From Myxococcales bacterium (GTDB lineage Bacteria; Myxococcota; Myxococcia; Myxococcales; Myxococcaceae), in the NCBI GenBank assembly GCA_020846875.1, contig JADLDB010000074.1, positions 62,001 to 126,000 of the forward strand: a stretch of 64,000 nt of DNA, given 5' to 3'. This document shows positions 1 through 64,000 of the stretch, in pieces. The position numbers were made by a program, and so were the translations under genes. The notes below the pieces were generated by a model. That model had not been told where the DNA came from and did no database searches. It worked only from the letters and a program-made list of their open reading frames with translations. Within the stretch, counting starts at the first letter, position 1. Each line of letters starts with the position of its first letter.

Positions 1-660
1 GAGGTTGGCGAAGGTGAACGCCGCGAAGGCCCACGCCGCCAGGGACTGGGCCGCGATCGCGAAGCCGACCCACTCGAGGATCTCTCCCAGGTAGTTGGGG
101 GCGCTCACCCAGCGGAAGGCGCCCCGCGCCGGCACCTTGTAGCCCGTCTCTCCCGGCGCGCGCAGGGTGCGCAGCACGTGATCGGAGTGCACGTTGAGCC
201 CCATCGCGAAGAGGAAGAGCAGCGTGCCCAGGACGAAGGGGACATCCACCGGGCGCGACGCGAGGCTGCCGGCGTTCCCCGAGGCGTTCAGCACGTTGAA
301 GACCAGCGCCATCCCCACCGTGACGAAGGGCATCGGCTTGCCTTCCTTCGGCATGAGCGAGGTGAAGACGAAGGTGCGCTGCCCATAGTGGAGCAGCCAC
401 AGCGCGCCCAGCGCCACCACCATCGGCTCGCCGAAGTGCGGGTTGGCCAGCCAGACGGCGGCGAAGAGGAAGACGGACGGGGACTCCATCACCCCCCAGG
501 CCACCTTCGCGGACAAGGACGGCCCCCAGCCCTTCCGGGTGTGGCGGCCGTAGGGCGCGGGGATGACGAAGAGGAGCGGGAAGACGATCGCCCCGGCGGC
601 GAGCACCACCTTCGGCGCGATCAGGACGAGGGGCTCGATGAACGACCAGAACGACTGCAT
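1..660 (-). CDS. 3-oxo-5-alpha-steroid 4-dehydrogenase-like membrane protein (3' end outside window)
   Basis: The reading frame is open from an ATG at 660 to the window edge, giving 220 codons with no stop, so the C-terminus is missing. The visible protein is strongly hydrophobic, with about six membrane segments. Near its end it reads WVSAPNYLGEILEWVGFAI, which matches the C-terminal signature of the steroid 5-alpha-reductase / DUF1295 family (PN-Y-GE--EW). Such enzymes reduce a conjugated double bond in a sterol or polyprenyl-type lipid using NADPH at the membrane. It lies 36 bases downstream of the acyl-CoA dehydrogenase on the same strand and is probably co-transcribed with it. The substrate cannot be told; the isoprenylcysteine methyltransferase superfamily is the related alternative fold. 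Confidence 0.8.
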   Translation of the reverse strand, partial: MQSFWSFIEPLVLIAPKVVLAAGAIVFPLLFVIPAPYGRHTRKGWGPSLSAKVAWGVMESPSVFLFAAVWLANPHFGEPMVVALGALWLLHYGQRTFVFTSLMPKEGKPMPFVTVGMALVFNVLNASGNAGSLASRPVDVPFVLGTLLFLFAMGLNVHSDHVLRTLRAPGETGYKVPARGAFRWVSAPNYLGEILEWVGFAIAAQSLAAWAFAAFTFANL

Positions 661-696
661 CGACCCCTCTCCTTGGTCCCCTCCCCGCAGGGAGCC

Positions 697-2535
697 TCAA
701 CTGGCGAACGCAGCGTCGCTGATCTCGACCGGCGAGGCATCTTCGATCATCGCCAGCTTCGCCAAATGCTCGACATTGGGCAGCACGTTCCGCGCGAACC
801 ACTGCGCCGAGTAGCGCTTGCCCTCGTAGAAGGCGCGATCCGCGTGGCCCGCCGGCAGCTTCGAGAGCGCCGCCTCGGCCTTCACGCCCGCGTCCAGCAG
901 CAGCCACGCCACGGACAGCTGCGACATCATGGTCAGCACGCGGTTGCCGTTGAGGGGGACCAGCTCCACCTTGCCGCCCTGCGCCCAGCCCATCAGGCCC
1001 ATCGCCACCTGCATGAAGGCCTCGGCCGCGCCCGACAGCCGCTCCACGTCCTTGCCCAACACCGGGTGGGACTTGTTCGCCTCCACGAAGCCGTTGATGT
1101 CGCCGATGAAGGCGGTGAAGTTGGCGCCGCCGCTCTGGCCCAGCTTGCGGCCCACCAGATCCATGGACTGGATGTGGGTGGTGCCCTCGTAGATGGAGAA
1201 GATCTTCGAGTCGCGCGCGTACTGCTCCACCGGCCAGTCCTTGAGGAAGCCGGCGCCGCCGAAGATCTGGATCGCCTGGCCGCACAGCCGCCACGCCTCC
1301 TCCGACGCGTAGGCCTTCACCAGCGGCGTGAGCAGATCGACCTGGCCCTGGTGGTAGGCGGCCTGGTCGTCGTCGCGGCCGGCGAGCACGTGGTAGTGGT
1401 CGCGGTGCACCGCCAGCTTCACCACCAGCGCGCGAATGCCTTCCACGTGCGCCTTGAGCTCCAGCAGCATGCGCCGCACGTCCGGGTGCTCGAGGATCGC
1501 CACCCGCGGGACGCTGGGATCCTTCCACTGCTTGAAGGGCGCGCCCTGCTTGCGATCCTTCGCGTACTCCAGCGCGTTCAGGTAGGCGCTGGAGGTGACG
1601 GCCAGGCCCTGAATGCCCACGGCGATCCGCGCGCCGTTCATCATCCGGAACATCTGGGGCAGGCCCTGGTTCTCTGCGGCGCCGACAAGCTCGCCGTAGC
1701 ACTCGCCGCTCTCCCCGAAGTTCATCACGCAGGTGGCCGAGCCGTTGATCCCCATCTTGTGCTCGAGGGAGGCCACCTGGACGTCGTTGAGCTCGCCCAG
1801 CTTGCCGGACGCGTCCACCCGCACCCGCGGCACGATGAACAGGGACAGGCCCTTGGTGCCCGCCGGAGCGCCTTCCGCGCGCGCCAGCACCAGGTGGACG
1901 ATGTTCTCCGCCAGATCGTGATCGCCGCCGGAGATGAAGATCTTGGTGCCGCTCAGCTTGTAGCGCCCGTCGGCCTGCTTGACGGCCTTGGTCACCGCGC
2001 TGCCCACGTCGCTGCCGGCGTTGGGCTCGGTGAGGCACATGGTGCCGCCCCACTGGCCGGTGAACATGCGCTGGCAGAACAGCTTCTTCTGCGCCTCGGT
2101 GCCGAACTCGGCGATCACCTCCGCCGCGCCCCAGGCCAGGCCCGGGTACATGTTGAAGGCGGTGTTGGCGCCGCTGGTCAGCTCCTCGATCAACGCGTAC
2201 AGCGAATAGGGCCCACCCTGGCCGCCGAACTCCTTGCGCACGGCGATCTGCTTCACCCCCGCTTCGAAGAGCTGCTTCCACGCGTCGGCGAAGCCCTTGG
2301 GCGTCTTCACCCGCCCGTCCACCACCTTGCAGCCTTCGCGATCGCCTACGCTGTTGAGCGGCCCCAGCACCTCGCGCGCGATCCGGTACGTCTCCTCGAG
2401 GATCGCCTTCGCCGTCGCCTCGTCCCAGCCCTCGTAGCAGCCCTTTCCGGCGTACTCCGAGAAGCCGAACTGCTCGAACAACACGAAGCACAGCTCGCGA
2501 AGATCAGCCTTGTAGCGATTGATTCCGACGGACAT
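697..2535 (-). CDS. Acyl-CoA dehydrogenase, long C-terminal-extended type
   Basis: A 612-residue flavoprotein for the alpha,beta-dehydrogenation of acyl-CoA in beta-oxidation. The N-terminal helical domain is followed by the FAD-contacting strand motif MCLTEPNAGSDVG (about residues 166-178). The C-terminal motif IYEGTTHIQSMDL (448-460) carries the likely catalytic base Glu450. The roughly 110 residues after the core match the extra C-terminal domain of the DmdC/FadE5-like branch, which is why it is longer than the usual 380-400 residues. The ATG start at 2535 has a GGAG 9 bases upstream. An inverted repeat lies just upstream (2557-2579). The exact chain length or substrate is unknown. Confidence 0.93.
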   Translation of the reverse strand: MSVGINRYKADLRELCFVLFEQFGFSEYAGKGCYEGWDEATAKAILEETYRIAREVLGPLNSVGDREGCKVVDGRVKTPKGFADAWKQLFEAGVKQIAVRKEFGGQGGPYSLYALIEELTSGANTAFNMYPGLAWGAAEVIAEFGTEAQKKLFCQRMFTGQWGGTMCLTEPNAGSDVGSAVTKAVKQADGRYKLSGTKIFISGGDHDLAENIVHLVLARAEGAPAGTKGLSLFIVPRVRVDASGKLGELNDVQVASLEHKMGINGSATCVMNFGESGECYGELVGAAENQGLPQMFRMMNGARIAVGIQGLAVTSSAYLNALEYAKDRKQGAPFKQWKDPSVPRVAILEHPDVRRMLLELKAHVEGIRALVVKLAVHRDHYHVLAGRDDDQAAYHQGQVDLLTPLVKAYASEEAWRLCGQAIQIFGGAGFLKDWPVEQYARDSKIFSIYEGTTHIQSMDLVGRKLGQSGGANFTAFIGDINGFVEANKSHPVLGKDVERLSGAAEAFMQVAMGLMGWAQGGKVELVPLNGNRVLTMMSQLSVAWLLLDAGVKAEAALSKLPAGHADRAFYEGKRYSAQWFARNVLPNVEHLAKLAMIEDASPVEISDAAFAS

Positions 2536-2556
2536 GTCTCAAGACTCCGGCGCAGG

Positions 2557-2579
2557 GTGACGTGGTGGCCTAACGTCAC
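2557..2579. promoter_or_regulatory. Inverted repeat, candidate operator upstream of the acyl-CoA dehydrogenase
   Basis: GTGACGT at 2557-2563 and ACGTCAC at 2573-2579 form a perfect 7+7 inverted repeat with a 9-base spacer, 22 bases above the start codon at 2535. A TTGACT -35-like element (2628-2633, minus strand) with a weak -10-like CAGGAT (2604-2609) lies upstream, so the repeat would sit downstream of the promoter, as a repressor operator would. Arms of this kind are typical of TetR-family fatty-acid regulators. Binding is inferred only. Confidence 0.35.
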
Positions 2580-2673
2580 GGTTTCGTTCCCGTAACGCGG
2601 CGCATCCTGCGCTCGCCTTGATTCTGAAGTCAACGACCTTCGACGCAACGCGCCATGGCCGCTGGAAGCCCGG

Positions 2674-3408
2674 CTACTTCTTCTTTTTCTTCGCCGGCTT
2701 CGGTTTCTTCTTCACCGGCTTCGCCTTCTTCTTCACCGGCTTCGGCTTCTTCTTCGCCGGCATCGGCTTCTTCTTCACCGGCTTCGGCTTCTTCTTCACC
2801 GGCTTCGGCTTCTTCTTCGCGGCCTTCGGCTGCTTTCCGGGCTTCGTGGGGGGAGCCTTCGCGGCGGGCTTGCCCTTCGCGGCCGGGGGAGGCGAGGCGG
2901 GCGCGGCGAGGATCGACTCGCGCGGGACGTTGACGATCAGCGGCTGCTGGCCAGTGCGGAAGCGGTTCTCGTCTTCCACCGAGTAGAAGACCTTGAGCGT
3001 CACCGCGCCGCGCACCACCAATTCGCCTTTCTGGTTCTCGGCCCACACGTCGAGCTCGATGAAGTACCTGCCGTCCTGCCCGTGGCGATCGCTGACGCGG
3101 CCCTTGCACACCAGGGTGTCGCCCGGCCACAGCACGCGGATGAACTTCACGGTGAGGCGCTTGACCTGCGCGCCCCGGGCCCAGTCGGTGACGAGCTGGC
3201 CCAGAAAGCCCATGCCCAGCGAGGAGGGCGCCAGCACCGACGGCATGCCCAGGGCTCGCGCGGCCACCTCGTCCACGAAGACGGGGTTGAAGTCGCCCGT
3301 GGCGCCGGCGTAGCGCGCAAGCTGCACGCGATCGATGGGCGCCTTGGCCATGGCCGGCAATTCGTCGCCGACGCGGGTGTTCTCGAAGTAGAGCTTCCTC
3401 GGGGGCAT
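2674..3408 (-). CDS. MaoC-fold protein with Lys/Pro-rich C-terminal repeats
   Basis: A 244-residue protein. Residues 1-150 are a hot-dog MaoC-like domain of the (R)-hydratase/dehydratase type. The signature region reads GDFNPVFVDE, where the family normally has D-x4-H. Asp39 is present, but position 44 is Phe instead of the catalytic His. Residues about 195-244 are a basic tail of heptads close to VKKKPKP, encoded by 21-bp repeats. The ATG overlaps the stop of the upstream MaoC gene by one base, so the two are co-translated and probably form a heterodimer like HadAB. Because both members lack the His, activity as a hydratase is doubtful. The tail resembles histone-H1-like or granule-binding tails. 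Confidence 0.82.
   Translation of the reverse strand: MPPRKLYFENTRVGDELPAMAKAPIDRVQLARYAGATGDFNPVFVDEVAARALGMPSVLAPSSLGMGFLGQLVTDWARGAQVKRLTVKFIRVLWPGDTLVCKGRVSDRHGQDGRYFIELDVWAENQKGELVVRGAVTLKVFYSVEDENRFRTGQQPLIVNVPRESILAAPASPPPAAKGKPAAKAPPTKPGKQPKAAKKKPKPVKKKPKPVKKKPMPAKKKPKPVKKKAKPVKKKPKPAKKKKK
2689..2826 (-). repeat. 21-bp tandem repeat coding for KKKPKPV heptads
   Basis: About six imperfect 21-bp units (plus strand close to GGCTTCTTCTTCACC plus GGCTTC) run through the 3' end of the MaoC-like gene. They encode Lys-Lys-Lys-Pro-Lys-Pro-Val/Ala heptads. Small substitutions occur (one Met, one Ala), so the array is not freshly duplicated. Confidence 0.85.
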
Positions 3409-3851
3409 CAGTCCCTCCCTCCGCGGACCACGAAGGTGCGGCGCGAGCGGTAGACCACCTTGCCTTCTTGATCCCGGCCCTCGTCGTCCACCACCGCCAC
3501 CTCCACCTTGCCGGCGGGGCTGGGGCGCTCGGCGATCTCGCTCACCCGGGACGTCACCAGCAGCGAGTCCCCGGCGACGATCGGCCGCTCGTAGTCGATG
3601 GTCTGCTCGGCCAGCAGCAGGTTGCGGGTGGGCATCCCCAGCAGATCCTTCAGCTCGAGGCCCGCGGTGAAGGTGACCGGGAAGGCCGGCGGCACGGTGA
3701 CGGTGGAGAAGCCCGAGGCCCTCGCGTACTCGTGATCGAAGTACAGCGGGTTCACGTCGCCCAGCGCCTCGGCGAAGCGGCGAATGGCGCCCTTCTCGAC
3801 CTCGTGCAGCGTCGGCGGCGTCGTTCGTCCTACGGCGTTGCGATCGAGCAT
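3408..3851 (-). CDS. MaoC-like dehydratase, N-terminal-type subunit
   Basis: A 147-residue hot-dog-fold protein of the FAS1/MaoC N-terminal dehydratase type (PF13452-like). The substrate-loop region reads GDVNPLYFDHEYA. Asp32 is present and Tyr37 occupies the position of the catalytic His, as expected for the non-catalytic half of HadAB-type heterodimers. I chose the ATG at 3851 because the family alignment begins there; the frame stays open further upstream but that part looks non-coding. Its TGA overlaps the ATG of the second MaoC gene (ATGA, 3410-3407). A role in fatty-acid or polyketide-like acyl processing is likely. Confidence 0.85.
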   Translation of the reverse strand: MLDRNAVGRTTPPTLHEVEKGAIRRFAEALGDVNPLYFDHEYARASGFSTVTVPPAFPVTFTAGLELKDLLGMPTRNLLLAEQTIDYERPIVAGDSLLVTSRVSEIAERPSPAGKVEVAVVDDEGRDQEGKVVYRSRRTFVVRGGRD

Positions 3852-3919
3852 CTTTGGTTCGTCCCTTCTGTGCTGGCCTTCGAGAGTGCGGCCTTCTCTT
3901 CGTCTGGATCCGTTTCCCC

Positions 3920-4963
3920 TCACCGCCCGGCGGGCAGCTCCAGCACCGTCAACAGTCCTGCGTCGGCCGCGGCCAGCCGGGGCGCGGCGTGCACCACCAG
4001 GTTGGCGGTGGCGCGATCTCCGGGCAGCCCCCCGGGGATCGACAGCCGCACCTTCGGCTCCGCGTCCACCTCGACTTCGTCGCCCGCGCCGTCCACACCC
4101 ACCGCGAGCGTCAGCTCGAGGCGCACCCGCTCCTGTCCTTCGGCCAGCGCCACCGCGACCTGGTGGATCCCCGCCACCCGCCCCTTCTTCACCGGCCAGG
4201 CCCCGGAGGTGATGTCCTCCTCGGCGAACACCGGCGTCAGCTCCTCCTCGTAGTCGTCGCAGTCCAGGCCCAGCCCCAGCGCGCACAGGGCCGCCGACTC
4301 CACCAGCCCCAGGTGCCCCAGGCCCTCCTGATCGACGAGGCGGAAGAACTCCTCCTCGGTGAGGCCCGCGCCCACCTTCCGCTGCAGGGCCGGGCGCCGC
4401 TGCGCCGCGTCCACCATCCGCGTCACCTTCGCGTGCCGCACCGGGCCGCACACCTGCCCCAGCGTGGCCACCAGGCGATCCATCACGAAGCCCGGGTTGA
4501 TGCCCGTGCCCAGCAGCGCCGTGCCCGATCGCTCCGCCGCGCGCTCCAGCTTCTGCGCCAGCTTCGGGTGGTGAAACCAGGGGAAGGCCAGCTCTTCACA
4601 GGTGCTGACCACGTGCATCCCGTGCGACAGCGCCTCCAGCAACTGATCGGCGACCTGCTCGAGCCGCGAGCCGGTGGCGTGCAGGAGCACCACGCCCTTG
4701 CGCCGGCCCACCGCCTGGCTCAGCGTCGGCTGCACCTTGAAGGTGCCCGCGGGCAAGCCCAACACCTCGGTCAGCGTCCGGCCGGCCAGCGAAGGGCTTC
4801 GATCCACCGCGCCGATCACCTCCACCTCCTCCGACTGCAGCGCCGCGCGCGCGATCTCCTGCCCGATGAAGCCAAGGCCCATGACGATCACCGGGACCGG
4901 GCCTTCGGGCGCAGACTCCGCTTGTGGTGTCCGGGGTTTGGTCCCCCCGCCGCCGCTCGCCAT
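3920..4963 (-). CDS. Dihydrodipicolinate-reductase-like NAD(P)H oxidoreductase
   Basis: A 347-residue cytoplasmic enzyme. After a short polar leader, residues 24-37 form a Rossmann nucleotide-binding loop (VIVMGLGFIGQEIA). The motif LLGTGINPGFVMDRL in the middle is typical of the dihydrodipicolinate reductase / 2,4-diaminopentanoate dehydrogenase group rather than true DapB, which is about 250-270 residues. The C-terminal half would be the substrate domain of that longer group. It sits 68 bases upstream of the MaoC pair on the same strand. The substrate is unknown; an amino-acid-derived compound is a guess from the family. Confidence 0.75.
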   Translation of the reverse strand: MASGGGGTKPRTPQAESAPEGPVPVIVMGLGFIGQEIARAALQSEEVEVIGAVDRSPSLAGRTLTEVLGLPAGTFKVQPTLSQAVGRRKGVVLLHATGSRLEQVADQLLEALSHGMHVVSTCEELAFPWFHHPKLAQKLERAAERSGTALLGTGINPGFVMDRLVATLGQVCGPVRHAKVTRMVDAAQRRPALQRKVGAGLTEEEFFRLVDQEGLGHLGLVESAALCALGLGLDCDDYEEELTPVFAEEDITSGAWPVKKGRVAGIHQVAVALAEGQERVRLELTLAVGVDGAGDEVEVDAEPKVRLSIPGGLPGDRATANLVVHAAPRLAAADAGLLTVLELPAGR

Positions 4964-5055
4964 GGCGAGGGCGATGGTAGACGACGGCCCTTTGCCCCGC
5001 CTAGAAAATGCCTGAGGCCCTCCGAGGGAGGCCCCGCCAAAACCACACGCAAGCT

Positions 5056-5067
5056 TGTGAAATCACA
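5056..5067. promoter_or_regulatory. Short inverted repeat TGTGA-AA-TCACA in a divergent intergenic region
   Basis: TGTGA (5056-5060) and TCACA (5063-5067) face each other across two bases in the 199-bp region between the reductase gene (minus) and the HD-GYP regulator (plus). The arms are those of CRP/FNR-family sites, but the spacer is 2 rather than 6, so a classical CRP site is unlikely. It stands out as AT-rich in this GC-rich sequence. Confidence 0.25.
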
Positions 5068-5162
5068 GGCGCTTTCGCTCCGTCGCGATCGGTGGCCGCG
5101 AGCGGGCGTCGCGGCTACATTGCATCCCCTTCCCGGCAATTCCAACAAGGAGCGCGGCGCGC

Positions 5163-6263
5163 GTGGAACGTTTTCTGGTCGTCGATGACGACGAGCACAT
5201 CACCGAGGTGCTCACCAAGGTCCTCCGCAGCATGGGCTTTGAGGTGGTGGCGCACACCGATCCGCGCGAGGCGGTGAAGGAGAAGCGCTTCGACCTGGTG
5301 GTGACGGACTTCATGATGCCGAACCTCTCGGGCGTGGAGCTGCTGCGGCAGCTGGGGGCGGCCAACCCCGACGCGGTGCGGGTGCTGATCACCGCCGCCA
5401 ACGACTTCAAGGTGGCGATGGAGGCGGTGAACGACGGGCAGGTGTTCCGGATCCTCGCCAAGCCCTGGGGCCTGGCGGATCTGCGCGCGGCGATCGAGCA
5501 GTCGGTGACGTATTACCGGGTGCTGCAGGACAACAAGCGCCTCACCCGCGAATTGGCCAGCCGCAACGCGCAGCTCACGCAGCTCAACACGACGCTGGAG
5601 ACGCAGGTGATCGAGCGCACCAACGGCCTTCTGGAGGGCATGGTGCGGGCGCTGGACTACCGGGACACGGAGACGCAGTGGCACTCGTGGCGGGTGGCGA
5701 AGTTCACCCGGCGGATCGCCGTGGCCTGGGGCGGCTTCTCCCAGGAGACGCTCTTGTCCATCGAGCAGGGCGCGCTCTTGCACGACATCGGGAAGATCGG
5801 CGTGCGCGACGCGATCCTCTTGAAGCCCGGGCCGCTCACCCCCGAGGAGTGGGTAGAGATGAAGAAGCACCCCGAGCTCGGCTGGAGGATGCTGGCCAAC
5901 ATTCCGTACCTGCGCGCGGCGGCCGAAATCGTCTTCCAGCACCAGGAGCGCTGGGACGGCCGAGGCTACCCCCGGGCGCTCAAAGGCGAGGACATCGTGG
6001 TGGGCGCGCGGATGTTCTGCGTCGCGGACACCCTGGACGCGATCACCTCCGATCGCCCGTATCGCAAGGGCAGCCCCCTGGAGGTGGCGATCCGCGAGAT
6101 CTCCCGCCTCGGCGGCACGCAGTTCGATCCGAAGGCGGTGGAGGCCTTCCTCAGCGTGCCCCAGAGCGAGTGGCTGCGGATCCGCGCCGAGGTGGAGTCG
6201 CTGGAAGAGGCCGACCGGCGGCGCAGCTCCGGCGATCAGTTCCCCGCGGTGAGCCCGCAGTAA
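5163..6263 (+). CDS. Response regulator with HD-GYP c-di-GMP phosphodiesterase output
   Basis: 366 residues. Residues 1-115 form a receiver domain: acidic pocket DDD at 8-10, phospho-acceptor Asp49 in TDFMMP, switch Thr77 and Lys100. A coiled linker (about 120-155) leads to an HD-GYP domain with LLHDIGKIGV (His207-Asp208) and HQERWDGRGYP ending at 270. The usual HHE of the domain reads HQE here, with GYP intact. It should hydrolyse cyclic di-GMP in response to phosphorylation. It starts with GTG at 5163, 10 bases after AAGGAG (5147-5152). No partner kinase is adjacent, so it is an orphan regulator here. Confidence 0.93.
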   Translation: MERFLVVDDDEHITEVLTKVLRSMGFEVVAHTDPREAVKEKRFDLVVTDFMMPNLSGVELLRQLGAANPDAVRVLITAANDFKVAMEAVNDGQVFRILAKPWGLADLRAAIEQSVTYYRVLQDNKRLTRELASRNAQLTQLNTTLETQVIERTNGLLEGMVRALDYRDTETQWHSWRVAKFTRRIAVAWGGFSQETLLSIEQGALLHDIGKIGVRDAILLKPGPLTPEEWVEMKKHPELGWRMLANIPYLRAAAEIVFQHQERWDGRGYPRALKGEDIVVGARMFCVADTLDAITSDRPYRKGSPLEVAIREISRLGGTQFDPKAVEAFLSVPQSEWLRIRAEVESLEEADRRRSSGDQFPAVSPQ

Positions 6264-6375
6264 CGCGTCGCCTTCCGCCCGCCCGGCGCAAGCGTTGCGG
6301 CGGCGCCTCGAGCAGATCACCGAGACCACGGCAGGGTACGGATGATGCTTGGTCCGCGCGGGAAGGAGGCCTTCC

Positions 6376-7485
6376 ATGTCGCTCTGCGCCCGCTTCATCC
6401 CCGAGCCGTGGCTGCACCAGGTCGATCACGTCGCGGTGGCCGCCGATCCCCCGCGCGCCTGGGAGGCGATCCGCCGCCTCGATCTCTACCGCATCGGCTT
6501 CTTCAAGCCGCTCTTGAGCCTGCGGATCCTCCCTGAGCTCGTCCGCGCACGGCTGTCCGGCCGGCCCAGCCCCCTGGGGCCTCACGCCACGGTGGAAGAT
6601 CTCACCGCCGTGGGCAGCGGCTTTCACCTGCTTGAGGAGTCCTTTGGCCGGGGCTTCGTCGTCGGCGCGGTGGGCAAGTTCTGGGAGCCGTCGATCGACT
6701 TCCGCGAGGTGGACGCAGACGGCTTCACGCGCTTCGCCTCCCCCGGCTTCGGCAAGCTGGTGTGGGGCGTCGAGGTGGCGCCCAGGGAGGGCGGCGGCTC
6801 CTGGCTCACCGTCGATCTGCGGGTCACCACCACCGACGCACCTTCCCAGGCGCGCTTCCGCCCGTACTGGCGGCTGATCGGCCCCTTCAGCCATGCGATC
6901 CGCCGCGCGGCGCTGGCGCAGTTCCGAAAGGAGCTGGGCGGGCCGCGGGAAGAGCGGGTGCTGCCCGGCGACGAGCTGCTCTCCGGCGTGCGCTACGAGC
7001 GGACCCACCAGGCGATCCTCGAGGCCCCGCGCGAGGAGGTGTGGCCCTGGCTGGTGCAACTGGGCTGCCAGCGCGGCGGCTGGTACGCGATCGATCTGCT
7101 GGACAACGGCGGCAGCCCCAGCGCCACCACCATCGAGCCCCGCTGGCAGCAGCTCGCCTCCGGAGATCTGATCGCCGCGGTGCCCGACGGCAGCGGCGCC
7201 TTCGGCGTGCTGGAGCTCCAACGCCACCACGCGCTGGTGCTGGGATCCCCGTCGCTGCGCACCTCCGGCCCTCCCGCCCCGGGGCAGGAGCCGCCGTACC
7301 TGATGACCTGGGCCTTCGTGCTCGAGCCGGTGGGGGACGACGCCACGCTGCTGACGGTGCGCGTGCGGGCGGCGTACCAGCCGACGCTGGGCTTCATGCT
7401 ACGGCACGGGTGGAGCCTGCCCACGCACGAGCTGATGACCTGGCAGCAGCTCAAGCACCTCAAGGAGCGCGTCGAGGCGCCCTGA
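6376..7485 (+). CDS. SRPBCC-type lipid/ligand-binding protein, two tandem domains
   Basis: 369 residues from the ATG at 6376, which follows the strong ribosome site AAGGAGG (6363-6369). An in-frame ATG farther upstream has no such site. The protein looks like two START/Bet-v-1-like halves. The first runs from WLHQVDHVAVAADPPRAWEAI. The second begins at RTHQAILEAPREEVWPWLVQLG, a pattern typical of polyketide-cyclase/SRPBCC proteins. The second half contains GGWYAIDLLDNGG, common in DUF2867-like proteins of actinobacteria and myxobacteria. No signal peptide or catalytic motif is evident. Ligand and role are unknown. Confidence 0.7.
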   Translation: MSLCARFIPEPWLHQVDHVAVAADPPRAWEAIRRLDLYRIGFFKPLLSLRILPELVRARLSGRPSPLGPHATVEDLTAVGSGFHLLEESFGRGFVVGAVGKFWEPSIDFREVDADGFTRFASPGFGKLVWGVEVAPREGGGSWLTVDLRVTTTDAPSQARFRPYWRLIGPFSHAIRRAALAQFRKELGGPREERVLPGDELLSGVRYERTHQAILEAPREEVWPWLVQLGCQRGGWYAIDLLDNGGSPSATTIEPRWQQLASGDLIAAVPDGSGAFGVLELQRHHALVLGSPSLRTSGPPAPGQEPPYLMTWAFVLEPVGDDATLLTVRVRAAYQPTLGFMLRHGWSLPTHELMTWQQLKHLKERVEAP

Positions 7486-7501
7486 CGGCCTCGGGGTGTC
7501 C

Positions 7502-9604
7502 TCAGGGCTTGGTGCGGACCTCGACGATCTTGTCGCCTTCCAGCAGCGAGTCGACCACCTCCTGCCCGCTCACCACCTCACCGAAGGCGGTGTAGCGCCC
7601 GTCGAGGTGCGGCTGGGGCGCGGCGGTGACGAAGAACTGCGAGCCGCCGGTGTCCTTGCCGGACAGGGCCATGCCCACCACCCCGCGCCGGTAGGGCCGG
7701 TGGTTCACCTCGCAGCGAATGGTGTACCCCGGGCCGCCCTCACCGTCGCCGCGGGGATCGCCGCCCTGCACCACGAAGTCCGGCACCACCCGGTGGAAGG
7801 TGAGGCCCCGGAAGAAGCCCTTCTTCGCCAGCGTGTACATGCTGGTGGCGGTGTACGGCGCGTCCTGGGCGAACAGCTTCACCTCGAACTCGCCCTTCTC
7901 GGTGGTGAAGACCAGCGCCGGATCCTTCGGCAACGGCGGCGGCTTCACCGCGTCGATCGGCCGCTCCACCCGGCTGGCCACCACCGGCTGACCTTTCAGC
8001 TTCGTCAGCGCCTCGGCGGCCGCGTTGCGGATGGTGGCGTTGCTCGAACCCAGCCAGAGCTCGAGATCGACGATGGCCTCCTTCGCGTCCAGCGTGGCGA
8101 GCGCGTCCGCGATCACTGGCGCCACGTCCACCTGGGTGACGGCCTTCTGCGCCAGGGCGCGGATCTGCGGAATGGCCGTCTTGTCGCCCAGCTTGGCCGA
8201 GGCCGCCGCCGCCGCCGCCGCCAGCACGTGATCGCTGGACACCAGTTGGCTGCGCACCTTGTCCATCGAGGCCGGCGACGGGGTCTCCCCCAGCAGCTCG
8301 ATCGCCGCCAGCTTCACCTTCGGATCGGCGTGGAAGACGAAGGACGCCACCTCGTTGGCCCGCCGGGTGGGATCCTTCGCCGGCACCTGGGCCAGCTCGC
8401 GCAGACCCAGGGCCAGGCGGCGCGGCTCGTCGATGAGGCCGTCCCCGCAGGTCATCACCTCCTGGATCGAGCCGTTGATCCGATCGAGGGCGGCCGCCAG
8501 CCGGCAGTCCAGGTTGGCCGCGTCCTTCTTCACCCGCTGATCGGGCGCGGTGGTGCCGGCCCTGAGCTGTTGCCGGAGGCTGGTGAGGAGCGCCTTGCCC
8601 TGCGCCGGCAGCCCCTGCTGGGCGAGCGCGAGGAGCGGCTGGCCCCCGCCCGCGGTGTCGCCGCGCACCAGCCGCTCGATGCGGAAGGACAGATCCGCCA
8701 GCGCGCCCAGCGCCGGGCACGCCGCCGACCTGCACTTGCCCGCCAGCCTGCCGAGCGAGCGGGTGGCTTCCACCGCCACCCGGTAGTCGGGATCGTCGAT
8801 CAGCCCCTTGAGCGTCACCGCGTCGGTGTCCGTGCCCACCTCGCCCAGGCCCTTGGCGCAGAGGGCGCGGATCTCCGAGGCGTCGTCGGTGGCGCAGATC
8901 ATCAGCGCGGGCCGGGAGGTGGGCGCCTTGGACTGCATGAGCGCGTAGGCGGCGCCGTAGCGGGTGGCGGTGGCCACGTCTTTCCGGATCAACGGGAGCA
9001 GCGCGGTGAGCGCCTTCGCTTCCAGCTTGCCGCCATTCTTCGCCGCCACGCCCAGCGACAGCGCGGCCCGCGCCTGCACGTCGCCCGCCTGGGACAGCCG
9101 CTCCACCAGCCGGTCCTGGGTGGCGGGCGTCACCACCCGGCCCATCGCCTCGAGCAGCGCCAGCTTGACAGTGGGATCCACCTCCGCGGCCTCCGCCGTC
9201 ACCAGCGCGTCGCCCAGCTTCACCTTCACCTCGTCCGCGAGCGGCTCCCAGGCCAGGCCCAACAGGCCGATGGCGAAGGCCGCCTCACCGCGCACCCCGG
9301 GATCCGGATCGCCCAGGCCCTTGAGCAGCGTGTCGGCGGCGGCGGGATCCTGAATGCGCCCCAGCGCCAGCATCGCGCGCCTGCGCAGGAGCGGATCGCG
9401 GTGGGTGAGCGCCTCCTCGAGCAGCCGGCCCGCGCCAAAGGAGCGGCGGTCCTCCAGCTCGGCGACCGCGGAGAGCTCGGAGGACTGCTGCGTCTGCTGC
9501 GGCGGCCGCTGGCCGGCTCCCTTCGCGCCCTGGTCGGGCGTGGTCCAGCGGGGGCAGGCGGTGCAGACAAAGAGGGCAGCGAGCGCGACGAGGCGGGTAC
9601 GCAT
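7502..9604 (-). CDS. Lipoprotein with HEAT repeats and a C-terminal cyclophilin domain
   Basis: 700 residues. The N-terminus (MRTRLVALAALFVCTACP) is a signal peptide with a likely lipidated Cys17, so the protein should be envelope-anchored. Residues about 60-520 are alpha-helical repeats of HEAT/PBS-lyase type, with recurring blocks such as LGRIQDPAAADTLLKGLGDP. The last 155 residues are a cyclophilin peptidyl-prolyl isomerase with the signature FHRVVPDFVVQGGDP and GGSQFFVT. The start is the ATG at 9604; the open frame upstream lacks a signal peptide. The fusion suggests an extracytoplasmic foldase that holds clients on a HEAT scaffold. It is divergently transcribed from the zinc-ribbon gene. 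Confidence 0.9.
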   Translation of the reverse strand: MRTRLVALAALFVCTACPRWTTPDQGAKGAGQRPPQQTQQSSELSAVAELEDRRSFGAGRLLEEALTHRDPLLRRRAMLALGRIQDPAAADTLLKGLGDPDPGVRGEAAFAIGLLGLAWEPLADEVKVKLGDALVTAEAAEVDPTVKLALLEAMGRVVTPATQDRLVERLSQAGDVQARAALSLGVAAKNGGKLEAKALTALLPLIRKDVATATRYGAAYALMQSKAPTSRPALMICATDDASEIRALCAKGLGEVGTDTDAVTLKGLIDDPDYRVAVEATRSLGRLAGKCRSAACPALGALADLSFRIERLVRGDTAGGGQPLLALAQQGLPAQGKALLTSLRQQLRAGTTAPDQRVKKDAANLDCRLAAALDRINGSIQEVMTCGDGLIDEPRRLALGLRELAQVPAKDPTRRANEVASFVFHADPKVKLAAIELLGETPSPASMDKVRSQLVSSDHVLAAAAAAASAKLGDKTAIPQIRALAQKAVTQVDVAPVIADALATLDAKEAIVDLELWLGSSNATIRNAAAEALTKLKGQPVVASRVERPIDAVKPPPLPKDPALVFTTEKGEFEVKLFAQDAPYTATSMYTLAKKGFFRGLTFHRVVPDFVVQGGDPRGDGEGGPGYTIRCEVNHRPYRRGVVGMALSGKDTGGSQFFVTAAPQPHLDGRYTAFGEVVSGQEVVDSLLEGDKIVEVRTKP

Positions 9605-9680
9605 GACCGGGGCGTCTAGAGAGTGCGCGCCGCCTTGTCGAGTGCATTCCGGCCGCGACCGTCTACACTGCGGCCGACCG

Positions 9681-10496
9681 ATGAAGTGCCCTTCCTGCAA
9701 CAGCACGGTGCGCGACGACGCGGCGGTCTGCCCGAAGTGCGACACGGTGCTCGATCCGTCGCTGCTCGACGCCGGCCCACCCGGCGAGGACGAGGCCCCC
9801 GCCCGCCCTGCCCCCCGGCCCGTCGCCTCGAAGCCCGGGGTGAAGAAGGTGCTGAAGAAGCCCGCTCCCGGCAAGCGCCCGGCGGCCAGGCCCGGGGCGC
9901 CGAAGTCCCGCATGCCCGAGGCGCCGGCGCGCGCCGCGAAACAGGAGACGGCCGACTGGCGCTCCCAGGTGTCTCAGTCCGACTGGGACGAGATGCAGCA
10001 GAAGGACAAGGAGAAGTTCGTCGCCGACAAGGGCCTGGATCCCGACGACGTACTCAAGGACGCGCGCGGCTTCTTCGCCGTGCTGTCCTCCTCCGACAAG
10101 CTGGCCTTCTTCGGCACCGCGGCCATGCTGCTGTCCACCTTCTTCCCCTGGAAGGAGACGGTTCAGGACGGTGACGTGCTGGGCCTGCTGTCCGCCGGGA
10201 TCGTGGTGTCGCTGCTCTCGGCGCTGGCCCTGGCCAGCCTGGTGCTGCGGGTGAGGAAGGCGTTCTCGGTGAACCCGCTCCTCCCGTGGATCCTCCAGTT
10301 GGGGTGCTTGGGCTTCGGCATCGTCTGGTGCCTGGTCTACGTGAAGATGTCGTGGGACTCGACCATGGTGCGCAGCCCGATCGGCAACTTCGACATGTGG
10401 GCGTCCAAGCCCACCTTCGGGGTGATCTTCGGCTTCATGGCCGGCGTGGTGGGGACGCTGGGGACGGTGGGCGGGCTCAAGGATCTGGGCCGGTGA
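9681..10496 (+). CDS. Zinc-ribbon membrane protein preceding MoxR
   Basis: 271 residues. Residues 1-20 form a zinc ribbon with two CxxC knuckles (CPSC and CPKC). A Pro/Ala/Lys-rich linker (about 40-90) and a helical stretch containing DWDEMQQKDKEKF follow. The C-terminal part has about four membrane segments (from FFGTAAMLLSTFFPW onward). Its TGA overlaps the GTG of the MoxR gene (GTGA), so translation is coupled. The function is unknown. Position suggests a membrane partner of the MoxR/DUF58 pair. Confidence 0.75.
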   Translation: MKCPSCNSTVRDDAAVCPKCDTVLDPSLLDAGPPGEDEAPARPAPRPVASKPGVKKVLKKPAPGKRPAARPGAPKSRMPEAPARAAKQETADWRSQVSQSDWDEMQQKDKEKFVADKGLDPDDVLKDARGFFAVLSSSDKLAFFGTAAMLLSTFFPWKETVQDGDVLGLLSAGIVVSLLSALALASLVLRVRKAFSVNPLLPWILQLGCLGFGIVWCLVYVKMSWDSTMVRSPIGNFDMWASKPTFGVIFGFMAGVVGTLGTVGGLKDLGR

Positions 10497-11425
10497 AGGC
10501 CACGCCGCTCCAACGGCTGGAGGCCGCGCTGTCCGGCGTGGTGCTGGGGCAGCGCGCGGTGCTGGCCGACTTGATCACCTCCTTTCTCGCCCGCGGCCAC
10601 GTCCTGCTGGAAGGCGTGCCGGGCGTGGCGAAGACGCTCACCGCGCGCACCCTGGCGAAGGCGCTGGGCCTGGCCTTCACCCGCATCCAGTTCACCCCGG
10701 ATCTCATGCCGTCGGACGTGGTGGGCACCAGCGTGTTCCGCCCACAGGACGCCGGCTTCCACCTGGTGAAGGGGCCGATCTTCACCGAGGTGCTAGTGGC
10801 CGACGAGGTGAACCGTACCCCGCCCAAGACGCAGGCCGCGCTGCTGGAGGCGATGGAGGAGCGGCAGGTCACCATCGACGGCGTCACCCACCCGCTGCCC
10901 CCGCACTTCTTCGTGGTGGCCACGCAGAACCCATTGGAGCTGGAGGGCACCTACCCCCTGCCCGAGGCGCAGCTCGATCGCTTCCTGATGCGGGTGCGGG
11001 TGGGTTACCCGGACGCGGCGGCCGAGCTGGAGCTGCTCACCCGGCCGCAGACGGCGCAGGCGGCGCTGGAGCAGGTGGCGCGGGTGCTGCCCTTGGAGGA
11101 GCTCACCGCCCTGCAGGCCGAGGCGGCCAGGGTGCGCTGTGACGAGAGCGTCAGCCGCTACGCGCTGGCCCTGGTGCGGGCCACGCGCGAGTCGCCGAAG
11201 CTGAAGCTGGGGGCGTCGCCGCGGGCGGGCCTGGGGCTGTTGGCGGCGGCGAAGGCGCGCGCGGCGCTGGCCCAGCAGGGCTTCGTCACCCCGGACGAGG
11301 TGAAGGCAGTAGCGCCGTCGGTGTTGAACCACCGGCTGGTGGTGAAGGCCGAGGCCGAGGTGGACGGAGTGTCGGCCGACGACGTGATCGCCTCGCTGCT
11401 CGAGTCCGTCGAGATCCCGCGGTGA
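10493..11425 (+). CDS. MoxR-family AAA+ ATPase
   Basis: 310 residues beginning at a GTG inside the GTGA overlap with the preceding gene. Walker A is LLEGVPGVAKT, Walker B is VLVADEVNRTPPKTQAALLEAMEE, and sensor 1 is FVVATQNPLELEGTYPLPEAQLDRF broken into family-typical blocks. Arginine-finger and C-terminal lid segments follow. MoxR ATPases act as chaperones that assemble metal- or protein-dependent complexes together with VWA/DUF58 proteins. The DUF58 gene follows directly with another 4-base overlap, forming the standard pair. Confidence 0.93.
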   Translation: MKATPLQRLEAALSGVVLGQRAVLADLITSFLARGHVLLEGVPGVAKTLTARTLAKALGLAFTRIQFTPDLMPSDVVGTSVFRPQDAGFHLVKGPIFTEVLVADEVNRTPPKTQAALLEAMEERQVTIDGVTHPLPPHFFVVATQNPLELEGTYPLPEAQLDRFLMRVRVGYPDAAAELELLTRPQTAQAALEQVARVLPLEELTALQAEAARVRCDESVSRYALALVRATRESPKLKLGASPRAGLGLLAAAKARAALAQQGFVTPDEVKAVAPSVLNHRLVVKAEAEVDGVSADDVIASLLESVEIPR

Positions 11426-12753
11426 GGTCCGCGGTGAGCGGCCGTCCCGTCCCCACGCAGCGCGCGCTGGTGATCGCCGCCGCCGGTCTGCTGCCCGCGT
11501 CCCTGGCGCTCTTCGCGCCGCCGCTCGCGTGGGCTGCGCTGGCGGTGGATCTCGCGTTGCTCCTCCTGGTGGCGGCGGACTTCCTGCGCGCGCCCGGCGA
11601 GGAAGCTCTCCGCGTGGAGCGGCGGGTGGAGCCCAACCTCTCCTCGGGGGTGCCGAACCGGGTGCGGCTGTTGCTCTCGCAGGCCCCCGGCGCGCGCGGC
11701 GAGCTGGTGGGCGAGCTGCGCGATCTCGTCGGCCCCGGGCCGCTGGTGGAAGGACACCGCCAGCCGTTCGCCTTCGAGGGGCGAGCCAGCCTGGAGTACT
11801 CGGTGACGCCTCGCACGCGCGGCGACCTGCTGCTGGGGCCCTTGACGGTGCGGCTCCTGGGCCCGCTGGGGCTGTGCGCGCGGCAGCTCACCCTGCCCCT
11901 CACGCACGCGGTGAAGGTGTTCCCGGATCTCTCCGCGCTGTCGAAGGACGCGCTGGCGCTGGCGCGCTCCAACGAGGACGCGGCGCGGCGGGTGATGCGG
12001 GTGCGCGCTGAAGGCCGGGAGTTCGAGTCGCTGCGCGAGTACCGTCTCGGGGACGATCGCCGCACCATCGACTGGAAGGCGACGGCCAGGAAGGCGCGGC
12101 CCTTCGTCCGGGTGCACCAGCCCGAGCGTAACCAGCAGGTGCTGCTCCTGCTGGACTGCGGGCGGCACATGGCCGGGGAGGTGGACGGCCGGCGCAAGCT
12201 GGATCACGCGGTGGACGCGGCACTGCGGGTGGCGCGGGTGTCGCTCGATCGCGGCGACCTGGTGGGCGTGCTGGCGTACGGCGCGGCGGTACAGGCGTGG
12301 CTGCCGGCGCGCAAGGGCCGCGAGCAGCTCCGGGCGATCGCCCACGCGCTGTACCGGGTGCAGGCCACGCTGGAGGAGAGCGACCTGGGCAGCGCGCTCG
12401 AACTCGCCTTCGCGCGCGGGGTGCGGCGAACGCTGGTGCTGGTGATGACGGATCTGTTGGACGCGGACTCCTCGGCGGCGCTGGTGAAGCGCACCGCGCG
12501 CCTGGTGCCCCGGCACCTTCCCCTCATCGCCTCCCTGCGGGACGAGGCGGTGCATCGGACCGCCACCCGGGCGCCGGAGGATCGCCTCGCGGCCTATGAG
12601 CGCTTCGTCGCCTCTCGGCTGGAGGACGACGCGCGGGCCACGGTGGCCCGACTGCGGGAAGCGGGCGCACGGGTGCTGCGGGCGTCGGCGGCGGACTTCG
12701 GGGCGGCGACGGTGGGCGCCTACCTCGATCTCAAGGGGCGCGGGGTGCTGTAG
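11422..12753 (+). CDS. DUF58 membrane-anchored VWA-like protein
   Basis: 443 residues with a GTG start overlapping the moxR stop. Two N-terminal membrane segments (about 15-55) precede an Ig-like beta region. The DUF58 motif REYRLGDDRRTIDWKATAR lies around residues 205-225. The following VWA-like segment has LLLLDCGRHM in place of the MIDAS DxSxS, so the metal site is degenerate, as is usual for DUF58. With MoxR it likely forms a chaperone module at the inner membrane. Confidence 0.9.
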   Translation: MRSAVSGRPVPTQRALVIAAAGLLPASLALFAPPLAWAALAVDLALLLLVAADFLRAPGEEALRVERRVEPNLSSGVPNRVRLLLSQAPGARGELVGELRDLVGPGPLVEGHRQPFAFEGRASLEYSVTPRTRGDLLLGPLTVRLLGPLGLCARQLTLPLTHAVKVFPDLSALSKDALALARSNEDAARRVMRVRAEGREFESLREYRLGDDRRTIDWKATARKARPFVRVHQPERNQQVLLLLDCGRHMAGEVDGRRKLDHAVDAALRVARVSLDRGDLVGVLAYGAAVQAWLPARKGREQLRAIAHALYRVQATLEESDLGSALELAFARGVRRTLVLVMTDLLDADSSAALVKRTARLVPRHLPLIASLRDEAVHRTATRAPEDRLAAYERFVASRLEDDARATVARLREAGARVLRASAADFGAATVGAYLDLKGRGVL

Positions 12754-12796
12754 GCGCGAAGACGAGCTCGAGGCCAGCCAGGGCGGCGCTGCCTCG

Positions 12797-14506
12797 TCAT
12801 GCGCCCTCGTAGATCACCGGCTCCCGCGGCCGCGGCACCGGATGCGCCAGCGCCACGTCCCGCCCGGACAGCTCACGCTGGGCAGCGAGCGCGCGGTCCA
12901 CCACCTCCGCTACCAGCTCCCGATCGGCGGGCGACAACCTCCGCTCGGAGCGCAGCGTGAGGTGAGTCACCAGCGTGTCGGGCAGCGCGCGCAGCAGCAC
13001 CTCGAGGCCCTCCCATTCCTCTGCCTCGAGCAAAAGCGCGAGCCGCCCCAACCTCCCGCGCTCATCGCGGCTGAAGGTGAGCCGAAAGGTGCCCGCCCAG
13101 CGCGCCGGCCACACCGTGGCGGAGGCCACCAGCTCCAGGCACTCCAGCTTCCCGCGCGCGTCGAGTTCGCCCACCAGCGCGCCCACCCGAGGGAGGCGTG
13201 AGGGCCGCCGCTCACTGACGAGCCGGCCAGGAGAGCTGGCGAACGGCGCGGGCACCGTCACGTCCAGTTGCAACCGGGCGATCCGCCCCACCAGCGAAGA
13301 GCCGAGGTACCAGCTCACGGCGTTCTCGGTGTCGCCGCGCAGCCGCAGCGAGTGGAGCCGGAAGGACGGCACAGGGACGTCAGGCCCGGCCAGGGAGGCG
13401 AACTCGAGCAGCGCGAGGCGCTCGAGCGGGCAGCGGCGCGCGAGCTCGATGAAGGTCGGCACCGAGACGCCGAGGATCGAGTGGATCTTCTCGAGCCCAG
13501 GCGCGGCGAGGAAGGTGGACAGCCCCAGCGCCAGCCCGCCTGCGTCCAGGACCTCCAGGGTGGACCAGGCGCGGCGCTCCGGATCGGGCTGGCGGGTGGC
13601 CAGCCGCGCCTCGGACACGAAGCCCCGCCGGAAGACGACCGGGAGCGCCACCTGCCCGGCCAGATCGCCCACCCAGCGCATGCCGGACGCCGCCAGCAGC
13701 CGCCCCATCCGCTCCGACTTCCCCAGCGTCAGCTCGCCCCGCTCGTGCGCGAACTGCAGCGAGATGAACTCGCCGCGGGGATCGCCGGCCTCAGCCAGCG
13801 CGTCCGCCAGCACCAGCCGTGGCCCGTCGCTCGACGGATCCGCCCACACCGCCTCCAGCAGGCGCTCGGCGATGGCCTCGTTGGGGCTGACCCGCTCCCC
13901 CAGCAGCACGAGGAGCCGCCGCGTCTCGGCGTCCAGCGCCGGCTCCACCGGGAAGCGGCCCGACCACGCGGCGAGGATCGGCTGGAAGATGTTTGCGAAG
14001 CGCGCCTCGGCGAAGAGGAGCGGAGCGCCGCGGGGCGGTGGCTCCTGGGGGATGCGCGCCGCGGCCTCGGGAGATCCCCAGTCAAGGAGCTGCTCGAAGA
14101 CCAGGCCCCAGAAGCGGTTGCCGGCCCCCGAGAGGAAGCGCTGGCCGGTGTCCAGCTCCAGCAGCGCGAGGACGATGCGCGGATCCGGCCCGAAGCGCGC
14201 AAGCTTCTCCAGCCGGGCGATGGCGTCGGCGGGCCGCTTCGTCCAGGGGGTGGCGAGCAGCGTCGGCAGGTCTCGCGGATCCGCGGCCGACGCCACCTCG
14301 TGCCATCGCTCCTCACGGAGCCGCTGAGTGGCGCCAGAGATCGCCTCCGCGGGAAGCGCCTGGGAGAGGGCCTGGGCCAGCCGGGAGAGCTGCGAGGACG
14401 GGAGGAGCGCCCACGCGCGACAGACGAAGAGGAGCGCCTCCTCCAGCGAGGCGGCGGCCTTCGCGTGCTCGAGCACGTGCCGGGCATGGCCTTCGGGTGT
14501 GTTCAT
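12797..14506 (-). CDS. TIGR02996 repeat-companion domain protein
   Basis: 569 residues from the ATG at 14506. The block LLEAVWADPSSDGPRLVLADALAEAGDPRGEFISLQ (read in pieces, about residues 245-285) is a clear TIGR02996 domain, which in myxobacteria and planctomycetes accompanies leucine-rich-repeat-like tracts. The remaining C-terminal half alternates short Leu-rich units (LERLALLEFASLAG and similar), consistent with degenerate LRR. The N-terminal 200 residues are helical and unrecognised. No signal peptide. Function unknown, probably protein binding. Only 30 bases separate its start from the divergent nucleotidyltransferase gene. Confidence 0.75.
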   Translation of the reverse strand: MNTPEGHARHVLEHAKAAASLEEALLFVCRAWALLPSSQLSRLAQALSQALPAEAISGATQRLREERWHEVASAADPRDLPTLLATPWTKRPADAIARLEKLARFGPDPRIVLALLELDTGQRFLSGAGNRFWGLVFEQLLDWGSPEAAARIPQEPPPRGAPLLFAEARFANIFQPILAAWSGRFPVEPALDAETRRLLVLLGERVSPNEAIAERLLEAVWADPSSDGPRLVLADALAEAGDPRGEFISLQFAHERGELTLGKSERMGRLLAASGMRWVGDLAGQVALPVVFRRGFVSEARLATRQPDPERRAWSTLEVLDAGGLALGLSTFLAAPGLEKIHSILGVSVPTFIELARRCPLERLALLEFASLAGPDVPVPSFRLHSLRLRGDTENAVSWYLGSSLVGRIARLQLDVTVPAPFASSPGRLVSERRPSRLPRVGALVGELDARGKLECLELVASATVWPARWAGTFRLTFSRDERGRLGRLALLLEAEEWEGLEVLLRALPDTLVTHLTLRSERRLSPADRELVAEVVDRALAAQRELSGRDVALAHPVPRPREPVIYEGA

Positions 14507-14536
14507 CGCGTCCGCGGAACATCGTACGCTGCCGCC

Positions 14537-15001
14537 GTGGATCTGCTGGCAGAACTCGAGCGCATCGTCGATGCGATGGGGCGCGAGCAGATCGACTTCG
14601 CCCTGTGCGGTGGGCTCGCCGTGAACATCTACGGGCACGTCCGCGCCACGAGGAACCTCGACTTCCTCGTGCGCCGTGAAGCGGTCGATCGCCTCCGCGA
14701 CACGGCGGCCGGGTTGGGCTTCGAACTCCGGTCCGGCCGAATCTCCTTCGGCGCCGGGACGAAGAACGAGCGCGAGGTGTGGCGCCTCTCGAAGCCGGAC
14801 GGCCCGTCCCTCGTCAGCCTCGACCTCCTCGTCGTAACGCCAGTCTTCGAGCCCGTCTGGGAGTCCCGCCAGTCCGTCGAGTGGCGGGGACGCAGGCTCG
14901 GCATCGTCTCGTTGGGCGGGCTGGCGCTGATGAAGCGCCTCGCCTCGCGCAAGCAGGGCCTGGCCGACCTCGAAGCGCTCGGACTGGAGCAGGCCCCATG
15001 A
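14537..15001 (+). CDS. Nucleotidyltransferase-fold protein (AbiEii/DUF6036-like)
   Basis: 154 residues from a GTG at 14537. FALCGGLAVNIYGHVRATRN followed by LDFLV matches the GG-x-A and metal-binding strand of small nucleotidyltransferases. The family pattern D-h-D reads N-L-D here, so the first metal-binding Asp is Asn. A third acidic residue is present in SLDLLVV. Such proteins modify tRNA or proteins or act in toxin-antitoxin pairs. Its stop overlaps the ATG of the next gene (ATGA at 14998-15001), so the two form a translationally coupled pair. The Asn change may mean a binding rather than catalytic role. Confidence 0.72.
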   Translation: MDLLAELERIVDAMGREQIDFALCGGLAVNIYGHVRATRNLDFLVRREAVDRLRDTAAGLGFELRSGRISFGAGTKNEREVWRLSKPDGPSLVSLDLLVVTPVFEPVWESRQSVEWRGRRLGIVSLGGLALMKRLASRKQGLADLEALGLEQAP

Positions 15002-15426
15002 TGCCGACCGCCGAGCAGGTGGAGTTACGGCTCTCGGAGCTGGGTGCGCTCTGCAGACTCTCGGACTCGCTGCTGACCGCCCGCGGCCCGCTGCTCAGCT
15101 GGCAGCAGCTCGCGGCGCGCGGACTGCCGCTCTTGGCGCCCGAGCGCTTCGAGGCCTGGCCCCTCGAGGACGGCGACCAGGCCTGGAGGGTGGGGCCGTC
15201 GCTTTCGATCCATCACGTCGGGGAGATCTACACGGCCTCACTCGGCAGGCCCGGCTCCTCGATGCCGCTCCTCGCCACGTTGGTCGGCGTTCTGGCCGAA
15301 GGCGCCCGCCTCGATTCGCTGAGCCCCCAGACGTCCGGCGTGGTGGTCGTCCGCCTTCACCGGGGAACGCTGGGCGCCGGCTCCAGCCTGATCGACGGCC
15401 GGCTCCTCGACCTCGTCGGCCCCTGA
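14998..15426 (+). CDS. Hypothetical protein coupled to the nucleotidyltransferase gene
   Basis: 142 residues starting at ATGATG inside the overlap with the upstream gene. No family is recognised. The protein starts with a helical, acidic segment (EQVELRLSELGALCRLSDS), has an alternating strand-like centre, and ends with VVVVRLHRGTLGAGSSLID. There is no signal peptide or membrane segment, so it is probably cytoplasmic. The coupling suggests a partner or regulator of the nucleotidyltransferase-fold protein. It ends 3 bases from the converging hydrolase gene. Confidence 0.6.
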   Translation: MMPTAEQVELRLSELGALCRLSDSLLTARGPLLSWQQLAARGLPLLAPERFEAWPLEDGDQAWRVGPSLSIHHVGEIYTASLGRPGSSMPLLATLVGVLAEGARLDSLSPQTSGVVVVRLHRGTLGAGSSLIDGRLLDLVGP

Positions 15427-15429
15427 AGA

Positions 15430-16233
15430 TCAGCGCGGCGCGCTCGCGAAGAAGGCCTCGGCCATGGCCACCACCCACTCCGGCCGCGTCCGCACCGTCT
15501 CGTGCCCGGTGGCGGGGAGGATCGCCAACGCGCTCCCCTTGAGCCGCCGGTGCATGTCCAGGGTGTGCTCGAGGGTGACGATGTCCTTGTCGCCGGCCAT
15601 CACCAGCACCGGGCGCTTTACGTCGGTGAGCTCCTCCATCGGGCGCGCCCAGTCCGTCCACAGCCGGCGCAGCTTCTCGGCGAAGGCGGGCCAGCGCTCC
15701 GGCGTCGGGTAGCCCTTCTTCGCCGGCCAGTCGGACGTCTTCGAGGTGGCCAGCCACTTGAGCAGCTCGGGCTTCACCCCGTCGGCCCGCCAGTTGGCCC
15801 CGGTCACCACCACCGCGTGCACCAGCTCCGGGTGCGCGCGCGCGAGAAGGAGCGCCACGATGCCCCCGTCGCTCCAGCCGAGCACGTCCACCGGCCCCGG
15901 CTTGCGCTGCGCCAGGAAGGCCGCGGTGTCCTCGGCCATCTGCTCGTAGGTGAGCGGGCGATCGAGATCCGCGGTGTGGCCGTGTCCCTGCTGCTCCGGC
16001 GCCAGCACCACGTGGCCCTTCGCCAACCGCGGCAACACCTGGCTCCAGGTGCCGTCGATGCTGGATGCGCCGCCGTGGAGCAGCAGCACCGGCGTCCCCG
16101 AGGTGCCGTGCACCTCGAAGTACATGGACAGGCCCCCGGGGAGCGCGGCGAATTCCCCCTTCGGCGGCGGCGCGGCAAAGAGGAGGACGACGAGGCAGGA
16201 GATCACCATGCGCAGCAGCTTAGGCGCGCTCAC
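15430..16233 (-). CDS. Secreted alpha/beta hydrolase
   Basis: 267 residues. A hydrophobic leader (MVISCLVVLLFAA) is followed by an alpha/beta-hydrolase fold: oxyanion loop LLLHGGASS, nucleophile elbow GWSDGG, acid in MAGDKDIV, and His in ATGHETV. It is a serine hydrolase likely exported to the periplasm. I chose the GTG at 16233 because it overlaps the upstream stop (GTGA). An ATG at 16209 would start directly at the leader and is an alternative. It follows the thioredoxin-like lipoprotein in what looks like one transcript. Substrate unknown. Confidence 0.85.
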   Translation of the reverse strand: MSAPKLLRMVISCLVVLLFAAPPPKGEFAALPGGLSMYFEVHGTSGTPVLLLHGGASSIDGTWSQVLPRLAKGHVVLAPEQQGHGHTADLDRPLTYEQMAEDTAAFLAQRKPGPVDVLGWSDGGIVALLLARAHPELVHAVVVTGANWRADGVKPELLKWLATSKTSDWPAKKGYPTPERWPAFAEKLRRLWTDWARPMEELTDVKRPVLVMAGDKDIVTLEHTLDMHRRLKGSALAILPATGHETVRTRPEWVVAMAEAFFASAPR

Positions 16234-16586
16234 TCACACTGCATCGGCCAACCGAGCTGCTGTCGGAGCGCCACGTTCGCGTCGTAGGCGTTCGCCCGAT
16301 GATCGCTGGCCGTGTACACCACGCGCCCACCACGGGTGATGACCAGGCCGTGGCTGGCCCAGTCGTACTTCTCCACCGCCCGCTTCGCCTCCGGGGCGAG
16401 GTGCGGCACCGTGCGCACCCGCACCTTCCCGTGGAACTCGCTGTCGAAGCCGCTCACGGCGGCCCGCGTCGCGTCGCAGACGCGTCAGAACTTCAAGTAG
16501 TAGTAGGTGAGCACCAGCTCGTCGTCTCGTTGGGTGGAGGCGCAACCGGCGAGCACCAGCGAGGACAGGAAGGCGAGCACGCGCAT
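16230..16586 (-). CDS. Thioredoxin-like lipoprotein with in-frame TGA (candidate selenoprotein)
   Basis: From the ATG at 16586 the frame gives a lipoprotein signal (MRVLAFLSSLVLAGC, lipobox LAGC, Cys15), then a beta strand LVLTYYYLKF, then TGA at 16487-16485, then RVC and a helix. The same frame stays open to a stop at 16230. If TGA is selenocysteine, residue 34 and Cys37 form U-R-V-C, the place of CxxC in a thioredoxin fold; total 118 residues. The codons after the TGA keep G or C in the third position, as in a translated gene. The later part includes SHGLVITRGGRVVYTASDH, like the last strands of thioredoxin-like lipoproteins. Alternatives are a 33-residue peptide plus a GTG-started second ORF, a nonsense mutation, or an error of TGC to TGA. 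Confidence 0.62.
16449..16484 (-). promoter_or_regulatory. Possible bacterial SECIS hairpins just after the TGA
   Basis: Directly after the TGA, minus strand, come CGCGTC-TGC-GACGCG (16484-16470) and GCCGC-CGTGA-GCGGC (16463-16449), both perfect stems. The second apical loop begins 26 nt after the TGA and has G at its second position. That fits the loose published rule for bacterial SECIS elements (loop 16-37 nt downstream, a G among the first two loop bases). GC-rich DNA makes such hairpins easily, so this is weak support alone. Confidence 0.35.
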
Positions 16587-16627
16587 GCCCACCTTCCTGC
16601 TCGAAGTGGACGACTCAGGTCAACGCG

Positions 16628-16774
16628 CTACTGCTTCTGTGGGGGAGGTGGCGGTGGCTGGTTGCACCTGCACCGCTGATCCTTCGGGACGTGGCCGAGG
16701 ACCTGCTCGACGTGGCGACCGCAGCCGACGTAGCCGGGCTTCTGGCAGCGGGGACAGACGACAGGCATGCACAT
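16628..16774 (-). CDS. Small Cys-rich zinc-binding protein, 48 residues
   Basis: ATG at 16774 to TAG at 16628. The protein starts MCMPVVCPRCQKPGYVGCGR, followed by HVEQVLGHVPKDQRCRCNQ and a Pro-Gln tail. The CPRC, GCG, H and CRC spacing resembles the widespread actinobacterial and proteobacterial small proteins with the pattern C-x2-C-x(6-8)-GCG-x-H--V----P---RC, likely a one-zinc knuckle. It lies 41 bases upstream of the thioredoxin-like lipoprotein on the same strand. Its role is unknown; the location suggests redox or metal homeostasis. It is too short for most automatic callers. Confidence 0.7.
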   Translation of the reverse strand: MCMPVVCPRCQKPGYVGCGRHVEQVLGHVPKDQRCRCNQPPPPPPQKQ

Positions 16775-16823
16775 GGGCTCTCGACCTCCGGCCGAAGGAG
16801 AGCCGCGCGCCCCGGCAGAGGGT

Positions 16824-17609
16824 TCAAGCGCCCGGCGCGACCACCTTGAGCCGCGGCTTTCGGGGCGGCTTCCGCCCGCCGGTCTTCTTCTTCTGTGGCC
16901 TGCGCGCCTTCGGGGCCTGGGAGCCCGGCCCCTCCATCAAGTCGCGCCGGGTGCGCAGATCCGCCATCACCCGCTCGCCCACCCGCTTGGTCAGCACCTT
17001 GTTCACGCCGGAGCCGATCACGATACCGAGGATCGGCACCATCTTGATGAAGCCACGCCAGAGGTAGACGAGCGCCAAGGCGGTCATCGCCTTGAGCAGC
17101 CACTTCCCCACCGTGCGCGGGCCGTAGTTCCAGATCGCCACGCCCTCCGCCTTCACCATGTCGGCGAAGAAGTTCCGCCCGCCGGCGTCGTAGGTGCCCA
17201 CCGAGGCGAGGAGGAAGGCCAACTGCCGCTCCTTCGGCTCGTCGATGTCGAAGCCGTACAGGTGCGAGAGCGCCAGGCAGAGCTCGACCTCGCACTTGAG
17301 CAGGTAGGCCAATTCCGCAAAGGTGCCCGCCACGCCCGCCGCCAGGCTGCCCAGGCCGGGGATCAACGCCGGCACCGCCGTGGCCCCGCCGGCGATCGCC
17401 GCCCGGTTGGAGTAGGTGCGGATCAACTCCTTCGCCGTCACCTCCCGCAGGGTGTCCTTCGCCTTGGTGGCCTCGGGCGCGCGGGCCTTCGCCCTGGCAT
17501 CGGCCACCAGCACCATTTCCCGAATGGTGTCGCTGGAGGCCACCAGGCGCTCCACCGCGGTGAGCAACTGCTTGCCCTTCGCCTCGTCGGCCTTGTCGGT
17601 CTCGCTCAT
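16824..17609 (-). CDS. EcsC family protein
   Basis: 261 residues. The central part (about 70-210) has the EcsC pattern: a hydrophobic GGATAVPALIPGLGSLAAGV segment, LLKCEVELCLALSHLYGFD, and a second hydrophobic stretch before GVNKVLTKRVGERVM. EcsC proteins are membrane-associated, with no proven general activity. The C-terminal 35 residues are very basic (KKKTGGRKPPRKPRLK), which could bind membranes or nucleic acid. It is divergent from the VWA operon, with 94 bases between the two starts. Confidence 0.8.
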   Translation of the reverse strand: MSETDKADEAKGKQLLTAVERLVASSDTIREMVLVADARAKARAPEATKAKDTLREVTAKELIRTYSNRAAIAGGATAVPALIPGLGSLAAGVAGTFAELAYLLKCEVELCLALSHLYGFDIDEPKERQLAFLLASVGTYDAGGRNFFADMVKAEGVAIWNYGPRTVGKWLLKAMTALALVYLWRGFIKMVPILGIVIGSGVNKVLTKRVGERVMADLRTRRDLMEGPGSQAPKARRPQKKKTGGRKPPRKPRLKVVAPGA

Positions 17610-17703
17610 GGCGCAAAGGAGAATACACGAGGGCGCGCGGTCAGGCGGGCCGCGGCTGGAAAGTCATGGCTCCCACCCGCAGCCTGAAAGAGACTCGCCC
17701 GCC

Positions 17704-19473
17704 ATGGCCACCGCCAAGCCCCTGCTCCCCGAGGCGCAGCTCGGCCCCGCCGAAAAGCTGCTCGACCTGGTCCTCTCCTCCTCCGCGCACCTCTGGCACA
17801 ACCGCCCCGGCATCGAGCTCGCCGGCACGTGGCAGCCGAAGCCGAAGAAGGGCCAGCCGCTGCCGAAGAACGCCCGGGAGGTGAAGCCCGGCCTCCACCT
17901 CGCCGCCGCGACGCGCCTCTACGAGCGCCTGCTGGAGATCTACCGCCTCAACACCGAGCTCTTCGCGCACTTCGCCAGCTACGCGCTGAAAGAGACCGAC
18001 TGGCGCGATCTCAAGGTGGCCTGCGCCGCGCTGATGCTGGTGCAGAACAAGTCCGGACAGCCGGTGAAGGAGGACGACGGCCTGGTCGCCTTCTACGACG
18101 ACGACCTGCGCGCGCTGGGCGAGGCGATGCTGCTCTTCTACGAAAAGAAGTCGGCGAGAATGATGACGCCCAAGGCGGTGCTGCGCGTGGCGCAGTTGCT
18201 GGAGACCGAGGAGATCGCGCGGCTCAACCGCAAGGCCGGCTTCGGCGATCCCGCCTCGAAGAAGCCGCCGCTGGGCCGCTGGAAGCGCGCCGCGCAGAAG
18301 TGGCTCGCCGCGCGCGAGAAGAACCCGGCCCTGCTGCAGGGCCTGGTGAAGGCCGGGTTCAAGGAGACGATCAAGGCCATCGCCCGGAAGTGCGGCTACA
18401 AACCCGACAGCCAGGCCTTCTTCGAGGCGCTGGGCTGGAAACAGAGCCAGGCGAAGGGCGGCCACCGCACGGTGGGCCTGGGCGAGCTCAAGCTGCAGAA
18501 GCAGGAGCGCTTCGACGGGCTGGCCGAGGCGGAGATCTGCGAGGCGATCGTCGAGCAGTCGCTCACCTACAAGGACGTGGTGGGCCGCCTGCCGAAGGAC
18601 GTGGGCCTCACGCCGGCGATCATGGCCGCGTTGTTGCCGTCCCTGTCCGACAAGGATCTGCGGATCATGACGCCCACCCTGGAGGAGCTGGGCCTGATGG
18701 CGGATCGCGAGGTGCGCGCCCGCTGGGAGAAGGCGATCGAGACCTCCACCGATCAGCGGGCGCTCAACATCGCGAAGAACGTCCGCTCGAAGGAGGTCCG
18801 CGAGAAGCTGGAGCAGGCCGCCGACGTGGCCGCGCAGAAGGCGGTGGCCGAGGCGACCAGGGACGTGGACGTGCGGGTGATGTTCCTCATCGACAAGTCC
18901 GGCTCGATGCAGGGGGCGATCGAGCAGTCCATCGAGGCGCTCTCGAAGATCCTCGCCGGCTTCCCGCCCCAGCGGCTGCACATCGCCACCTTCGACACCA
19001 TGGGCACGGTGCTGGTGCCCAAGGCGCCCAGCCGGGCCGGGGTGCAGCACATGCTCAAGGGGATCAAGGCCGACGGCGGCACGGTGCACGGGGCCGGGGT
19101 GCGGGCGATCCACCGCGCGGGGGTGACGTTCCCCGACTCGTCGCGCCTGGTGGTGATCGTCGTAGGCGACGAGGCGGGCGAGGCCGGCGATCAGCTCGCC
19201 CGCGCCTTCACCGACTGCGGCTACCGGCCGTCGGCGCTGGCCATGCTCGTCTCGGTGGCGGGCAACGCGGCGCGCGGCAACTCGGTGCGGACCTGCGCGG
19301 GCTTCATGAAGCTGCCCTTCAGCGAGGTGAACGTGTCGCACTTCGACGATCCGTACCAGGTGACGCGCGTGTTGAAGGCGCTGCTGGACGCGCCGGTGGC
19401 GGTGGGCGCGGCCCCGCAACTGGGCTGGGTGGAGCGGGTGATGAAGACGCCGCTGCTTCAGCTGCCCGCCTGA
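17704..19473 (+). CDS. VWA-domain protein with long helical N-terminus
   Basis: 589 residues from the ATG at 17704. Residues 1-385 are largely helical, including RLYERLLEIYRLNTELFAHF and a repeat-like set of short helices. A C-terminal VWA domain starts near 390 with a complete MIDAS, D397-K-S-G-S401, and a downstream Thr and Asp-Glu. The architecture recalls TROVE/Ro60 proteins and the VWA component of ternary VWA systems, but I cannot assign either. No signal peptide, so it is cytoplasmic. The next gene begins 2 bases after its stop and the one after that is coupled, giving a three-gene operon with a JAMM protease. Confidence 0.72.
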   Translation: MATAKPLLPEAQLGPAEKLLDLVLSSSAHLWHNRPGIELAGTWQPKPKKGQPLPKNAREVKPGLHLAAATRLYERLLEIYRLNTELFAHFASYALKETDWRDLKVACAALMLVQNKSGQPVKEDDGLVAFYDDDLRALGEAMLLFYEKKSARMMTPKAVLRVAQLLETEEIARLNRKAGFGDPASKKPPLGRWKRAAQKWLAAREKNPALLQGLVKAGFKETIKAIARKCGYKPDSQAFFEALGWKQSQAKGGHRTVGLGELKLQKQERFDGLAEAEICEAIVEQSLTYKDVVGRLPKDVGLTPAIMAALLPSLSDKDLRIMTPTLEELGLMADREVRARWEKAIETSTDQRALNIAKNVRSKEVREKLEQAADVAAQKAVAEATRDVDVRVMFLIDKSGSMQGAIEQSIEALSKILAGFPPQRLHIATFDTMGTVLVPKAPSRAGVQHMLKGIKADGGTVHGAGVRAIHRAGVTFPDSSRLVVIVVGDEAGEAGDQLARAFTDCGYRPSALAMLVSVAGNAARGNSVRTCAGFMKLPFSEVNVSHFDDPYQVTRVLKALLDAPVAVGAAPQLGWVERVMKTPLLQLPA

Positions 19474-19474
19474 C

Positions 19475-20497
19475 ATGGTCGACTACAAGAAGTTCCTCGG
19501 GAAGCAGGAGGCGCTGGTGCTGCCGTGGTTGGGCGGCCCCACCGTGGAGGCCGAGGGACGGCGCCTGCGCCTGACGAAGCGGCCGAAGGCGCCCGGGTGG
19601 TACCGCTTCGAGGTGAAGGGCCGCGACGCGACGCCGGGTGAGGCGGCGGACACGCCCGACGTGTCGAAGCTGCCGAAGGTGCGCGGCTGGCTGTGGGGCG
19701 AGCGGCTGGTCCACGAGGGCGCGCGGGCGGAGCCGATGGCGTTGCTGCCCACCGAGGAGCCGCCGCTCTTCTCGCCCCTCTCCGCCCGGCGCTGGTACTC
19801 GGGGGAGCTGTTCTTCGACGCGCTGGAGTTCGAGTCGGAGGCGGAGGGCCAGGTGCGCGAAGCGCTGGCGCTGGGGAGAGGGCTCGCCGAGGTGAAGGGG
19901 GTGGCCGCGGGCCTCCGCGCGGCCTTCGGCTACGCGCTCCTCACCGCGGCGTCGAAGAAGTCGGGCGTGCCCTTCGTGGCGTCGGAGGTGAAGCCGAGGG
20001 TGGCGGAGGTGGCGCAGGGCGGCGCGGCGACCGCCGAGGCGGCGCTCGAGGCGCTCGAAGAGGAGCGCGTGGTCGCCCGCCGGGAGTGGCTCGAGCTGGA
20101 GCGGCGTCGCCTCGAAGCGTTGGTGCGCGAAGAGGTGGAGGCCGAGCGCGAGGCGCGACGCACCGAGCTGGAGCGCCGCGAGGCCGAGCTCGCCCAGGTG
20201 CTGCGGCAGCGGCGCGGACGCGGCGGGCCGGTCGAGCTGGCCGAGGCAGCGCTGGCCCAGGCCGGCGCGGTGCTGGAGACGGCGCGGCGGCTCAACGCGA
20301 ATCAGCTTGAGGTGGTGTTCCGCTTCATGGGCGAGCGCTTCATCTCGATCGTCGACGCGCACACGCTGCAGGTGATCGACTCCGGCATCTGCCTGGGGCA
20401 CCCGCCGAGAGACGACTTGATCACCCTGGACAGCCTTCCCTCCGTCATCAAGGAGGCCATCGACGGCGGCTTCCTCGTCATCCTGAGGTGGCCATGA
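19475..20497 (+). CDS. Uncharacterised protein between VWA and JAMM genes
   Basis: 340 residues. The N-terminal 80 residues form an apparent beta-rich module (VLPWLGGPTVEAEGRRLRL then GWYRFEVKGR). A charged coiled coil covers about 185-265 (ERRRLEALVREEVEAEREAR). The last 65 residues are a compact alpha/beta module ending VIKEAIDGGFLVILRWP. The ends resemble the accessory X proteins described for VWA-containing ternary systems in myxobacteria, but this is from memory of the pattern. It could bridge the VWA protein and the JAMM enzyme. Its stop overlaps the next start (ATGA). Confidence 0.65.
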   Translation: MVDYKKFLGKQEALVLPWLGGPTVEAEGRRLRLTKRPKAPGWYRFEVKGRDATPGEAADTPDVSKLPKVRGWLWGERLVHEGARAEPMALLPTEEPPLFSPLSARRWYSGELFFDALEFESEAEGQVREALALGRGLAEVKGVAAGLRAAFGYALLTAASKKSGVPFVASEVKPRVAEVAQGGAATAEAALEALEEERVVARREWLELERRRLEALVREEVEAEREARRTELERREAELAQVLRQRRGRGGPVELAEAALAQAGAVLETARRLNANQLEVVFRFMGERFISIVDAHTLQVIDSGICLGHPPRDDLITLDSLPSVIKEAIDGGFLVILRWP

Positions 20498-20838
20498 GGG
20501 AGGTGTGCCTGCTCATCGGTCGCGGCGGCGCGGTGCTGTGGAGCGACACCAGCGACAGCGCGATGGCGCTCGCGGATTCGCGCGCCCGGTGGGAGGCGAT
20601 CTGGCGGCATCGCGAGGAGCTGGAGGCCGTAGTGCACAGCCACCCCGCCGGTCCGCACGCCTTCTCCCATGAGGATGAGACGACCATGGACGCGGTGGAC
20701 GCCGCGCTGGGCAAGGGCCTGCGCTACGTCGTCGTGTCGCCGAAGGGCCTGGTGGTGCGCGAGGGCGGGAAAGAAGTCACCGCGCCCGCCGAAGCCCCGT
20801 GGTGGGTGCCGCTCCTCAGGCTGGCCTCGGGGATGTGA
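20494..20838 (+). CDS. JAB1/MPN (JAMM) metalloprotease-like protein
   Basis: 114 residues from an ATG coupled to the preceding stop. The JAMM zinc motif is complete: HSHP at 48-51, then S58 and D61 (H-x-H-P-x6-S-x2-D). A possible partner Glu is E3 in the first strand. JAMM enzymes cleave isopeptide or peptide bonds after ubiquitin-like modifiers or act on sulphur-carrier proteins. No E1, E2 or ubiquitin-like gene is in the window. It is the last gene of the VWA operon. Activity is inferred from the motif only. Confidence 0.8.
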   Translation: MREVCLLIGRGGAVLWSDTSDSAMALADSRARWEAIWRHREELEAVVHSHPAGPHAFSHEDETTMDAVDAALGKGLRYVVVSPKGLVVREGGKEVTAPAEAPWWVPLLRLASGM

Positions 20839-20850
20839 CTTCCGCGCGCG

Positions 20851-21168
20851 CTACAGCCCCCGGACGAAGACGAGCGCCACCATCACCGCCGCGCTCGCCA
20901 GGCCGAAGGCCAGCGGGCGCTCCCACCACCTCCACGGCCGCAGCGGCTTCGCCACCTCCGCCAGCGCCGCCGCCTTGAGTCGCGCGCGGGCCGTCGCCGA
21001 CGGACGAGGGCCCGATTCGCCGAGCTCGATCTCCCGCTTCAGCGCCACGAAGCGCTTCACGCACGCCGCGCAGGAAACGAGGTGCTCTTCCACCGCGTCC
21101 CGCCCCGCCGGGGGCACCTCCCCGAAATGGTACGCCACCAGGTCGCCCTGCAATTCCTCGCACGTCAT
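20851..21168 (-). CDS. Anti-sigma factor, zinc-binding, single membrane segment
   Basis: 105 residues. The N-terminal part has the anti-sigma zinc motif H-x3-C-x2-C (HLVSCAAC, about residues 29-36). One hydrophobic segment near the C-terminus (PLAFGLASAAVMVALVFV) anchors it in the inner membrane with almost no periplasmic part. Its ATG overlaps the stop of the sigma gene (ATGA, 21168-21165), the standard coupling for an ECF sigma and its inhibitor. The short outside tail suggests sensing within the membrane or cytoplasm. Confidence 0.87.
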   Translation of the reverse strand: MTCEELQGDLVAYHFGEVPPAGRDAVEEHLVSCAACVKRFVALKREIELGESGPRPSATARARLKAAALAEVAKPLRPWRWWERPLAFGLASAAVMVALVFVRGL

Positions 21169-21695
21169 CGCGCCATCTCCTCTCGCAGCCGCCGCACCAG
21201 CTCGTGCATGCGCGACTTCACCGTCCCCACCGGGACCGCCAGGACGTGGGCCGCCTCGTCGTAGGACAACCCCGACGCCCGCAATTCGTACAGCTCGCTC
21301 AAGGTGGCCGGCAGCCGCGCCAACGCCCCGCGCAGCACCGCCGCCGCCTGCTTCGCCTCCAGCACCGGCTCCGGCCCCGCGTCCATCGACGGCGCCGCCT
21401 GCGCCACGTGCTCCAGCGCCGACGCGCCCCGGTTCCTCGAGCGCGCCCGGTTGAGGCACGCGTTGCGCGCCACCTGGAACAGCCACGCCCGGAAGGACAC
21501 CTTGGGCCGGCCGCCCTTGCCCTCCTTCAGCACCGCCAGGAAGGCCTCGTGCAGGGCGTCCTCCGCCTCGTGCGCGTCGCCTGCGTGGCGCAACAGGAAG
21601 CCGAAGAGCGGCCGCTCGTACCGCTCGTACAGCACGTCGAAGGCGCGCTCGTCGCCCTTGAGCAACGCCTCGAAGAGGGCTTCGTCGGAGAGCAT
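21165..21695 (-). CDS. ECF-type RNA polymerase sigma factor
   Basis: 176 residues. Region 2 covers about 10-80 (AFDVLYERYERPLFGFLLRH ... AEDALHEAFLAVL), with the sigma-2 motif FRAWLFQVARNACLNRAR. Region 4 covers about 120-176 (LSYDEAAHVLAVPVGTVKSRMHELVRRLRE), a helix-turn-helix. The linker in between is Ala/Pro-rich. It is held by the anti-sigma factor encoded immediately downstream, and a small membrane protein gene precedes it by 16 bases. Target promoters cannot be told from the window. Confidence 0.93.
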   Translation of the reverse strand: MLSDEALFEALLKGDERAFDVLYERYERPLFGFLLRHAGDAHEAEDALHEAFLAVLKEGKGGRPKVSFRAWLFQVARNACLNRARSRNRGASALEHVAQAAPSMDAGPEPVLEAKQAAAVLRGALARLPATLSELYELRASGLSYDEAAHVLAVPVGTVKSRMHELVRRLREEMAR

Positions 21696-21711
21696 CCTCG
21701 AGTCCTTGAGC

Positions 21712-22071
21712 CTACGCCGCCGCCGGGGTTCGCGCCGCCCGGGCCGCGCCCACCACCACCAGCAGCGAGGACAACACGAAGAGGATCATCGCCAGCACGA
21801 TGTTGTTCATCGACTCCGCCGTGCCGAGGAAGGCGATCCGCAGGTGCTCGCCCTCGGGCGCGGACTGGGCGTACCTCATCGTGTTGATGATCCCCACCGA
21901 CGCGCCCAGCAGGCCCGAGCCGAAGGTGGACGCCCCCAGCGCCGCTGCCAACATCAGGAAGCGCTTCTCGGGCCGCAGCGCGAACAGCCCCCCGGAGGCC
22001 ACCAGGAAGAAGCCGAACAGCACCGTCGGCCACATCCCAAATCCACCGTCACGAAAGAAGTTGTCCCACAC
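21712..22071 (-). CDS. Small membrane protein upstream of the ECF sigma gene
   Basis: 119 residues from a GTG at 22071, with an AGGA about 9 bases upstream. There are about three membrane helices (WPTVLFGFFLVASGGLF, MLAAALGASTFGSGLLG, IVLAMILFVLSSLLVVVG). The arrangement is loosely like MotA/ExbB-type proteins but far too short. It likely starts the sigma/anti-sigma operon and could be part of the sensing route. No family is recognised. Confidence 0.65.
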   Translation of the reverse strand: MWDNFFRDGGFGMWPTVLFGFFLVASGGLFALRPEKRFLMLAAALGASTFGSGLLGASVGIINTMRYAQSAPEGEHLRIAFLGTAESMNNIVLAMILFVLSSLLVVVGAARAARTPAAA

Positions 22072-22119
22072 GTGTGTGTCCTCGCCGTCTCGAGTACGAC
22101 AGGGAGGAACCGCACGCGG

Positions 22120-22163
22120 AAAAAGGTTCGGCGGAGGGGAGCAGCTTCGCTCCGCCTCCGCCG
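22120..22163 (-). terminator. Rho-independent terminator after the VWA gene
   Basis: On the minus strand CGGCGGAGG and CCTCCGCCG (22155-22163 and 22129-22137) form a 9-bp stem, with an inner GGAGC/GCTCC extension. A run of five T follows (22120-22124). It lies just past the stop at 22184 and separates the VWA gene from the sigma operon. Confidence 0.7.
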
Positions 22164-22183
22164 AGGACCCCCGGGGGTGGGGT

Positions 22184-23299
22184 TTAGAAGCTGTAGTTGG
22201 CCTTCTCCGCCTGGCTGCGGGCCGACTCGAGCAGCGCGTCGTCCATCGTCTTGGCGCCGTCCTTGGCGCGCTTCTTCAGCTCGCCCTGCACGAACTCGTC
22301 GCGCTCCTTCGACAGCTTGGCGATCTCCGCCTGGATCTCCGCGCGCTCCTTCGCCTTCTCGGCCACGAAGGCCTCCCGCTGCTTGGCGTCCATCTTCTGC
22401 ATCTCGGCCGGCAGGGCCGCCGCGGGCATGTTCGCGATCGACTCGCCCTTCTTCTTCGCGTCCACCAGATCCCACCCGGAGTTGTCGTACATCGCCGAGG
22501 CCTTGGCCGCCGCGCGGGTCGACGCCGCGCCCGCGCTCATCCCCTGCGCATTCTTGTCCTGCGCCTCCTGCCGCGCCTCCGCCGCCTTCCCACCGGCGCC
22601 GTACGCGATGTACGTCTTGTTCATCTTCGCCGACAGCGCCGCGAGCTGCGCGTCCTGCGGGGCGTCCACCCGCGCCACCGCCCGGTTCTGATCGATGAAC
22701 AGGTAGTTCCCGTCCGCCAGCTTCGCCGCTGCCATCCACTGGCCGTTGATGCCTTCCTGCTCCGTGCCGGCGTGGATGGTGTTCACCACGATCCCGCGCT
22801 CGATGGCCGCCTTCACCGACGCCTGGAAGGGCACCGGGCCCTGGGTGAACGGCTCGTTGCCGGCGATGTAGATGAGCTTCAAGTCGCCCGCCCGGCTCGA
22901 CCACTCCAGCTCCTTCATCGCGTGCTTGATCACCGCGCCGCAGTACTCCTCTCCGCCGTTGGTCTGCAGCTTGAAGAGCGCTTCGGACACCTTGTCGAGA
23001 TCGGTGGTGAGCGGCACCACGCGGCGCACGTAGTCGTTGCCCGCCGGCAGGTTGTCGTTGCCGTACTCGTAGAGGGCCAACTCCAGCCTGGCGCGCTTCC
23101 CGTCCCGCTTGGCGGTGGCGAAGGTGTTGACGATCCGCCAGAGCTGCTCGCGCGTCTGGTTGATCAGGCCGTCCATGCTGCTCGAGGTGTCGATCAGGAT
23201 GGCGATCTGGACCTTCGGATCGGGCTTGTCGGAGTCGGCGAGACAGGGGACGGCCATCAACGCCGCGACGCACGCGGCGAGCAGAGAGATGCGCTTCAT
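22184..23299 (-). CDS. Exported VWA-domain protein with coiled-coil C-terminus
   Basis: 371 residues. A cleavable signal peptide (MKRISLLAACVAALMAVPCLA) is followed by a VWA domain with a complete MIDAS (IDTSSSMDG near residue 37). The domain includes LIYIAGNEPFTQGP, typical of periplasmic VWA proteins in proteobacteria. Residues about 245-371 are charged and helical (EMQKMDAKQREAFVAEKAKER), probably coiled coil. The start at 23299 is divergent from the gene at 23400, with 100 bases between. A strong terminator follows. Role unknown; likely a protein-binding periplasmic factor. Confidence 0.85.
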   Translation of the reverse strand: MKRISLLAACVAALMAVPCLADSDKPDPKVQIAILIDTSSSMDGLINQTREQLWRIVNTFATAKRDGKRARLELALYEYGNDNLPAGNDYVRRVVPLTTDLDKVSEALFKLQTNGGEEYCGAVIKHAMKELEWSSRAGDLKLIYIAGNEPFTQGPVPFQASVKAAIERGIVVNTIHAGTEQEGINGQWMAAAKLADGNYLFIDQNRAVARVDAPQDAQLAALSAKMNKTYIAYGAGGKAAEARQEAQDKNAQGMSAGAASTRAAAKASAMYDNSGWDLVDAKKKGESIANMPAAALPAEMQKMDAKQREAFVAEKAKERAEIQAEIAKLSKERDEFVQGELKKRAKDGAKTMDDALLESARSQAEKANYSF

Positions 23300-23399
23300 G
23301 TGGGTGCCTTTCGGTTGGGACTGCCAGGGCGCGGGTTGCGCCGGTGGAGGCTTGAAACGAGGCACGAGCCGAAACGATCTGTAGACTGGCGTCGTCTCG

Positions 23400-24545
23400 A
23401 TGGAGCGCGCGCGAACCTCCAGTCTCGATGAGGAGTTACGCATCCGCCTGGAGGGCGCGGACGAGGTGTTGGCGCGCGGCGTGCGCGACCTGGACGACGT
23501 GTGCCGGCGCCTGCGGGCGGGCCACGAGAAACTCGAGCGCGACGACGTCTTGGCGCTCAAAGGCGTGTTGAACGGGCTGCCGGCCCTCGACGAGGCCGAG
23601 GCGAAAGCGGATCGGCTCGAGGGGGCGGGAGCGCTGGCGCAGGACGCACGCCGCGCGAAGGACGCGCTGTGGCAGCAGGCGAAGGCGACCCTCACCGCGC
23701 TGGGAAAGCCGGTCGACGGCGGCCTCGCGGAGAGCCTGCGCCGGCTGGTGAGCGCGCTGCGCTACCTCGGGCGCCCGCCCGGGCCGAAGGAGCGCACGCT
23801 CTTCGAAGGCACCCTGGAGCGCCCATGGCTGACCTCCGCTTTCCTCGGGCTGCAGCTCCTCCTGGTGCTGCTGGCGATGTCCTGGCCGATCCCCGCGCTC
23901 GCCCTGGCGGGCACGGCCTTCGTGCTCTGGCTGCGGCGGTCGCGCACCCGCTGGAGTCTGCTTCCCGATCGCCTGCAGCTGAGGGCCCCGCGCCAGCCGC
24001 TCCTCGACGTACAGTACGAAGCCATCACCTCGGTGAGCGCGGGGGCGTCGTCCGTGGAGGTGCGCGCGCCCGAGCTCGTCCTCGAGCTGCCCACGCGCAA
24101 CCCCACCGGCCTGGCGCAGCTGCTGCGCTCGATGGTGGCCCACCTGGGCAGCGCGTCACCGCACCCCGGGCCGAGCGCCGTCATGACCGTGGAGCTCAGC
24201 ACGGAGGGCCGGGGCACGGCGCTCTTCACGCCCCAGGGCGTCTTCGTCGTGCTGCGCGCACAGGAGGACGACCTCGTGGCTCAGGTGTTGCCGGGCGCCG
24301 ACAGGGCCACGGTGGTGGACGCGCTCGAAGTGCTGCGCCACCTGCCGCCGGAGGTGCTCGCCCGCCGCCTCGTCGCCCTGCCCGGCGCCTGGTGGCCCGG
24401 CGACGTCGTGCGGCGAGACACCGCCAGGCTCGCCTCCCGCACCTTCCAGCGCGGGGAGCAGGTGCTGCACGCCACCGGGTTGAAGCCCGAGCGCCTGGGG
24501 TACCTGGAGGATCTCGACGATCTCACGCGCGGCTGGGGCCGCTGA
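23400..24545 (+). CDS. Hypothetical membrane protein with helical N-terminus
   Basis: 381 residues. The first 130 residues are charged and helical (LEGADEVLARGVRDLDDVCR). Two adjacent membrane segments follow (about 145-180: AFLGLQLLLVLLAMSW and PALALAGTAFVLWL). The cytoplasmic C-terminus begins with a beta-rich, PH-like stretch (WSLLPDRLQLRAPRQPLLDVQYEAITSV). No catalytic motif was recognised. It starts at ATG 23400, in a region divergent from the VWA gene, and stands apart from the kinase gene downstream (95 bases). Confidence 0.65.
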   Translation: MERARTSSLDEELRIRLEGADEVLARGVRDLDDVCRRLRAGHEKLERDDVLALKGVLNGLPALDEAEAKADRLEGAGALAQDARRAKDALWQQAKATLTALGKPVDGGLAESLRRLVSALRYLGRPPGPKERTLFEGTLERPWLTSAFLGLQLLLVLLAMSWPIPALALAGTAFVLWLRRSRTRWSLLPDRLQLRAPRQPLLDVQYEAITSVSAGASSVEVRAPELVLELPTRNPTGLAQLLRSMVAHLGSASPHPGPSAVMTVELSTEGRGTALFTPQGVFVVLRAQEDDLVAQVLPGADRATVVDALEVLRHLPPEVLARRLVALPGAWWPGDVVRRDTARLASRTFQRGEQVLHATGLKPERLGYLEDLDDLTRGWGR

Positions 24546-24640
24546 GGCTCCGGGCCGGTCCGAAGCCGGGGGGTGACGGCCCTCTTGCGCGTCGTTGAGG
24601 TGCCCCCGGGCGGCCCGCTATCTTCCGGCTGCCAGCCGAC

Positions 24641-26335
<1,695 letters not shown>

Positions 26336-26339
26336 CCCG

Positions 26340-29927
<3,588 letters not shown>

Positions 29928-30097
29928 CGGTCGCCGTCACCCCTCTAAAGCGCGCCAAGGGCCGGTAAATCGGCCTGGAAGCGAGGGGTGGTACCACGCA
30001 CACCAACCGGTGAGCAAGCGTGACACTACATGACCTGACCATACGTCGCCGCGGTGGCCGCCTTTCGTCAGCCTGGTGGCAAGGAATGTCAGGGAGG

Positions 30098-30268
30098 TCA
30101 GGCGGCGGACGGGAGGAGGGCAAGCACCGCCACCAGGCGCCCGTCGCGTACTTCCATGGAAGGCCGCGAGATCAGGCGGGTCACCGGCATGAGGCTCGCC
30201 AGGGAGGCTCCCGTCCTGACAGGGGGGCTGGCGGGCTTGTCGTGGTGATCGTGACCGTCGGTGCTCAT
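30098..30268 (-). CDS. Small hypothetical protein, 56 residues
   Basis: ATG at 30268 follows GGAAGGA with a 4-6 base gap, an excellent ribosome site. The protein begins MSTDGHDHHDKPASPPVRTG and continues ASLASLMPVTRLISRP then SMEVRDGRLVAVLALLPSAA. It has a His-rich N-terminus and a hydrophobic end, but no clear membrane helix or family. The frame extends upstream without a better start. It is the only ORF in the 500-bp space between smc and the HtrA gene. It could be a small regulator or a modified-peptide precursor; nothing nearby supports the latter. Confidence 0.45.
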   Translation of the reverse strand: MSTDGHDHHDKPASPPVRTGASLASLMPVTRLISRPSMEVRDGRLVAVLALLPSAA

Positions 30269-30371
30269 GGCGTCCTTCCTGACTTCTTTCAAAGCAACGG
30301 GCGCGCCACTGCTCGAAGTGACGACGGGCTGACGCACTTCCGGCCAGTTGGGCTCTTACGCCGGTCGAAAC

Positions 30372-30389
30372 TGGCGCGTCGGTGCGCCA
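30372..30389. promoter_or_regulatory. Inverted repeat between the small ORF and the HtrA gene
   Basis: TGGCGC (30372-30377) and GCGCCA (30384-30389) face each other around six bases in the 159-bp stretch 30269-30427. It could be an operator for the small ORF or part of the HtrA transcript end. Apart from this repeat I see no gene in that stretch. Confidence 0.25.
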
Positions 30390-30427
30390 ACTGAGGGGGC
30401 GACGCCACTCCACGTGGGGCCGTGTAG

Positions 30428-31807
30428 TCAGGGCACCTCGATGGCGAGGAGGGATCTGGCCGCGGCGCCGGGGGCGGTGACGCGGAGGAGGATCACCGAG
30501 CCGCTCCTGGCGTCCTTGAGGGCCTTCATCAAGTCATCGCGGCCGGCGATTGGCTTGCGGTTGGCTTCCACCACCACCACGCCGCGGCGCAGGCCGGCCT
30601 TCTCGGCGGGAGAGCCGGGGGTGACGTCGACGACCAGCGCGCCGGCCCTGGGCAGCCCCGAGGTCTGGGCCAGGCGGGGATCGATGTCCTGGAAGGCGAG
30701 GCCGATCTTCTGGCGGGACGTCTCGCGCTCGTTGACCTCCGGCTTGTCGACGGCGCCGACCTCCTCGAGGTCGGGCCGCGTGCCCAGCTTCACCTTGAGC
30801 GTCTGCTCCTTGCCCACGCGGTAGAGCGTGAGCGTCACGGTGGAGTCCGGGGGCTTGAGCGCCACCACCCGCGTGAGGGCGGTGGAGCTGCCGACCTTCT
30901 CGCCGTCGATGGCCACCACCACGTCCTCGTCCTTCACCCCGCCCTTCGCCGCGGGGCTGCCTTCGTTGACCTGGGACACCAGCGCGCCGTCGCCGGTGGG
31001 CACGCCGAGCGCCTTGGCCAGCGCGGGGGTGACGTCCTGGATCGACACGCCAAGCCAGCCGCGGGTGACGTAGCCCTTGTCCTGGAGCTGGGGGAGGACG
31101 GCCTTGATCAGGTTGGACGGCACCGCGAAGCCGATGCCCGTGCCGCCGCCGATGATCGCGGTGTTCATCCCCACCACCTGCCCCTTGAGGTTGAAGAGCG
31201 GGCCGCCGGAGTTGCCGGGGTTGATCGCCGCGTCCGTCTGGAGGAACTGATCGTACCGGCTGGCGCCGAGCTGGCGATCGAGCGCGGAGATGATGCCCGC
31301 GGACACCGAGGACGCCAGCCCGAAGGGGTTGCCGATGGCCACCACCCAGTCGCCGGGGCGGATCGAGCCTGAGTCGCCCAGCGGCACCGAGGGCAGCGTC
31401 GAGAACTTCCCCTTCAGCTTCACCACCGCTACGTCCGTCAAGGGATCGCGGCCCAGCACCTCGCCGTCCAGCACCCGCCCGTCGTCGAAGCGCACGCGGA
31501 TCACCACGGCGCCCTCCACCACGTGGTTGTTGGTGAGCACCAGGCCCTTCGGATCGATGACGAAGCCGGAGCCGGAGCCAGGGTTGAGCGGCTCCTCGCG
31601 GCCGCGGCGGCCCACGCTGAAGCGCTCGAGCATGTCCCGCTGCTCGTCGCTCATCCGCTTCTGGACCTCGACGTTCACCACCGCGCCCTTCACCGAGTCG
31701 ACCAGCGGCGCGAGGCTGGGGAGGGCCAGATCTTTCGGGCCCTGGGCGAAGGTGGGCAGCGCCAGGGCCAGCAGGACGGGGACGAGCTTCGGGCTGGTGC
31801 GGATCAT
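30428..31807 (-). CDS. Periplasmic serine protease, HtrA/DegP family
   Basis: 459 residues. A signal peptide (about 1-22, ending TFAQG) precedes a trypsin-like domain with His95 (LTNNHVVEG), Asp125 (DPLTDVAVVKL) and Ser200 (NPGNSGGP). Two PDZ domains follow (about 245-335 and 365-455; first one begins GWLGVSIQDVTPALAKALG). This is the DegP/DegQ layout: a protease-chaperone for misfolded envelope proteins. A typical regulatory Q-linker is short here. It is divergently transcribed from the rhodanese gene (123 bases between). Confidence 0.95.
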   Translation of the reverse strand: MIRTSPKLVPVLLALALPTFAQGPKDLALPSLAPLVDSVKGAVVNVEVQKRMSDEQRDMLERFSVGRRGREEPLNPGSGSGFVIDPKGLVLTNNHVVEGAVVIRVRFDDGRVLDGEVLGRDPLTDVAVVKLKGKFSTLPSVPLGDSGSIRPGDWVVAIGNPFGLASSVSAGIISALDRQLGASRYDQFLQTDAAINPGNSGGPLFNLKGQVVGMNTAIIGGGTGIGFAVPSNLIKAVLPQLQDKGYVTRGWLGVSIQDVTPALAKALGVPTGDGALVSQVNEGSPAAKGGVKDEDVVVAIDGEKVGSSTALTRVVALKPPDSTVTLTLYRVGKEQTLKVKLGTRPDLEEVGAVDKPEVNERETSRQKIGLAFQDIDPRLAQTSGLPRAGALVVDVTPGSPAEKAGLRRGVVVVEANRKPIAGRDDLMKALKDARSGSVILLRVTAPGAAARSLLAIEVP

Positions 31808-31930
31808 GTCAGCTCCCTGTTAACCATCCTCGTGGAACCGATCCAGCGCCGCGCGAATTTCCCCGCCCGAATCGTCCGGGTGGGCAGGCGGCTCCAAGCG
31901 TGCACGCTCCTTCTTCGCAGAGGTGGACAC

Positions 31931-32278
31931 ATGGACTCGACGTGGATCATCGTGGGCGGCTTCGCGGCCGTCGTGGTCGCCTTCCAGGTCTTCCGTCGGC
32001 TGGGGCAGATCAGCGGCGACGAGGCCCACGCCCTGGTGCAGGGCGGCGCTCGGCTGGTCGACGTTCGGACGCCGGGAGAGTTCAGCCAGGGCCACCTCCC
32101 GGGCGCGGTGAACGTGCCCCTGCAGGAGCTGGGCGCGCGGCTGGGCAAGCTGGGCGCGAAGGACACGCCGGTGGTGCTGTACTGCGCGTCGGGCGCGCGC
32201 AGCGCCCTGGCCCGCTCGGTGCTCAAGGGCAGCGGCTTCCGGCAGGTCTTCAACCTGGGCAGCATGGGCCGCTGGTAG
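31931..32278 (+). CDS. Membrane-anchored rhodanese-like protein
   Basis: 115 residues. An N-terminal membrane segment (IIVGGFAAVVVAFQVF) is followed by one rhodanese domain: DVRTPGEFSQGHLPGAVNVP and the active-site loop YCASGARS with Cys at the sulphur-accepting position. It probably transfers sulphane sulphur at the inner membrane face; the exact acceptor is unknown. A terminator-like hairpin follows the stop. Confidence 0.9.
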   Translation: MDSTWIIVGGFAAVVVAFQVFRRLGQISGDEAHALVQGGARLVDVRTPGEFSQGHLPGAVNVPLQELGARLGKLGAKDTPVVLYCASGARSALARSVLKGSGFRQVFNLGSMGRW

Positions 32279-32282
32279 CCGC

Positions 32283-32324
32283 GGCCTCGCCTGCTTCAAG
32301 GCGGGTGCGAGCCGGCGGGGTTTT
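32283..32324 (+). terminator. Likely terminator after the rhodanese gene
   Basis: An imperfect stem (GGCCTCGC with GCGAGCC, 32283-32313, with an inner CCT/AGG) is followed by TTTT at 32321-32324. It lies 5 bases after the rhodanese stop and before the next plus-strand gene. Confidence 0.4.
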
Positions 32325-32378
32325 GCGCTAAGAGTCAGCGCACCTCCGAGTCGGCCGAAAGAAAGCGTACCTGCCCTC

Positions 32379-34955
32379 ATGAAGCGGCTTGCTCTCTGTG
32401 CAGTCCTTCTCCCGCTGCTGGTCGCCTGCCCCACCATCGACACGGGCGCGGACGGCGGGGACAACGAGATCGTCGCCGGCCCCAACGGGGGCATCTTCAT
32501 CCGCAACGGCTACGCGGTGGACATTCCGAAGGGCGCGCTCACCGAAGAGACGCACATCTTCGTGTCCATCGAGGACACCAACATCCCCGTGGTGCCGGGC
32601 CGCACGCGGATCAGCTACGGCTACCGCTTCTCGCCCAAGAGCCTGCGCTTCGCCTCGCCGATCAAGATCTTGCTGCCGTGGATCGAGGACCGGGTGCCGG
32701 TCGCGGTCGATCCCGGCACCTTCGACATGCGGCGCAACCTCGACACCGAGGCCTACGCACAGCTGCCCGGCACCAAGACGACCCTGGAGCCGTTCCAGGC
32801 GGTGGAGGCGCAGACCGATCGCCTCGGCCTCTTCTGGCTGACCAGCCCCACCGATCCAAACGTCGATCGCCTCGAGCTGTCCCCCGAGGAGGTGACGCTG
32901 CGGGTGGGCGAGACGGCGCAGTTCTCGGCGCGGGTGGTGTCGCCCACCGGAGAGACGATCGACGTGCCGGTGACGTGGGCGGTGGTGCCGCCGCGGGTGG
33001 CGCGCATCGACGCCAACGGGCTGCTCACCGCGCTCGACCCGGGTACCGCGTCGATCACCGCGCGGGCCGGCATGCAGTTCGCCCAGGCGAAGGCCTTCGT
33101 GGTGGGCTCGACGGTGGGCCCGGGGACGTACCTCCACTCGAACCCCTTCCCCACCGGGAATGATCTGTACGGGGGCGCGCTGGCCCCGGCCGGGCTGGGG
33201 ACGATCTTCGTCGGCGCGAACGGCACGGTGCTGGCGCGTGACGGCATGGATCGCTGGACGCGCCTCTTCTCGACGCCCGGCGTCACGCTCAAGGCGGTGG
33301 GCGGCACCACGGCGGACAACGCGGTGGCGGTCGGGGCGACGGGCGGCTCGGCCGTGCTGCTGGAGTTCAAGGGCACCCAGGCGGCGCCGGCGCTGAAGGT
33401 CTTCCCGCCCACGCAGATCAGCGATCTGTCCGCGCTGTGGTTCGACGGCACCCACGGCATGGGCGTGGGCAGCGGCAACGAGCTGGTCATCTACCGGAGC
33501 GGCCGCTGGGAAACAGAGTACCACCCGTCCTTCGAGGCGCTCCTCTCGGTGATCGGCGACGGCGCGGGCAGCTTCGTGGTGGTGGGGGACCTGGGTTCCA
33601 TCTACCGGTGGGATCCGGCGCGCCGGGTGTGGGACTCGCTGTTCGATCAACGGCTGGCGGTGAAGCTGGAGGCGGGCAAGCTCGTGGAGTTCTCCACCGC
33701 GGAGGCCTGGGCGGTGGGCGGCGACAAGCTGTGGCACTTCACCGGCGGCGGCTGGGTGCCGGAGACGCTGCCCCCGGTGCGCTTCGAGCGGGTGACCGCG
33801 GTGGGTGCCTTCGACGATCGAGTGGTGGTGGCGGGCGAGCTCAAGCTGCTGACCGACGCGGGCCTCCCAGCCTCGCTGGGCGAGGTTCTGGTGCGCGGCG
33901 AGGCGGATCCCGGCGACGGCGGCGTGGCGGTGCCCCAGTGGTCCGCCTTCTCGCTGCGCGGCCCGCAGGTGCCTCGCGGGGTGTTCGGCGGAGGCTCGTC
34001 CTCCCCCGTCGGCTACGTGGTGGGCGACTACGGCGCGGTGTGGGAATGGAACGCCACCACCAAGGGCCTCACCGAGGTGTCGAAGGGCTTCTACGGCGAC
34101 GTGGCGGACGTGGCGGTGGTGCAGGGGGACGTGTTCGCCGCGGTCAACGAGTGCACCACCCTGCGCTGCCAGGCGCGCACCGGCACCTTGATGCACCCCG
34201 GGGCCTCGGGGTTGTGGGAGCCGGTCGGCGCCTTCCCCGCGGCCGGCCAGCAGATCCTCGCGGTGGCGGCGAAGTCGGCCAGCGAGGTGCTGATCACCAC
34301 CGAGTCCGGGGCCTGGCGCTGGGACGGCGCCACCTGGACCGCGGTGCCGGTGTCCAACGCGGCGGGGCCGATCTTCGACTTGAAGTACTGCGGGGACACG
34401 GTGTGGGGGGCGGGCGCCGCCGGCACCATCTACACGGGCAGCACCACCCTGTTGCGCGTCTTCATCGCGCTCACCGAGGCGGATCTGTCCGCGGTGCACT
34501 GCCCGTCGCCCACCGAGGTGTGGGTGGCGGGGGACGCCTTCCTCGCGGGGCGGCTGGGCACGGGCGGCTTCACCCAGCGCACCAGCGAGGACATCACCCA
34601 GGGACCGTGGAAGGCGGTGTGGAGCCCCGGCGGCGGAGAGGCCTACGCCTTCGGCGACGCGTACTACGGGGTGTACTGGGACACGGCGCTGCTCAACCTG
34701 ATCGAGGCCACCGGCCCGGTGCGAATAGACGTGGCCACCGGCATGTGGGGCTCCAGCGTGGACAACCTGTACCTGGTGGGCCTGGCCAGCCAGCCCACGC
34801 CCTTCGGCTTCGCGCTGCGCTTCGACGGGGCGCAGTGGTCGCGGGTCGACTTGGGCGCCCAGCGCGCCGCCACCTGCATCGACGGGCGCTCGAAGGACGA
34901 GATCTGGATTGGCACCCGGGGCGGCGGCGTGCTGCGCGCCGTGCCCCCGCCGTGA
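32379..34955 (+). CDS. Lipoprotein with ZU5-like, Big_2 and propeller-like regions
   Basis: 858 residues. The lipoprotein signal is MKRLALCAVLLPLLVAC with the lipidated Cys17. Residues about 30-150 look like a ZU5/IPT-type sandwich (GGIFIRNGYAVDIPKGALTE). Residues about 165-245 are a bacterial Ig-like group 2 domain (LELSPEEVTLRVGETAQFSAR ... GTASITAR). From 250 on there are repeated units with W-x-x-x-G, such as VGATGGSAVLLEFKG and TGGGWVPETLP, consistent with a beta-propeller. It is likely exposed on the cell surface. No enzymatic motif. A PIN-toxin remnant follows the stop directly. Confidence 0.85.
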   Translation: MKRLALCAVLLPLLVACPTIDTGADGGDNEIVAGPNGGIFIRNGYAVDIPKGALTEETHIFVSIEDTNIPVVPGRTRISYGYRFSPKSLRFASPIKILLPWIEDRVPVAVDPGTFDMRRNLDTEAYAQLPGTKTTLEPFQAVEAQTDRLGLFWLTSPTDPNVDRLELSPEEVTLRVGETAQFSARVVSPTGETIDVPVTWAVVPPRVARIDANGLLTALDPGTASITARAGMQFAQAKAFVVGSTVGPGTYLHSNPFPTGNDLYGGALAPAGLGTIFVGANGTVLARDGMDRWTRLFSTPGVTLKAVGGTTADNAVAVGATGGSAVLLEFKGTQAAPALKVFPPTQISDLSALWFDGTHGMGVGSGNELVIYRSGRWETEYHPSFEALLSVIGDGAGSFVVVGDLGSIYRWDPARRVWDSLFDQRLAVKLEAGKLVEFSTAEAWAVGGDKLWHFTGGGWVPETLPPVRFERVTAVGAFDDRVVVAGELKLLTDAGLPASLGEVLVRGEADPGDGGVAVPQWSAFSLRGPQVPRGVFGGGSSSPVGYVVGDYGAVWEWNATTKGLTEVSKGFYGDVADVAVVQGDVFAAVNECTTLRCQARTGTLMHPGASGLWEPVGAFPAAGQQILAVAAKSASEVLITTESGAWRWDGATWTAVPVSNAAGPIFDLKYCGDTVWGAGAAGTIYTGSTTLLRVFIALTEADLSAVHCPSPTEVWVAGDAFLAGRLGTGGFTQRTSEDITQGPWKAVWSPGGGEAYAFGDAYYGVYWDTALLNLIEATGPVRIDVATGMWGSSVDNLYLVGLASQPTPFGFALRFDGAQWSRVDLGAQRAATCIDGRSKDEIWIGTRGGGVLRAVPPP

Positions 34956-34956
34956 C

Positions 34957-35091
34957 GGTGGCCACCAGCAGGTCAACGACGCCCGGCTCGTCCGCCTGGC
35001 GGAGCAGAACGAAGCGCGCCTCATCACCTTCGACGGGGTCGTTCGCCAGTGCGCCTCGGACGCACGATCGGTGCCCGTCCTGAAGGGCTGA
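34957..35091 (+). pseudogene. C-terminal remnant of a PIN-domain (VapC-like) toxin
   Basis: This frame, directly after the preceding stop, reads GHQQVNDARLVRLAEQNEAR then LITFDGVVRQCASDARSVPV to a TGA. The pattern H-x-x-V-x-D-A-x-L-x-x-L-A--------L-x-T-x-D matches the last third of VapC/PIN toxins, including the final two acidic residues. No start codon, ribosome site or N-terminal PIN half is present, and no antitoxin. It looks like the eroded end of a toxin gene. Confidence 0.6.
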
Positions 35092-35094
35092 AGC

Positions 35095-37113
35095 TCAGTC
35101 CACCTGGGCGAGGCGGCTGCGCTCTTCGAGGAAGCCCTGCACGGCCTCGGCGATCGAGTCGGCCACCGACTGCTGGTAGGCCTCGTCGGACAGGCGCGCC
35201 TCTTCTTCCTCGTTGGACAGGAAGGACGTCTCCACCAGCACCGCCGGCATGCGCGCGCCGAGGAGGACGAAGAAGAGCGCTTCCTTGTGCCCCAGGTTCT
35301 TCACGTCCTTGTACGAGCCAGAGAGGTTACGGACCAGCGTCTGCTGCACGCGCTCGGCCAGGCGGGTCGACTCGCCGGTGTTCGCCTTGGTGGCCAGGTC
35401 CGCGAGGATGTACTGGAGATCGCCCACCCCGCGCTCGGTGGTGGCGTTCTCCCGCGCCGCGAGGCGGATCGCGTAGCGGTTGGACGAGGTGTTCAAGGAG
35501 TAGGTCTCGATCCCCCGCAGCTTCGCGGAGGGGGCCGCGTTGCAGTGGATGGAGATGAACAGATCGCCCTTCTCGCGGTTGGCGAAGCGGGTGCGATCCT
35601 CCAGCTTGACGAAGGTGTCGTCGTCGCGCGTCAGCACTACCTCGAGGCCGAGCGCCTCCAACTTCTCGCCCAGCTTCTTCGCGATGGCCAGCGAGACGTC
35701 CTTCTCCCGGGGACCCTTCGTCCCGATGGCGCCGGTGTCGTGCCCGCCGTGGCCGGCGTCGACGATCACCCGCTTCACCTTGAGGCCCAATTGCTGCGCC
35801 AGGGTCAGCTCAGCGCCGGCCTCGCCCTTCGCCAGCTTCGCGAAGCGGCTCTTCGCCTCTGCGGCCACGGCGGGAGCGCCAGGCCCGGGCCCCACGCGGA
35901 CGTCGCGCAGGCGCTCCTGCAGGGAGGCCAGCGGGGTGTCCTCGGCCTCGTCCAGCACCTCGTCGGAGTCGGCGCCGTCGTCCTTTCCCGGGCGCAGCGG
36001 CGGCGCGCGGCGGGCCTGGGGGGCCTCGTCGCCGGGCAGGCCGTTCAAGCGGGCCAGCGGCGAGGTGGCGCGACGGATCGCGTCGGCCAGGGAGAGGCCC
36101 GGAGCCGAACCGGGACCGCCGGACTTGCCGGACGCAGCGCGGGCGTCATCGCGACGGGACTTGCCGGAGGCGGTGCGGGCGTCGCCGCGGAGGGACCTGC
36201 CGGACGCAGCAGAGACCGCGTCGTCGCGCTCGGGCGTGCCAGACGAGGCGTTGTCACGATCGGACCTGCCGGACGCGGCGCGGAGGTCGTCTCGATCGGA
36301 CCTGCCAGACGCGGCGTCATCACGATCGGACTTGCCGGACACAGCGCGGGCGTCGTCGCGATCGGACTTTCCGGACGCGGCAGCGTCGTCTCGATCGGAC
36401 CTGCCGGACGCGGCGTCATCACGATCGGACTTGCCGGACACGGAGGCGGGCGCGAGCCGTGCGTCATCACCCTCGGCGCCGCTGCCGGGTGCGCCGGCTC
36501 GCCTTTCAGCGCGCTCCCCCGAGCTTCCGGCCGCGGCGCTGCGAGCTTCCTCGCGCCGGAGCGCTTCCGACGACTTCCCCCCGCGCGCCTGGGCCGGGGC
36601 CTGAGCCTTCGGCGCCGACGCCGGCTTCGGAAGCGCGGCCAGCAGGTGCTGCATGGCGGACTTCTGATCCTTCGCGTAGGGCAGGCCCGCCTCCAGCAGC
36701 GCGCGGGCGGCGGTCGGATCATCCCGGCGATCGGCCAGCAGCCGGGCCAGCGCCAGGGCGGCGTCGTCGCTGAGGCGGTGCTTCGGCCAGCCGTCGATGA
36801 GGCGCCGGTAGCTGCGCTCGGCCTCGGCCACGTCCTCGTCGCGCCCAGAGATCCGCGACAGCTCGTTGTTCAACTGCCCGGCCATGAAGAGGGCTTCAGG
36901 GGCGCGCTCGCTCCTGGGGTACTTCCGCGCCACCTGCTCGAACTTCCGCGCCGCGTTCTGCCAGTGGTGCCGGAACTGCCTGCGGGCCTCGTCCTTCTTG
37001 AGCGCCAGGTACGACGCCTTCGCCCCCTCGTACGCGTCGTCGGCCTTGCCCGCTCGCGCCGGTCCGGCGAGCAGGACGACGAGGACGGCGAGGAGTGGAA
37101 CGAAGTGGCGCAT
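35095..37113 (-). CDS. N-acetylmuramoyl-L-alanine amidase with repeat-rich linker
   Basis: 672 residues. After a signal peptide (1-21, ending ARAG), residues 45-150 are TPR/YbgF-like (FEQVARKYPRSERAPEALFMA). Residues 226-331 are tandem SGKSDRDD-type repeats. The C-terminal Amidase_3 domain (445-672) has zinc ligands His455 (DAGHGG), Glu470 and His523 (SIHCNA), plus catalytic Glu627 (VETSFL). It cleaves the amide bond between MurNAc and the stem peptide in the periplasm, usually during cell separation or remodelling. I chose the ATG at 37113, which starts the signal peptide. The linker is unusually long. Confidence 0.93.
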   Translation of the reverse strand: MRHFVPLLAVLVVLLAGPARAGKADDAYEGAKASYLALKKDEARRQFRHHWQNAARKFEQVARKYPRSERAPEALFMAGQLNNELSRISGRDEDVAEAERSYRRLIDGWPKHRLSDDAALALARLLADRRDDPTAARALLEAGLPYAKDQKSAMQHLLAALPKPASAPKAQAPAQARGGKSSEALRREEARSAAAGSSGERAERRAGAPGSGAEGDDARLAPASVSGKSDRDDAASGRSDRDDAAASGKSDRDDARAVSGKSDRDDAASGRSDRDDLRAASGRSDRDNASSGTPERDDAVSAASGRSLRGDARTASGKSRRDDARAASGKSGGPGSAPGLSLADAIRRATSPLARLNGLPGDEAPQARRAPPLRPGKDDGADSDEVLDEAEDTPLASLQERLRDVRVGPGPGAPAVAAEAKSRFAKLAKGEAGAELTLAQQLGLKVKRVIVDAGHGGHDTGAIGTKGPREKDVSLAIAKKLGEKLEALGLEVVLTRDDDTFVKLEDRTRFANREKGDLFISIHCNAAPSAKLRGIETYSLNTSSNRYAIRLAARENATTERGVGDLQYILADLATKANTGESTRLAERVQQTLVRNLSGSYKDVKNLGHKEALFFVLLGARMPAVLVETSFLSNEEEEARLSDEAYQQSVADSIAEAVQGFLEERSRLAQVD
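36121..36438 (-). repeat. Tandem repeat coding for SGKSDRDDAA-type units
   Basis: About nine imperfect units of 10-13 codons (SGKSDRDDAA, SGRSDRDDAAA, SGKSDRDDARAV, SGRSDRDDLRAA and variants) fill this part of the amidase gene. The units differ by Lys/Arg and end length, so length variation between strains is likely. Confidence 0.85.
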
Positions 37114-37253
37114 GGAGCTGAAGCGGTCGCTACAGGAGTGAAGATGTGAACACGACACACACACGCCGGCAAAAAACCGGCCGGCGGCGGCGCTGGGTCA
37201 GTCGAAAACTCCTGAGTTCTGGCGGGTGCGGCGCGGTGTAGAGTGCAGCGCTG

Positions 37254-38153
37254 ATGGCGCAACAGAAGAACCCGGGAGGCAAGGAGCAGCAGAAGCGGGC
37301 GCCGACGGGGCAGATCCCGGCCCAGGGCGGCGCGGCTCCGGCCAAGACGGCGACAGGGCAGATCCCAGTCCAGGGCGGCGCGGGGCACGGCCACGGGGCA
37401 GCTCCTTCCGCACCCGGCGCGATCCCCGGCGCCCCGGCCGACGGCACCTTCGATCCGCTGGCGCCGCAGAAGCCGCCTCCGTCGATGACGACGCACCAGA
37501 AGCAGGCGCTGGGCTCGGCGTTCATGGACACCAACAAGGTGCGGCAGCAGCGGGCGCTGCTGGGCACCAACCCCGGCGCGCGAGAAAACGACGAGGAGGA
37601 GGTGAGCGTCGTCACCCGGAAGTTCGACGGCGAGCAGGCTCCGGAGGAGCTCCAGCGCCGCGACGTGTGGAAGGCGGTGCAGGCGCCGGTGCAGAGCCGC
37701 GAGGGCAAGCGCTCCCTGGCGCTGCTCGATCAGGTGATCCGCCAGTTCGCGGTGGGCAGCAACCCGCGCTACGCAGAGGACGCGCCGGGCCGGCCCCGCG
37801 CGCACATCTTCGTGTGGGACGTGAGCCGCGCCATGGGCTGCGAGATCCCCCACTTCGTCGGCGCCAAGGAGCTCACCCTGGCGCAGACCTGCGATTGGCT
37901 GCGGCACGAGGGCCCGATGCGCGGCTGGAAGCGCGTGGGCGAGTTCGAGGTGCTGGAGGTGGTGGAGCAGGGCCAGCTGGTGGTCGCCGTCCCCAAGGAC
38001 ATCAAGGTGAAGCTGATCGCGGTGGTGGCGCCGCAGGAAGCAGCAGCCGACGGCAAGCCGCGCCTCACCGGGGCCTGCCTCAAGCGCGGCGGCGGCCTCA
38101 CCAACCTGGACGCCTTCGGGGTCCGCCCCCTGGACTTCTTCACCCACGCCTGA
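37254..38153 (+). CDS. Hypothetical protein with disordered N-terminus
   Basis: 299 residues. Residues 1-85 are low-complexity, rich in Gln, Gly, Ala and Pro (PTGQIPAQGGAAPAKTATGQ is repeated in part). The remaining part is folded-looking. It includes APGRPRAHIFVWDVSRAMGC and LAQTCDWLRHEGPMRGWKRV, and ends in a beta-rich tail. No signal peptide, family or catalytic motif was recognised. It is divergent from the amidase (140 bases between) and may share its control region. Confidence 0.65.
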   Translation: MAQQKNPGGKEQQKRAPTGQIPAQGGAAPAKTATGQIPVQGGAGHGHGAAPSAPGAIPGAPADGTFDPLAPQKPPPSMTTHQKQALGSAFMDTNKVRQQRALLGTNPGARENDEEEVSVVTRKFDGEQAPEELQRRDVWKAVQAPVQSREGKRSLALLDQVIRQFAVGSNPRYAEDAPGRPRAHIFVWDVSRAMGCEIPHFVGAKELTLAQTCDWLRHEGPMRGWKRVGEFEVLEVVEQGQLVVAVPKDIKVKLIAVVAPQEAAADGKPRLTGACLKRGGGLTNLDAFGVRPLDFFTHA

Positions 38154-38164
38154 CCTGCGCTGGC

Positions 38165-38932
38165 TCATGGGGAGTACCAGCCCAGCGTGCGCGCGAGATC
38201 CTCGTCGATGATCCGCGCCCAGGCGGGCTCGGCGGGGACCACCGCGGCGAGGATCCTCTCCCCGTTCCTCACCGGCGCCCTCCCCGGCCGGCCCCGCGCC
38301 GTCACCGGGTGCTTCACGTCGTCGCGGAAGTAGTGCGCCGGGAAGCGCAGCTCGCCCCGCGTCTTCGGCAGCTCCACGTCCGGGGTGAGCCACACCAGCG
38401 CGCCGGTGCGCAGGGGATCGAGCTCGCGGCGGATCGCCCGGCGCAGCTCCCGGGCGACCATGAGCAGCCCCAGGACGGCCCCCAGCCCCAGCCCCGCCTG
38501 CCCCAGCCACACCCAGGGCTCTCCGCGCCAGGCCTGGTGCACCTCGCGCGGCGCCGACGGCTTCGCTGGATCGACCAGCAGCGTCACCTTCGTCCCGGCG
38601 CCCCACCCCTCTGCCTCCAGCGCGTCCATCTCCACGCCCGAGGCGGTGCGCGCCTTGCCGTCCACCACGTAGAGGACCCGCAGCTTCGCCACCCCGCCCC
38701 GGCGCTCGTCCATCGGCGGCAGGGAGACGTCTGCCACCGTGCCGGGGACATCGATGGCGGCGGCGAGGAAGTCTCGCTCCTTCGCCAGGGACCGGGCGCC
38801 GAGGCTGCCCAGGGCGCCCAGAGCGGCGACGAGGCACAGGGCGAGCAGGGCGACCGCGCCGACGCGGACCAGCGCGCCGGGGATCTGATGCAGGGAGGCG
38901 CGGCGGGGAGCCGAGGGGATCGCGAGTTTCAA
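38165..38932 (-). CDS. DUF3592-like membrane protein
   Basis: 255 residues with two membrane segments: residues about 22-45 (VGAVALLALCLVAALGALG) and about 140-165 (WVWLGQAGLGLGAVLGLLMV). The loop between them has the DUF3592 look: VPGTVADVSLPPMDERRG, LRVLYVVDGKARTASG and VTLLVDPAKPSAPRE. A soluble C-terminal tail of about 90 residues follows. Function unknown. It follows mutS on the same strand by 43 bases, across a perfect palindrome, so it may be a separate transcript. Confidence 0.75.
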   Translation of the reverse strand: MKLAIPSAPRRASLHQIPGALVRVGAVALLALCLVAALGALGSLGARSLAKERDFLAAAIDVPGTVADVSLPPMDERRGGVAKLRVLYVVDGKARTASGVEMDALEAEGWGAGTKVTLLVDPAKPSAPREVHQAWRGEPWVWLGQAGLGLGAVLGLLMVARELRRAIRRELDPLRTGALVWLTPDVELPKTRGELRFPAHYFRDDVKHPVTARGRPGRAPVRNGERILAAVVPAEPAWARIIDEDLARTLGWYSP

Positions 38933-38951
38933 GGTCCTCCTCTCTCCCTGG

Positions 38952-38973
38952 CCCTCTCCCCATGGGGAGAGGG
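38952..38973. repeat. Perfect 22-bp palindrome after mutS
   Basis: CCCTCTCCCC-AT-GGGGAGAGGG is a perfect palindrome ending 2 bases before the mutS stop codon complement at 38976. It could be a bidirectional terminator hairpin (no T-run) or one copy of the CCCTCTCCCC-type intergenic repeats known in many proteobacteria. Confidence 0.55.
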
Positions 38974-38975
38974 GA

Positions 38976-41684
38976 TCACTTCTTCAAGAGCGCCTTCCAC
39001 TTCGCGATCGCCGTGAGCGCCTCCAGCGGGCTGGTGGTGTCCACGCTGAAGGCTTGGAGCGCCTCCAGCACCGGGTGGCCCTTCGCCGGCGTGCTCTTCG
39101 GCGCGCCGAACAACCCCAGCTGCGAGTCGTCGCGGGGCTCGACGGCTTCCCTCGCCTGCCCGGTGGCGTGCCGCGCCAGCCGGGGCCGGCCCGCCTCGTC
39201 GAACTCCCCGGCCTCCAGGTTCTGGAGCAGCTCCCGCGCCCGCGCCAGCACCTCGGGCGGCAGGCCGGCCAGCCGGGCCACCTCGATCCCATAGCTGCGG
39301 GAGGCCGCCCCGGCGATCAGCTTGCGCAGGAAGATGACGCGCCCGCCCTGCTCCCGCACCGCGATGCTGCAGTTCTTCACCCGGGGCTTCTCGCGCGCGA
39401 GATCGGTCAGCTCGTGGTAGTGCGTGGCGAACAAGGTGCGCGCGCCGACGCGATCGTGCAGGTGCTCGGCCACCGCCCAGGCGATGGAGAGGCCGTCGAA
39501 GGTGGACGTGCCGCGGCCGATCTCGTCCAGCACCACCAGGCTGCGGCGGGTGGCGTGGTGGAGGATGTTGGCCGTCTCGGTCATCTCCACCATGAAGGTG
39601 GACTGGCCCTTCGCCAGGTTGTCGGAGGCGCCCACCCGGGTGAAGACGCGATCAGCGAGGCCGATCCGCGCCCGCCGCGCCGGCACGAAGCACCCGGCCT
39701 GCGCCATCACCGTGGCCAGCGCCACCTGCCTCATCACGGTGGACTTCCCGGCCATGTTCGGCCCGGTGATGATCAGCACCTGGGCCTCATCGCGATCGAG
39801 GCGCACGTCGTTGGGGATGAAGGCGTCGCCGCCCAGCGCCTTCTCCACCACCGGGTGCCGGCCGCCTTCCAGCTCCAGCACCGCCCCGGTGTCCACCTGC
39901 GGGCGCACGTAGCCGTTTTCCGACGACACGCGGGCGAAGGACGTCAGCGCGTCCAGGGTAGCCACCGCGTCGGCGGCGGCCTTGAGGATCCGCGCGCGGG
40001 AGACGATCAGCGCCCGCAGCTCCTCGAAGAGCCGCTGCTCCAGGGCGACCCGCTTCTCGTCGGCGGTCAGCACCTTCTCTTCGTACGTCTTGAGCTCCTC
40101 GGTGACGTAGCGCTCGCCGCCCGCGGTGGTCTGCTTGCGGATCCACCCCCTGGGCACGCGCTCGAGGTTGGCCTTGGTCACCTCGAGGTAGTAGCCGAAC
40201 ACCTTGTTGTAGCGGACCTTCAGGCTGGCGATGCCGGTGGCCTCGCGCTCGCGCAACTCCAGCTTCGCCAGGTAGTCCTTCCCGCTCGAGGACAAGGCGA
40301 TGAGCTCGTCCAGCTCGCGGTGGTAGCCCTTCCTCAAGAAGCCGCCGTCGGCCTGCACCGCGGGGGGCTCGTCCACCAGGGCCGAGGTCAACGTCTGCGC
40401 CAGCTCCTTCACCTCGGTCGCCGCCATCGGGCCAGCCAGCGCGGCGAGCAGCTCGGCCTTCGCCCCGTCGAGCAGCCCGGAGACCGCCGGCAGCTGTGCC
40501 AGCGAGCGCCCCAGCGCGTGCACGTCGCGCGGCCCGCCGGAGGCGAGCGACAGCTTGCCGCACAGCCGCTCGACGTCGGCGACCTCTTTCAAGTGCGTGA
40601 CGAGCTGCTCGCGCCAGGCGGCCCTCTTGAACAGCTCCTCCACCGCGTCGAGGCGCGCCTCGATGGCGGCCACGTCCTGGAGCGGCGCAGAGATCCACCG
40701 GGCCAGGCGACGGGCGCCCAGCGGCGTAGCGGTGCGATCGAGGACCCCCAGCAGGGATCCCCCGCGGGTGTTGTCCTTCAGGGTGCGGACCAGCTCCAGG
40801 TTGGCGCGCGACGCCTCGTCGATGATCAGCGCCCCACCCCGCGGCTGGAGCGAGATCCGATCGACGTGGCCGGCCTGGCTCCTCTGGGTGTCGCGCACGT
40901 AGCGCAGCGCGGCCCCCGCGGCGCCGATGGAAGGCCCGGCCTTCTCCAGCCCGAAGCCGTCGAGGCTCTGCACCCCGAAGTGGGCCTGGAGCAGCGCCCG
41001 CGCCCGCTTCGGCACGAAGGCGTCGGCCTCCAGCGTGGCCAGCACCGGGCGGCGGCTGAAGGCCTGGAGCAAGGGCTCGAGCGCGGAAGGATCGCCTCCC
41101 TCGGGCACCAACAGCTCGCGCGGGGCGGCGCGGGCCAGCTCGTCGGCCAATGCGTCGAAGGGCCCGGGCTGCAGCGCCAAAAATTCCCCGGTGGACGCGT
41201 CGATCAGCGCGGCGCCCCAGTCGTCCTCCTGGCTGGCGTCTGCCGGCACCACCGCGGCGAGGAAGTTGTTTTCCCGCGCCTCCAGCACGTCGTCGTCCAG
41301 CACCATGCCGGGGGTGATGATCCGCACCACCTCGCGCTTGACGATCCCCTTCCCCGGCGGGGAGAGCTGCTCGCAGATCGCCACCTTCTGGCCGGCCCCG
41401 ATGAGGCGCGCCACGTAGCGCCGGGCCGCGTGGTACGGCACGCCGGCCATCGGCACCCGCTCCAGCCCCTTGGCGCGCGAGGTGAGGGTGATGCCCAGCA
41501 GCTCGTGGGCCTTCACCGCGTCTTCGAAGAAGAGCTCGTAGAAGTCGCCCAGGCGGAAGAAGAGGAGCGCCCCCGGCACCTGGGCCTTCACCTCGAGGTA
41601 CTGCTTCATCATGGGCGTCAGCGAGGCCGCGTCGACGATCGACGGGGCGCTCACCTCGGCCTGGCTCTCGGGCACCGCGCTCAT
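38976..41684 (-). CDS. mutS: DNA mismatch repair protein MutS
   Basis: 902 residues. The mismatch-binding N-terminal domain shows FFRLGDFYELFFEDA, with the Phe-x-Glu motif that contacts mispaired DNA. The connector and lever/clamp domains follow. The ATPase domain has Walker A GPNMAGKST, Walker B VVLDEIGRGTSTFDG and FATHYHELTDL. It recognises mismatches and recruits MutL, which is not in the window. The start is the ATG at 41684. It lies 57 bases downstream of rmuC on the same strand, so the two may be co-transcribed. Confidence 0.98.
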   Translation of the reverse strand: MSAVPESQAEVSAPSIVDAASLTPMMKQYLEVKAQVPGALLFFRLGDFYELFFEDAVKAHELLGITLTSRAKGLERVPMAGVPYHAARRYVARLIGAGQKVAICEQLSPPGKGIVKREVVRIITPGMVLDDDVLEARENNFLAAVVPADASQEDDWGAALIDASTGEFLALQPGPFDALADELARAAPRELLVPEGGDPSALEPLLQAFSRRPVLATLEADAFVPKRARALLQAHFGVQSLDGFGLEKAGPSIGAAGAALRYVRDTQRSQAGHVDRISLQPRGGALIIDEASRANLELVRTLKDNTRGGSLLGVLDRTATPLGARRLARWISAPLQDVAAIEARLDAVEELFKRAAWREQLVTHLKEVADVERLCGKLSLASGGPRDVHALGRSLAQLPAVSGLLDGAKAELLAALAGPMAATEVKELAQTLTSALVDEPPAVQADGGFLRKGYHRELDELIALSSSGKDYLAKLELREREATGIASLKVRYNKVFGYYLEVTKANLERVPRGWIRKQTTAGGERYVTEELKTYEEKVLTADEKRVALEQRLFEELRALIVSRARILKAAADAVATLDALTSFARVSSENGYVRPQVDTGAVLELEGGRHPVVEKALGGDAFIPNDVRLDRDEAQVLIITGPNMAGKSTVMRQVALATVMAQAGCFVPARRARIGLADRVFTRVGASDNLAKGQSTFMVEMTETANILHHATRRSLVVLDEIGRGTSTFDGLSIAWAVAEHLHDRVGARTLFATHYHELTDLAREKPRVKNCSIAVREQGGRVIFLRKLIAGAASRSYGIEVARLAGLPPEVLARARELLQNLEAGEFDEAGRPRLARHATGQAREAVEPRDDSQLGLFGAPKSTPAKGHPVLEALQAFSVDTTSPLEALTAIAKWKALLKK

Positions 41685-41741
41685 GAGGGGCTTCCCGTCT
41701 AGCCCGTCCCCCGGGGCCCTGTCGTGGATCGCTTCGATGAG

Positions 41742-43529
41742 CTACCCCTCCCCCTGGCCCTCTTGCCACTGGACAGCGGGGGCGCCTTCCCCGAGCCCGA
41801 GCGTCTGCTGGGCGTCGTCGTCTTCCGGCTCGCCGGCATGCAGCGCCACCACCGTCTCCGGCTTCGCCTGGGCGCCGAGGCGGGCCAGGTCGCGGGCCTT
41901 CTTGAGCAGGTTGCCCTTGCCGGTGGCCAGCTTCTTCTTCGCCTCGTCGAACTTCGTCTGCGCGTCGGACAGCGCCTTGCCCACGCCGTCGAGGTCCTTG
42001 ACGAAGCCGCCCAGCTTGTCGAGCAGCCGGCCCGCGTCCTGGGCGATGCGGATCGCGTGCAGCGCCTGCCGCTCGTTCTTCCACATCTGGGCGATGAGCT
42101 GCAGGGCGGGGAGCAGCGTGGTGGGGCTGACGATGAAGATCCGCTGGCTCAAGGCGAAGTCGTACAGCGTGGGATCCTCGGCGATGGCGGCGTGGAAGGC
42201 GGGCTCGGAGGGGACGAAGAGGAGCACCGAGTCCAGGGTGCGCTGCTTGAGCAGCGCCTGGTAGGCCTTCCCGGACAGCTCGCGCACGTGCTTCTTCACC
42301 GAAGCCAGGTGGGCGGCCATGGCGGCGGTGCGGACCTCCTGGCTGGTGGCGGTGGCGAACTCCACGTAGGCGGACAGGCTGACCTTGCTGTCGACGATCA
42401 CCGCGCGATCCTGCGGCAGGCGCAGCACCACGTCGGGGCGGCGGTGGGCGCCTTCCTCGTCGCGGCTGGAGAGCTGCACCTCGTAGTCGAGCCCTTCGGT
42501 GAGGTGGGCCATGTCCAGCACGCGCTGGAGCGTCAACTCTCCCCAGTCGCCCTGGGCCTTCGCGTCGCCGGTCAGCGCCCGGGTGAGGCCCTGGGCGTCC
42601 TCGTGGAGCCGCACCTGCGCCTCCTGCAGGCCCTTCAGGTGCTCGAGGAGCGAGGCGCGATCGCGGTTGTCTTGATCGTACGTCTTCTCCACCTTCTGCT
42701 CGAAGGCGGCGATCTTCTCCTTGAGCGGCGAGAGGAGGGCCTCGAGCTGCTGTTGCGAGAGGTGCAGCATTTCCCCGCCCTTCTCTTCCACCAGGCGGGC
42801 GGTGGCGGCGGTGACCTGGGCGTGCATCAGCGCCCGGGCCTGCTCTTCCTCCTCGGCGCGGGCGCGGGCGAGGGCCTGCTGCGCCTGAAGCTCGCTGGAG
42901 AGGCGCGTGGCGTCGGCAACCAGCGCCCTGGCCTCCTCCTCCAGGGCCTGCACCCGGGCGCGGGCAGACTGAAGCTCGGCCGCCTGTTCCCCCACGCGGC
43001 CGTGGGAGGCGTCCAACTGGGCGAGCAGGCGCGCGTTGTCGCGGGTGAGGCGGCCCGACTCCTGGCGCTGGGCGTCCAGCTCGGCGGCGGTGGCGGCGGC
43101 GTCGGCGTCGTGGGCGGCGCCTTCTCGTTCCAGCGCTTCGAGGCGACTCTGCGCGCGGGCGTGGGCGGACTGCTCCATGGCGAGCTGCTGCTGGAAGCCG
43201 TCGAGCTCCTCTTCCCTGCGGGCCAGCGTCACCTTGAGCTCCTCGGCCCGGGCGGAGTGCGCGCGCAGGCGGCCCACCTCCTCGGTGAGACAGACGAGGC
43301 GCTCCTGGGCGGCCTCGAGCAGGCCTTCGGCGTGGCTGGCGCCGCGGGAGAGCTCCGACACGCGCTCTTCCCGCGCGCGCAGCGCTTCCCGCAGCGAGGA
43401 GAGCTCGACGTCGGCGGCCTGCCGCGCCTCGAGCACCGCGATGACGGACGCGCGCCGGCGTAGCCAGGCGGCGAGGACGAAGCCGACTGCGAAGCTGACT
43501 GCCGCGATGAGCCACCCGACCAGGGACAT
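41742..43529 (-). CDS. rmuC: DNA recombination protein RmuC
   Basis: 595 residues. An N-terminal membrane anchor (LVGWLIAAVSFAVGFVLAAWL) is followed by a 280-residue coiled coil. The RmuC nuclease-like domain (about 300-540) has GDWGELTLQRVLDMAHL, LPQDRAVIVDSKVSLSAYVEF, LVLFVPSEPAF and VSPTTLLPAL. The Asp in VDSK fits a PD-(D/E)xK-type site. RmuC limits inversions at short inverted repeats. The coiled coil is longer than in E. coli (475 residues), and the Glu/Gly-rich tail is extra. Confidence 0.95.
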   Translation of the reverse strand: MSLVGWLIAAVSFAVGFVLAAWLRRRASVIAVLEARQAADVELSSLREALRAREERVSELSRGASHAEGLLEAAQERLVCLTEEVGRLRAHSARAEELKVTLARREEELDGFQQQLAMEQSAHARAQSRLEALEREGAAHDADAAATAAELDAQRQESGRLTRDNARLLAQLDASHGRVGEQAAELQSARARVQALEEEARALVADATRLSSELQAQQALARARAEEEEQARALMHAQVTAATARLVEEKGGEMLHLSQQQLEALLSPLKEKIAAFEQKVEKTYDQDNRDRASLLEHLKGLQEAQVRLHEDAQGLTRALTGDAKAQGDWGELTLQRVLDMAHLTEGLDYEVQLSSRDEEGAHRRPDVVLRLPQDRAVIVDSKVSLSAYVEFATATSQEVRTAAMAAHLASVKKHVRELSGKAYQALLKQRTLDSVLLFVPSEPAFHAAIAEDPTLYDFALSQRIFIVSPTTLLPALQLIAQMWKNERQALHAIRIAQDAGRLLDKLGGFVKDLDGVGKALSDAQTKFDEAKKKLATGKGNLLKKARDLARLGAQAKPETVVALHAGEPEDDDAQQTLGLGEGAPAVQWQEGQGEG

Positions 43530-43740
43530 CCTCTCCGCATATCAAAGGGGTCCGACATCCGCGGCCGCCCAGCTTGAGGAGTGGTGCTCGCCCTCCCGGA
43601 ATCCGTAACGATTCGGCGTGGTTGACAAGGGCACCTCGACAGTCACGGGTGATCGGCGCCGGAGGCTCGCCCGTGCGGTGCGGACGCCACCGAGGCACGC
43701 GCAGCCGGAGCCGAACGCGAAGGCGACGCGGACTTCTGCC

Positions 43741-44754
43741 TCAATGCGTGGGGTCCCACCGCACGCGCATCGTCCCCAGCGAGTACGCCGCGCCCGGTTC
43801 GACGGGGGCACACTTCACCTCCGCCTCGCCGACGAAGACGCCGTTCGTGCTGCCCGCGTCGATGATGTGGACCAGGCCCTCGACGGAGATCAGGACGGCG
43901 TGGACCCGCGAGACGGCGCCGGTCATGACCGAGGTGTCGCCGGAGCACCGGGAGTAGCGGCCGAGGATGATTCCCCGCTCGAGGGCCTTCGCGCCGACAG
44001 AGAGCCGCTCCTCCAGGCCGCCGTTGGCGATCGCCAGTTGGCCCGCGACCGGCTCGCCCGGCGCAAGGGTCGGCTCTGGCCCCGGCTCTTCGGGGCCGTT
44101 TACGAAAGAGATGGAAGTCTCCCCGACCCGAGCGCCTGGTCGCCAAGCTGGAGGAGACCGAGGAGTCCTTGGCTCGGCGACGACAACCCGGCGGGGGAGC
44201 GTCCGCCAGGGGTCGTCGGCGTGACGATTCCACGGAGGCTGGCCCCCCGTGGGGATCGCGAAGAAGGAGTAGCTGGCGGCCCGGAGCACCAGCACGCCGT
44301 TCGCTTCGACGGCGCGGAGCACTCCGCCCTCCTCGGACTGAAAGCCTGCCGAGGTTGCGAGATCCGCGATGCGCAGGCGAAGCCCGCCCGCACCCTGCTT
44401 CACGAGGACCAGGAGGTGGCGCAGCGACAGCTCCTCGTCATCCGGAAGGAAGAGGTCGACCGCGCTGTGCCGGCCGATCGTCCCGGCGCGAAGCCTGTCT
44501 GTGGCTTCGAGCCAGAGGTGGCCGGCGAAGCCTGTGTTGTGGCGCAGCGCGAACACCGCGACGCCCGGCCGTGGGTACTCCCTCACGACCTGGTGGAGAC
44601 GAAGCTGGTGGTGATTGAAGAGGCTGCGGTGGTCAACCAGCGAGACGCGCGCGAACTGGCGTGGGCCGACGCAGCGGGTCCCGTCGTTGTGGGCAAGGCC
44701 TCGGTCAGCATCAGGGCGGAGCCTGACGAAACGCGTGTACTGCGACTCGCTCAT
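43741..44754 (-). CDS. Protein with two FHA domains
   Basis: 337 residues, cytoplasmic. The first FHA-like domain (about 90-170) has GTIGRHSAVDLFLPDDEELSLRHL split over two strands. The second (about 255-335) is canonical: GIILGRYSRCSGDTSV then SRVHAVLISV and STNGVFVGEAEVK. FHA domains bind phosphothreonine, fitting the kinase-rich myxobacterial signalling. A Pro-rich linker (about 180-230) joins them. It is divergent from the RCC1 lipoprotein gene. A 211-bp space (43530-43740) separates it from rmuC; I see no gene there. Confidence 0.85.
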   Translation of the reverse strand: MSESQYTRFVRLRPDADRGLAHNDGTRCVGPRQFARVSLVDHRSLFNHHQLRLHQVVREYPRPGVAVFALRHNTGFAGHLWLEATDRLRAGTIGRHSAVDLFLPDDEELSLRHLLVLVKQGAGGLRLRIADLATSAGFQSEEGGVLRAVEANGVLVLRAASYSFFAIPTGGQPPWNRHADDPWRTLPRRVVVAEPRTPRSPPAWRPGARVGETSISFVNGPEEPGPEPTLAPGEPVAGQLAIANGGLEERLSVGAKALERGIILGRYSRCSGDTSVMTGAVSRVHAVLISVEGLVHIIDAGSTNGVFVGEAEVKCAPVEPGAAYSLGTMRVRWDPTH

Positions 44755-44913
44755 GTGTACCTCGGGGCTGGTGGGGTGACCTCAGTCTACGGGTGTAGGC
44801 TGACAACCGACCTGCGACCTATTCGTTCCAGCGGGTTACGTGCGTTGGGTTCTCGCTGTCGAGCTACAGTTTCGACCGGCCTGGCGAGACTGGGCCCCTG
44901 ACTGGAGTCCTTC

Positions 44914-47235
44914 GTGAAGCGTGAGCACGCGTACCTCGTGGTGCTGGTGTTGGTGCAGGTGGCCCTGGCTGCGACTGTCGCGATCAGCGCCATGTCGTGC
45001 AGCCCCTATACGTTCCCCCCCGCGCCCGTCTGCGGCGAGCACGGAATGCTGAGCTCCTCCGCCGGCGAGTACTCCTGCGACTGTGATGACGGCTACGTCT
45101 TCTGGTACGACTCCTACGAGGAGAAGACGTGCGTGCCGAATCCCTGCCTCCCTGGTGGCGGAATCGTGCAGCTCGACTCCGTGCTCCGTTGCGCCTGCGA
45201 CCCCGGCTTCGCGCGCGACGTCCTCAGCGCACTCACAGACACCTGCGTGCCGGTGGATGCCGGCGCCGGCGGCGGAGGCGGGAGCGGCGACGCGGGCAGC
45301 GGCGGAGGCACGGGTGGCGGCGGCGGCGGCGGCGCCGGGGGCGGGGGAGCGGGCGGCGGCACGGGTGGTGGAGGCGACGACGCGGGCAGCGGCGGAGGCA
45401 CGGGTGGCGGCGGCGGCGCTGACGCGGGCCCGGGCGTCATCACGTCCTTCACCTCGTCCAGCGCCTCGGCGCCGGAAGGCACGGACATCACCCTCACATG
45501 GACCAGCACGGCCGACGACTGCACCTTGCAGCCGTCGCTCTTCAGCATTCTGCCGGCCAACTTCTCGGTGATGGTGCGGCTCGAAGCCACCACCACCTTC
45601 ACGCTGACCTGCAGGGCGGGCACCACGTCCGACACGCGGACCCTGGACGTCACCGCCACCCCGGCGCCGCCGGCCATCACCTCCTTCATGGCGCAGAGCG
45701 TCCAGGTCAGCACCGGCATGAACGCCGAGCTGAGCTGGACGACGCTGCGCGCCGCGGCCTGCACCCTGGACCCGGGCGCCCAGCCGGCCGCCGTCCCTGA
45801 CGGCTTCGCGTCGCTGCCCATCAGCGCGACGACGACGTACACGCTGACCTGCACCGGCGCGATCGGCCCTCCGGCCACCCAGAGCGTGACGGTGACGTAC
45901 GTCGCCAACGCCGCGCCCGTCGCCACCATCGACACGCCGGCCAACGGCGCCACCATCGAGGCGGGGACAAGCATCGACTTCACCGCGACGTGCACCGACG
46001 ACGGCGCCGGCGGCCCGGCGCTGACGCACTCGTGGCTCAACCCCGGCGGCTCCCCTGAGGGCAGCACCGAGGATCTCGGGACGCGCGTCGCCACCGGCTC
46101 CGGCATGCAGACGTGGTACTACGCCTGCACCGACGCGCTGGGCGCGCAGGCCATCGCCCAGGTGTCCTTCACCGTCACCCAGCCCGTCTTCGTCGAGGCC
46201 GCCTCGGGCATGTCCCACACCTGCGCGCGGGCCGCGTCGGGCCGCGTCTTCTGCTGGGGCGACAACTCCAACGGCGCGGTGGGCGTGCCGGGCGCGGCCC
46301 AGTACCGCCGCCCCGTCCTCGTCGGCACGGCCACGCACTGGGCCCACCTCGCCGTCGGGGAAAACCTCACCTGCGCCATCACCACCGGCGGCCAGCTGTG
46401 GTGCTGGGGCACGCAGGCCCTGGGCATCGGCGACGGCGTGGCGATGACGCGCGCCACGCCCACGCCGGTCGACAGCGCCACCGACTGGGCCCGCGTCTCC
46501 ATCGGGCTGGACTTCGTGTGCGGCCTCAAGACGACGAGCAGCCTCTGGTGCTGGGGCACCAACACCAGCGGGCAGCTCGGGCAGAGCAACACCACCCCCT
46601 CGTCGACGCCGGTGCGCGTCGGCACGGACACCGACTGGCAGTTGGTGGACGTGGGCGTCACCTCCGCGTGCGGCGTGCGCGCCGGCGGCACGGCGTGGTG
46701 CTGGGGCGACAACCAGCGCGGCAACCTGGGCGACGGCACCACCACCCAGCGCACGGCGCCGCGGCAGCTCGGCGCCGCCATCACCTGGCAGTCCATCACC
46801 GCGGGCTACCAGTCCACCTGCGGTCTGTCCGCGGCGGGGGCGCTGTACTGCTGGGGCTACGACAACCACGGCCAGTTGGGCGACGGCTCGCCCGGCACCT
46901 CCAACACCTTGAGCCCTGCGGCCGTCGGCACCGACACGGACTGGGCGCAGGTCTCCGAAGGCGGTCAGTACACCTGCGCGCGCAAGACGGGCGGCACGCT
47001 GTGGTGCTGGGGCAACAACTCGTCGCTGCAGTTGGGGATCGGCCTCGCGGACCTGTCCCTGCCGGCCCAGGTGGGCACCGACACCGACTGGACGTACCTC
47101 TTCACCGGGAACTCGACGACGTCGGGCGTGCGCGCTGGAGGCAGGCTCTTCACGTGGGGCGGGAACTCGTCCGGGCAGTTGGGCGTCGGCTCGTCGTTGC
47201 TCTACCTCTCGACGCCGAGCCTCGTCGCGCCGTAG
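44914..47235 (+). CDS. RCC1-repeat lipoprotein with Gly-rich linker
   Basis: 773 residues from a GTG at 44914. A hydrophobic leader ends at MSCS, a likely lipobox. Cys-rich EGF-like segments follow (CDCDDGYVFWYDSYEEKTC). Residues about 117-170 are GGGTGGGG-type linker. Two or three Ig-like domains (about 175-425) precede at least six RCC1-type propeller blades, each with CxW-G, for example SGRVFCWGDNSNGAVG and SSLWCWGTNTSGQLG. It is probably a surface propeller. Cys pairs recur inside the blades (C--GD, CAWG), suggesting disulfides. Confidence 0.9.
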   Translation: MKREHAYLVVLVLVQVALAATVAISAMSCSPYTFPPAPVCGEHGMLSSSAGEYSCDCDDGYVFWYDSYEEKTCVPNPCLPGGGIVQLDSVLRCACDPGFARDVLSALTDTCVPVDAGAGGGGGSGDAGSGGGTGGGGGGGAGGGGAGGGTGGGGDDAGSGGGTGGGGGADAGPGVITSFTSSSASAPEGTDITLTWTSTADDCTLQPSLFSILPANFSVMVRLEATTTFTLTCRAGTTSDTRTLDVTATPAPPAITSFMAQSVQVSTGMNAELSWTTLRAAACTLDPGAQPAAVPDGFASLPISATTTYTLTCTGAIGPPATQSVTVTYVANAAPVATIDTPANGATIEAGTSIDFTATCTDDGAGGPALTHSWLNPGGSPEGSTEDLGTRVATGSGMQTWYYACTDALGAQAIAQVSFTVTQPVFVEAASGMSHTCARAASGRVFCWGDNSNGAVGVPGAAQYRRPVLVGTATHWAHLAVGENLTCAITTGGQLWCWGTQALGIGDGVAMTRATPTPVDSATDWARVSIGLDFVCGLKTTSSLWCWGTNTSGQLGQSNTTPSSTPVRVGTDTDWQLVDVGVTSACGVRAGGTAWCWGDNQRGNLGDGTTTQRTAPRQLGAAITWQSITAGYQSTCGLSAAGALYCWGYDNHGQLGDGSPGTSNTLSPAAVGTDTDWAQVSEGGQYTCARKTGGTLWCWGNNSSLQLGIGLADLSLPAQVGTDTDWTYLFTGNSTTSGVRAGGRLFTWGGNSSGQLGVGSSLLYLSTPSLVAP
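45262..45438 (+). repeat. Gly-rich linker repeat in the RCC1 lipoprotein gene
   Basis: GGC/GGA/GGT-rich repeats encode GGGGSGDAGSGGGTGGGG-type sequence. The 18-bp unit for DAGSGGGTGGG appears at least three times. The same style of linker occurs in the lipoprotein at 57603-58913. Confidence 0.8.
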
Positions 47236-47258
47236 CCCCAAAGGCCACAGGTTTGCCC

Positions 47259-47280
47259 CCCTCCCGTTCCCGTGGGAGGG
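47259..47280. promoter_or_regulatory. Hairpin CCCTCCC/GGGAGGG before the UbiB-family gene
   Basis: CCCTCCC (47259-47265) and GGGAGGG (47274-47280) form a 7-bp stem with an 8-base loop, 15 bases before the start codon chosen for the kinase gene. It may terminate the RCC1 transcript or affect translation. The purine-rich arm is the only ribosome-site-like stretch near. Confidence 0.35.
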
Positions 47281-47295
47281 TCAGCGCGTCCCTCC

Positions 47296-48972
47296 ATGAT
47301 CCGCGAGGCCTTCCAGGATCTGAATCGCCTGCGGCAGATCGCCGTGGTGGCGGGCCGCTACGGCTTCGCCGATCTCCTCGAGCGCACCGGGCTGCGCAAG
47401 CAGGTGGGCGGCACCACCGAGGACGAGAAGGAGCACACGTCCCCAGTGGCCCGGCGCTTCCGCCTGCTGCTGACGGACTTAGGTCCCACCTTCGTCAAGC
47501 TGGGCCAGGTGCTGTCCACGCGCGGCGATCTGCTCCCCGCGGACTTCATCGACGAGCTGGCCACGCTGCAGGATCAGGTGCCGCCGGTGCCCTTCGAGCA
47601 GGTGAAGGCGCAGGTGCGCGAGGCCTTCCACCAGGAGCTCGAGCAGCTCTTCTCCGAGTTCTCCCCCGAGCCGATCGCCGCCGCGTCGATGGCCCAGGCG
47701 CACAAGGCGAAGACGCGCGACGGCCAGCAGGTGATCGTCAAGGTGCAGCGGCCGGGCATCGCCGAGCAGATGCGCAGCGATCTGTCGGTGCTGCACTACC
47801 TGGCGCGGATGCTGGAGGCGGTGATCGAAGAGGTGAGCGTCTATTCACCCACCGGGATCATCGAGGAGTTCGACAAGGCGGTGCACGAAGAGCTCGACTT
47901 CTTGAACGAGGCGTCGAACATCCGCGCCTTCTACAAGAACCACGTGGACCGGCCGAAGACGCGGATCCCGAAGGTGTACGACGAGCTGACCGCGCGCACG
48001 GTGCTGACGATGGAGTACATCGAGGCGCCCAAGCTGTCGCAGGCGAAGCTGGACGAGGCGGGGAAGCAGGAGGTGGCGAAGATCATCCTCGAGGGCGCCT
48101 TCCAGGAGCTCTTCGTGGACGGGCTGTTCCACGGCGATCCGCACCCGGGCAACCTGCTGGTGCTGCCCGGCCCGGTGCTGGCGCTCATCGACTTCGGCCT
48201 GGTGGGGCGCGTCACCCGGCAGATGCAGGAGACGCTCATCCAGCTGGTGCTGGCCATCGGGCTCAAGGACGCGGACACCGCGGCGCGGATCCTCTACCGC
48301 CTGGGCACGCCCGACGAGCGCACCAACCTGTTTGCCTTCAAGACGGACATCGACGGCATCCTCGGCACGTACCTGCCCGGCTCGCTCAAGGACATCGACA
48401 CCCGGCACCTGCTGCGCGACATCTTGAACCTGGCGGTGAAGTACCGGATCCGCATTCCCAAGGAGTTCGCGATCCTCTCCCGCGCGGCGGTGGCGACGGA
48501 AGGGGTGCTGCGCAGCCTGTACCCCGACATGCCCATCGGGGAGATCTTCCTGCCCTACGCCAAGAAGCTGCTCGCCGATCGCTACGATCCCTCGCAGCTC
48601 CAGGGCGGGATGATGAAGACGCTCCTGCGCCTGCAGGGGGCGATGCAGGACGTGCCCACCCAGTTGGCGCAGCTCCTGCTCGATCTCGAGACGGGCAAGT
48701 TCACCGTCACGGTGAAGACGGAGCAACTGCAGGAGCTCAACAACAACCTGCGCGCGCTGGCGGTGATCGCCTTCGCCGGCCTCTGCGCCTGCGGCTTCAT
48801 CATCGGCAGCTTCATCGCCTTCGCCGGCAAGCCGTGGGAGATCGCCGGCGTTCCGATCCTCGGGCTGCTCGGGATCGCCGCCACGGTGTTCCTCTTCAGC
48901 ACCGCGGTGGTGCGTCAGGCGTGGGGCAGCTTCCGCAAGGTGTCGATCAAGCGCTTCATCAGCAAGCGCTGA
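47296..48972 (+). CDS. ABC1/UbiB-family atypical kinase
   Basis: 558 residues. The UbiB signature KLGQVLSTRGDLLP (K-x-G-Q with downstream D-L-L-P) and AAASMAQAHKAKT lie in the N-lobe. The catalytic loop is FHGDPHPGN, with DFG-like IDFGLVGRV. Two membrane helices are at the C-terminus (AVIAFAGLCACGFIIGSFI and LGLLGIAATVFLFST). This family supports ubiquinone-type lipid synthesis; in bacteria it may regulate quinone enzymes. A GTG at 47272 would add eight residues without a better ribosome site, so I use the ATG at 47296. Confidence 0.9.
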   Translation: MIREAFQDLNRLRQIAVVAGRYGFADLLERTGLRKQVGGTTEDEKEHTSPVARRFRLLLTDLGPTFVKLGQVLSTRGDLLPADFIDELATLQDQVPPVPFEQVKAQVREAFHQELEQLFSEFSPEPIAAASMAQAHKAKTRDGQQVIVKVQRPGIAEQMRSDLSVLHYLARMLEAVIEEVSVYSPTGIIEEFDKAVHEELDFLNEASNIRAFYKNHVDRPKTRIPKVYDELTARTVLTMEYIEAPKLSQAKLDEAGKQEVAKIILEGAFQELFVDGLFHGDPHPGNLLVLPGPVLALIDFGLVGRVTRQMQETLIQLVLAIGLKDADTAARILYRLGTPDERTNLFAFKTDIDGILGTYLPGSLKDIDTRHLLRDILNLAVKYRIRIPKEFAILSRAAVATEGVLRSLYPDMPIGEIFLPYAKKLLADRYDPSQLQGGMMKTLLRLQGAMQDVPTQLAQLLLDLETGKFTVTVKTEQLQELNNNLRALAVIAFAGLCACGFIIGSFIAFAGKPWEIAGVPILGLLGIAATVFLFSTAVVRQAWGSFRKVSIKRFISKR

Positions 48973-48974
48973 CG

Positions 48975-49145
48975 TCACGTCCCCGCGTCGGCCGCCTGGC
49001 ACACGCCCGTCTCCGGCACGCACACGCGGCCAGGGCTGCAGCTCACCTTCGTGCAGGGCTCTTCACCGCCGCAGGACGCCAGCGCGAGGCCCAGGGCGAG
49101 CCCGAGCATCACCGCGCGCAGCCTCGTCGCCCTTCGCACGTCCAC
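48975..49145 (-). CDS. Small Cys-rich lipoprotein
   Basis: 56 residues if it starts at GTG 49145, or 44 from the ATG at 49109. The leader VDVRRATRLRAVMLGLALGL ends ALASC, a good lipobox. The mature part is GGEEPCTKVSCSPGRVCVPE and TGVCQAADAGT, with four or more Cys after the lipidated one. It converges tail to tail with the UbiB-family gene, overlapping nothing (3 bases apart). Function unknown; it resembles short myxobacterial surface lipoproteins with an EGF-like Cys motif. Confidence 0.55.
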   Translation of the reverse strand: MDVRRATRLRAVMLGLALGLALASCGGEEPCTKVSCSPGRVCVPETGVCQAADAGT

Positions 49146-49280
49146 GCAGGCACCCTACCCGGCTCCGGCTGGCTGGGCGACCCCGGGGCGTAGGCTTCCC
49201 AAGGGCCTCAAGGACTCTCTCCTCCCCCGGCACTCAAAAGCGCTGCACAGCCGAGCGCCCCGGGGTGTCAGCCGGTCGCC

Positions 49281-50813
49281 ATGGCTCGCCTCCTGTCCGC
49301 CGCCCTCGTCGTCGCCTTCCTCTCCGGCTGTCCTGCTTCCCAGGAAGGCCCCCAGGGGCCCGCCGGACCGCAGGGGATCACCGGCGCGCAGGGGCCCGCC
49401 GGTGCCCAGGGTCCAGCGGGGCCGGAAGGGCCGCAAGGGCCCCCCGGGCAGGTGCTGGTGGTGGACGGCGGCGTGGTGACAGGTCCTCCTGGGCCGCGCG
49501 GGGCATCGGTGGTGATGACGCTCTTGTCGCCCGGCGCGGAGTGCGCGGCCGGTGGTGTGCGCCTGGCGCTGGAGGACGGCGGAGCCCCGCAGGTGGTCTG
49601 CCACGGCGCGGCCGGCGCCCAGGGGCCGCAGGGCCCAGCGGGGATGGCGGGCACGAATGGCACCGCCGTCACCGTCACCGCGCTGGACGGCGGCGCGTGC
49701 CCCTACGGCGGAGTGCGGATTCAAACCGACGGCGGGGCGCCCGCGTACGCCTGCAGCGGCGCGCCCGGTGCGCAGGGCCCCGCCGGCACCCAGGGAGCGC
49801 AGGGCCTCCAGGGCCCACAAGGGCCGCAGGGGCCGCAGGGGCCGCAGGGGCCGCAGGGCCTCCAGGGGCTGCCCGGCGCCGCGGGGACGTCGGTGACGGT
49901 GACAGCGGTCAGCGTGGGCGACTTCAACTGCCCGTACGGTGGCTCGCGCTTCGTGGTGGGCAGCGTGATCTCCTACGCCTGCAGCGGCGCGCCGGGGCCG
50001 ATGGGTCCTCCGGGGCCCGGGGGCGGCGGCTCGGGTGACGGCGGCGTGGTGTCCTCCCCCGAGGGCGCGGGCACCGAGGGCTACGCCTTCCTCGGCTTCA
50101 CCACCGCCAGCTTCTCGGGGGATCTCGGCGGCCTGCAGGGCGCTCACGCGAAGTGCGCCGCGCAATACGCCCAAGCCCACCTCTGCACCTGGCGGGAGTA
50201 CCAACTGCTGGGCTCCGCCGCCCCGCTGCCCGCCGGCGGCGCGTGGGTCGACAGCGCCCGCTACCCGAGCAGCGCGACGCCCGCCGTGTCGCCGCGCGAT
50301 CGCGAGAACAGCTACGCCTGCAACAACTGGCGCTCCTCCGTCGACTCCAACGCCGGCTTCCTCGACAGCCAGGGCATCTACACCAGCACCTACGCGGCCA
50401 ACGCCTGCGCCACCGCGCGCCCGCTCGCCTGCTGCCGGGGCCCGCAGGGAGCGTGGTTTCGCGGCTTCACCACCGCGTCCTTCAGCGGAGACCTGGGAGG
50501 TCTGCAGGGGGCTCACGCCAAGTGCGCCGCGCAGTTCCCCGGCGCGCACCTGTGCACCTGGCGGGAGTACGGCCTGGTCGGCTCCTCGGCTCCCGTTCCG
50601 GCGGCGGGCGCCTGGGTCGACAGCGCGCGCTACCCGTCCTCTTCGACGCCCAACGTCACCCCGCGGGACCGCGAGAACAGCTACGCCTGCAACAACTGGC
50701 GCTCCTCGGCCGACTCCAACGCCGGCTTCCTCGACAGCCAGGGCATCTACACCAGCGCCTACGCGACCAACGCCTGCGCCGCCGCGCGCCCGCTGGCCTG
50801 CTGCTCCAACTGA
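49281..50813 (+). CDS. Collagen-like lipoprotein with duplicated C-terminal domain
   Basis: 510 residues. The lipoprotein signal ([17 protein letters not shown]) is followed by Gly-X-Y triplets in three blocks: about 23-56, a short one near 114-122, and about 156-200 (runs of GPQ). Non-collagen stretches with Cys lie between. The end holds two 114-residue domains, 87 percent identical by eye (about 15 differences), each with [26 protein letters not shown] and LACC. These resemble DUF1554-type domains, which are secreted and Cys-rich. The protein probably projects from the surface as a trimeric stalk with a head. Confidence 0.85.
49806..49872 (+). repeat. GPQ-coding tandem repeat
   Basis: GGGCCGCAG-type nonamers repeat five or more times, encoding Gly-Pro-Gln triplets. 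They are nearly identical at DNA level, so copy-number change by slippage is likely. Confidence 0.8.
50094..50435 (+). repeat. Duplicated head domain, copy A
   Basis: 114-codon unit from [10 protein letters not shown] to LACC. Copy B is at 50463-50804 with the same length and no gap. Both contain six Cys at the same positions. The high identity points to a recent tandem duplication or gene conversion. Confidence 0.85.
50463..50804 (+). repeat. Duplicated head domain, copy B
   Basis: Second copy of the 114-codon unit, ending two codons before the stop. Differences from copy A cluster in the middle loop ([10 protein letters not shown] versus [10 protein letters not shown]) and near the end. 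Confidence 0.85.
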
Positions 50814-50853
50814 CACGCTCCTCGCCGCGAGGGCGGGTACAGTCTTCACCCGC

Positions 50854-51528
50854 ATGGAGCTGGTGGCCGAGTCGCTGCGCCTCACCTTCGGGAAGGTGCA
50901 CGCCCTGGAGGACGTGAGCCTCACGGTGCCGGGTGGATCCCGCCTGGTGCTGAGCGGCCCCGCGGGCGGAGGGAAGACGTCCCTGCTCAAGTGCCTGGCC
51001 GGGCTGGTGGCGCCGTCGTCAGGTCAGGTGCGGTGGGCCGGCCGGGACGTGGCGGCGCTGTCCACCGTCGAGCGCCGCGCCGCGCAGGTGGCCTTCGGCA
51101 TGGTGTTCCAGACGGACGCCTTGTTCGACTCGATGACGGTGCTGGACAACGTGCTGCTGCCCTTGCGCAAGCGGGGCGTGGCCGAGGACGAGGCGAAGGA
51201 GCGCGCCTTCGAGGCCCTGGGCCGGGTGGGCCTCATGGACGCGGCCTTCAAGCGGCCCGAGGTGCTGTCCGGCGGTATGAAGAAGCGCGCCGGCGTGGCG
51301 AGGGCCATCGTCGCGCGGCCGGCGGTGCTGCTGGCGGACGATCCCTTCGCGGGCCTCGATCCGGTGACGGAGGGCTCGATCGCCGCGCTCCTGCTCGAGG
51401 TCTCGGAGGGGCGGACGCTGGTCGTCGCCCTGCCGGATCCGGTCGCCTCCCTGCCGGTGGAGCGCCGGCTGCGCCTCGTCGGGGGCCGCCTGGCCGGGAA
51501 TGACGATTGTCGGACTCGTCGGACCTGA
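50854..51528 (+). CDS. ABC ATPase, Mla/Mce type, with degenerate catalytic residues (NBD1)
   Basis: 224 residues. Walker A is GPAGGGKT (35-42), the Q-loop is Gln86 and the signature LSGGM (138-142) is normal. Walker B reads VLLADD (158-163), so the catalytic Glu is Asp163. The H-loop is VALPDP, with Pro194 in place of His. This ATPase should bind ATP but hydrolyse poorly. It lies upstream of the permease operon, separated by an antisense gene. The last residues (NDDCRTRRT) come from a short repeat crossing the stop. Similar to MlaF in layout, with a partner ATPase at 54255. Confidence 0.85.
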   Translation: MELVAESLRLTFGKVHALEDVSLTVPGGSRLVLSGPAGGGKTSLLKCLAGLVAPSSGQVRWAGRDVAALSTVERRAAQVAFGMVFQTDALFDSMTVLDNVLLPLRKRGVAEDEAKERAFEALGRVGLMDAAFKRPEVLSGGMKKRAGVARAIVARPAVLLADDPFAGLDPVTEGSIAALLLEVSEGRTLVVALPDPVASLPVERRLRLVGGRLAGNDDCRTRRT

Positions 51529-51545
51529 TGCCTGACGTGTCTGAC
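51509..51545 (+). repeat. Short GTCNGAC repeat cluster across the end of the NBD1 gene
   Basis: GTCGGAC at 51509 and 51518, GCCTGAC at 51530, and GTCTGAC at 51539 lie 9, 12 and 9 bases apart. They run through the stop codon at 51526-51528, so the last few residues of the protein are repeat-encoded. Confidence 0.6.
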
Positions 51546-51768
51546 CTTTCTCGCACACGATGTCCGCCGACGTTCTGCGCGGGGCGGGGTCGAGCCCCCG
51601 CGGCCTGCCTGGAGCGCCTGCGCGACGCGATGGCCGACACGCTGCGCGCTGCCCCGACGCGATCGCCGCATCCCGCCCCCGGACGCTGCGGGCGATGCGG
51701 CGCGAGTGGGAAGACAGCCTGGCGCGGCACACCACCGGACGTCGAGGCCACGCCGGCGCCCTCCGTCC
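51529..51768. other. Intergenic stretch between NBD1 and the antisense gene
   Basis: Apart from the end of the GTCNGAC repeat cluster (51539-51545) I see no supported gene. Open frames on both strands here lack a ribosome site and have Arg/Ala-rich composition typical of random GC-rich sequence. Confidence 0.6.
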
Positions 51769-52641
51769 CTACCGGCGCAGGCTGTGGCGCGCTTCGTACT
51801 CCAGGATCAGGTAGTCGGTGGCCGCGGCGGCGGTGGCGGCGTACAGACGATGGAGCCCGGGGAAGCTGGCGTTCGACTCAAGCTGGAGCCCGTCCTGCCG
51901 TGGAATGCCCAGCAGCCCGGAGCGGAAGGTGCGGCTGAGGAAGGCCCACGTCCGGTGTCCCGTCGACACCGGTACCGGCTGTTCATTTCGCGTCAGGCCG
52001 ACGTCGAAGAGCGCTTCGTGCGTGGCGCCATCCCAGACGGTCATGGCGCGCGGGTACTGGCCCGGCCGCAGGCGAAAGCTCATGCGCGTCTGCTCTCCGA
52101 AGACGCCCATGTCGACGCGGCACAGCAGCCGATCGCCTGCGTCCAGCAGCTGGGCTTCCTTCCAGGTGACGACCAGGTGCCCCAACAGCTCGCCGCCCTC
52201 GAGCCACTCGAAGACGTCCTCCAGCTCGAAGCGCAGCGAGTCCACCAGCGCGCCCAGGAGACCCGCCCCCTGCACGACGAAGCGGCAGAGCTCGTCGTCG
52301 CCGTCCTGCAGCGCGTAGCCGACGCCCTCCTCCCCGCGAGCGTCCGTGATCTCCCTGCGCCGCGCCACCCGCACGCGCTCGAGGCCGGCCAGCCTTTCCA
52401 CCAGGGCGTCCTGCGGCCCGCCCCTCGGGCGGCGAGTCACCTTGCTGCGCCCCACGGTCGTCTTGAGCTGCGTGACGTCGTCCGGGCGCGGCGCGTCCGC
52501 CTTTCGCTTCACCGCGGCTCGGCCCGGCGTCGTCGCGACCGAGCTGAGGTCGGCCGGCGGTCTTCTGGCCACCGCCGGCCGCCGGGGCTGGGTGGGCACG
52601 TCCTCGGGCTTCTTCGGCGCCATCGAGCCACCTTCGGACAC
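51769..52641 (-). CDS. Hypothetical cytoplasmic protein, antisense within the transporter locus
   Basis: 290 residues from a GTG at 52641, directly behind AGGAGGAGG (52647-52655), a very strong ribosome site. An ATG at 52623 is a weaker alternative. Residues 1-85 are basic and Pro-rich, likely disordered. From 85 there is a folded-looking domain with ELCRFVVQGAGLLGALVDSL and LLGHLVVTWKEAQLLDAGDR, then a beta-rich end. No family recognised. It is transcribed away from the permease genes, 88 bases from the first, so the two may share a control region. Confidence 0.65.
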   Translation of the reverse strand: MSEGGSMAPKKPEDVPTQPRRPAVARRPPADLSSVATTPGRAAVKRKADAPRPDDVTQLKTTVGRSKVTRRPRGGPQDALVERLAGLERVRVARRREITDARGEEGVGYALQDGDDELCRFVVQGAGLLGALVDSLRFELEDVFEWLEGGELLGHLVVTWKEAQLLDAGDRLLCRVDMGVFGEQTRMSFRLRPGQYPRAMTVWDGATHEALFDVGLTRNEQPVPVSTGHRTWAFLSRTFRSGLLGIPRQDGLQLESNASFPGLHRLYAATAAAATDYLILEYEARHSLRR

Positions 52642-52729
52642 TCCGGCCTCCTCCTCAAGCGGGATGACCCGCGGGTGGCCAGGGCGAAAATCCGGCGGGG
52701 GCCCGGCCCCGTCGTAGAGTGCCGGGCGG

Positions 52730-53512
52730 ATGCTGGTCCTCCCCTTGCGCTTCGTGGGCGCGGTCGCGCTGTGGGCCGTGCGCTTCTTCGGCGCGGTGGG
52801 GCTGGTGTCCGCCCGGACGCTGCTGCACCTGCCGCGGCTGGACGCGCGCGAATTGGCCCGCGCGCTGGTGCTGTTCGGCTACCGCAGCCTCCCGCTGACG
52901 TTGGGCGCGGCGACGCTGATCGGCGCCACCGTGGTGCTTCAGGCCGGCGTCTACGCGAACCAGCTTGGCGTGCGGCTCTACGTGGGCTGGGCCGCCGGCT
53001 TCGCGCTGGTGTGGGAGTTCGGCCCGCTGCTCCTCGGCCTCATCATGGCGGCGCGGATCGGCGCGCGGAACGCGGCGGAGCTGGCGCTGCTCACCGTCAA
53101 CGGCCAGATGGAGGGCCTGCGCGGCATCTCGCTCGATCCTTTCCGGATCCTCGTCGCCCCCCGCGTGGTGGCGAGCGCGCTGTCGGTGCTGGCGCTGGCG
53201 TCGGTCACCTTCCTCGTCTCCATCCTCTGGGAGGCGGTGGCGGCCTACTTCACCCTGCACCTCCCGCTGCGCGCCTTCCTCGCCTCCTTCGAACTCATGC
53301 TGCGCTGGGGCGACCTGGTGGGGGGGATCTGCAAGTCCACCGCCTTCGGCCTGGCGATCGCCGTCGTCTCCACGGCGGCAGGCCTGCGGGCGCGCGGTGG
53401 CGCTGAGGGCGTGGGCCGGGCGGCGGCAGCGGCGGTGGTGGCCTCCTGCGCGGCGATCTTCGCGCTGGACTTCGCGCTCACCCCCTTTCTCTCGAGGCTC
53501 TTCGCCGCATGA
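52730..53512 (+). CDS. MlaE-family permease, first copy
   Basis: 260 residues, five to six membrane segments. The core has FGPLLLGLIMAARIGARNAAELALLTVNGQMEGLRGIS (in pieces), matching the conserved EF-P-----G--A-R--A--AAELG---V-EQ-DAL region of MlaE/YrbE permeases. They form the inner-membrane channel for lipid transport between membranes. The next permease starts within its stop (ATGA at 53509), which implies a heterodimer. Direction of transport is unknown. Confidence 0.88.
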   Translation: MLVLPLRFVGAVALWAVRFFGAVGLVSARTLLHLPRLDARELARALVLFGYRSLPLTLGAATLIGATVVLQAGVYANQLGVRLYVGWAAGFALVWEFGPLLLGLIMAARIGARNAAELALLTVNGQMEGLRGISLDPFRILVAPRVVASALSVLALASVTFLVSILWEAVAAYFTLHLPLRAFLASFELMLRWGDLVGGICKSTAFGLAIAVVSTAAGLRARGGAEGVGRAAAAAVVASCAAIFALDFALTPFLSRLFAA

Positions 53513-54255
53513 CGGGCGTCCTTCAGTTGGTGGGCGCCCAGGCGCTCCTGCTGGTGCGCAGCGCGCAAAGCGCCCGCCGGGAAGGGCTGTCCCGCAAGGA
53601 GGTCCTCAAGCAGGCCGCCGAGTTGGGCGCGGCGTCGGGGCTGCTCATCGCGGTGGGCATGGCCTTCTTCGGCACGGTGCTGGTCACCATCGCCTGGGCG
53701 CAGGCCCGCAAGTACACCGGCAACATCAGCCTGGTGGGGCCGCCCTACTTCGAGCTGATCATCCGCGAGTTCTCCCCGCTGCTGACCGCGCTGCTGGTGG
53801 CCTCGCGCGCCGCCGCCAGCACCTCGGCCGAGCTGGGCGCGATGGCCGTCAATGAGCAGGTGGAGGCGCTGGAGCTGTCCGCCGCCGATCCGCTGGCCGA
53901 GCTGGTGGCGCCCCGGGTGCTGGCGTCGATCCTCACCGTGCCCTTGCTCACCGCCCTCGGGGTGGTGACCTCGGCCGCGGCGGCGGCCCTCACCGTGACG
54001 TATGCCTTCGGCGCCGACGGCGGGTCCTTCATCGATCCCCGCTTCGTGGACGGGGGCGACCTGCTCTGCGCCTTCTTGAAGGCGGTGCTGAACGGGGCCT
54101 TCATCCCCCTGGCGGCGTCGCTGCGGGGCCTGCGGGCCAGGGGCGGCGCCGGCGCGGTGGGCGAGGCCGTCACCCTGGGCGTGGTGGAGGCGTGCATGGG
54201 CTGCCTGCTGATCGACTTCGTGGTGGCCGCGGTCTTCCTGATCCTGGGCGTGTGA
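53509..54255 (+). CDS. MlaE-family permease, second copy
   Basis: 248 residues. The conserved segment is REFSPLLTALLVASRAAAST then SAELGAMAVNEQVEALELSA, closer to classical MlaE than the first copy. About six membrane helices. Its stop overlaps the ATG of the ATPase gene by one base (TGATG). Two different permeases side by side resemble the YrbEA/YrbEB pairs of mycobacterial mce loci rather than the single mlaE of E. coli. Confidence 0.9.
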   Translation: MTGVLQLVGAQALLLVRSAQSARREGLSRKEVLKQAAELGAASGLLIAVGMAFFGTVLVTIAWAQARKYTGNISLVGPPYFELIIREFSPLLTALLVASRAAASTSAELGAMAVNEQVEALELSAADPLAELVAPRVLASILTVPLLTALGVVTSAAAAALTVTYAFGADGGSFIDPRFVDGGDLLCAFLKAVLNGAFIPLAASLRGLRARGGAGAVGEAVTLGVVEACMGCLLIDFVVAAVFLILGV

Positions 54256-54935
54256 TGACCCAGGCCCTCGTCCTCTCCGACGTGTCCCGCCGCTTCGGCC
54301 CGGTGCCGGTGCTCTCGCACCTGTCGGTGGAGATCCCCCTGCGGGGCATCACCTTCGTGGTCGGCAAGTCCGGCAGCGGCAAGTCGGTGCTGTGCCGCCT
54401 CGGCGTGGGCCTGCTCAAGCCCGACGCCGGCACGGTGACGCTGCTGGGCGAGCGGGTGGACACGCTGCCGGAGCGCAGGCTGGCGGCGCTGCGCGCGCAG
54501 GTGCCGTACCTGGTGCAGGGGCCGGCGCTGCTGGACTGGCTGACGCTGGCGGACAACGTGGCGCTGCCCGACGCGCGCGCGAAGACGGACGGCCGCGCGC
54601 AGGAGGCGATGGAGCGCGTCGGCCTCACCGCCTTCGCCACCCGCTTCCCGCCGGAGGTGGGCCCGGGGATCCGCAAGCGCGCCGCCATCGCCCGCGCCCT
54701 GGTGCTCGCCCCCAGGGCGCTTCTGCTGGACGAGCCCACCACCGGGCTGGATCGGGAAGCAGCGGGCCAGGTGAACGAGACTTTGGCGCTGCTGCGCGCG
54801 CAGGGGCTGGCGGCCATCGTGGTGTCCCACGACTTCGCGGCGCTGGAGCTGCTCGCGGATCGCGTCGTCGAGGTGGCGAAGGGGCAGATCGGCTACCAGG
54901 GGCCGAAATCGGGATTCAGCGGCGCGTTGTCGTAA
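54255..54935 (+). CDS. ABC ATPase, Mla/Mce type, with degenerate signature (NBD2)
   Basis: 226 residues from an ATG overlapping the permease stop. Walker A GKSGSGKS (37-44), Gln88, Walker B ALLLDEP with Glu160, and H-loop His192 are intact. The signature is VGPGI (135-139) instead of LSGGQ. So this subunit can hydrolyse ATP but offers a poor signature to its partner. This complements NBD1. In the operon it sits between the permeases and the MCE-domain gene (11 bases before it). Confidence 0.9.
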   Translation: MTQALVLSDVSRRFGPVPVLSHLSVEIPLRGITFVVGKSGSGKSVLCRLGVGLLKPDAGTVTLLGERVDTLPERRLAALRAQVPYLVQGPALLDWLTLADNVALPDARAKTDGRAQEAMERVGLTAFATRFPPEVGPGIRKRAAIARALVLAPRALLLDEPTTGLDREAAGQVNETLALLRAQGLAAIVVSHDFAALELLADRVVEVAKGQIGYQGPKSGFSGALS

Positions 54936-54946
54936 GAAAGGTGCCC

Positions 54947-55957
54947 ATGGACGAGTCACGCTTGGAGCTGAAGGTGGGCGCGCTGGTGGTGGCCGCCGTC
55001 TCGGGGGTGCTGTTGCTCCTCTTCTTCATGGGCGAGCTGTCCCTGGGCGGCGAGGTGACGGTGAAGGTCGACTTCGCGCACACCGGCAGCGTGGTGAAGA
55101 ACGCCCCGGTGAAGCTGGGCGGCGTGCAGGTGGGCCACGTGACGCAGGTGGCGCTGCTCGCGTCCCGCCGCGACGACCGCGGCCGGGTGATGCCGGTCGA
55201 GATGACCCTGGCCATCTCGAAGGAGGCCGCCGCGGCCCTGCGCGCCGACGCCGCCGTCACCGTGTCCAGCCAGGGGCCGCTGGGCGAGTCGTACCTGGAG
55301 CTCTGGCCGGGATCCGCCCCGGACGGCTTCGATCCCAAGGAGCCGATCCGCGGCACGGACGCGCCCCGCCTCGACGTGGTGTCCAACCGGCTGGCGCACT
55401 TCCTCGACGCCGCGTCCGACGTGCTGGAGAAGGATCCCGAGGCGCTGGCCAAGCTGTTCCACGGCGTGGCCGGCCTCACCACCACCGTGGACGGCGTGCT
55501 GACCGAGAACCGCGACGACCTGAAGACGCTCACCAGCGAGCTGGCCGCCACCGCCAAGGACCTGCGCGCGCTGGCCGCCACCGCCCGCACCCAGCTCGAG
55601 CCGGGCGGGAAGACGGCCGTCCTCATCGACGACGCCGCCGCCACCGCGAAGCTCGCCCGCACCGAGCTGCCCGAGCTCTCGAAGAAGGCCAACACCGCGC
55701 TCACCGGGGTGGCCGCCGTCGCCGGGCAGTTCACCGAGGAAGACGGCAAGCGCCTCAAGGAGATGATCGCGAAGTACCAGGCCGCGGGTGAGAAGATGGA
55801 CGTGATCGCCGCCCGCGCGGATCGGATCCTCGCGCGTCTCGAGGCCGGCGACGGCACCTTGGGCGCGCTGATGAAGGACAAGCAGGTCTACACGGACTTG
55901 AAGGATCTCCTCGCCGACCTGAAGGCGCACCCGTGGAAGTTCCTGTGGAAGGACTGA
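54947..55957 (+). CDS. MlaD-family MCE-domain protein
   Basis: 336 residues. A membrane anchor (VGALVVAAVSGVLLLLFF, about 10-30) precedes one MCE domain (38-115) with GSVVKNAPVKLGGVQVGHV and GPLGESYLELW. A long helical region (about 140-320) follows, including repeated ALAATARTQL-like helices. MCE proteins form hexameric lipid-binding rings or tunnels in the periplasm. The long helical C-terminus suggests a bridge like YebT or PqiB but with one domain only. An AAGAAAGG before the ATG serves as ribosome site. Confidence 0.92.
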   Translation: MDESRLELKVGALVVAAVSGVLLLLFFMGELSLGGEVTVKVDFAHTGSVVKNAPVKLGGVQVGHVTQVALLASRRDDRGRVMPVEMTLAISKEAAAALRADAAVTVSSQGPLGESYLELWPGSAPDGFDPKEPIRGTDAPRLDVVSNRLAHFLDAASDVLEKDPEALAKLFHGVAGLTTTVDGVLTENRDDLKTLTSELAATAKDLRALAATARTQLEPGGKTAVLIDDAAATAKLARTELPELSKKANTALTGVAAVAGQFTEEDGKRLKEMIAKYQAAGEKMDVIAARADRILARLEAGDGTLGALMKDKQVYTDLKDLLADLKAHPWKFLWKD

Positions 55958-56050
55958 CGACGCAGCAATTGCGAGTGGTGCGCCCCCCGGCCGCTCGTTA
56001 ACCCGAGCTGGACCGCTGAATGCACGCACCGCCCGAGGGGGAGGTTCCTC

Positions 56051-57613
56051 ATGGACCTGCACCTGTCCGTCGTCAGAGACGACGCGCTGCCGAAGCTGGG
56101 CTGGTACGCCGAGATCGACTTGAGCCGCGGTGAGATCCGCGCCGAGGTAGGCCCGTGGGTCGAGGTGGACGCCGCGCGCGATCCCCGCTGGCTGGTGGCC
56201 GGGGTGTGGGACGGGGACTTCCCTGCCGGCGACTTCCACCGCGCCGAGCACCTCTTCGGCAGCGGGCTGCGCCTCGAGCAGGACGGCCTGCACGTGGTGC
56301 CCGCCAGCACCACCGACGAGCGGGTGATGTGCACGCGCGACTCGTCTCGCTGGTACGTGTCCAACTCGCTGGTGGTGCTGCTGGGTCGCCTGGGCGCGCG
56401 CGTCGATCCAACCCAGGATCACCGGGCCTGGGGCGACAGCGTGGGCCTGGGGATCTTCCACTACCAGCGCCAACTGCCGCTGGTCAGCGCGCTCACCCCG
56501 GTGGCCTGGCAGCTCGTCTACGAGACGCTGCGCCTCACCGCCGAAGGGCCGTCCTTCCACTACCGCAGCCGGCCGCACGCCTTCCGCGACTTCCACGACT
56601 ACACCGGGCAGGTGATGGGCGCGCTGCGGGCGACGTGGAGCAACGCCACCCACCCGGCGCGAAGGCACCCGGCCCGCGCCGCCTCCACCATCTCCCGCGG
56701 GTACGACTCCGCCACCGCCACCGCCTTCGCCACCGAGCTGGTGCCCGCGCTGGAGGCCTGGACCGCGTCCACGTCGAACACCCGCGTCCCCGGCGTGGTG
56801 CAGCGGGTGCTGGGCGCGGAGCTCACCAACGACGACGGGGCGACCATCGCGCACACGCTGGGCGCCACGCCCCGCCACCTCGACCTCGCCTTGAGCGCCA
56901 TTCCGCTGGAGCTCGAGGCCTCGCTGTGGGCGTCCAACCAGCTCTCGCCCGAGCTGGTCTTCTGGTCCCTCTTCGAGGACGCCGAGCGTCACCCGCTGCC
57001 CACCGTGCTCTTCACCGGAAACTACGGGGACGCGATCTGGGACTGCCACGTCCGCCAGCAGCAGGTGGACGGCTACGTCTCGCGCGGGGCGCCCAGCGGG
57101 TCCAGTCTGATCGAGGCGCGGCTGCGCAGCGGCGTCGTCGAGCTGCCCGTCCCCTACGTCTTCGCCCGCAGCGTGAAGGCGGTCCACGCGATCTCCATGT
57201 CCCAGGAGATGGCGCCGTGGCGGCTGGGCAACGACTACGATCGACCCATCCCCCGCCGGCTGCTGGAGAACCGCGGCGTGCCCCGCGACGCCTTCGGGTC
57301 CTCCAAGCGCGCCGTGGCGCAGGACTACGAGGCGCCCCGCGGTCAGGCGCTGCGCCGGCTCTTCTTCGACGAGAGCGCGTGGACCGAATTGGAGGAGCGG
57401 CTCTACCGCGGCATCAACCTGGGCCTCTACCTGGCCCGGCGGGGCGTGGACTTCATCGAGGCCCACGGTGAGCGCGGGAAGATGCCCTGGGCCCACCCCG
57501 AGGCGAAGCGCACCCTGGCCCGAGTGGCGGATCTTCAGCGCGCCACCTTCACCCTGTGCACCGGGCTGCTGGCGGCGAGGTACGCGAGGGAAGGAGTGAC
57601 GGTCAGGGCGTGA
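56051..57613 (+). CDS. PP-loop/asparagine-synthase-like protein
   Basis: 520 residues, ATG at 56051 behind GGGAGGTTCCTC. An N-terminal beta-rich part (about 1-120, DSSRWYVSNSLVVLLGRLG) resembles the front of asparagine-synthase-like proteins lacking the glutaminase Cys. The ATP-binding PP-loop reads TISRGYDSATAT (213-224), where the family has SGG-x-DS; Gly216 is Arg. The C-terminal half contains SGSSLIEARLRSG and SQEMAPWRLGNDYDRPIPRR, like the acidic/basic helices of that fold. It may amidate or ligate a small molecule or peptide. Substrate unknown; the Arg raises doubt on activity. Confidence 0.65.
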   Translation: MDLHLSVVRDDALPKLGWYAEIDLSRGEIRAEVGPWVEVDAARDPRWLVAGVWDGDFPAGDFHRAEHLFGSGLRLEQDGLHVVPASTTDERVMCTRDSSRWYVSNSLVVLLGRLGARVDPTQDHRAWGDSVGLGIFHYQRQLPLVSALTPVAWQLVYETLRLTAEGPSFHYRSRPHAFRDFHDYTGQVMGALRATWSNATHPARRHPARAASTISRGYDSATATAFATELVPALEAWTASTSNTRVPGVVQRVLGAELTNDDGATIAHTLGATPRHLDLALSAIPLELEASLWASNQLSPELVFWSLFEDAERHPLPTVLFTGNYGDAIWDCHVRQQQVDGYVSRGAPSGSSLIEARLRSGVVELPVPYVFARSVKAVHAISMSQEMAPWRLGNDYDRPIPRRLLENRGVPRDAFGSSKRAVAQDYEAPRGQALRRLFFDESAWTELEERLYRGINLGLYLARRGVDFIEAHGERGKMPWAHPEAKRTLARVADLQRATFTLCTGLLAARYAREGVTVRA

Positions 57614-58913
57614 CGCCCAGCGTGCCGAGGATCTGCCCGCTGCCCGTGCCGCCCGCCGGCGTCTTCGAGACGTCGGTGATGCCTCCGTCCGGCTCGAACT
57701 GGAGCTGCCGAATGGCGTCCAGCTCCGCGATCAGCAGCCGGCCGGTGAGCTGGCCGCGGGAGATCATCACCGGCGCGCCGGGCAGCTCGGGCCGCCCGTG
57801 CACGTAGGGCAAGGGCGAGGAGGCCACCGAGAAGGCGCCGCCGGAGAAGTCGAGCCGCCGGTAGTGATCTGCCCCGTCCGAGTTCACCACCAGGCCCCAG
57901 GTGCCCCAGGGGGAGAAGGCCACCGCCATCGGGTTCAAGGTGCCCAGGACCTGCCGGCCGGTGAGGGTGCTGCCCGTCTTCTCGAAGATCGCCACCCGGC
58001 TGCCCACCGCGAAGCCGTTGTCGGAGAAGGCGACCCAGCGATCGTCGTGCGACACCGACACCGTCGAGGCCAGCGCGTCGCGATCCGAGAAGCCCGCGGC
58101 GCTGCCGAGGACCGCCGGGGACGCGCCCGACGTGTCCACGAGGTGGAGATCCTGCATCGAAGGCGAGCCGGTGAAGGCGCGCGCCGCCGCGGTCAGCTGG
58201 GTCTGCCCGGAGAACCACGCCGCCGCCGTCACCCCGTCACCGGGCAGCGCGTACCGCTCGTTGGACAGCGTGCCGTCGCAGTTGATGTCGACGGTGTAGA
58301 GGCCTCCTCCGTTCGCCTGCACGTTGGAGTCGGTGATCCACGCGCGCGTCCCCGAGGCGTCAAGCAACACCTTGCCTGCATAGAAGGCGCCCGCGTACTT
58401 CGCGTGCACCACCGTGGCCGTGCCGTTGGTGTCGAGGGTGAAGACGCCCAGCGTTCCGTCCTCCTGCGGCACCAGGCCCACCTTGCCGTCGGGGGTGAAG
58501 GCGATGGGCGCGTCCGGCGCCGAGGCCCGCCCCATGCGGAAGAACTGGCCGGTGGGCGTCAGCGCGCCGGTGGGCGAGAGGGTGAAGACCTCGTATTGAT
58601 CGTCCCTCGAGCCGCCGTCCGCGGGGAACGGATGAGACGCCACCACGAAGCGCGTGCGATCCGCCGGGCCCGGCAGCCGGGGACACCCCGCGTCCCCCAT
58701 CCCGCCGCCGCTGCCGCCGCCCATGCCTCCACCCAGCCCACCGCCCGCGCCGCCGCCGGAGCCTCCGCCTGTCCCACCGCCCGCGCCGCCGCCAGCGCCT
58801 CCGCCCGCCCCACCCCCGGCGCCGCCTCCGCCCGTGCCACCGTCCGTGGACGACGGCGAGCCGCACCCAGCGAGGAGGAGCAACACCACGGAGACGAGCA
58901 GGGTCTGGCGCAT
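57603..58913 (-). CDS. Gly-rich-linker lipoprotein with propeller-like domain
   Basis: 436 residues. MRQTLLVSVVLLLLAGCGS gives a clean lipobox (LAGC, Cys17). Residues about 26-75 are GGGAGGGTGGG-type linker. The remaining 350 residues are repeated strand units (GALTPTGQFFRMG, VGLVPQEDGTLGVFTLD, AIFEKTGSTLTGRQVLG), consistent with a seven-bladed lactonase-like beta-propeller. It is probably exposed at the outer surface. I use the ATG at 58913; upstream codons lack leader features. It overlaps the end of the PP-loop gene by 11 bases, converging. Confidence 0.85.
   Translation of the reverse strand: MRQTLLVSVVLLLLAGCGSPSSTDGGTGGGGAGGGAGGGAGGGAGGGTGGGSGGGAGGGLGGGMGGGSGGGMGDAGCPRLPGPADRTRFVVASHPFPADGGSRDDQYEVFTLSPTGALTPTGQFFRMGRASAPDAPIAFTPDGKVGLVPQEDGTLGVFTLDTNGTATVVHAKYAGAFYAGKVLLDASGTRAWITDSNVQANGGGLYTVDINCDGTLSNERYALPGDGVTAAAWFSGQTQLTAAARAFTGSPSMQDLHLVDTSGASPAVLGSAAGFSDRDALASTVSVSHDDRWVAFSDNGFAVGSRVAIFEKTGSTLTGRQVLGTLNPMAVAFSPWGTWGLVVNSDGADHYRRLDFSGGAFSVASSPLPYVHGRPELPGAPVMISRGQLTGRLLIAELDAIRQLQFEPDGGITDVSKTPAGGTGSGQILGTLGVTP
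58687..58850 (-). repeat. Gly-rich linker repeat in the propeller lipoprotein gene
   Basis: A GGN-rich stretch encodes repeats of GGGAGGG, GGGTGGG and GGGMGGG. It is the same linker style as at 45262-45438 and is prone to slippage. Confidence 0.8.
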
Positions 58914-58965
58914 GGCGGCGCACCCTGCCAACGGGCGCGCGCGATTTCCACGCCGGCGTGGACTT

Positions 58966-59280
58966 TCAGCGGTTGAAGGCCACCAGCGAGCCGAAGGCGA
59001 ACACGCCCCACAGGCCCAACTGGAACACCCCGTGAGAAATCGGCACCGCCCAGCGCGCCGATCCGGTGAGCACCTTCCCCGCGTAGAAGAAGATCAGCCC
59101 GGAGCCCCCGAGGAAGAAGGCGGCCTCGAGCGCGACGCCCACCAGCAGCACCGGCCCGACCTCGGACGCGCCCATCCTCGACGTGCTGCCCGCGAGGATC
59201 CCCAGCGACACCAACGAAGCCAGGCAGGCGCCGATCGTCACGCCCGCGGCAGCCAGCAGCACCTTGAGAAGGGGGCTCAC
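58966..59280 (-). CDS. Small membrane protein, 104 residues
   Basis: Three membrane segments (LLAAAGVTIGACLASLVSL, GPVLLVGVALEAAFFLGGSG and VFQLGLWGVFAFGSLVAF). No motif recognised. It ends with Asn-Arg, inside the membrane border. It is encoded 52 bases upstream of the Gly-rich lipoprotein gene on the same strand and may be co-transcribed. Function unknown. Confidence 0.6.
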   Translation of the reverse strand: MSPLLKVLLAAAGVTIGACLASLVSLGILAGSTSRMGASEVGPVLLVGVALEAAFFLGGSGLIFFYAGKVLTGSARWAVPISHGVFQLGLWGVFAFGSLVAFNR

Positions 59281-59443
59281 CCGCGGAAGCGTACACCGGC
59301 CCTCCGGGAACCACTTCTACGCCCTGGGCACGCATGGCCCATGGTGTAGAGACAGTTCCTCGCCGACCCAGTCCTGACCGGCCCGGGCGATCCACTCTGG
59401 AGCGCCGTCTGACGAGCCCCTCCTGATTCCGGGCACCTGGCGG

Positions 59444-59458
59444 TGGCATCGCGGGTGC
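59444..59458 (+). promoter_or_regulatory. Candidate sigma-54 promoter for the MBL hydrolase gene
   Basis: TGGCAT-CGCGG-GTGC fits the -24/-12 consensus (TGGCAY-N5-TTGC) with one change in the -12 box. It lies 56 bases above the ATG at 59515, and a sigma-54 activator gene follows that gene. The rest of the 234-bp stretch 59281-59514 shows no gene. Confidence 0.4.
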
Positions 59459-59514
59459 TCTGGCACCCCGTCGAGCACGACGATCGTGTCGGGCTGGCAC
59501 ACGGAGGCACCACC

Positions 59515-60342
59515 ATGGACGTTCGATTCTGGGGAGTTCGCGGCAGCGTCGCGTCGTCGGGCGCGCACGTGGCCCGCATCGGTGGAAACACCTCCTGCGT
59601 GGAGGTGGAGAGCCAGGGCCACCGCCTCATCCTCGACGCCGGCACCGGCCTGCGCGGGCTGGGCGAGGCCTTGATGAAGCACCCGCCGGTGAAGGCCACC
59701 CTGCTCTTCTCGCACCTGCACTGGGATCATGTGCAGGGCTTCCCCTTCTTCACGCCGGCCTACGTACCTTCGTCCGAGCTCACCCTCTACGGCCCGGGCG
59801 CGGACGGGGAGCAGCAACTGCGCAGCGTGCTCGCCCGGCAGATGGAGCCGCCCGGCTTCCCGGTGCCCCTGTCGGCGATGCGCTCGAAGCTGGACTTCAG
59901 GTCCGCGGTGCCGGGGAAGGTGATCGAGACCGGTCCCTTCCGCGTCACCCCGCTGGAGCTGCCCCACCCGCAGGGCTGCGTCGGCTACCACATCGAGGCG
60001 GACGGCCAGCGCTTCGCCTACTGCACCGACGTCGAACTCACCGCCGACGGCCTGGAGCGCGGGGCGGCCCGGGTGCTGGACGGCGCCGACGCCCTGGTGC
60101 TGGACGCCCAGTACACGGTGGACGAGTACGAGGGCCGGGTGGGGACCTCCAGGAAGGGCTGGGGCCACTCCACCAACCTCGACGCGGCACGGATCGCCAG
60201 GGCGATGCACGTCAAGCGCCTGTTCCTCTTCCACCACGATCCCGCGCACACCGACGAGGTGGTCGAGGCGATGGCCGAGGACGCCCGCCAGCTCTTCCCC
60301 ACCGCCGAGCCGGCGCGCGAAGGCAACCGCGTGCACCTGTAA
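59515..60342 (+). CDS. Metallo-beta-lactamase-fold hydrolase
   Basis: 275 residues from the ATG at 59515 (ACGGAGG upstream; the in-frame ATG at 59443 lacks it). The start MDVRFWGVRGSVASSG and the zinc motif SHLHWDHVQG (HxHxDH), later Asp in CTDVE and His in FHHDP, mark the cyclic-phosphodiesterase/RNase-Z-like branch. Enzymes starting with this VRFWGVRGS pattern are common in myxobacteria near signalling genes and may cleave a cyclic nucleotide. Followed by the sigma-54 activator gene 30 bases on. Confidence 0.88.
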   Translation: MDVRFWGVRGSVASSGAHVARIGGNTSCVEVESQGHRLILDAGTGLRGLGEALMKHPPVKATLLFSHLHWDHVQGFPFFTPAYVPSSELTLYGPGADGEQQLRSVLARQMEPPGFPVPLSAMRSKLDFRSAVPGKVIETGPFRVTPLELPHPQGCVGYHIEADGQRFAYCTDVELTADGLERGAARVLDGADALVLDAQYTVDEYEGRVGTSRKGWGHSTNLDAARIARAMHVKRLFLFHHDPAHTDEVVEAMAEDARQLFPTAEPAREGNRVHL

Positions 60343-60372
60343 CCCCGAAGGCCGCGCAGAGAGGAGCCAGGA

Positions 60373-61971
<1,599 letters not shown>

Positions 61972-61996
61972 AGAGAAGCGTGCTGCCTTCCACCGC

Positions 61997-62356
61997 ATGC
62001 GCACTTCGCTGCTGCTCCTCGCGTCGCTGTCCGTCCCTGCGTTGGCCGACGAGTACGTGGCGCCGCCCCCTCGCTCGTCCGAGCTGAGCCGGTTCGCGGT
62101 GCTGAAGGCGGCCGACGGCACCTACAAGCTTGACACCATGACGGGCGCGACCTGGTTCGCCTGCGCGAAGAAGGGGAAGGCCGCCTGGTGCCGGGCCCGG
62201 GAGATCGCCGGGCTCCCCTCGGGGCCCGCCGGCCGCTACCACCTGGTGGACGCCTCCCCGGTGATGCTGCTGGACACGGTGAGCGGCCGCACCTGGACGC
62301 GCTGCGAGCTGCCCACGGTGGAGAAGGGCCTGGGCTTCTGTCCGGTGGAGGAGTGA
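61997..62356 (+). CDS. Small exported protein
   Basis: 119 residues. A signal peptide (MRTSLLLLASLSVPALA) is followed by a mature part with two similar half-sites: YKLDTMTGATWFACAKKGK and MLLDTVSGRTWTRCELP. These look like an internal repeat of a strand-turn unit of about 45 residues. No family recognised. It is 25 bases after the sigma-54 regulator gene, so probably the same transcript. Exported role unknown. Confidence 0.65.
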   Translation: MRTSLLLLASLSVPALADEYVAPPPRSSELSRFAVLKAADGTYKLDTMTGATWFACAKKGKAAWCRAREIAGLPSGPAGRYHLVDASPVMLLDTVSGRTWTRCELPTVEKGLGFCPVEE

Positions 62357-64000
62357 TCACTCCACGGGCGCGACGAACTTCTTCGGCCGCTCCTCCGGCT
62401 TGCCCGTCACCTCGAGGTTGTCGAAGCGGCAGACCAGGTTCCGGCAGCCCAGCGCCACCTTCCCCACCTGCCCCGCGAGGCCCGGCAGCACCGTGCGCAC
62501 GAAGCGCGTCTTGTTCACCCAGGCCTGCACGTTGACGTCACCGTTCTTCAGCTTCTCCAGCTTGAGCCGCACCCGAAAGCTGCCCTTCGGCACCTTCACC
62601 GCGTCCTCCACCAGCTCGTTGACCAGGTCGCGCGTGCTGTTCCCCTGGTGCTCCTGGCCGTCCGGGGTGAAGTAGCGCCAGCCCAGCCGCATGTCGGTGC
62701 CGGGGATGGCGAAGACGGACACCTGAAGATCCTTGATGCGGAAGGCCAGCTCGGCGAAGCGCTGGCTCGTCTCCGGATCCACCGGGGGGAAGTCCTTCGG
62801 CAGGCCCTCCACCTCCACGTCCACCGCCGCCTCGAAGTCATCCGTCGACCAGTAGCGGTGGGCCAGGTACGCGCGGGGCAGCAGGGAGCCTTCCCCCACC
62901 GGATCGCGGAACTGCGTGGACTGCAGCGTGCCGTCGGCGAGCGTCCACGCGCCGGTGTGCACGTTGAGCTCCTCGCCCGCCTCTTCGCTCGAAGGCTCGA
63001 AGTCCAGGGCGAGGCGGCCAGGCTCGCTGGAGAAGCCGGCGAAGAGCTCGGACTCCGAGTCCTCGTACCATGGCGGCGCCGACGACGGCACCGGCGGGAC
63101 GTCGGGGGCGGACGGCCAGAAGCGAAGCACCAGGCCCACCGCCAGCATCACCCCCAGGACCAGGACGCCCAGCTTCCAGCCGGCGGCCGGCTGATCGATG
63201 AAGCTGGGGGGCTTCGAGGTGGCCGGGCCCTGGCTGGGGCGCTTGCGGGCGCCGGGCGGCGTGGAGCCAGTGGGCGGCGGCGTCAGCTCGTCCAGCGCCA
63301 CCGCGGTGTCCAGCGCGCGCTTCGGGCGGGCGTCGGGATCGGTCTCCAGCAGTTGGTGCACCACCTCGTCCACCTGGGGATCCACCTCCGGCGCCTTGTG
63401 CGACGGCGGCTTGAAGCGGCCGATCGGCAGTTCGCCGGTGATCATCTCGTAGAGGATCACCCCCAGCGAATAGAGATCCGCCCGGCGATCGACATTCTTG
63501 GCGTCGCGCCGCTGCTCGGGGGCCATGTAGTTGACGGTGCCCATGGCCACCGCGGTGGCCGTCAGCGAGATGTTCTGCTCGCTGCCCTGCATGCCCGCCA
63601 GCCCGAAGTCGGCGATCTTCACGTGGCCGCGCGCGTCCACCAGGATGTTCTCGGGCTTCAGGTCCCGGTGCACCACCTTCTGCTCGTGCGCGTAGTCGAT
63701 GGCCCGCGCCACCTGGCTGCCGATCCGCAAGGCGTCGCGCACCGACAGCTTCTGGCTGTTCATCAGCTCGCGCAGGTTGATGCCCGGCACCAGCTCCATG
63801 GTGAAGTAGACGTGCCCGCCCGCCTGCCCGCGATCGATGATCTGCACGATGTTGGGGTGCGAGAGCGCGGCCAGCGCGGTGGCCTCCTTCTCGAAGCGCT
63901 TCACGAACTCCGCGTCGGTGGCGAACTTCTCGGGCAGCACCTTGAGCGCCACCACCCGGTTGAGCGACAGCTGGCGGGCCTTCCACACCTCGCCCATCCC
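62357..64000 (-). CDS. Membrane Ser/Thr protein kinase (5' end outside window)
   Basis: Open from the window edge (GMGEVWKA, end of the Gly-rich loop) to the stop at 62357, so 30-40 N-terminal residues are missing. The kinase domain has ALKVL (Lys), HRDLKPEN and DFGLAG, an RD-type Hanks kinase. A Pro-rich linker leads to a membrane segment (LGVLVLGVMLAVGLVLRFW). The 200-residue outside domain has an alpha/beta jelly-roll look (TLQSTQFRDPVGEGSLLPRA ... LKNGDVNVQAWVNKT), like LamG/concanavalin-type sensors. It probably senses an extracellular sugar or protein and signals through phosphorylation. Confidence 0.93.
   Translation of the reverse strand, partial: GMGEVWKARQLSLNRVVALKVLPEKFATDAEFVKRFEKEATALAALSHPNIVQIIDRGQAGGHVYFTMELVPGINLRELMNSQKLSVRDALRIGSQVARAIDYAHEQKVVHRDLKPENILVDARGHVKIADFGLAGMQGSEQNISLTATAVAMGTVNYMAPEQRRDAKNVDRRADLYSLGVILYEMITGELPIGRFKPPSHKAPEVDPQVDEVVHQLLETDPDARPKRALDTAVALDELTPPPTGSTPPGARKRPSQGPATSKPPSFIDQPAAGWKLGVLVLGVMLAVGLVLRFWPSAPDVPPVPSSAPPWYEDSESELFAGFSSEPGRLALDFEPSSEEAGEELNVHTGAWTLADGTLQSTQFRDPVGEGSLLPRAYLAHRYWSTDDFEAAVDVEVEGLPKDFPPVDPETSQRFAELAFRIKDLQVSVFAIPGTDMRLGWRYFTPDGQEHQGNSTRDLVNELVEDAVKVPKGSFRVRLKLEKLKNGDVNVQAWVNKTRFVRTVLPGLAGQVGKVALGCRNLVCRFDNLEVTGKPEERPKKFVAPVE

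Follow-up and report, generated by a model that had tools for sequence, protein, structure and literature searches.

A probable new family of lipid-anchored selenoproteins with a thioredoxin fold in Myxococcaceae

Several selenocysteine (Sec) proteins with a U-x-x-C active site have already been described. A 2026 review covers 119 prokaryotic selenoprotein (sub)families, including the Sec thioredoxins (Trx, PF00085) as well as the PF13098 thiol:disulfide interchange proteins and the TlpA/DsbG-like proteins (PMC13188914). Other small UxxC proteins, most of them identified by computational work, are represented in NCBIfam by the models SaoT (NF040730), HUIPC (NF047660) and GOS_C (NF045500). In the published bSECIS model the hairpin has a loop of 3-9 nt, located 16-37 nt from the UGA (PMC13188914, Fig 2), with G in the first two positions of the loop and in many cases G or U next (PMC13188914). 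Selenoproteins are seldom kept by aerobic bacteria (PMC13188914), and the main text of the review makes no mention of myxobacteria. One prediction method, deep-Sep, retains only candidates with a known Sec homologue or two or more Cys homologues in their top ten matches, and its authors state that selenoproteins without Cys homologues may be missed (PMC12013277).

The window, by which we mean the whole 64,000-nt stretch of DNA analyzed here, contains a gene which very probably belongs to a new bacterial selenoprotein family: a lipid-anchored envelope protein with a thioredoxin fold and a Sec-x-x-Cys active site, whose UGA would be decoded by SelB and tRNA-Sec, and which is likely an oxidoreductase. 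Based on comparative genomics, the insertion of selenocysteine at residue 34 (U34) is close to certain. The redox function and the location outside the cytoplasm are read from motifs and are put forward as probable.

The gene, its relatives and its neighbors

An earlier note had marked positions 16230-16586 as a candidate selenoprotein gene, with an in-frame TGA following a lipoprotein leader. Those coordinates are correct and the gene is on the minus strand; a plus-strand reading of 16230-16586 was tried and rejected. When TGA is translated as U, the product is MRVLAFLSSLVLAGC-ASTQRDDELVLTYYYLKF-U-RVC-DATRAAV...MQCE-stop, or in full MRVLAFLSSLVLAGCASTQRDDELVLTYYYLKFURVCDATRAAVSGFDSEFHGKVRVRTVPHLAPEAKRAVEKYDWASHGLVITRGGRVVYTASDHRANAYDANVALRQQLGWPMQCE, after which comes a TGA. 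The lipobox LAGC, found by inspection, and residues U34 and C37 sit where the earlier note had placed them. It had also described a third-position G/C bias that continues unchanged past the TGA, and the values are indeed 0.91 on the 5' side and 0.92 on the 3' side. No Rfam model matched anywhere in the 64,000-nt window.

Table 1. Coordinates of the selenoprotein gene, its parts and the related features.
Feature	Position	Strand	Basis or remark
Whole selenoprotein gene	16230..16586	minus	translation with TGA=U; 118 residues, Sec at residue 34
Terminal TGA of the selenoprotein gene	16232-16230	minus	
Lipoprotein signal peptide, lipobox L-A-G-C15, predicted lipidated Cys15, +2 Ala	16542..16586	minus	sequence
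In-frame TGA, U34, first position of U-x-x-C	16485..16487	minus	TGA/TGT at the site in relatives
Cys37, second residue of the UxxC redox motif	16476..16478	minus	invariant, 16/16 members
First hairpin CGCGUC-UGC-GACGCG, directly 3' of the UGA, inside the frozen block	16470..16484	minus	predicted
Codons +1 to +11 after the TGA, synonymously constrained block	16452..16484	minus	codon homozygosity, pS
bSECIS upper hairpin GGGCCGC-CGUGA-GCGGCUU, 26 nt from UGA to loop	16447..16465	minus	pairing, covariation, published model
Alpha/beta hydrolase gene, 3' of the selenoprotein gene, GTG start overlapping the distal stop	15430..16233	minus	ORF; Abhydrolase_6, E 3.2e-20
Formate dehydrogenase alpha of the same genome (L074)	G000:C94:52925-54799		TGA at codon 82 of the matched stretch

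When 60 related genomes were searched at the protein level, 8 proved to carry the gene, with one internal TGA in each. A profile search gave 16 members among the 147 genomes of the class, and a phylum-wide search of 195 genomes recovered the identical 16 genomes. Querying for related loci with the single protein found none. Patterns derived from the alignment were run against a collection of genomes from 84,980 species and found 12 loci, all of them myxobacterial, with titles naming Archangium, Myxococcus, Myxococcaceae, Archangiaceae or Myxococcales MAGs. Among the genomes searched, the family is confined to Myxococcaceae.

The TGA occupies exactly the same codon in 15 genomes from six genera, the window genome included, and so its presence there is far beyond chance. 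The motif around the site is T-Y-[YW]-Y-L-x-x-U-x-V-C. One genome, G092, has TGT at this site and so encodes Cys (L032/L039, CALNBU010000997.1), and neither TAA nor TAG was found there in any of the 16 members. A Cys codon in relatives, which the earlier note had proposed to look for, therefore does occur. The alignment of the 16 members has 17 invariant columns, including Cys15 (kept in 16/16), U/C34, C37, S78-H79-G80 and D95-H96-R97. Downstream of the TGA the protein is under purifying selection, with a dN/dS of 0.18-0.40 between nearer relatives.

The hydrolase gene begins with a GTG at 16233, overlapping the distal stop as the earlier note had said. A homologue of this hydrolase was found near the gene in none of the 12 related loci checked, so it is not a constant partner. 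In one relative (L018/L034) an ATG likewise overlaps the terminal TGA (near 1855 in L018), but it opens a different gene. Stop/start overlaps in two genomes suggest that ribosomes normally reach the distal stop. Translational coupling itself seems to be kept (window 16230-16233; L018) while the partner changes.

The wider neighborhood is partly shared, which supports orthology. In four Archangium loci (L034-L037) the gene is flanked by an EcsC-family gene and, on the opposite side, by a homologue of the gene at 12797-14638, an arrangement also seen in the window. L034-L037, L038 and L043 each have, near the selenoprotein gene, a homologue of the VWA-domain gene of the window. The 12797-14638 gene, on the minus strand, encodes a protein of 613 residues with no Pfam match, and its homologues in the four Archangium loci are 38-43% identical. 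In genus g5 the downstream neighbor is convergent and similar to the DUF58 gene found at 11422-12753 in the window. A second Sec was entertained for this genus, where conservation seems to continue past the stop (PAP-TGA-CRGRR), but was rejected, because a convergent DUF58-type gene on the opposite strand ends at that point and overlaps it. No single gene neighbor is common to all loci, and the neighborhood gives no hint about the substrate.

A SECIS-like hairpin and the Sec machinery

The earlier note had reported two perfect hairpins after the TGA. Both are present, and the loop of the second is 26 nt from the UGA as it had stated. The first shows no covariation and is broken in the most divergent member, so whether it has a role of its own is uncertain. 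The second hairpin, with its 7 bp, its CGUGA loop and its 26-nt spacing, is within the limits published for bSECIS elements (PMC13188914). Its stem, GGGCCGC/GCGGCUU, is 100% paired in 8 distinct sequences; two stem pairs are changed on both sides, from C-G to G-C in L029 and from G-C to U-G in L033; and the CGUG of the loop is invariant. In g5 (7 sequences) the second hairpin needs a mismatch or a bulged U. The hairpin region of the window sequence folds with -11.6 kcal/mol, which is nothing unusual for sequence this rich in GC (z -0.79), and folding energy alone was rejected as evidence. It is the conservation and the covariation, not the stability, that make the second hairpin convincing. 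When the Cys form was folded, no such hairpin was found.

The Sec forms are nearly identical in nucleotides 3' of the TGA: CGCGTCTGCGACGCGACGCGGGCCGCCGTG. From codon +1 to codon +11 the codon homozygosity is 0.95, versus 0.46 expected from codon usage, and beyond codon +11 it drops to 0.63 and 0.56. With one sequence per genus the block has 0.93 versus 0.63, and 27 of 100,000 permutations were as high. Inside the block, pairwise pS is 0.00 between the Sec forms compared and 0.76-0.79 when the Cys form is set against Sec forms; beyond the block the corresponding values are 0.36-0.54 and 0.35-0.55. This short block codes for protein and SECIS at once.

The genome from which the window was taken contains the whole Sec machinery that the earlier note had suggested searching for: SelA (574 bits), SelB (47 bits), SelD (373 bits) and tRNA-Sec (68.6 bits). 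Among the 15 genomes with a Sec form, SelB was found in 13, tRNA-Sec in 14, SelA in 14 and SelD in all 15, and none of them lacks more than one of the four components; several are incomplete MAGs. The positive control in the window genome was a formate dehydrogenase: it has CNRT-U-HAPS and, 18 nt after its UGA, a hairpin with a GGUCU loop, which shows that the Sec system there has a classical client. Because SelB was found in 125 of the class's 147 genomes, having it says little by itself, and the telling case is the Cys form. The Cys-form genome has no SelB, no tRNA-Sec and no SelA, and its best SelD match reaches 24 bits against a cut-off of 125 bits. This genome is a MAG, 79% complete, and its Cys homologue is on a contig of 3,963 bases which could be misbinned. 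By our own estimate, the chance of all four Sec components being absent together would be about 0.2^4 if they were missing independently. The loss of the SECIS constraint in the Cys form does not depend on how the contig was binned. No root was obtained for the phylogeny of the Sec/Cys change.

Two further genomes are worth recording. G031, which belongs to the Cys-form genus and is 97% complete, has tRNA-Sec, SelD, and a SelA in two pieces on two contigs; it has no SelB match and no homologue of the selenoprotein lipoprotein. It is possible that this is a lineage losing its use of Sec, or that the assembly has gaps. In G026 a SelD homologue (G026:C101:3956-4885) has one in-frame TGA and is probably a Sec-containing SelD.

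These data bear directly on two ways of reading the TGA that involve no selenium. If it were a true stop, the gene would make a lipopeptide of 33 residues and the frame downstream would be a pseudogene relic or a separate gene. TGA is also the usual terminator of these genes, which fits that idea, but the protein encoded after the TGA is conserved across 16 genomes and under purifying selection, the TGA has never become TAA or TAG and has once become a Cys codon, and the UxxC which it creates completes a thioredoxin fold. We consider a true stop extremely improbable. Hardly more credible is that the UGA is read through in some other way, by near-cognate insertion of Trp or Cys or by leaky termination, in a two-product gene without selenium. 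Such read-through would have the advantage of requiring no SECIS, but the Sec machinery is complete, the site equals that of a redox Cys, and the Sec forms have a bSECIS-like hairpin and a freeze of synonymous sites which are gone in the Cys form, whose genome has no Sec genes. We are led to favor decoding of the UGA as Sec. The candidate selenoprotein of the earlier note is, taken as a whole, supported by the conservation of the TGA, the Sec machinery, the SECIS-like hairpin and the fold.

Predicted fold and possible chemistry

AlphaFold2, run on the alignment, predicts a confident thioredoxin fold with a pLDDT of 88. The model has a strand at 24-30, the UxxC just before a helix at 35-45, a strand at 55-61, a helix at 65-74, strands at 80-85 and 88-94, and a helix at 100-111. 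The best Foldseek matches of the model are thioredoxins (E 3.2e-6), and its VIA alignments reach a Z of 12.4 with an rmsd of 1.8 over 87 residues. This agrees with the earlier note, which had seen thioredoxin-like strands in the downstream part. Sequence profiles are weakly related to thioredoxins, with a best E of 0.009. With hhalign, U34-x-x-C37 falls on C32-x-x-C35 (CGPC) of E. coli thioredoxin, in an alignment of the active-site half only with a probability of 17% and an E of 0.0014. This placement and the TGA/TGT column in the relatives bear out the claim that the TGA takes the place of the first Cys of a CxxC. In the alignment with thioredoxin 4o32, Gly80 of S-H-G appears to fall on the cis-Pro, and with the cis-Pro apparently replaced, reductase activity of the classical type is not assured. 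Based on their spacing, S-H-G and D-H-R probably lie in the two loops that, in thioredoxins, frame the active site.

From these features a mechanism can be proposed. UGA codon 34 would be read as Sec by SelB and tRNA-Sec, directed by the bSECIS hairpin lying over codons +7 to +13. The protein would then be exported and, as the lipobox implies, anchored through Cys15. By general sorting rules, an Ala at position +2 of a lipoprotein suggests the outer membrane. The protein would most likely be a selenol/thiol oxidoreductase of the envelope: the Sec34 selenolate may attack a disulfide or a peroxide-type substrate, and Cys37 may resolve the intermediate as a selenenyl-sulfide. Electrons could come from a transmembrane protein of the DsbD/CcdA type; a DsbD_TM protein was found in 8 of the 9 genomes tested, including the window genome. 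The invariant Ser-His-Gly, with Gly at the usual place of cis-Pro, and the invariant Asp-His-Arg are both placed near Sec by alignment and spacing, and would frame it.

The protein could be a selenoprotein and still perform no disulfide or peroxide chemistry, if the Sec/Cys pair instead binds a metal or metalloid at the envelope. The invariant H79, H96, Asp95 and Arg97 alongside UxxC would suit such a site, as would the Gly which apparently stands in for cis-Pro, and many predicted selenoprotein ligands are metals (PMC13188914). Against this, the fold and the position of UxxC are those of thioredoxins, and metal-resistance genes were not recognized beside the gene in the loci examined. We judge metal binding unlikely, though it deserves to be taken seriously, and the oxidoreductase remains the preferred reading. 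A bolder reading is that this is an essentially Sec-only, lineage-specific envelope enzyme with a new active-site frame (UxxC, S-H-G for cis-Pro, D-H-R) and a chemistry unlike that of thioredoxin-type reductases, whose sole Cys form arose together with the loss of the whole Sec pathway. This is offered tentatively, as something that may well turn out otherwise.

Comparison with known selenoproteins

The family adds a selenoprotein of a kind truncated at the UGA by standard gene callers, and it would place a selenol at the myxobacterial cell envelope. Its Cys form, in which the loss of SECIS constraint is matched by the loss of Sec genes, offers a clean natural experiment in selenoprotein loss. 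A single Cys member of the family turned up among the genomes searched, and the deep-Sep filter could therefore explain why the family was overlooked. A literature search found no description of a myxobacterial lipoprotein of such a kind, and by the tests made none of the 119 (sub)families in the review (PMC13188914) fits it. No Pfam model matches the family, and in NCBIfam (June 2026) nothing matched above the cut-off; the best E, about 0.02, was to an unrelated model.

Within its own genome the closest comparison is the formate dehydrogenase FdhA (L074), which likewise has an in-frame TGA and a hairpin within 16-37 nt, presumably recognized by the same SelB, but which differs in its GGUCU loop and is an unrelated molybdoenzyme. 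SaoT, HUIPC and GOS_C are similar as small UxxC proteins, but their models matched none of 8 members at E up to 1. The PF13098 thiol:disulfide interchange and TlpA/DsbG-like selenoproteins share thioredoxin-fold redox chemistry and UxxC with what is proposed here; the new family differs from them in having only about 118 residues and no Pfam or NCBIfam match at E up to 1. Sec thioredoxins have the same fold and the same UxxC at the active-site position. The family is unlike them in having a lipoprotein signal, S-H-G for the cis-Pro motif and an invariant D-H-R, and the PF00085 profile gave no match at E up to 1 to the 8 members. Selenoproteins and UxxC proteins of thioredoxin fold were thus already known, and what is new is a family which is almost wholly Sec, lipid-anchored, and found in one bacterial family in the genomes searched.

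Follow-up and report, generated by a model that had tools for sequence, protein, structure and literature searches.

A VWA, coiled-coil and JAMM protease operon of Myxococcales as a probable part of a five-component ubiquitin-like system with a Ro60-related protein

The stretch of Myxococcales DNA analysed here (64,000 nucleotides, hereafter the window) carries an operon for a VWA protein, a coiled-coil protein (hereafter CC) and a JAMM metalloprotease, and raises the question of what the protease acts on and with which partners. Based on the reading of open reading frames, the three-gene operon is real, with all genes on the plus strand (Table 1). The tight coupling proposed in an earlier note on this DNA holds for the frames, the strand and the ATGA overlap between CC and JAMM; the gap between VWA and CC, given there as 2 bases, is a single base (TGA-C-ATG). 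By Pfam analysis, VWA_2 and VWA_CoxE were identified in the VWA protein and Prok-JAB, above the cut-off, in the JAMM protein, while the middle protein belongs to no family in Pfam, NCBIfam, PADLOC or PHROGs and the trio gave no defence match in PADLOC. The order VWA-CC-JAMM is kept in nearly all of several dozen relatives examined, and the arrangement is therefore far beyond chance. The three genes do co-occur elsewhere, in agreement with the conserved functional unit that had been suggested. As exceptions to the order, one locus (L038) has an insertion between VWA and CC, and two others (L010 and L011) have no adjacent VWA gene.

Table 1. Positions of the operon components, their conserved elements, and the Ubl-E1 gene pair of the same genome (positions in the window unless contig C59 is indicated)
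Feature	Position	Strand	Size or evidence
Component 1: TROVE/Ro60-like protein, N-terminal helical region and C-terminal VWA domain	17704..19473	+	589 aa; Pfam, profile comparison
MIDAS DKSGSM motif (D397, S399, S401)	18892..18909	+	invariant in 36 homologues
Further MIDAS residues T460, D489	19081, 19168	+	invariant in 36 homologues
Component 2: coiled-coil protein (CC), two conserved end modules	19475..20497	+	340 aa
CC N-terminal beta domain, residues ~11-120, double-OB-like	19505..19834	+	AlphaFold pLDDT 96-98; weak structural match
CC coiled coil, residues 184-248	20024..20218	+	length varies among homologues
CC C-terminal module, residues ~250-340: helix - four strands - Cys - helix	20222..20494	+	AlphaFold model, alignment
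Cys306 in DSGICL, candidate thioester (E2-like) acceptor	20390..20392	+	100% conserved, 109 homologues
Component 3: JAMM/JAB metalloprotease	20494..20838	+	114 aa; Prok-JAB 31.6 bits vs cut-off 25
JAMM motif H48-S-H50-P-x6-S58-x2-D61, partner Glu = E3	20635..20676	+	conserved in homologues
Ubl on contig C59	about 18467-18703	-	homology E 1.3e-9
E1 on contig C59	about 17873-18460	-	homology E 1.6e-54

The VWA protein was compared at the profile level with six TROVE proteins. The alignment by hhalign gave a probability of 95.5 and an E-value of 1.5e-8 over 292 colinear columns, the VWA parts alone gave an E-value of 5e-6, and the N-terminal parts alone scored 32.0, against 21.9 or less in 40 column-shuffled controls. 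Based on these profile comparisons and shuffled controls, the protein is, as judged from its sequence, a divergent relative of TROVE/Ro60, although it lies below detection by the Pfam TROVE model, which matched neither this protein nor any other in the genome of the window; the comparison of its N-terminus with TROVE, recommended in the earlier note, proved to be a good hint. The MIDAS, described there as intact, is complete and invariant in all five residues. When the VWA profile was searched against PDB sequences, generic VWA domains only were detected, and no Y RNA (Rfam) was found in the loci scanned. In the tree of VWA proteins, a bacterial clade (mostly Myxococcota) is separated with full support from a phage clade, within which two bacterial contigs (L069 and L070) are also placed.

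CC, modelled by AlphaFold with a pLDDT of 94.1, is composed, as previously noted, of a coiled coil between two conserved end modules. The N-terminal beta domain weakly resembles the double-OB inter-domain of the ARC/Mpa proteasomal ATPases (VIA-align Z 5.2-5.3). In the C-terminal module, the residues G304, C306 and L307 (G304-x-C306-L307) and R338 are invariant among the 109 homologues, and the order of the predicted helices, strands and cysteine recalls that of E2. E2 was absent among the listed structural matches of CC and among its sequence matches, and the PDB sequence search with CC gave coiled-coil-type matches only. Cys306 is the only E2 candidate in the system, its putative E2-like role being suggested by conservation and by the predicted model.

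The JAMM protein carries the full zinc motif claimed for it, with the metal-binding and catalytic set of E3, H48, H50, S58 and D61 conserved at 99-100% among 103 homologues. All 7 JAMM members examined matched Prok-JAB (PF14464), and a PDB sequence search with JAMM gave no match. Identity with the DNA-repair protein RadC, which the earlier note had named as an argument against its own reading, was rejected because a RadC match was obtained for only one of the 7 members (E 0.0067).

The putative substrate and its activating enzyme are encoded elsewhere in the same genome. On contig C59 (locus L183) the gene of a ubiquitin-like protein (Ubl) adjoins that of an E1 homologue, and since the window is located in contig C74, the two gene groups are separated by tens of kb or more. 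The lack of nearby Ubl, E1 and E2 genes stated in the earlier note is thus correct within the 64-kb window and fails for the genome, where Ubl and E1 are present. Likewise, the JAMM protein is not the stand-alone enzyme that it appeared to be: its cognate Ubl and E1 are on another contig here, and adjacent in phages and several bacteria.

The Ubl of this genome reads MATLNITYNG...YLRPKVPFGA; the phage Ubls, of about 90 aa, end in ...RPKTPFG and are accompanied by a ThiF/E1 protein of about 190 aa. The AlphaFold model of Ubl (pLDDT 92.6; strand-strand-helix-strand-strand) confidently predicts a beta-grasp fold. Structural comparison gave beta-grasp domains (ubiquitin variants, MoaD, PB1 and PI3K domains) as its neighbours, with Z values of 4.2-4.8 that alone are not convincing. 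Included among the matches is the UBL domain of NLE1, solved in complex with the MIDAS domain of MDN1 (PDB 8ql1), and this binding of the Midasin MIDAS to a UBL provides a precedent for a VWA domain that binds a Ubl. No described Ubl family of Pfam matched the scanned Ubls at E up to 1, and the PDB sequence search with Ubl gave nothing meaningful. The C-terminal motif and its Gly are kept in 65 of 65 distinct Ubls; the motif closes with a single Gly after Phe, not with GG, and is followed by no residue in 10 cases, by one in 28 and by 2-61 in the rest; E34 is also invariant in the alignment. With this conserved Gly and variable tail, the Ubl looks like the precursor of a protease-matured protein. 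Several of the tails carry CxxC pairs, and the Ubl of locus L122, with the end RSKTPFGA, was the one pattern miss.

The E1 on contig C59 belongs to the ThiF/E1 superfamily (PF00899; 71.5 bits against a threshold of 28.1). It is a minimal domain, in which GxGALGS, R21, D31, N39, Q43, K54, D94, D97 and C149 are conserved. Its best structural relative is MoeB (E 8e-15), with the TC149E motif aligned to the cysteine motif of MoeB, and it also matches ThiF/UBA structures.

The distribution of these genes was examined in 195 Myxococcota genomes. CC matches were obtained in 77 genomes, including 74 from the family of the window, one from the same order, and two others (G018 and G004). In G004 the match (E 1.6e-4) is confined to residues 228-303 and no trio adjoins it; it was rejected as a spurious coiled-coil match. 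The Ubl search of the same 195 genomes identified exactly the 76 genomes with real CC matches and none without, and within two genera (g4 and g8) some species have both Ubl and CC and others have neither; the Fisher test of this co-occurrence gives p 3e-54, a statistic that ignores phylogeny. The arrangement differs among bacteria. All five genes stand together in Polyangia-type loci (L083 and L084), in two further loci (L075 and L033) and, in the same synteny, on the bacterial contigs L069 and L070; in Corallococcus (L081 and L086) the Ubl-E1 pair is about 6 kb downstream of the trio; in several other genera the pair is located elsewhere; and many Myxococcaceae have the trio and the pair at separate places. 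A homologue of an FHA/sigma-54 activator is located beside the Ubl-E1 pair in all 7 split-locus relatives compared, and in the genome of the window it lies directly upstream of the pair on the same strand.

A viral scan with the CC of the window alone gave no match, and the phage copies became visible through G018, a genome of another family, in which a binned, phage-like contig carries a distant CC match. This contig encodes VWA and CC proteins, then a small protein with the end ...RPKTPFG, and after it a ThiF/E1-like protein. Its VWA protein matches two IMG/VR contigs, 436 and 529 kb long, as well as Virus Rctr197k, a Caudoviricetes record with a large tRNA array next to the locus; all three have the single order of VWA, CC, JAMM, the small protein (Ubl) and E1. 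Further scans added bacterial contigs and phage contigs, the latter by the dozen and in many cases 200-620 kb long. The count was restricted to distinct phage loci whose sequence extends far enough downstream; the full set of five genes in this order was present at 32 of the 36 anchored on VWA, at 19 of the 21 anchored on CC and at all 16 anchored on Ubl. The phage status of the records is based on IMG/VR classification, on terminase-like matches (E<1e-10) in 8 of 20, and on the annotated record KX853510. Besides the five, no family was near-universal around the operon in the 45 distinct phage loci with an E1 gene, and no conserved E2 or E3 neighbour was found. The next most frequent real neighbour families at the phage loci resemble HNH endonucleases.

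At the phage operon loci of 18 records, 258 tRNA genes were observed against 38.6 expected from the record totals, a comparison in which two different tRNA finders were used. The clustering is strong in 11 of the 18 phages and absent in 7, and the chromosomal copies of the operon are not in tRNA arrays. The RNA ligase RtcB accompanies Ro proteins in previously described repair operons. Of 20 phage records, 10 encode it: in one of them the gene lies within the locus itself, and in another four its distance from the locus is about 5-18 kb. The tRNA arrays and RtcB suggest a role of the system in RNA surveillance or repair. Classical Ro-like proteins are also carried by actinophages.

Taken together, the trio is probably part of a five-component Ubl system consisting of the TROVE/Ro60-like VWA protein, the OB-like/coiled-coil protein, JAMM, Ubl and a minimal E1. 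Of the earlier interpretation, the conserved unit stands, whereas the free-standing trio is to be replaced by a split Ubl system with a Ro60-like component. Starting from gene composition and order, conserved catalytic residues, the predicted Ubl fold, the occurrence of all five genes in this genome and their shared presence and absence, we infer each biochemical step, the target, the conjugation, the link to RNA and the biological purpose as follows. Most likely, JAMM would mature and remove Ubl, E1 would activate it, and the Ro-like protein and CC would direct it in RNA surveillance or repair. JAMM would cut the short tail after ...RPKxPFG and might also detach Ubl from its targets; E1 would adenylate the exposed glycine and carry Ubl on Cys149; Ubl could then pass to Cys306 of CC, or straight to the target; and the Ro60-like ring, loaded with RNA and acting through its MIDAS, would either select the target or itself be controlled by Ubl. 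Several observations speak against the Ubl system: the single Gly in place of GG, the lack of a gene with an E2 family match, a Ubl with no Pfam match and with structural Z values below 5, the absence of tRNA clustering in the 7 phages and at the chromosomal copies, and the location of the two gene groups on different contigs in this genome. A bolder version, held tentatively and with some doubt, is a Ro60-like RNP run by its own Ubl cascade, in which Ubl marks proteins (or RNA) on the ring, as a ubiquitin-controlled quality control of tRNA or RNA in huge phages and myxobacteria. If true, this would be unlike any known Ubl or Ro system.

The main rival, unlikely in our estimate, is that Ubl serves as a sulfur carrier like ThiS, MoaD, Urm1 or CysO, its thiocarboxylate being used to thiolate tRNA or other RNA; JAMM would then trim the precursor as Mec+ does for CysO, E1 would activate it, and the Ro-like and OB-like proteins would present the RNA. 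The closeness of the minimal E1 to MoeB, the presence of MoaD among the structural neighbours of Ubl, and the frequent location of phage copies within tRNA arrays are consistent with this role, but the phage loci show no recurrent rhodanese, thiolase or PP-loop ATPase family around the operon, the terminal Gly is single, and the invariant cysteine of CC suits a thioester relay at least as well. That Ubl is instead a non-covalent or terminally attached partner, which is charged and clipped by E1 and JAMM and only assembles on the Ro-like protein through its MIDAS, switching RNP assembly without conjugation to other proteins, appears improbable: simple binding would require neither a JAMM protease nor a complete E1 with its catalytic Cys, even though the invariant MIDAS, the invariant E34 of Ubl and the MDN1-MIDAS/NLE1-UBL structure among the fold matches all fit such an assembly. 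Slightly less credit still is given to a three-protein processing or conflict module, in which VWA and CC bring a substrate to a JAMM acting on something besides the cognate Ubl. The separation of the trio from the Ubl-E1 pair in many Myxococcaceae agrees with it; the co-occurrence of Ubl and CC across the 195 genomes and the five-gene synteny in phages and in L069, L070, L075, L083, L084 and L033 argue against it.

In a literature search of incomplete coverage, by which priority is not proven, no earlier account of the five-gene system was found, and a five-gene Ubl tagging system with a Ro60 relative is apparently previously undescribed. Neither JAB nor ThiF appears in the main text of a 2021 survey of 224 jumbo phages.

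The nearest known system is operon type 6d, which consists of a JAB peptidase, an E1-like protein, a small stand-alone beta-grasp protein with C-terminal glycine and a conserved-cysteine protein (Iyer, Burroughs and Aravind 2006, PMC1779556). It follows the same idea with other parts: its JAB has an N-terminal alpha+beta (JAB-N) domain and its cysteine protein matches E2 profiles (PMC1779556), whereas the present JAMM, of 114 aa, consists of the core domain only and has TROVE-like and OB-like/coiled-coil proteins as partners. Lacking JAB-N, this JAMM is not a member of type 6d, and no VWA is mentioned in the main text of that paper. In the anti-phage Ubl conjugation system BilABCD, composed of Ubl, E1 and JAB, the JAB protease likewise matures the Ubl (PMC11354881). 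There, BilA carries two Ubl domains, the E1 (BilD) consists of two domains, and the E2 (BilB) has a CEHH motif; the single-domain Ubl, the one E1 of about 190 aa, the lack of a recognised E2 and of any further conserved gene in the loci rule out an identity with BilABCD.

With the Ro60/TROVE RNPs and RtcB RNA-repair operons, the VWA protein shares profile similarity and the helical region followed by a VWA domain with MIDAS, and TROVE in jumbo phages has been described as an RNA-repair platform (PMC7824862); the present protein differs in being missed by Pfam TROVE, in having no Y RNA in its scanned loci, and in being coupled to a Ubl module. The MoxR-vWA ternary conflict systems, common in organisms of multicellular habit, also have a VWA protein with partner genes, and the Ubl systems described with them accompany FtsH-ternary systems (PMC7159879). 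The present module has no MoxR ATPase, and no MoxR AAA+ family recurs with it in the phage loci; a MoxR-DUF58 pair lies at 10286-12753 of the window, 5 kb upstream, and was not found beside the module in the relatives compared. The kinship with myxobacterial VWA ternary systems that the earlier note had considered is accordingly not supported.

The sulfur-carrier pathways CysO-Mec+ and ThiS-ThiF have a similar logic of Ubl, minimal E1 and JAMM; the system described here differs from them in the absence of a recurring sulfur enzyme from the neighbourhood, in its single Gly, and in its extra RNA-related partners. The bacterial Ubl systems under study to date have mostly been treated as anti-phage defences. 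The system described here is linked to a Ro60/TROVE-like protein, and both huge phages themselves and many predatory myxobacteria carry it in complete form. It would link Ubl conjugation with a Ro-type RNP, would offer a plausible reason for the large tRNA arrays with RNA-repair genes in some huge phages, and would represent a minimal system of five proteins that could be rebuilt in vitro.

The arrangement of the five module genes (the VWA, coiled-coil and JAMM trio plus Ubl and E1) differed among the loci compared. Bacterial contigs from Paraliomyxa miuraensis (locus L070) and a Schekmanbacteria MAG (L069) carry all five, and their VWA proteins group with the phage clade in the VWA tree; these modules possibly represent integrated phage or transfer. 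In L198 and L199 (genomes G102 and G099, respectively), an additional VWA copy with 70-72% identity was observed near the Ubl-E1 pair, while the trio is located on another contig, an arrangement that we read as a rearranged or duplicated module.

On one phage contig (L118), the operon is surrounded by 38 tRNA genes and a tmRNA gene. CxxC pairs were found after the conserved Gly in the tails of several phage Ubl precursors (L104, L108, L123 and L168), for instance CPHCLRKY and CCHTCGRPY, and such tails are perhaps small metal-binding modules freed by JAMM.

Within the window, the MoxR-DUF58/VWA genes are a common chaperone-type pair distinct from the trio, and this pair was not conserved beside the trio in the relatives compared. 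The second VWA-domain gene is located 1.4 kb past the trio, and three relatives (L052, L053 and L063) likewise have a homologue of its product close to their trio.

Features in the window, its genome (G000) and a phage contig.
Feature	Location	Strand or source
FHA-domain sigma-54 activator gene	L183:9769-11076 (G000 contig C59)	minus
tmRNA gene, tag ANDNHFVEEIRAAA	L118:11865-12243	phage contig
RtcB match	G000:C179:145901-147079	
RtcB match	G000:C113:76082-77131	
MoxR AAA+ and DUF58/VWA genes	window:10286-12753	
Second VWA-domain protein, unrelated to trio VWA	window:22184-23695	-

RtcB matches were detected on two contigs of the window's genome. Immediately upstream of its Ubl-E1 pair, and on the same strand, lies the gene for an FHA-domain sigma-54 activator. 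The comparison included seven relatives with a split locus (trio apart from the Ubl-E1 pair), and in every one of them a homologue of the activator adjoins the pair. This activator is a possible regulator, reminiscent of the control of RtcB/Ro operons by sigma-54.

Follow-up and report, generated by a model that had tools for sequence, protein, structure and literature searches.

The locus analyzed here most likely encodes an MCE transporter of the MlaFED type, whose two unlike ATPases are inferred to form a heterodimer with one degenerate ATP site. It would work like degenerate-site heterodimers, outside the exporter family. We consider it highly probable that an obligate NBD1-NBD2 heterodimer of this kind is combined with a PERM1-PERM2 heterodimer and an MCE conduit; the heterodimer, nucleotide occupancy, hydrolysis and turnover at a single site and the lipid substrate are inferred. 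What can be read at the sequence level are the motifs, how they are partitioned between the two ATPases and conserved, and that the genes occur together.

Gene organization and family assignment

Within the window (the whole stretch of 64,000 nucleotides that was analyzed), translations and Pfam searches revealed five genes on the plus strand in the order NBD1, PERM1, PERM2, NBD2 and the gene of the MCE protein. NBD1 (positions 50854..51528), identified by translation, alignment and its match to ABC_tran (4.6e-30), encodes a type-1 ATPase of 224 aa. PERM1 (52730..53512) and PERM2 (53509..54255) are MlaE-family permeases (PF02405, E 5.6e-50 and 6e-44, respectively), the frame of PERM2 overlapping the adjoining frames by a few bases. 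NBD2 (54255..54935), a type-2 ATPase of 226 aa starting with an ATG at 54255, was recognized by its ABC_tran match (1e-24) and by alignment. The gene of the MCE (MlaD-like) protein (54947..55957; 336 aa; MlaD/PF02470, E 1.3e-13) lies just beyond the region described in the original prediction and was not mentioned there. Likewise not mentioned was an unrelated ORF of 290 aa on the minus strand (51769-52641), which separates NBD1 from PERM1. This ORF did not give any match in Pfam or NCBIfam, and a homologue was not found among the loci of relatives that were searched. Since it cuts NBD1 off from the permeases, NBD1 is probably not co-transcribed with them at this locus.

The genome to which the window belongs has a size of 7.06 Mb. 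It harbors two other MlaE systems (L035 and L036), each of which consists of one permease, a fully canonical NBD and an MCE gene. The three matches to STAS_2 (MlaB-type) genes in this genome are located on other contigs, none at the locus.

Judged by sequence, the locus belongs to the MCE-type lipid ABC transporters; lipid transport between membranes is inferred from the family alone. Membership in the MCE/Mla type is indicated by the MlaE permeases (PF02405), the MCE domain (PF02470) and the MlaF-like ATPases. Both NBDs grouped with the MlaF-type NBDs of MlaE loci in a tree that held few other ABC families, and both scored under the cut-off of the NCBIfam MlaF equivalog. A search of solved structures by sequence, performed with NBD profiles, ranked general ABC proteins at the top. 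The locus does not conform to the form known from E. coli, as it possesses two unlike NBDs with motif defects, no STAS_2 gene and short C-termini. Counted from the start of the signature, NBD1 comprises 87 and NBD2 92 residues, compared to a median of 112 in canonical NBDs.

An AlphaFold2 model of the MCE protein predicted an N-terminal membrane helix, one MCE domain composed of strands and a helical C-terminal part of approximately 190 residues, with low confidence past about residue 150. The modeled tail would be compatible with a helical conduit like that of long MlaD proteins (PMC10665443).

Complementary motif defects of the two ATPases

NBD1 contains the Walker A motif GPAGGGKT, the Q-loop residue Q86 and an intact signature, LSGGM (residues 138-142; 51265..51279). 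Its catalytic Glu is replaced by Asp163 (51340..51342) in the Walker B context ..LLADDP, and Pro194 (51433..51435) stands in place of the H-loop His. In NBD2, the Walker A motif (GKSGSGKS) and Q-loop (Q88) are accompanied by the catalytic Glu160 (54732..54734) and the H-loop His192 (54828..54830), both invariant in the alignment, and VGPGI (residues 137-141; 54663..54677) substitutes for LSGGQ. Translation and alignment thus confirmed each residue for which the original prediction had called NBD1 defective in Glu and His with a normal signature, and NBD2 normal in Glu and His with an altered one. An alignment artefact at the H-loop was ruled out since the His/Pro columns have no adjacent gaps in either NBD set. 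Decay of NBD1 upon arrival of the minus-strand ORF was ruled out as well, the same kind of residues being present in relatives at 42-73% identity.

In the head-to-tail NBD dimer, a site is made up of Walker A/B and the H-loop of one subunit and the signature of the other (PMC7756269). Because the sites are composite in this way, the three defects all belong to a single site. The other one is complete, comprising Walker A, E160 and H192 of NBD2 together with LSGGM of NBD1. The claim that all three defects fall into one composite site and leave the other fully canonical is therefore borne out by the motifs read directly and by the head-to-tail logic. Those criteria of the degenerate-site class that can be judged from sequence are fulfilled: the signature is altered in NBD2, Glu and His are lost in NBD1 within the same composite site, and the second site is canonical. 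Only an NBD1-NBD2 heterodimer would yield one complete ATP site and either homodimer none, a conclusion drawn from established ABC structure and not from measurements.

Conservation in Myxococcota and Bdellovibrionota

Permease-anchored loci were fetched with their flanks from 60 relatives. Within the same family and order, the genes usually follow the order NBD1-PERM1-PERM2-NBD2-MCE with NBD1 directly adjoining PERM1, and an MCE gene was present near NBD2 in most relatives. All NBD1s of these loci contain SGG, mostly along with DDP, and their His is replaced by P, A, S, T or N. The NBD2s invariably possess DEP and SHD or THD, their signatures being VGPG, LGPG, VSAG and similar. The same pair was detected in the Myxococcales locus L077, in loci of other families and in one class-level relative. 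When the phylum was searched with an NBD2 profile, matches at E 1e-60 or better were obtained in 120 of 195 genomes, some of them being canonical MlaF.

For Bdellovibrionota, a scan of genome contigs, which may omit near kin, brought up loci (L088, L096, L099 and L109) in which two permeases and MCE come after the NBD pair. The order is NBD1-NBD2-permease-permease and then MCE where the flank was long enough, and the motifs are split into DDP, TND and SGG on the one hand and DEP, SHD and SYG on the other. When 114 genomes of this phylum were searched, the split recurred in about twenty loci. Both NBD types occur together in 55 loci of Myxococcota and Bdellovibrionota, so that the co-occurrence of the two ATPase forms, which the original prediction had suggested checking across Myxococcota, reaches into a second phylum. 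Outside these groups, tandem MlaE pairs were found neither in 12 genomes that had contributed loci of other groups nor among the matches listed for 148 sampled genomes of the phylum to which L101 belongs. Conservation in so many relatives excludes chance or decay as the origin of the motif pattern, which appears to be old and maintained.

Linkage of the genes is not strict. In six genomes with a permease pair or a type-2 NBD but no NBD1 seen in the vicinity, a search with the NBD1 profile revealed orphan NBD1-type genes elsewhere (L180, L181, L182, L183, L184 and L187), which possess SGG and NBD1-type losses and lack permease and MCE genes up to a distance of 1.5 kb. G109 carries NBD1 and the permeases approximately 19 kb away from NBD2 on the same contig. 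G191, a genome rated 100% complete, contains the permease pair and an NBD2 with LGPGQ, but the type-1 partner was not recognized and its other NBDs are canonical. The unlinked copies, the apparent absence of NBD1 from G191 and its separation from the permeases at the locus studied here might suggest that NBD1 is decaying or a purely structural pseudo-ATPase, and that NBD2 or the canonical MlaF of another system does the work. We regard this as very unlikely. Walker A, Q-loop and SGG are kept in all 67 type-1 NBDs apart from an odd Walker A in L066 and an odd Q-loop in L069, and the signature of NBD1 is precisely the half that completes the site of NBD2, which has no complete site without an LSGGQ partner. 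Moreover, the six genomes retain their unlinked NBD1 as an orphan gene.

Partition of the defects and phylogeny

For the motif counts, NBD segments were taken by domain scores. The 250 distinct NBDs comprised 106 canonical ones, 67 of type 1, which retain SGG and have lost E and/or H, and 77 of type 2, which have lost SGG. Every NBD with an altered signature retained Glu and His (77/77), every NBD that had lost Glu and/or His retained SGG (67/67), and not a single one exhibited both defects. L146, a different ABC protein, and the proteobacterial NBDs L083 and L154, which lie beyond the type-2 clade, are counted among the 77 and do not belong to the system. Some type-1 NBDs have kept one of the two residues, namely His combined with D or S (4 NBDs) or E combined with a residue other than His (12 NBDs). 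As the groups were defined by motifs, type 2 being any NBD with an altered signature, some zeros follow from the sorting; the absence of E/H loss among the type-2 NBDs is not forced by it. Homologous loci with two canonical ATPases, which would have refuted the original prediction, were not encountered. The nearest case is L162, whose NBD1, the only canonical NBD in two-permease loci, keeps Glu and His; its NBD2 still has VGPG, so that only the signature of the partner is altered.

It could be argued that each ATPase dimerizes with itself, on one of the permeases or on both, and that the odd motifs are harmless. Such an arrangement has precedents, since homodimers are formed in solved MCE transporters by MlaF (PMC7367683) and by MceG, which sits under a YrbE1A/B permease heterodimer (PMC9882608). 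However, neither site of an NBD1 homodimer would contain the catalytic Glu and the His, and neither site of an NBD2 homodimer a signature. In canonical relatives, E, H and SGG are invariant. Nor would a perfect partition of the defects between paralogues be expected across two phyla, and homodimers are in our opinion scarcely credible here. The permease pair alone does not prove an ATPase pair, because in Mce1 a permease heterodimer is combined with an MceG homodimer (PMC9882608); the argument for two cooperating ATPases thus rests on the NBD motifs.

In the reduced phylogenetic tree, the type-1 NBDs of both phyla formed one group that included the canonical NBD1 of L162, and 37 of 39 type-2 NBDs fell into another (support 96). 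The tree was rebuilt without the motif columns to guard against clustering by the motifs themselves. This effect was ruled out for type 1, which together with L162 still constituted one clade. The type-2 NBDs split in two in the free tree, and a tree with a single type-2 clade was not rejected and scored better (p-AU 0.888). A single origin of the type-1/type-2 split appears likely; it is not proven because long-branch attraction between the fast type-1 NBDs of both phyla is possible.

On the motif-free tree, 9 changes at Glu, 13 at His (approximately 22 at both positions) and none at SGG were inferred for type 1, and 14 changes at SGG and none at Glu or His for type 2. Canonical MlaF relatives from single-permease systems, two of which belong to the genome studied here, did not show any change at the three motifs. 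All these numbers are approximate, as they were obtained by parsimony on a quickly built tree, many forks of which are weak. That the asymmetry was one meaningless accident, fixed once and then inherited by loci that are not independent, as type 1 and type 2 each look like one old clade, can practically be dismissed since Glu, His and the signature kept changing within the clades and the motifs of the other site stayed fixed, which points to one site having been constrained over a long time and the other having been relaxed.

The permease tree separated PERM1 and PERM2 into two distinct paralogue lines, each position forming its own clade within each phylum, which agrees with the earlier notion that the permeases are a pair, too. 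The PERM1 and PERM2 clades of Myxococcota and Bdellovibrionota did not join across the phyla; whether a single ancient permease pair gave rise to both could not be resolved.

A proposed asymmetric motor and its relation to known systems

In the motor that we propose, an obligate NBD1-NBD2 heterodimer would lie beneath the PERM1-PERM2 heterodimer, with the MCE ring on top extended as a helical conduit. Site A, formed by Walker A/B and the H-loop of NBD1 and the signature of NBD2, would be degenerate and hold ATP with slow or no hydrolysis. Site B, consisting of Walker A/B and the H-loop of NBD2 and LSGGM of NBD1, would be complete and drive the cycle. In exporters, sites with an E to D exchange seem still to hydrolyze ATP, far too slowly to drive the cycle, and in the human degenerate sites the NBD2 signature is altered in all cases, E to D being the second commonest change and H-loop changes being frequent (PMC7756269). 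It remains open if the stable site holds the NBDs together, sets the direction or times the MCE ring. A stabilizing role is attractive given the missing MlaF-type handshake extension, which is speculation. The reading of the pair as a heterodimeric, asymmetric ATPase is supported by sequence evolution, i.e. by conserved and partitioned defects, and the physical complex is inferred without structural or biochemical data.

With MlaFEDB of E. coli the system shares MlaE-family permeases, an MCE (MlaD) protein, MlaF-like NBDs and the clustering of permease, ATPase and MCE genes. In E. coli, MlaF is a homodimer, as the original prediction had correctly assumed; its two sites are equal and canonical, it is combined with two copies of one MlaE, it binds MlaB, and its C-terminus carries a handshake extension (PMC7367683). 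By contrast, the present locus has two NBDs, which are shorter, two permeases and no STAS_2 gene. Two different MlaE-type permeases and a long helical MCE part are also found in mycobacterial Mce1 (YrbE1A/B-MceG), which differs by one shared ATPase, MceG, acting as a homodimer and by six different MCE proteins (PMC9882608). Veillonella parvula MlaEFD is similarly minimal, lacking MlaB, and has an MCE protein lengthened by a helical stretch (PMC10665443). However, it possesses a single MlaF and MlaE, and its MlaD ends in a beta-barrel that was not seen in the low-confidence MCE model obtained here. Regarding the ATPases, the closest resemblance is to TAP, TM287/288, BmrCD and Pdr5, in which the signature of one NBD is altered and the other carries Glu to Asp, often with a change of His, in one composite site (PMC7756269). 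Unlike these proteins with exporter-type membrane domains, the system has separate MlaE-type permeases and an MCE protein. The system does not belong to the Type I ABC exporters, as it lacks their membrane domain, which is commonly part of the same protein as the NBD.

Paired degenerate ATPases have not been described for MCE systems in the open-licence literature that we searched, and no report was found there that contradicts the earlier view of the pair as undescribed. It is rather likely that the locus represents an ancient MCE class which predates the split of Myxococcota and Bdellovibrionota, has an obligate asymmetric heterodimer with one hydrolyzing site and acquired its asymmetry independently of exporters like TAP and TM287/288. 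The simple motif rule allows annotators to tie orphan ATPase genes to their permeases. A natural asymmetric version in two predator-rich phyla would offer a clean system to study the purpose of a non-hydrolyzing site, and an asymmetric MCE motor a way to ask if lipid movement between membranes needs both ATP sites. The direction of transport is open for MCE systems, and a motor with one site would make it easier to dissect the coupling.

Gene neighborhood of the transporter operon

Directly upstream of NBD1 lies a plus-strand gene (49281-50813) whose product has collagen-like Gly-X-Y sequence and, at the C-terminal end, a domain that occurs twice and matches DUF1554 weakly. Between NBD1 and PERM1, the first permease gene, the minus strand (51769-52641) carries an ORF of 290 amino acids and unknown family, for whose product Pfam and NCBIfam searches gave no matches and of which no homologue was found among the fetched relatives. 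In some relatives, the transporter operon is split by unrelated genes, the break point differing from one to another. A signal-peptide protein and a lipoprotein-like gene of approximately 800 amino acids are inserted in the loci L049 (8160-11640) and L047 (3145-6470), a LysR regulator in L040 (2640-5985) and one or more unrelated genes in L038 (8535-10665).

Atypical and unpaired ATPases

At L165 (G191:C80), in a genome rated 100% complete, a permease pair and an NBD2 with degenerate signature occur without a recognizable NBD1 partner. In the NBD1 of genome G027 (L050:6703-7359) the H-loop residue is His (AAHDA), although it is Pro in the NBD1 of G007, a member of the same genus; the Walker B of the G027 protein is still DDP. 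Another NBD1 (L162:964-1638), whose partner NBD2 contains VGPG, possesses both the catalytic Glu and the His and may be either an intermediate or a reversion. In G042, the NBD1 adjoining the permease pair (L066:8054-8572) apparently has no readable in-frame Walker A, be it due to a frameshift, an assembly error or loss; NBD2 of this genome is located on a separate contig (L160).

The window's own genome harbors an orphan canonical MlaF-like NBD (L253, G000:C36:77563-78228; LADEPTAGLD and THD) that has neither a permease gene nor an MCE gene within 1.5 kb of it, and a similar gene is present in G031 (L202). Pseudomonadota MlaF-like NBDs with the altered signatures ISVGV (L154:6007, adjoining a single permease) and ISNGQ (L083:5989) were placed outside the type-2 (NBD2) clade. 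If these two proteins act as homodimers, both of their sites would be degenerate.
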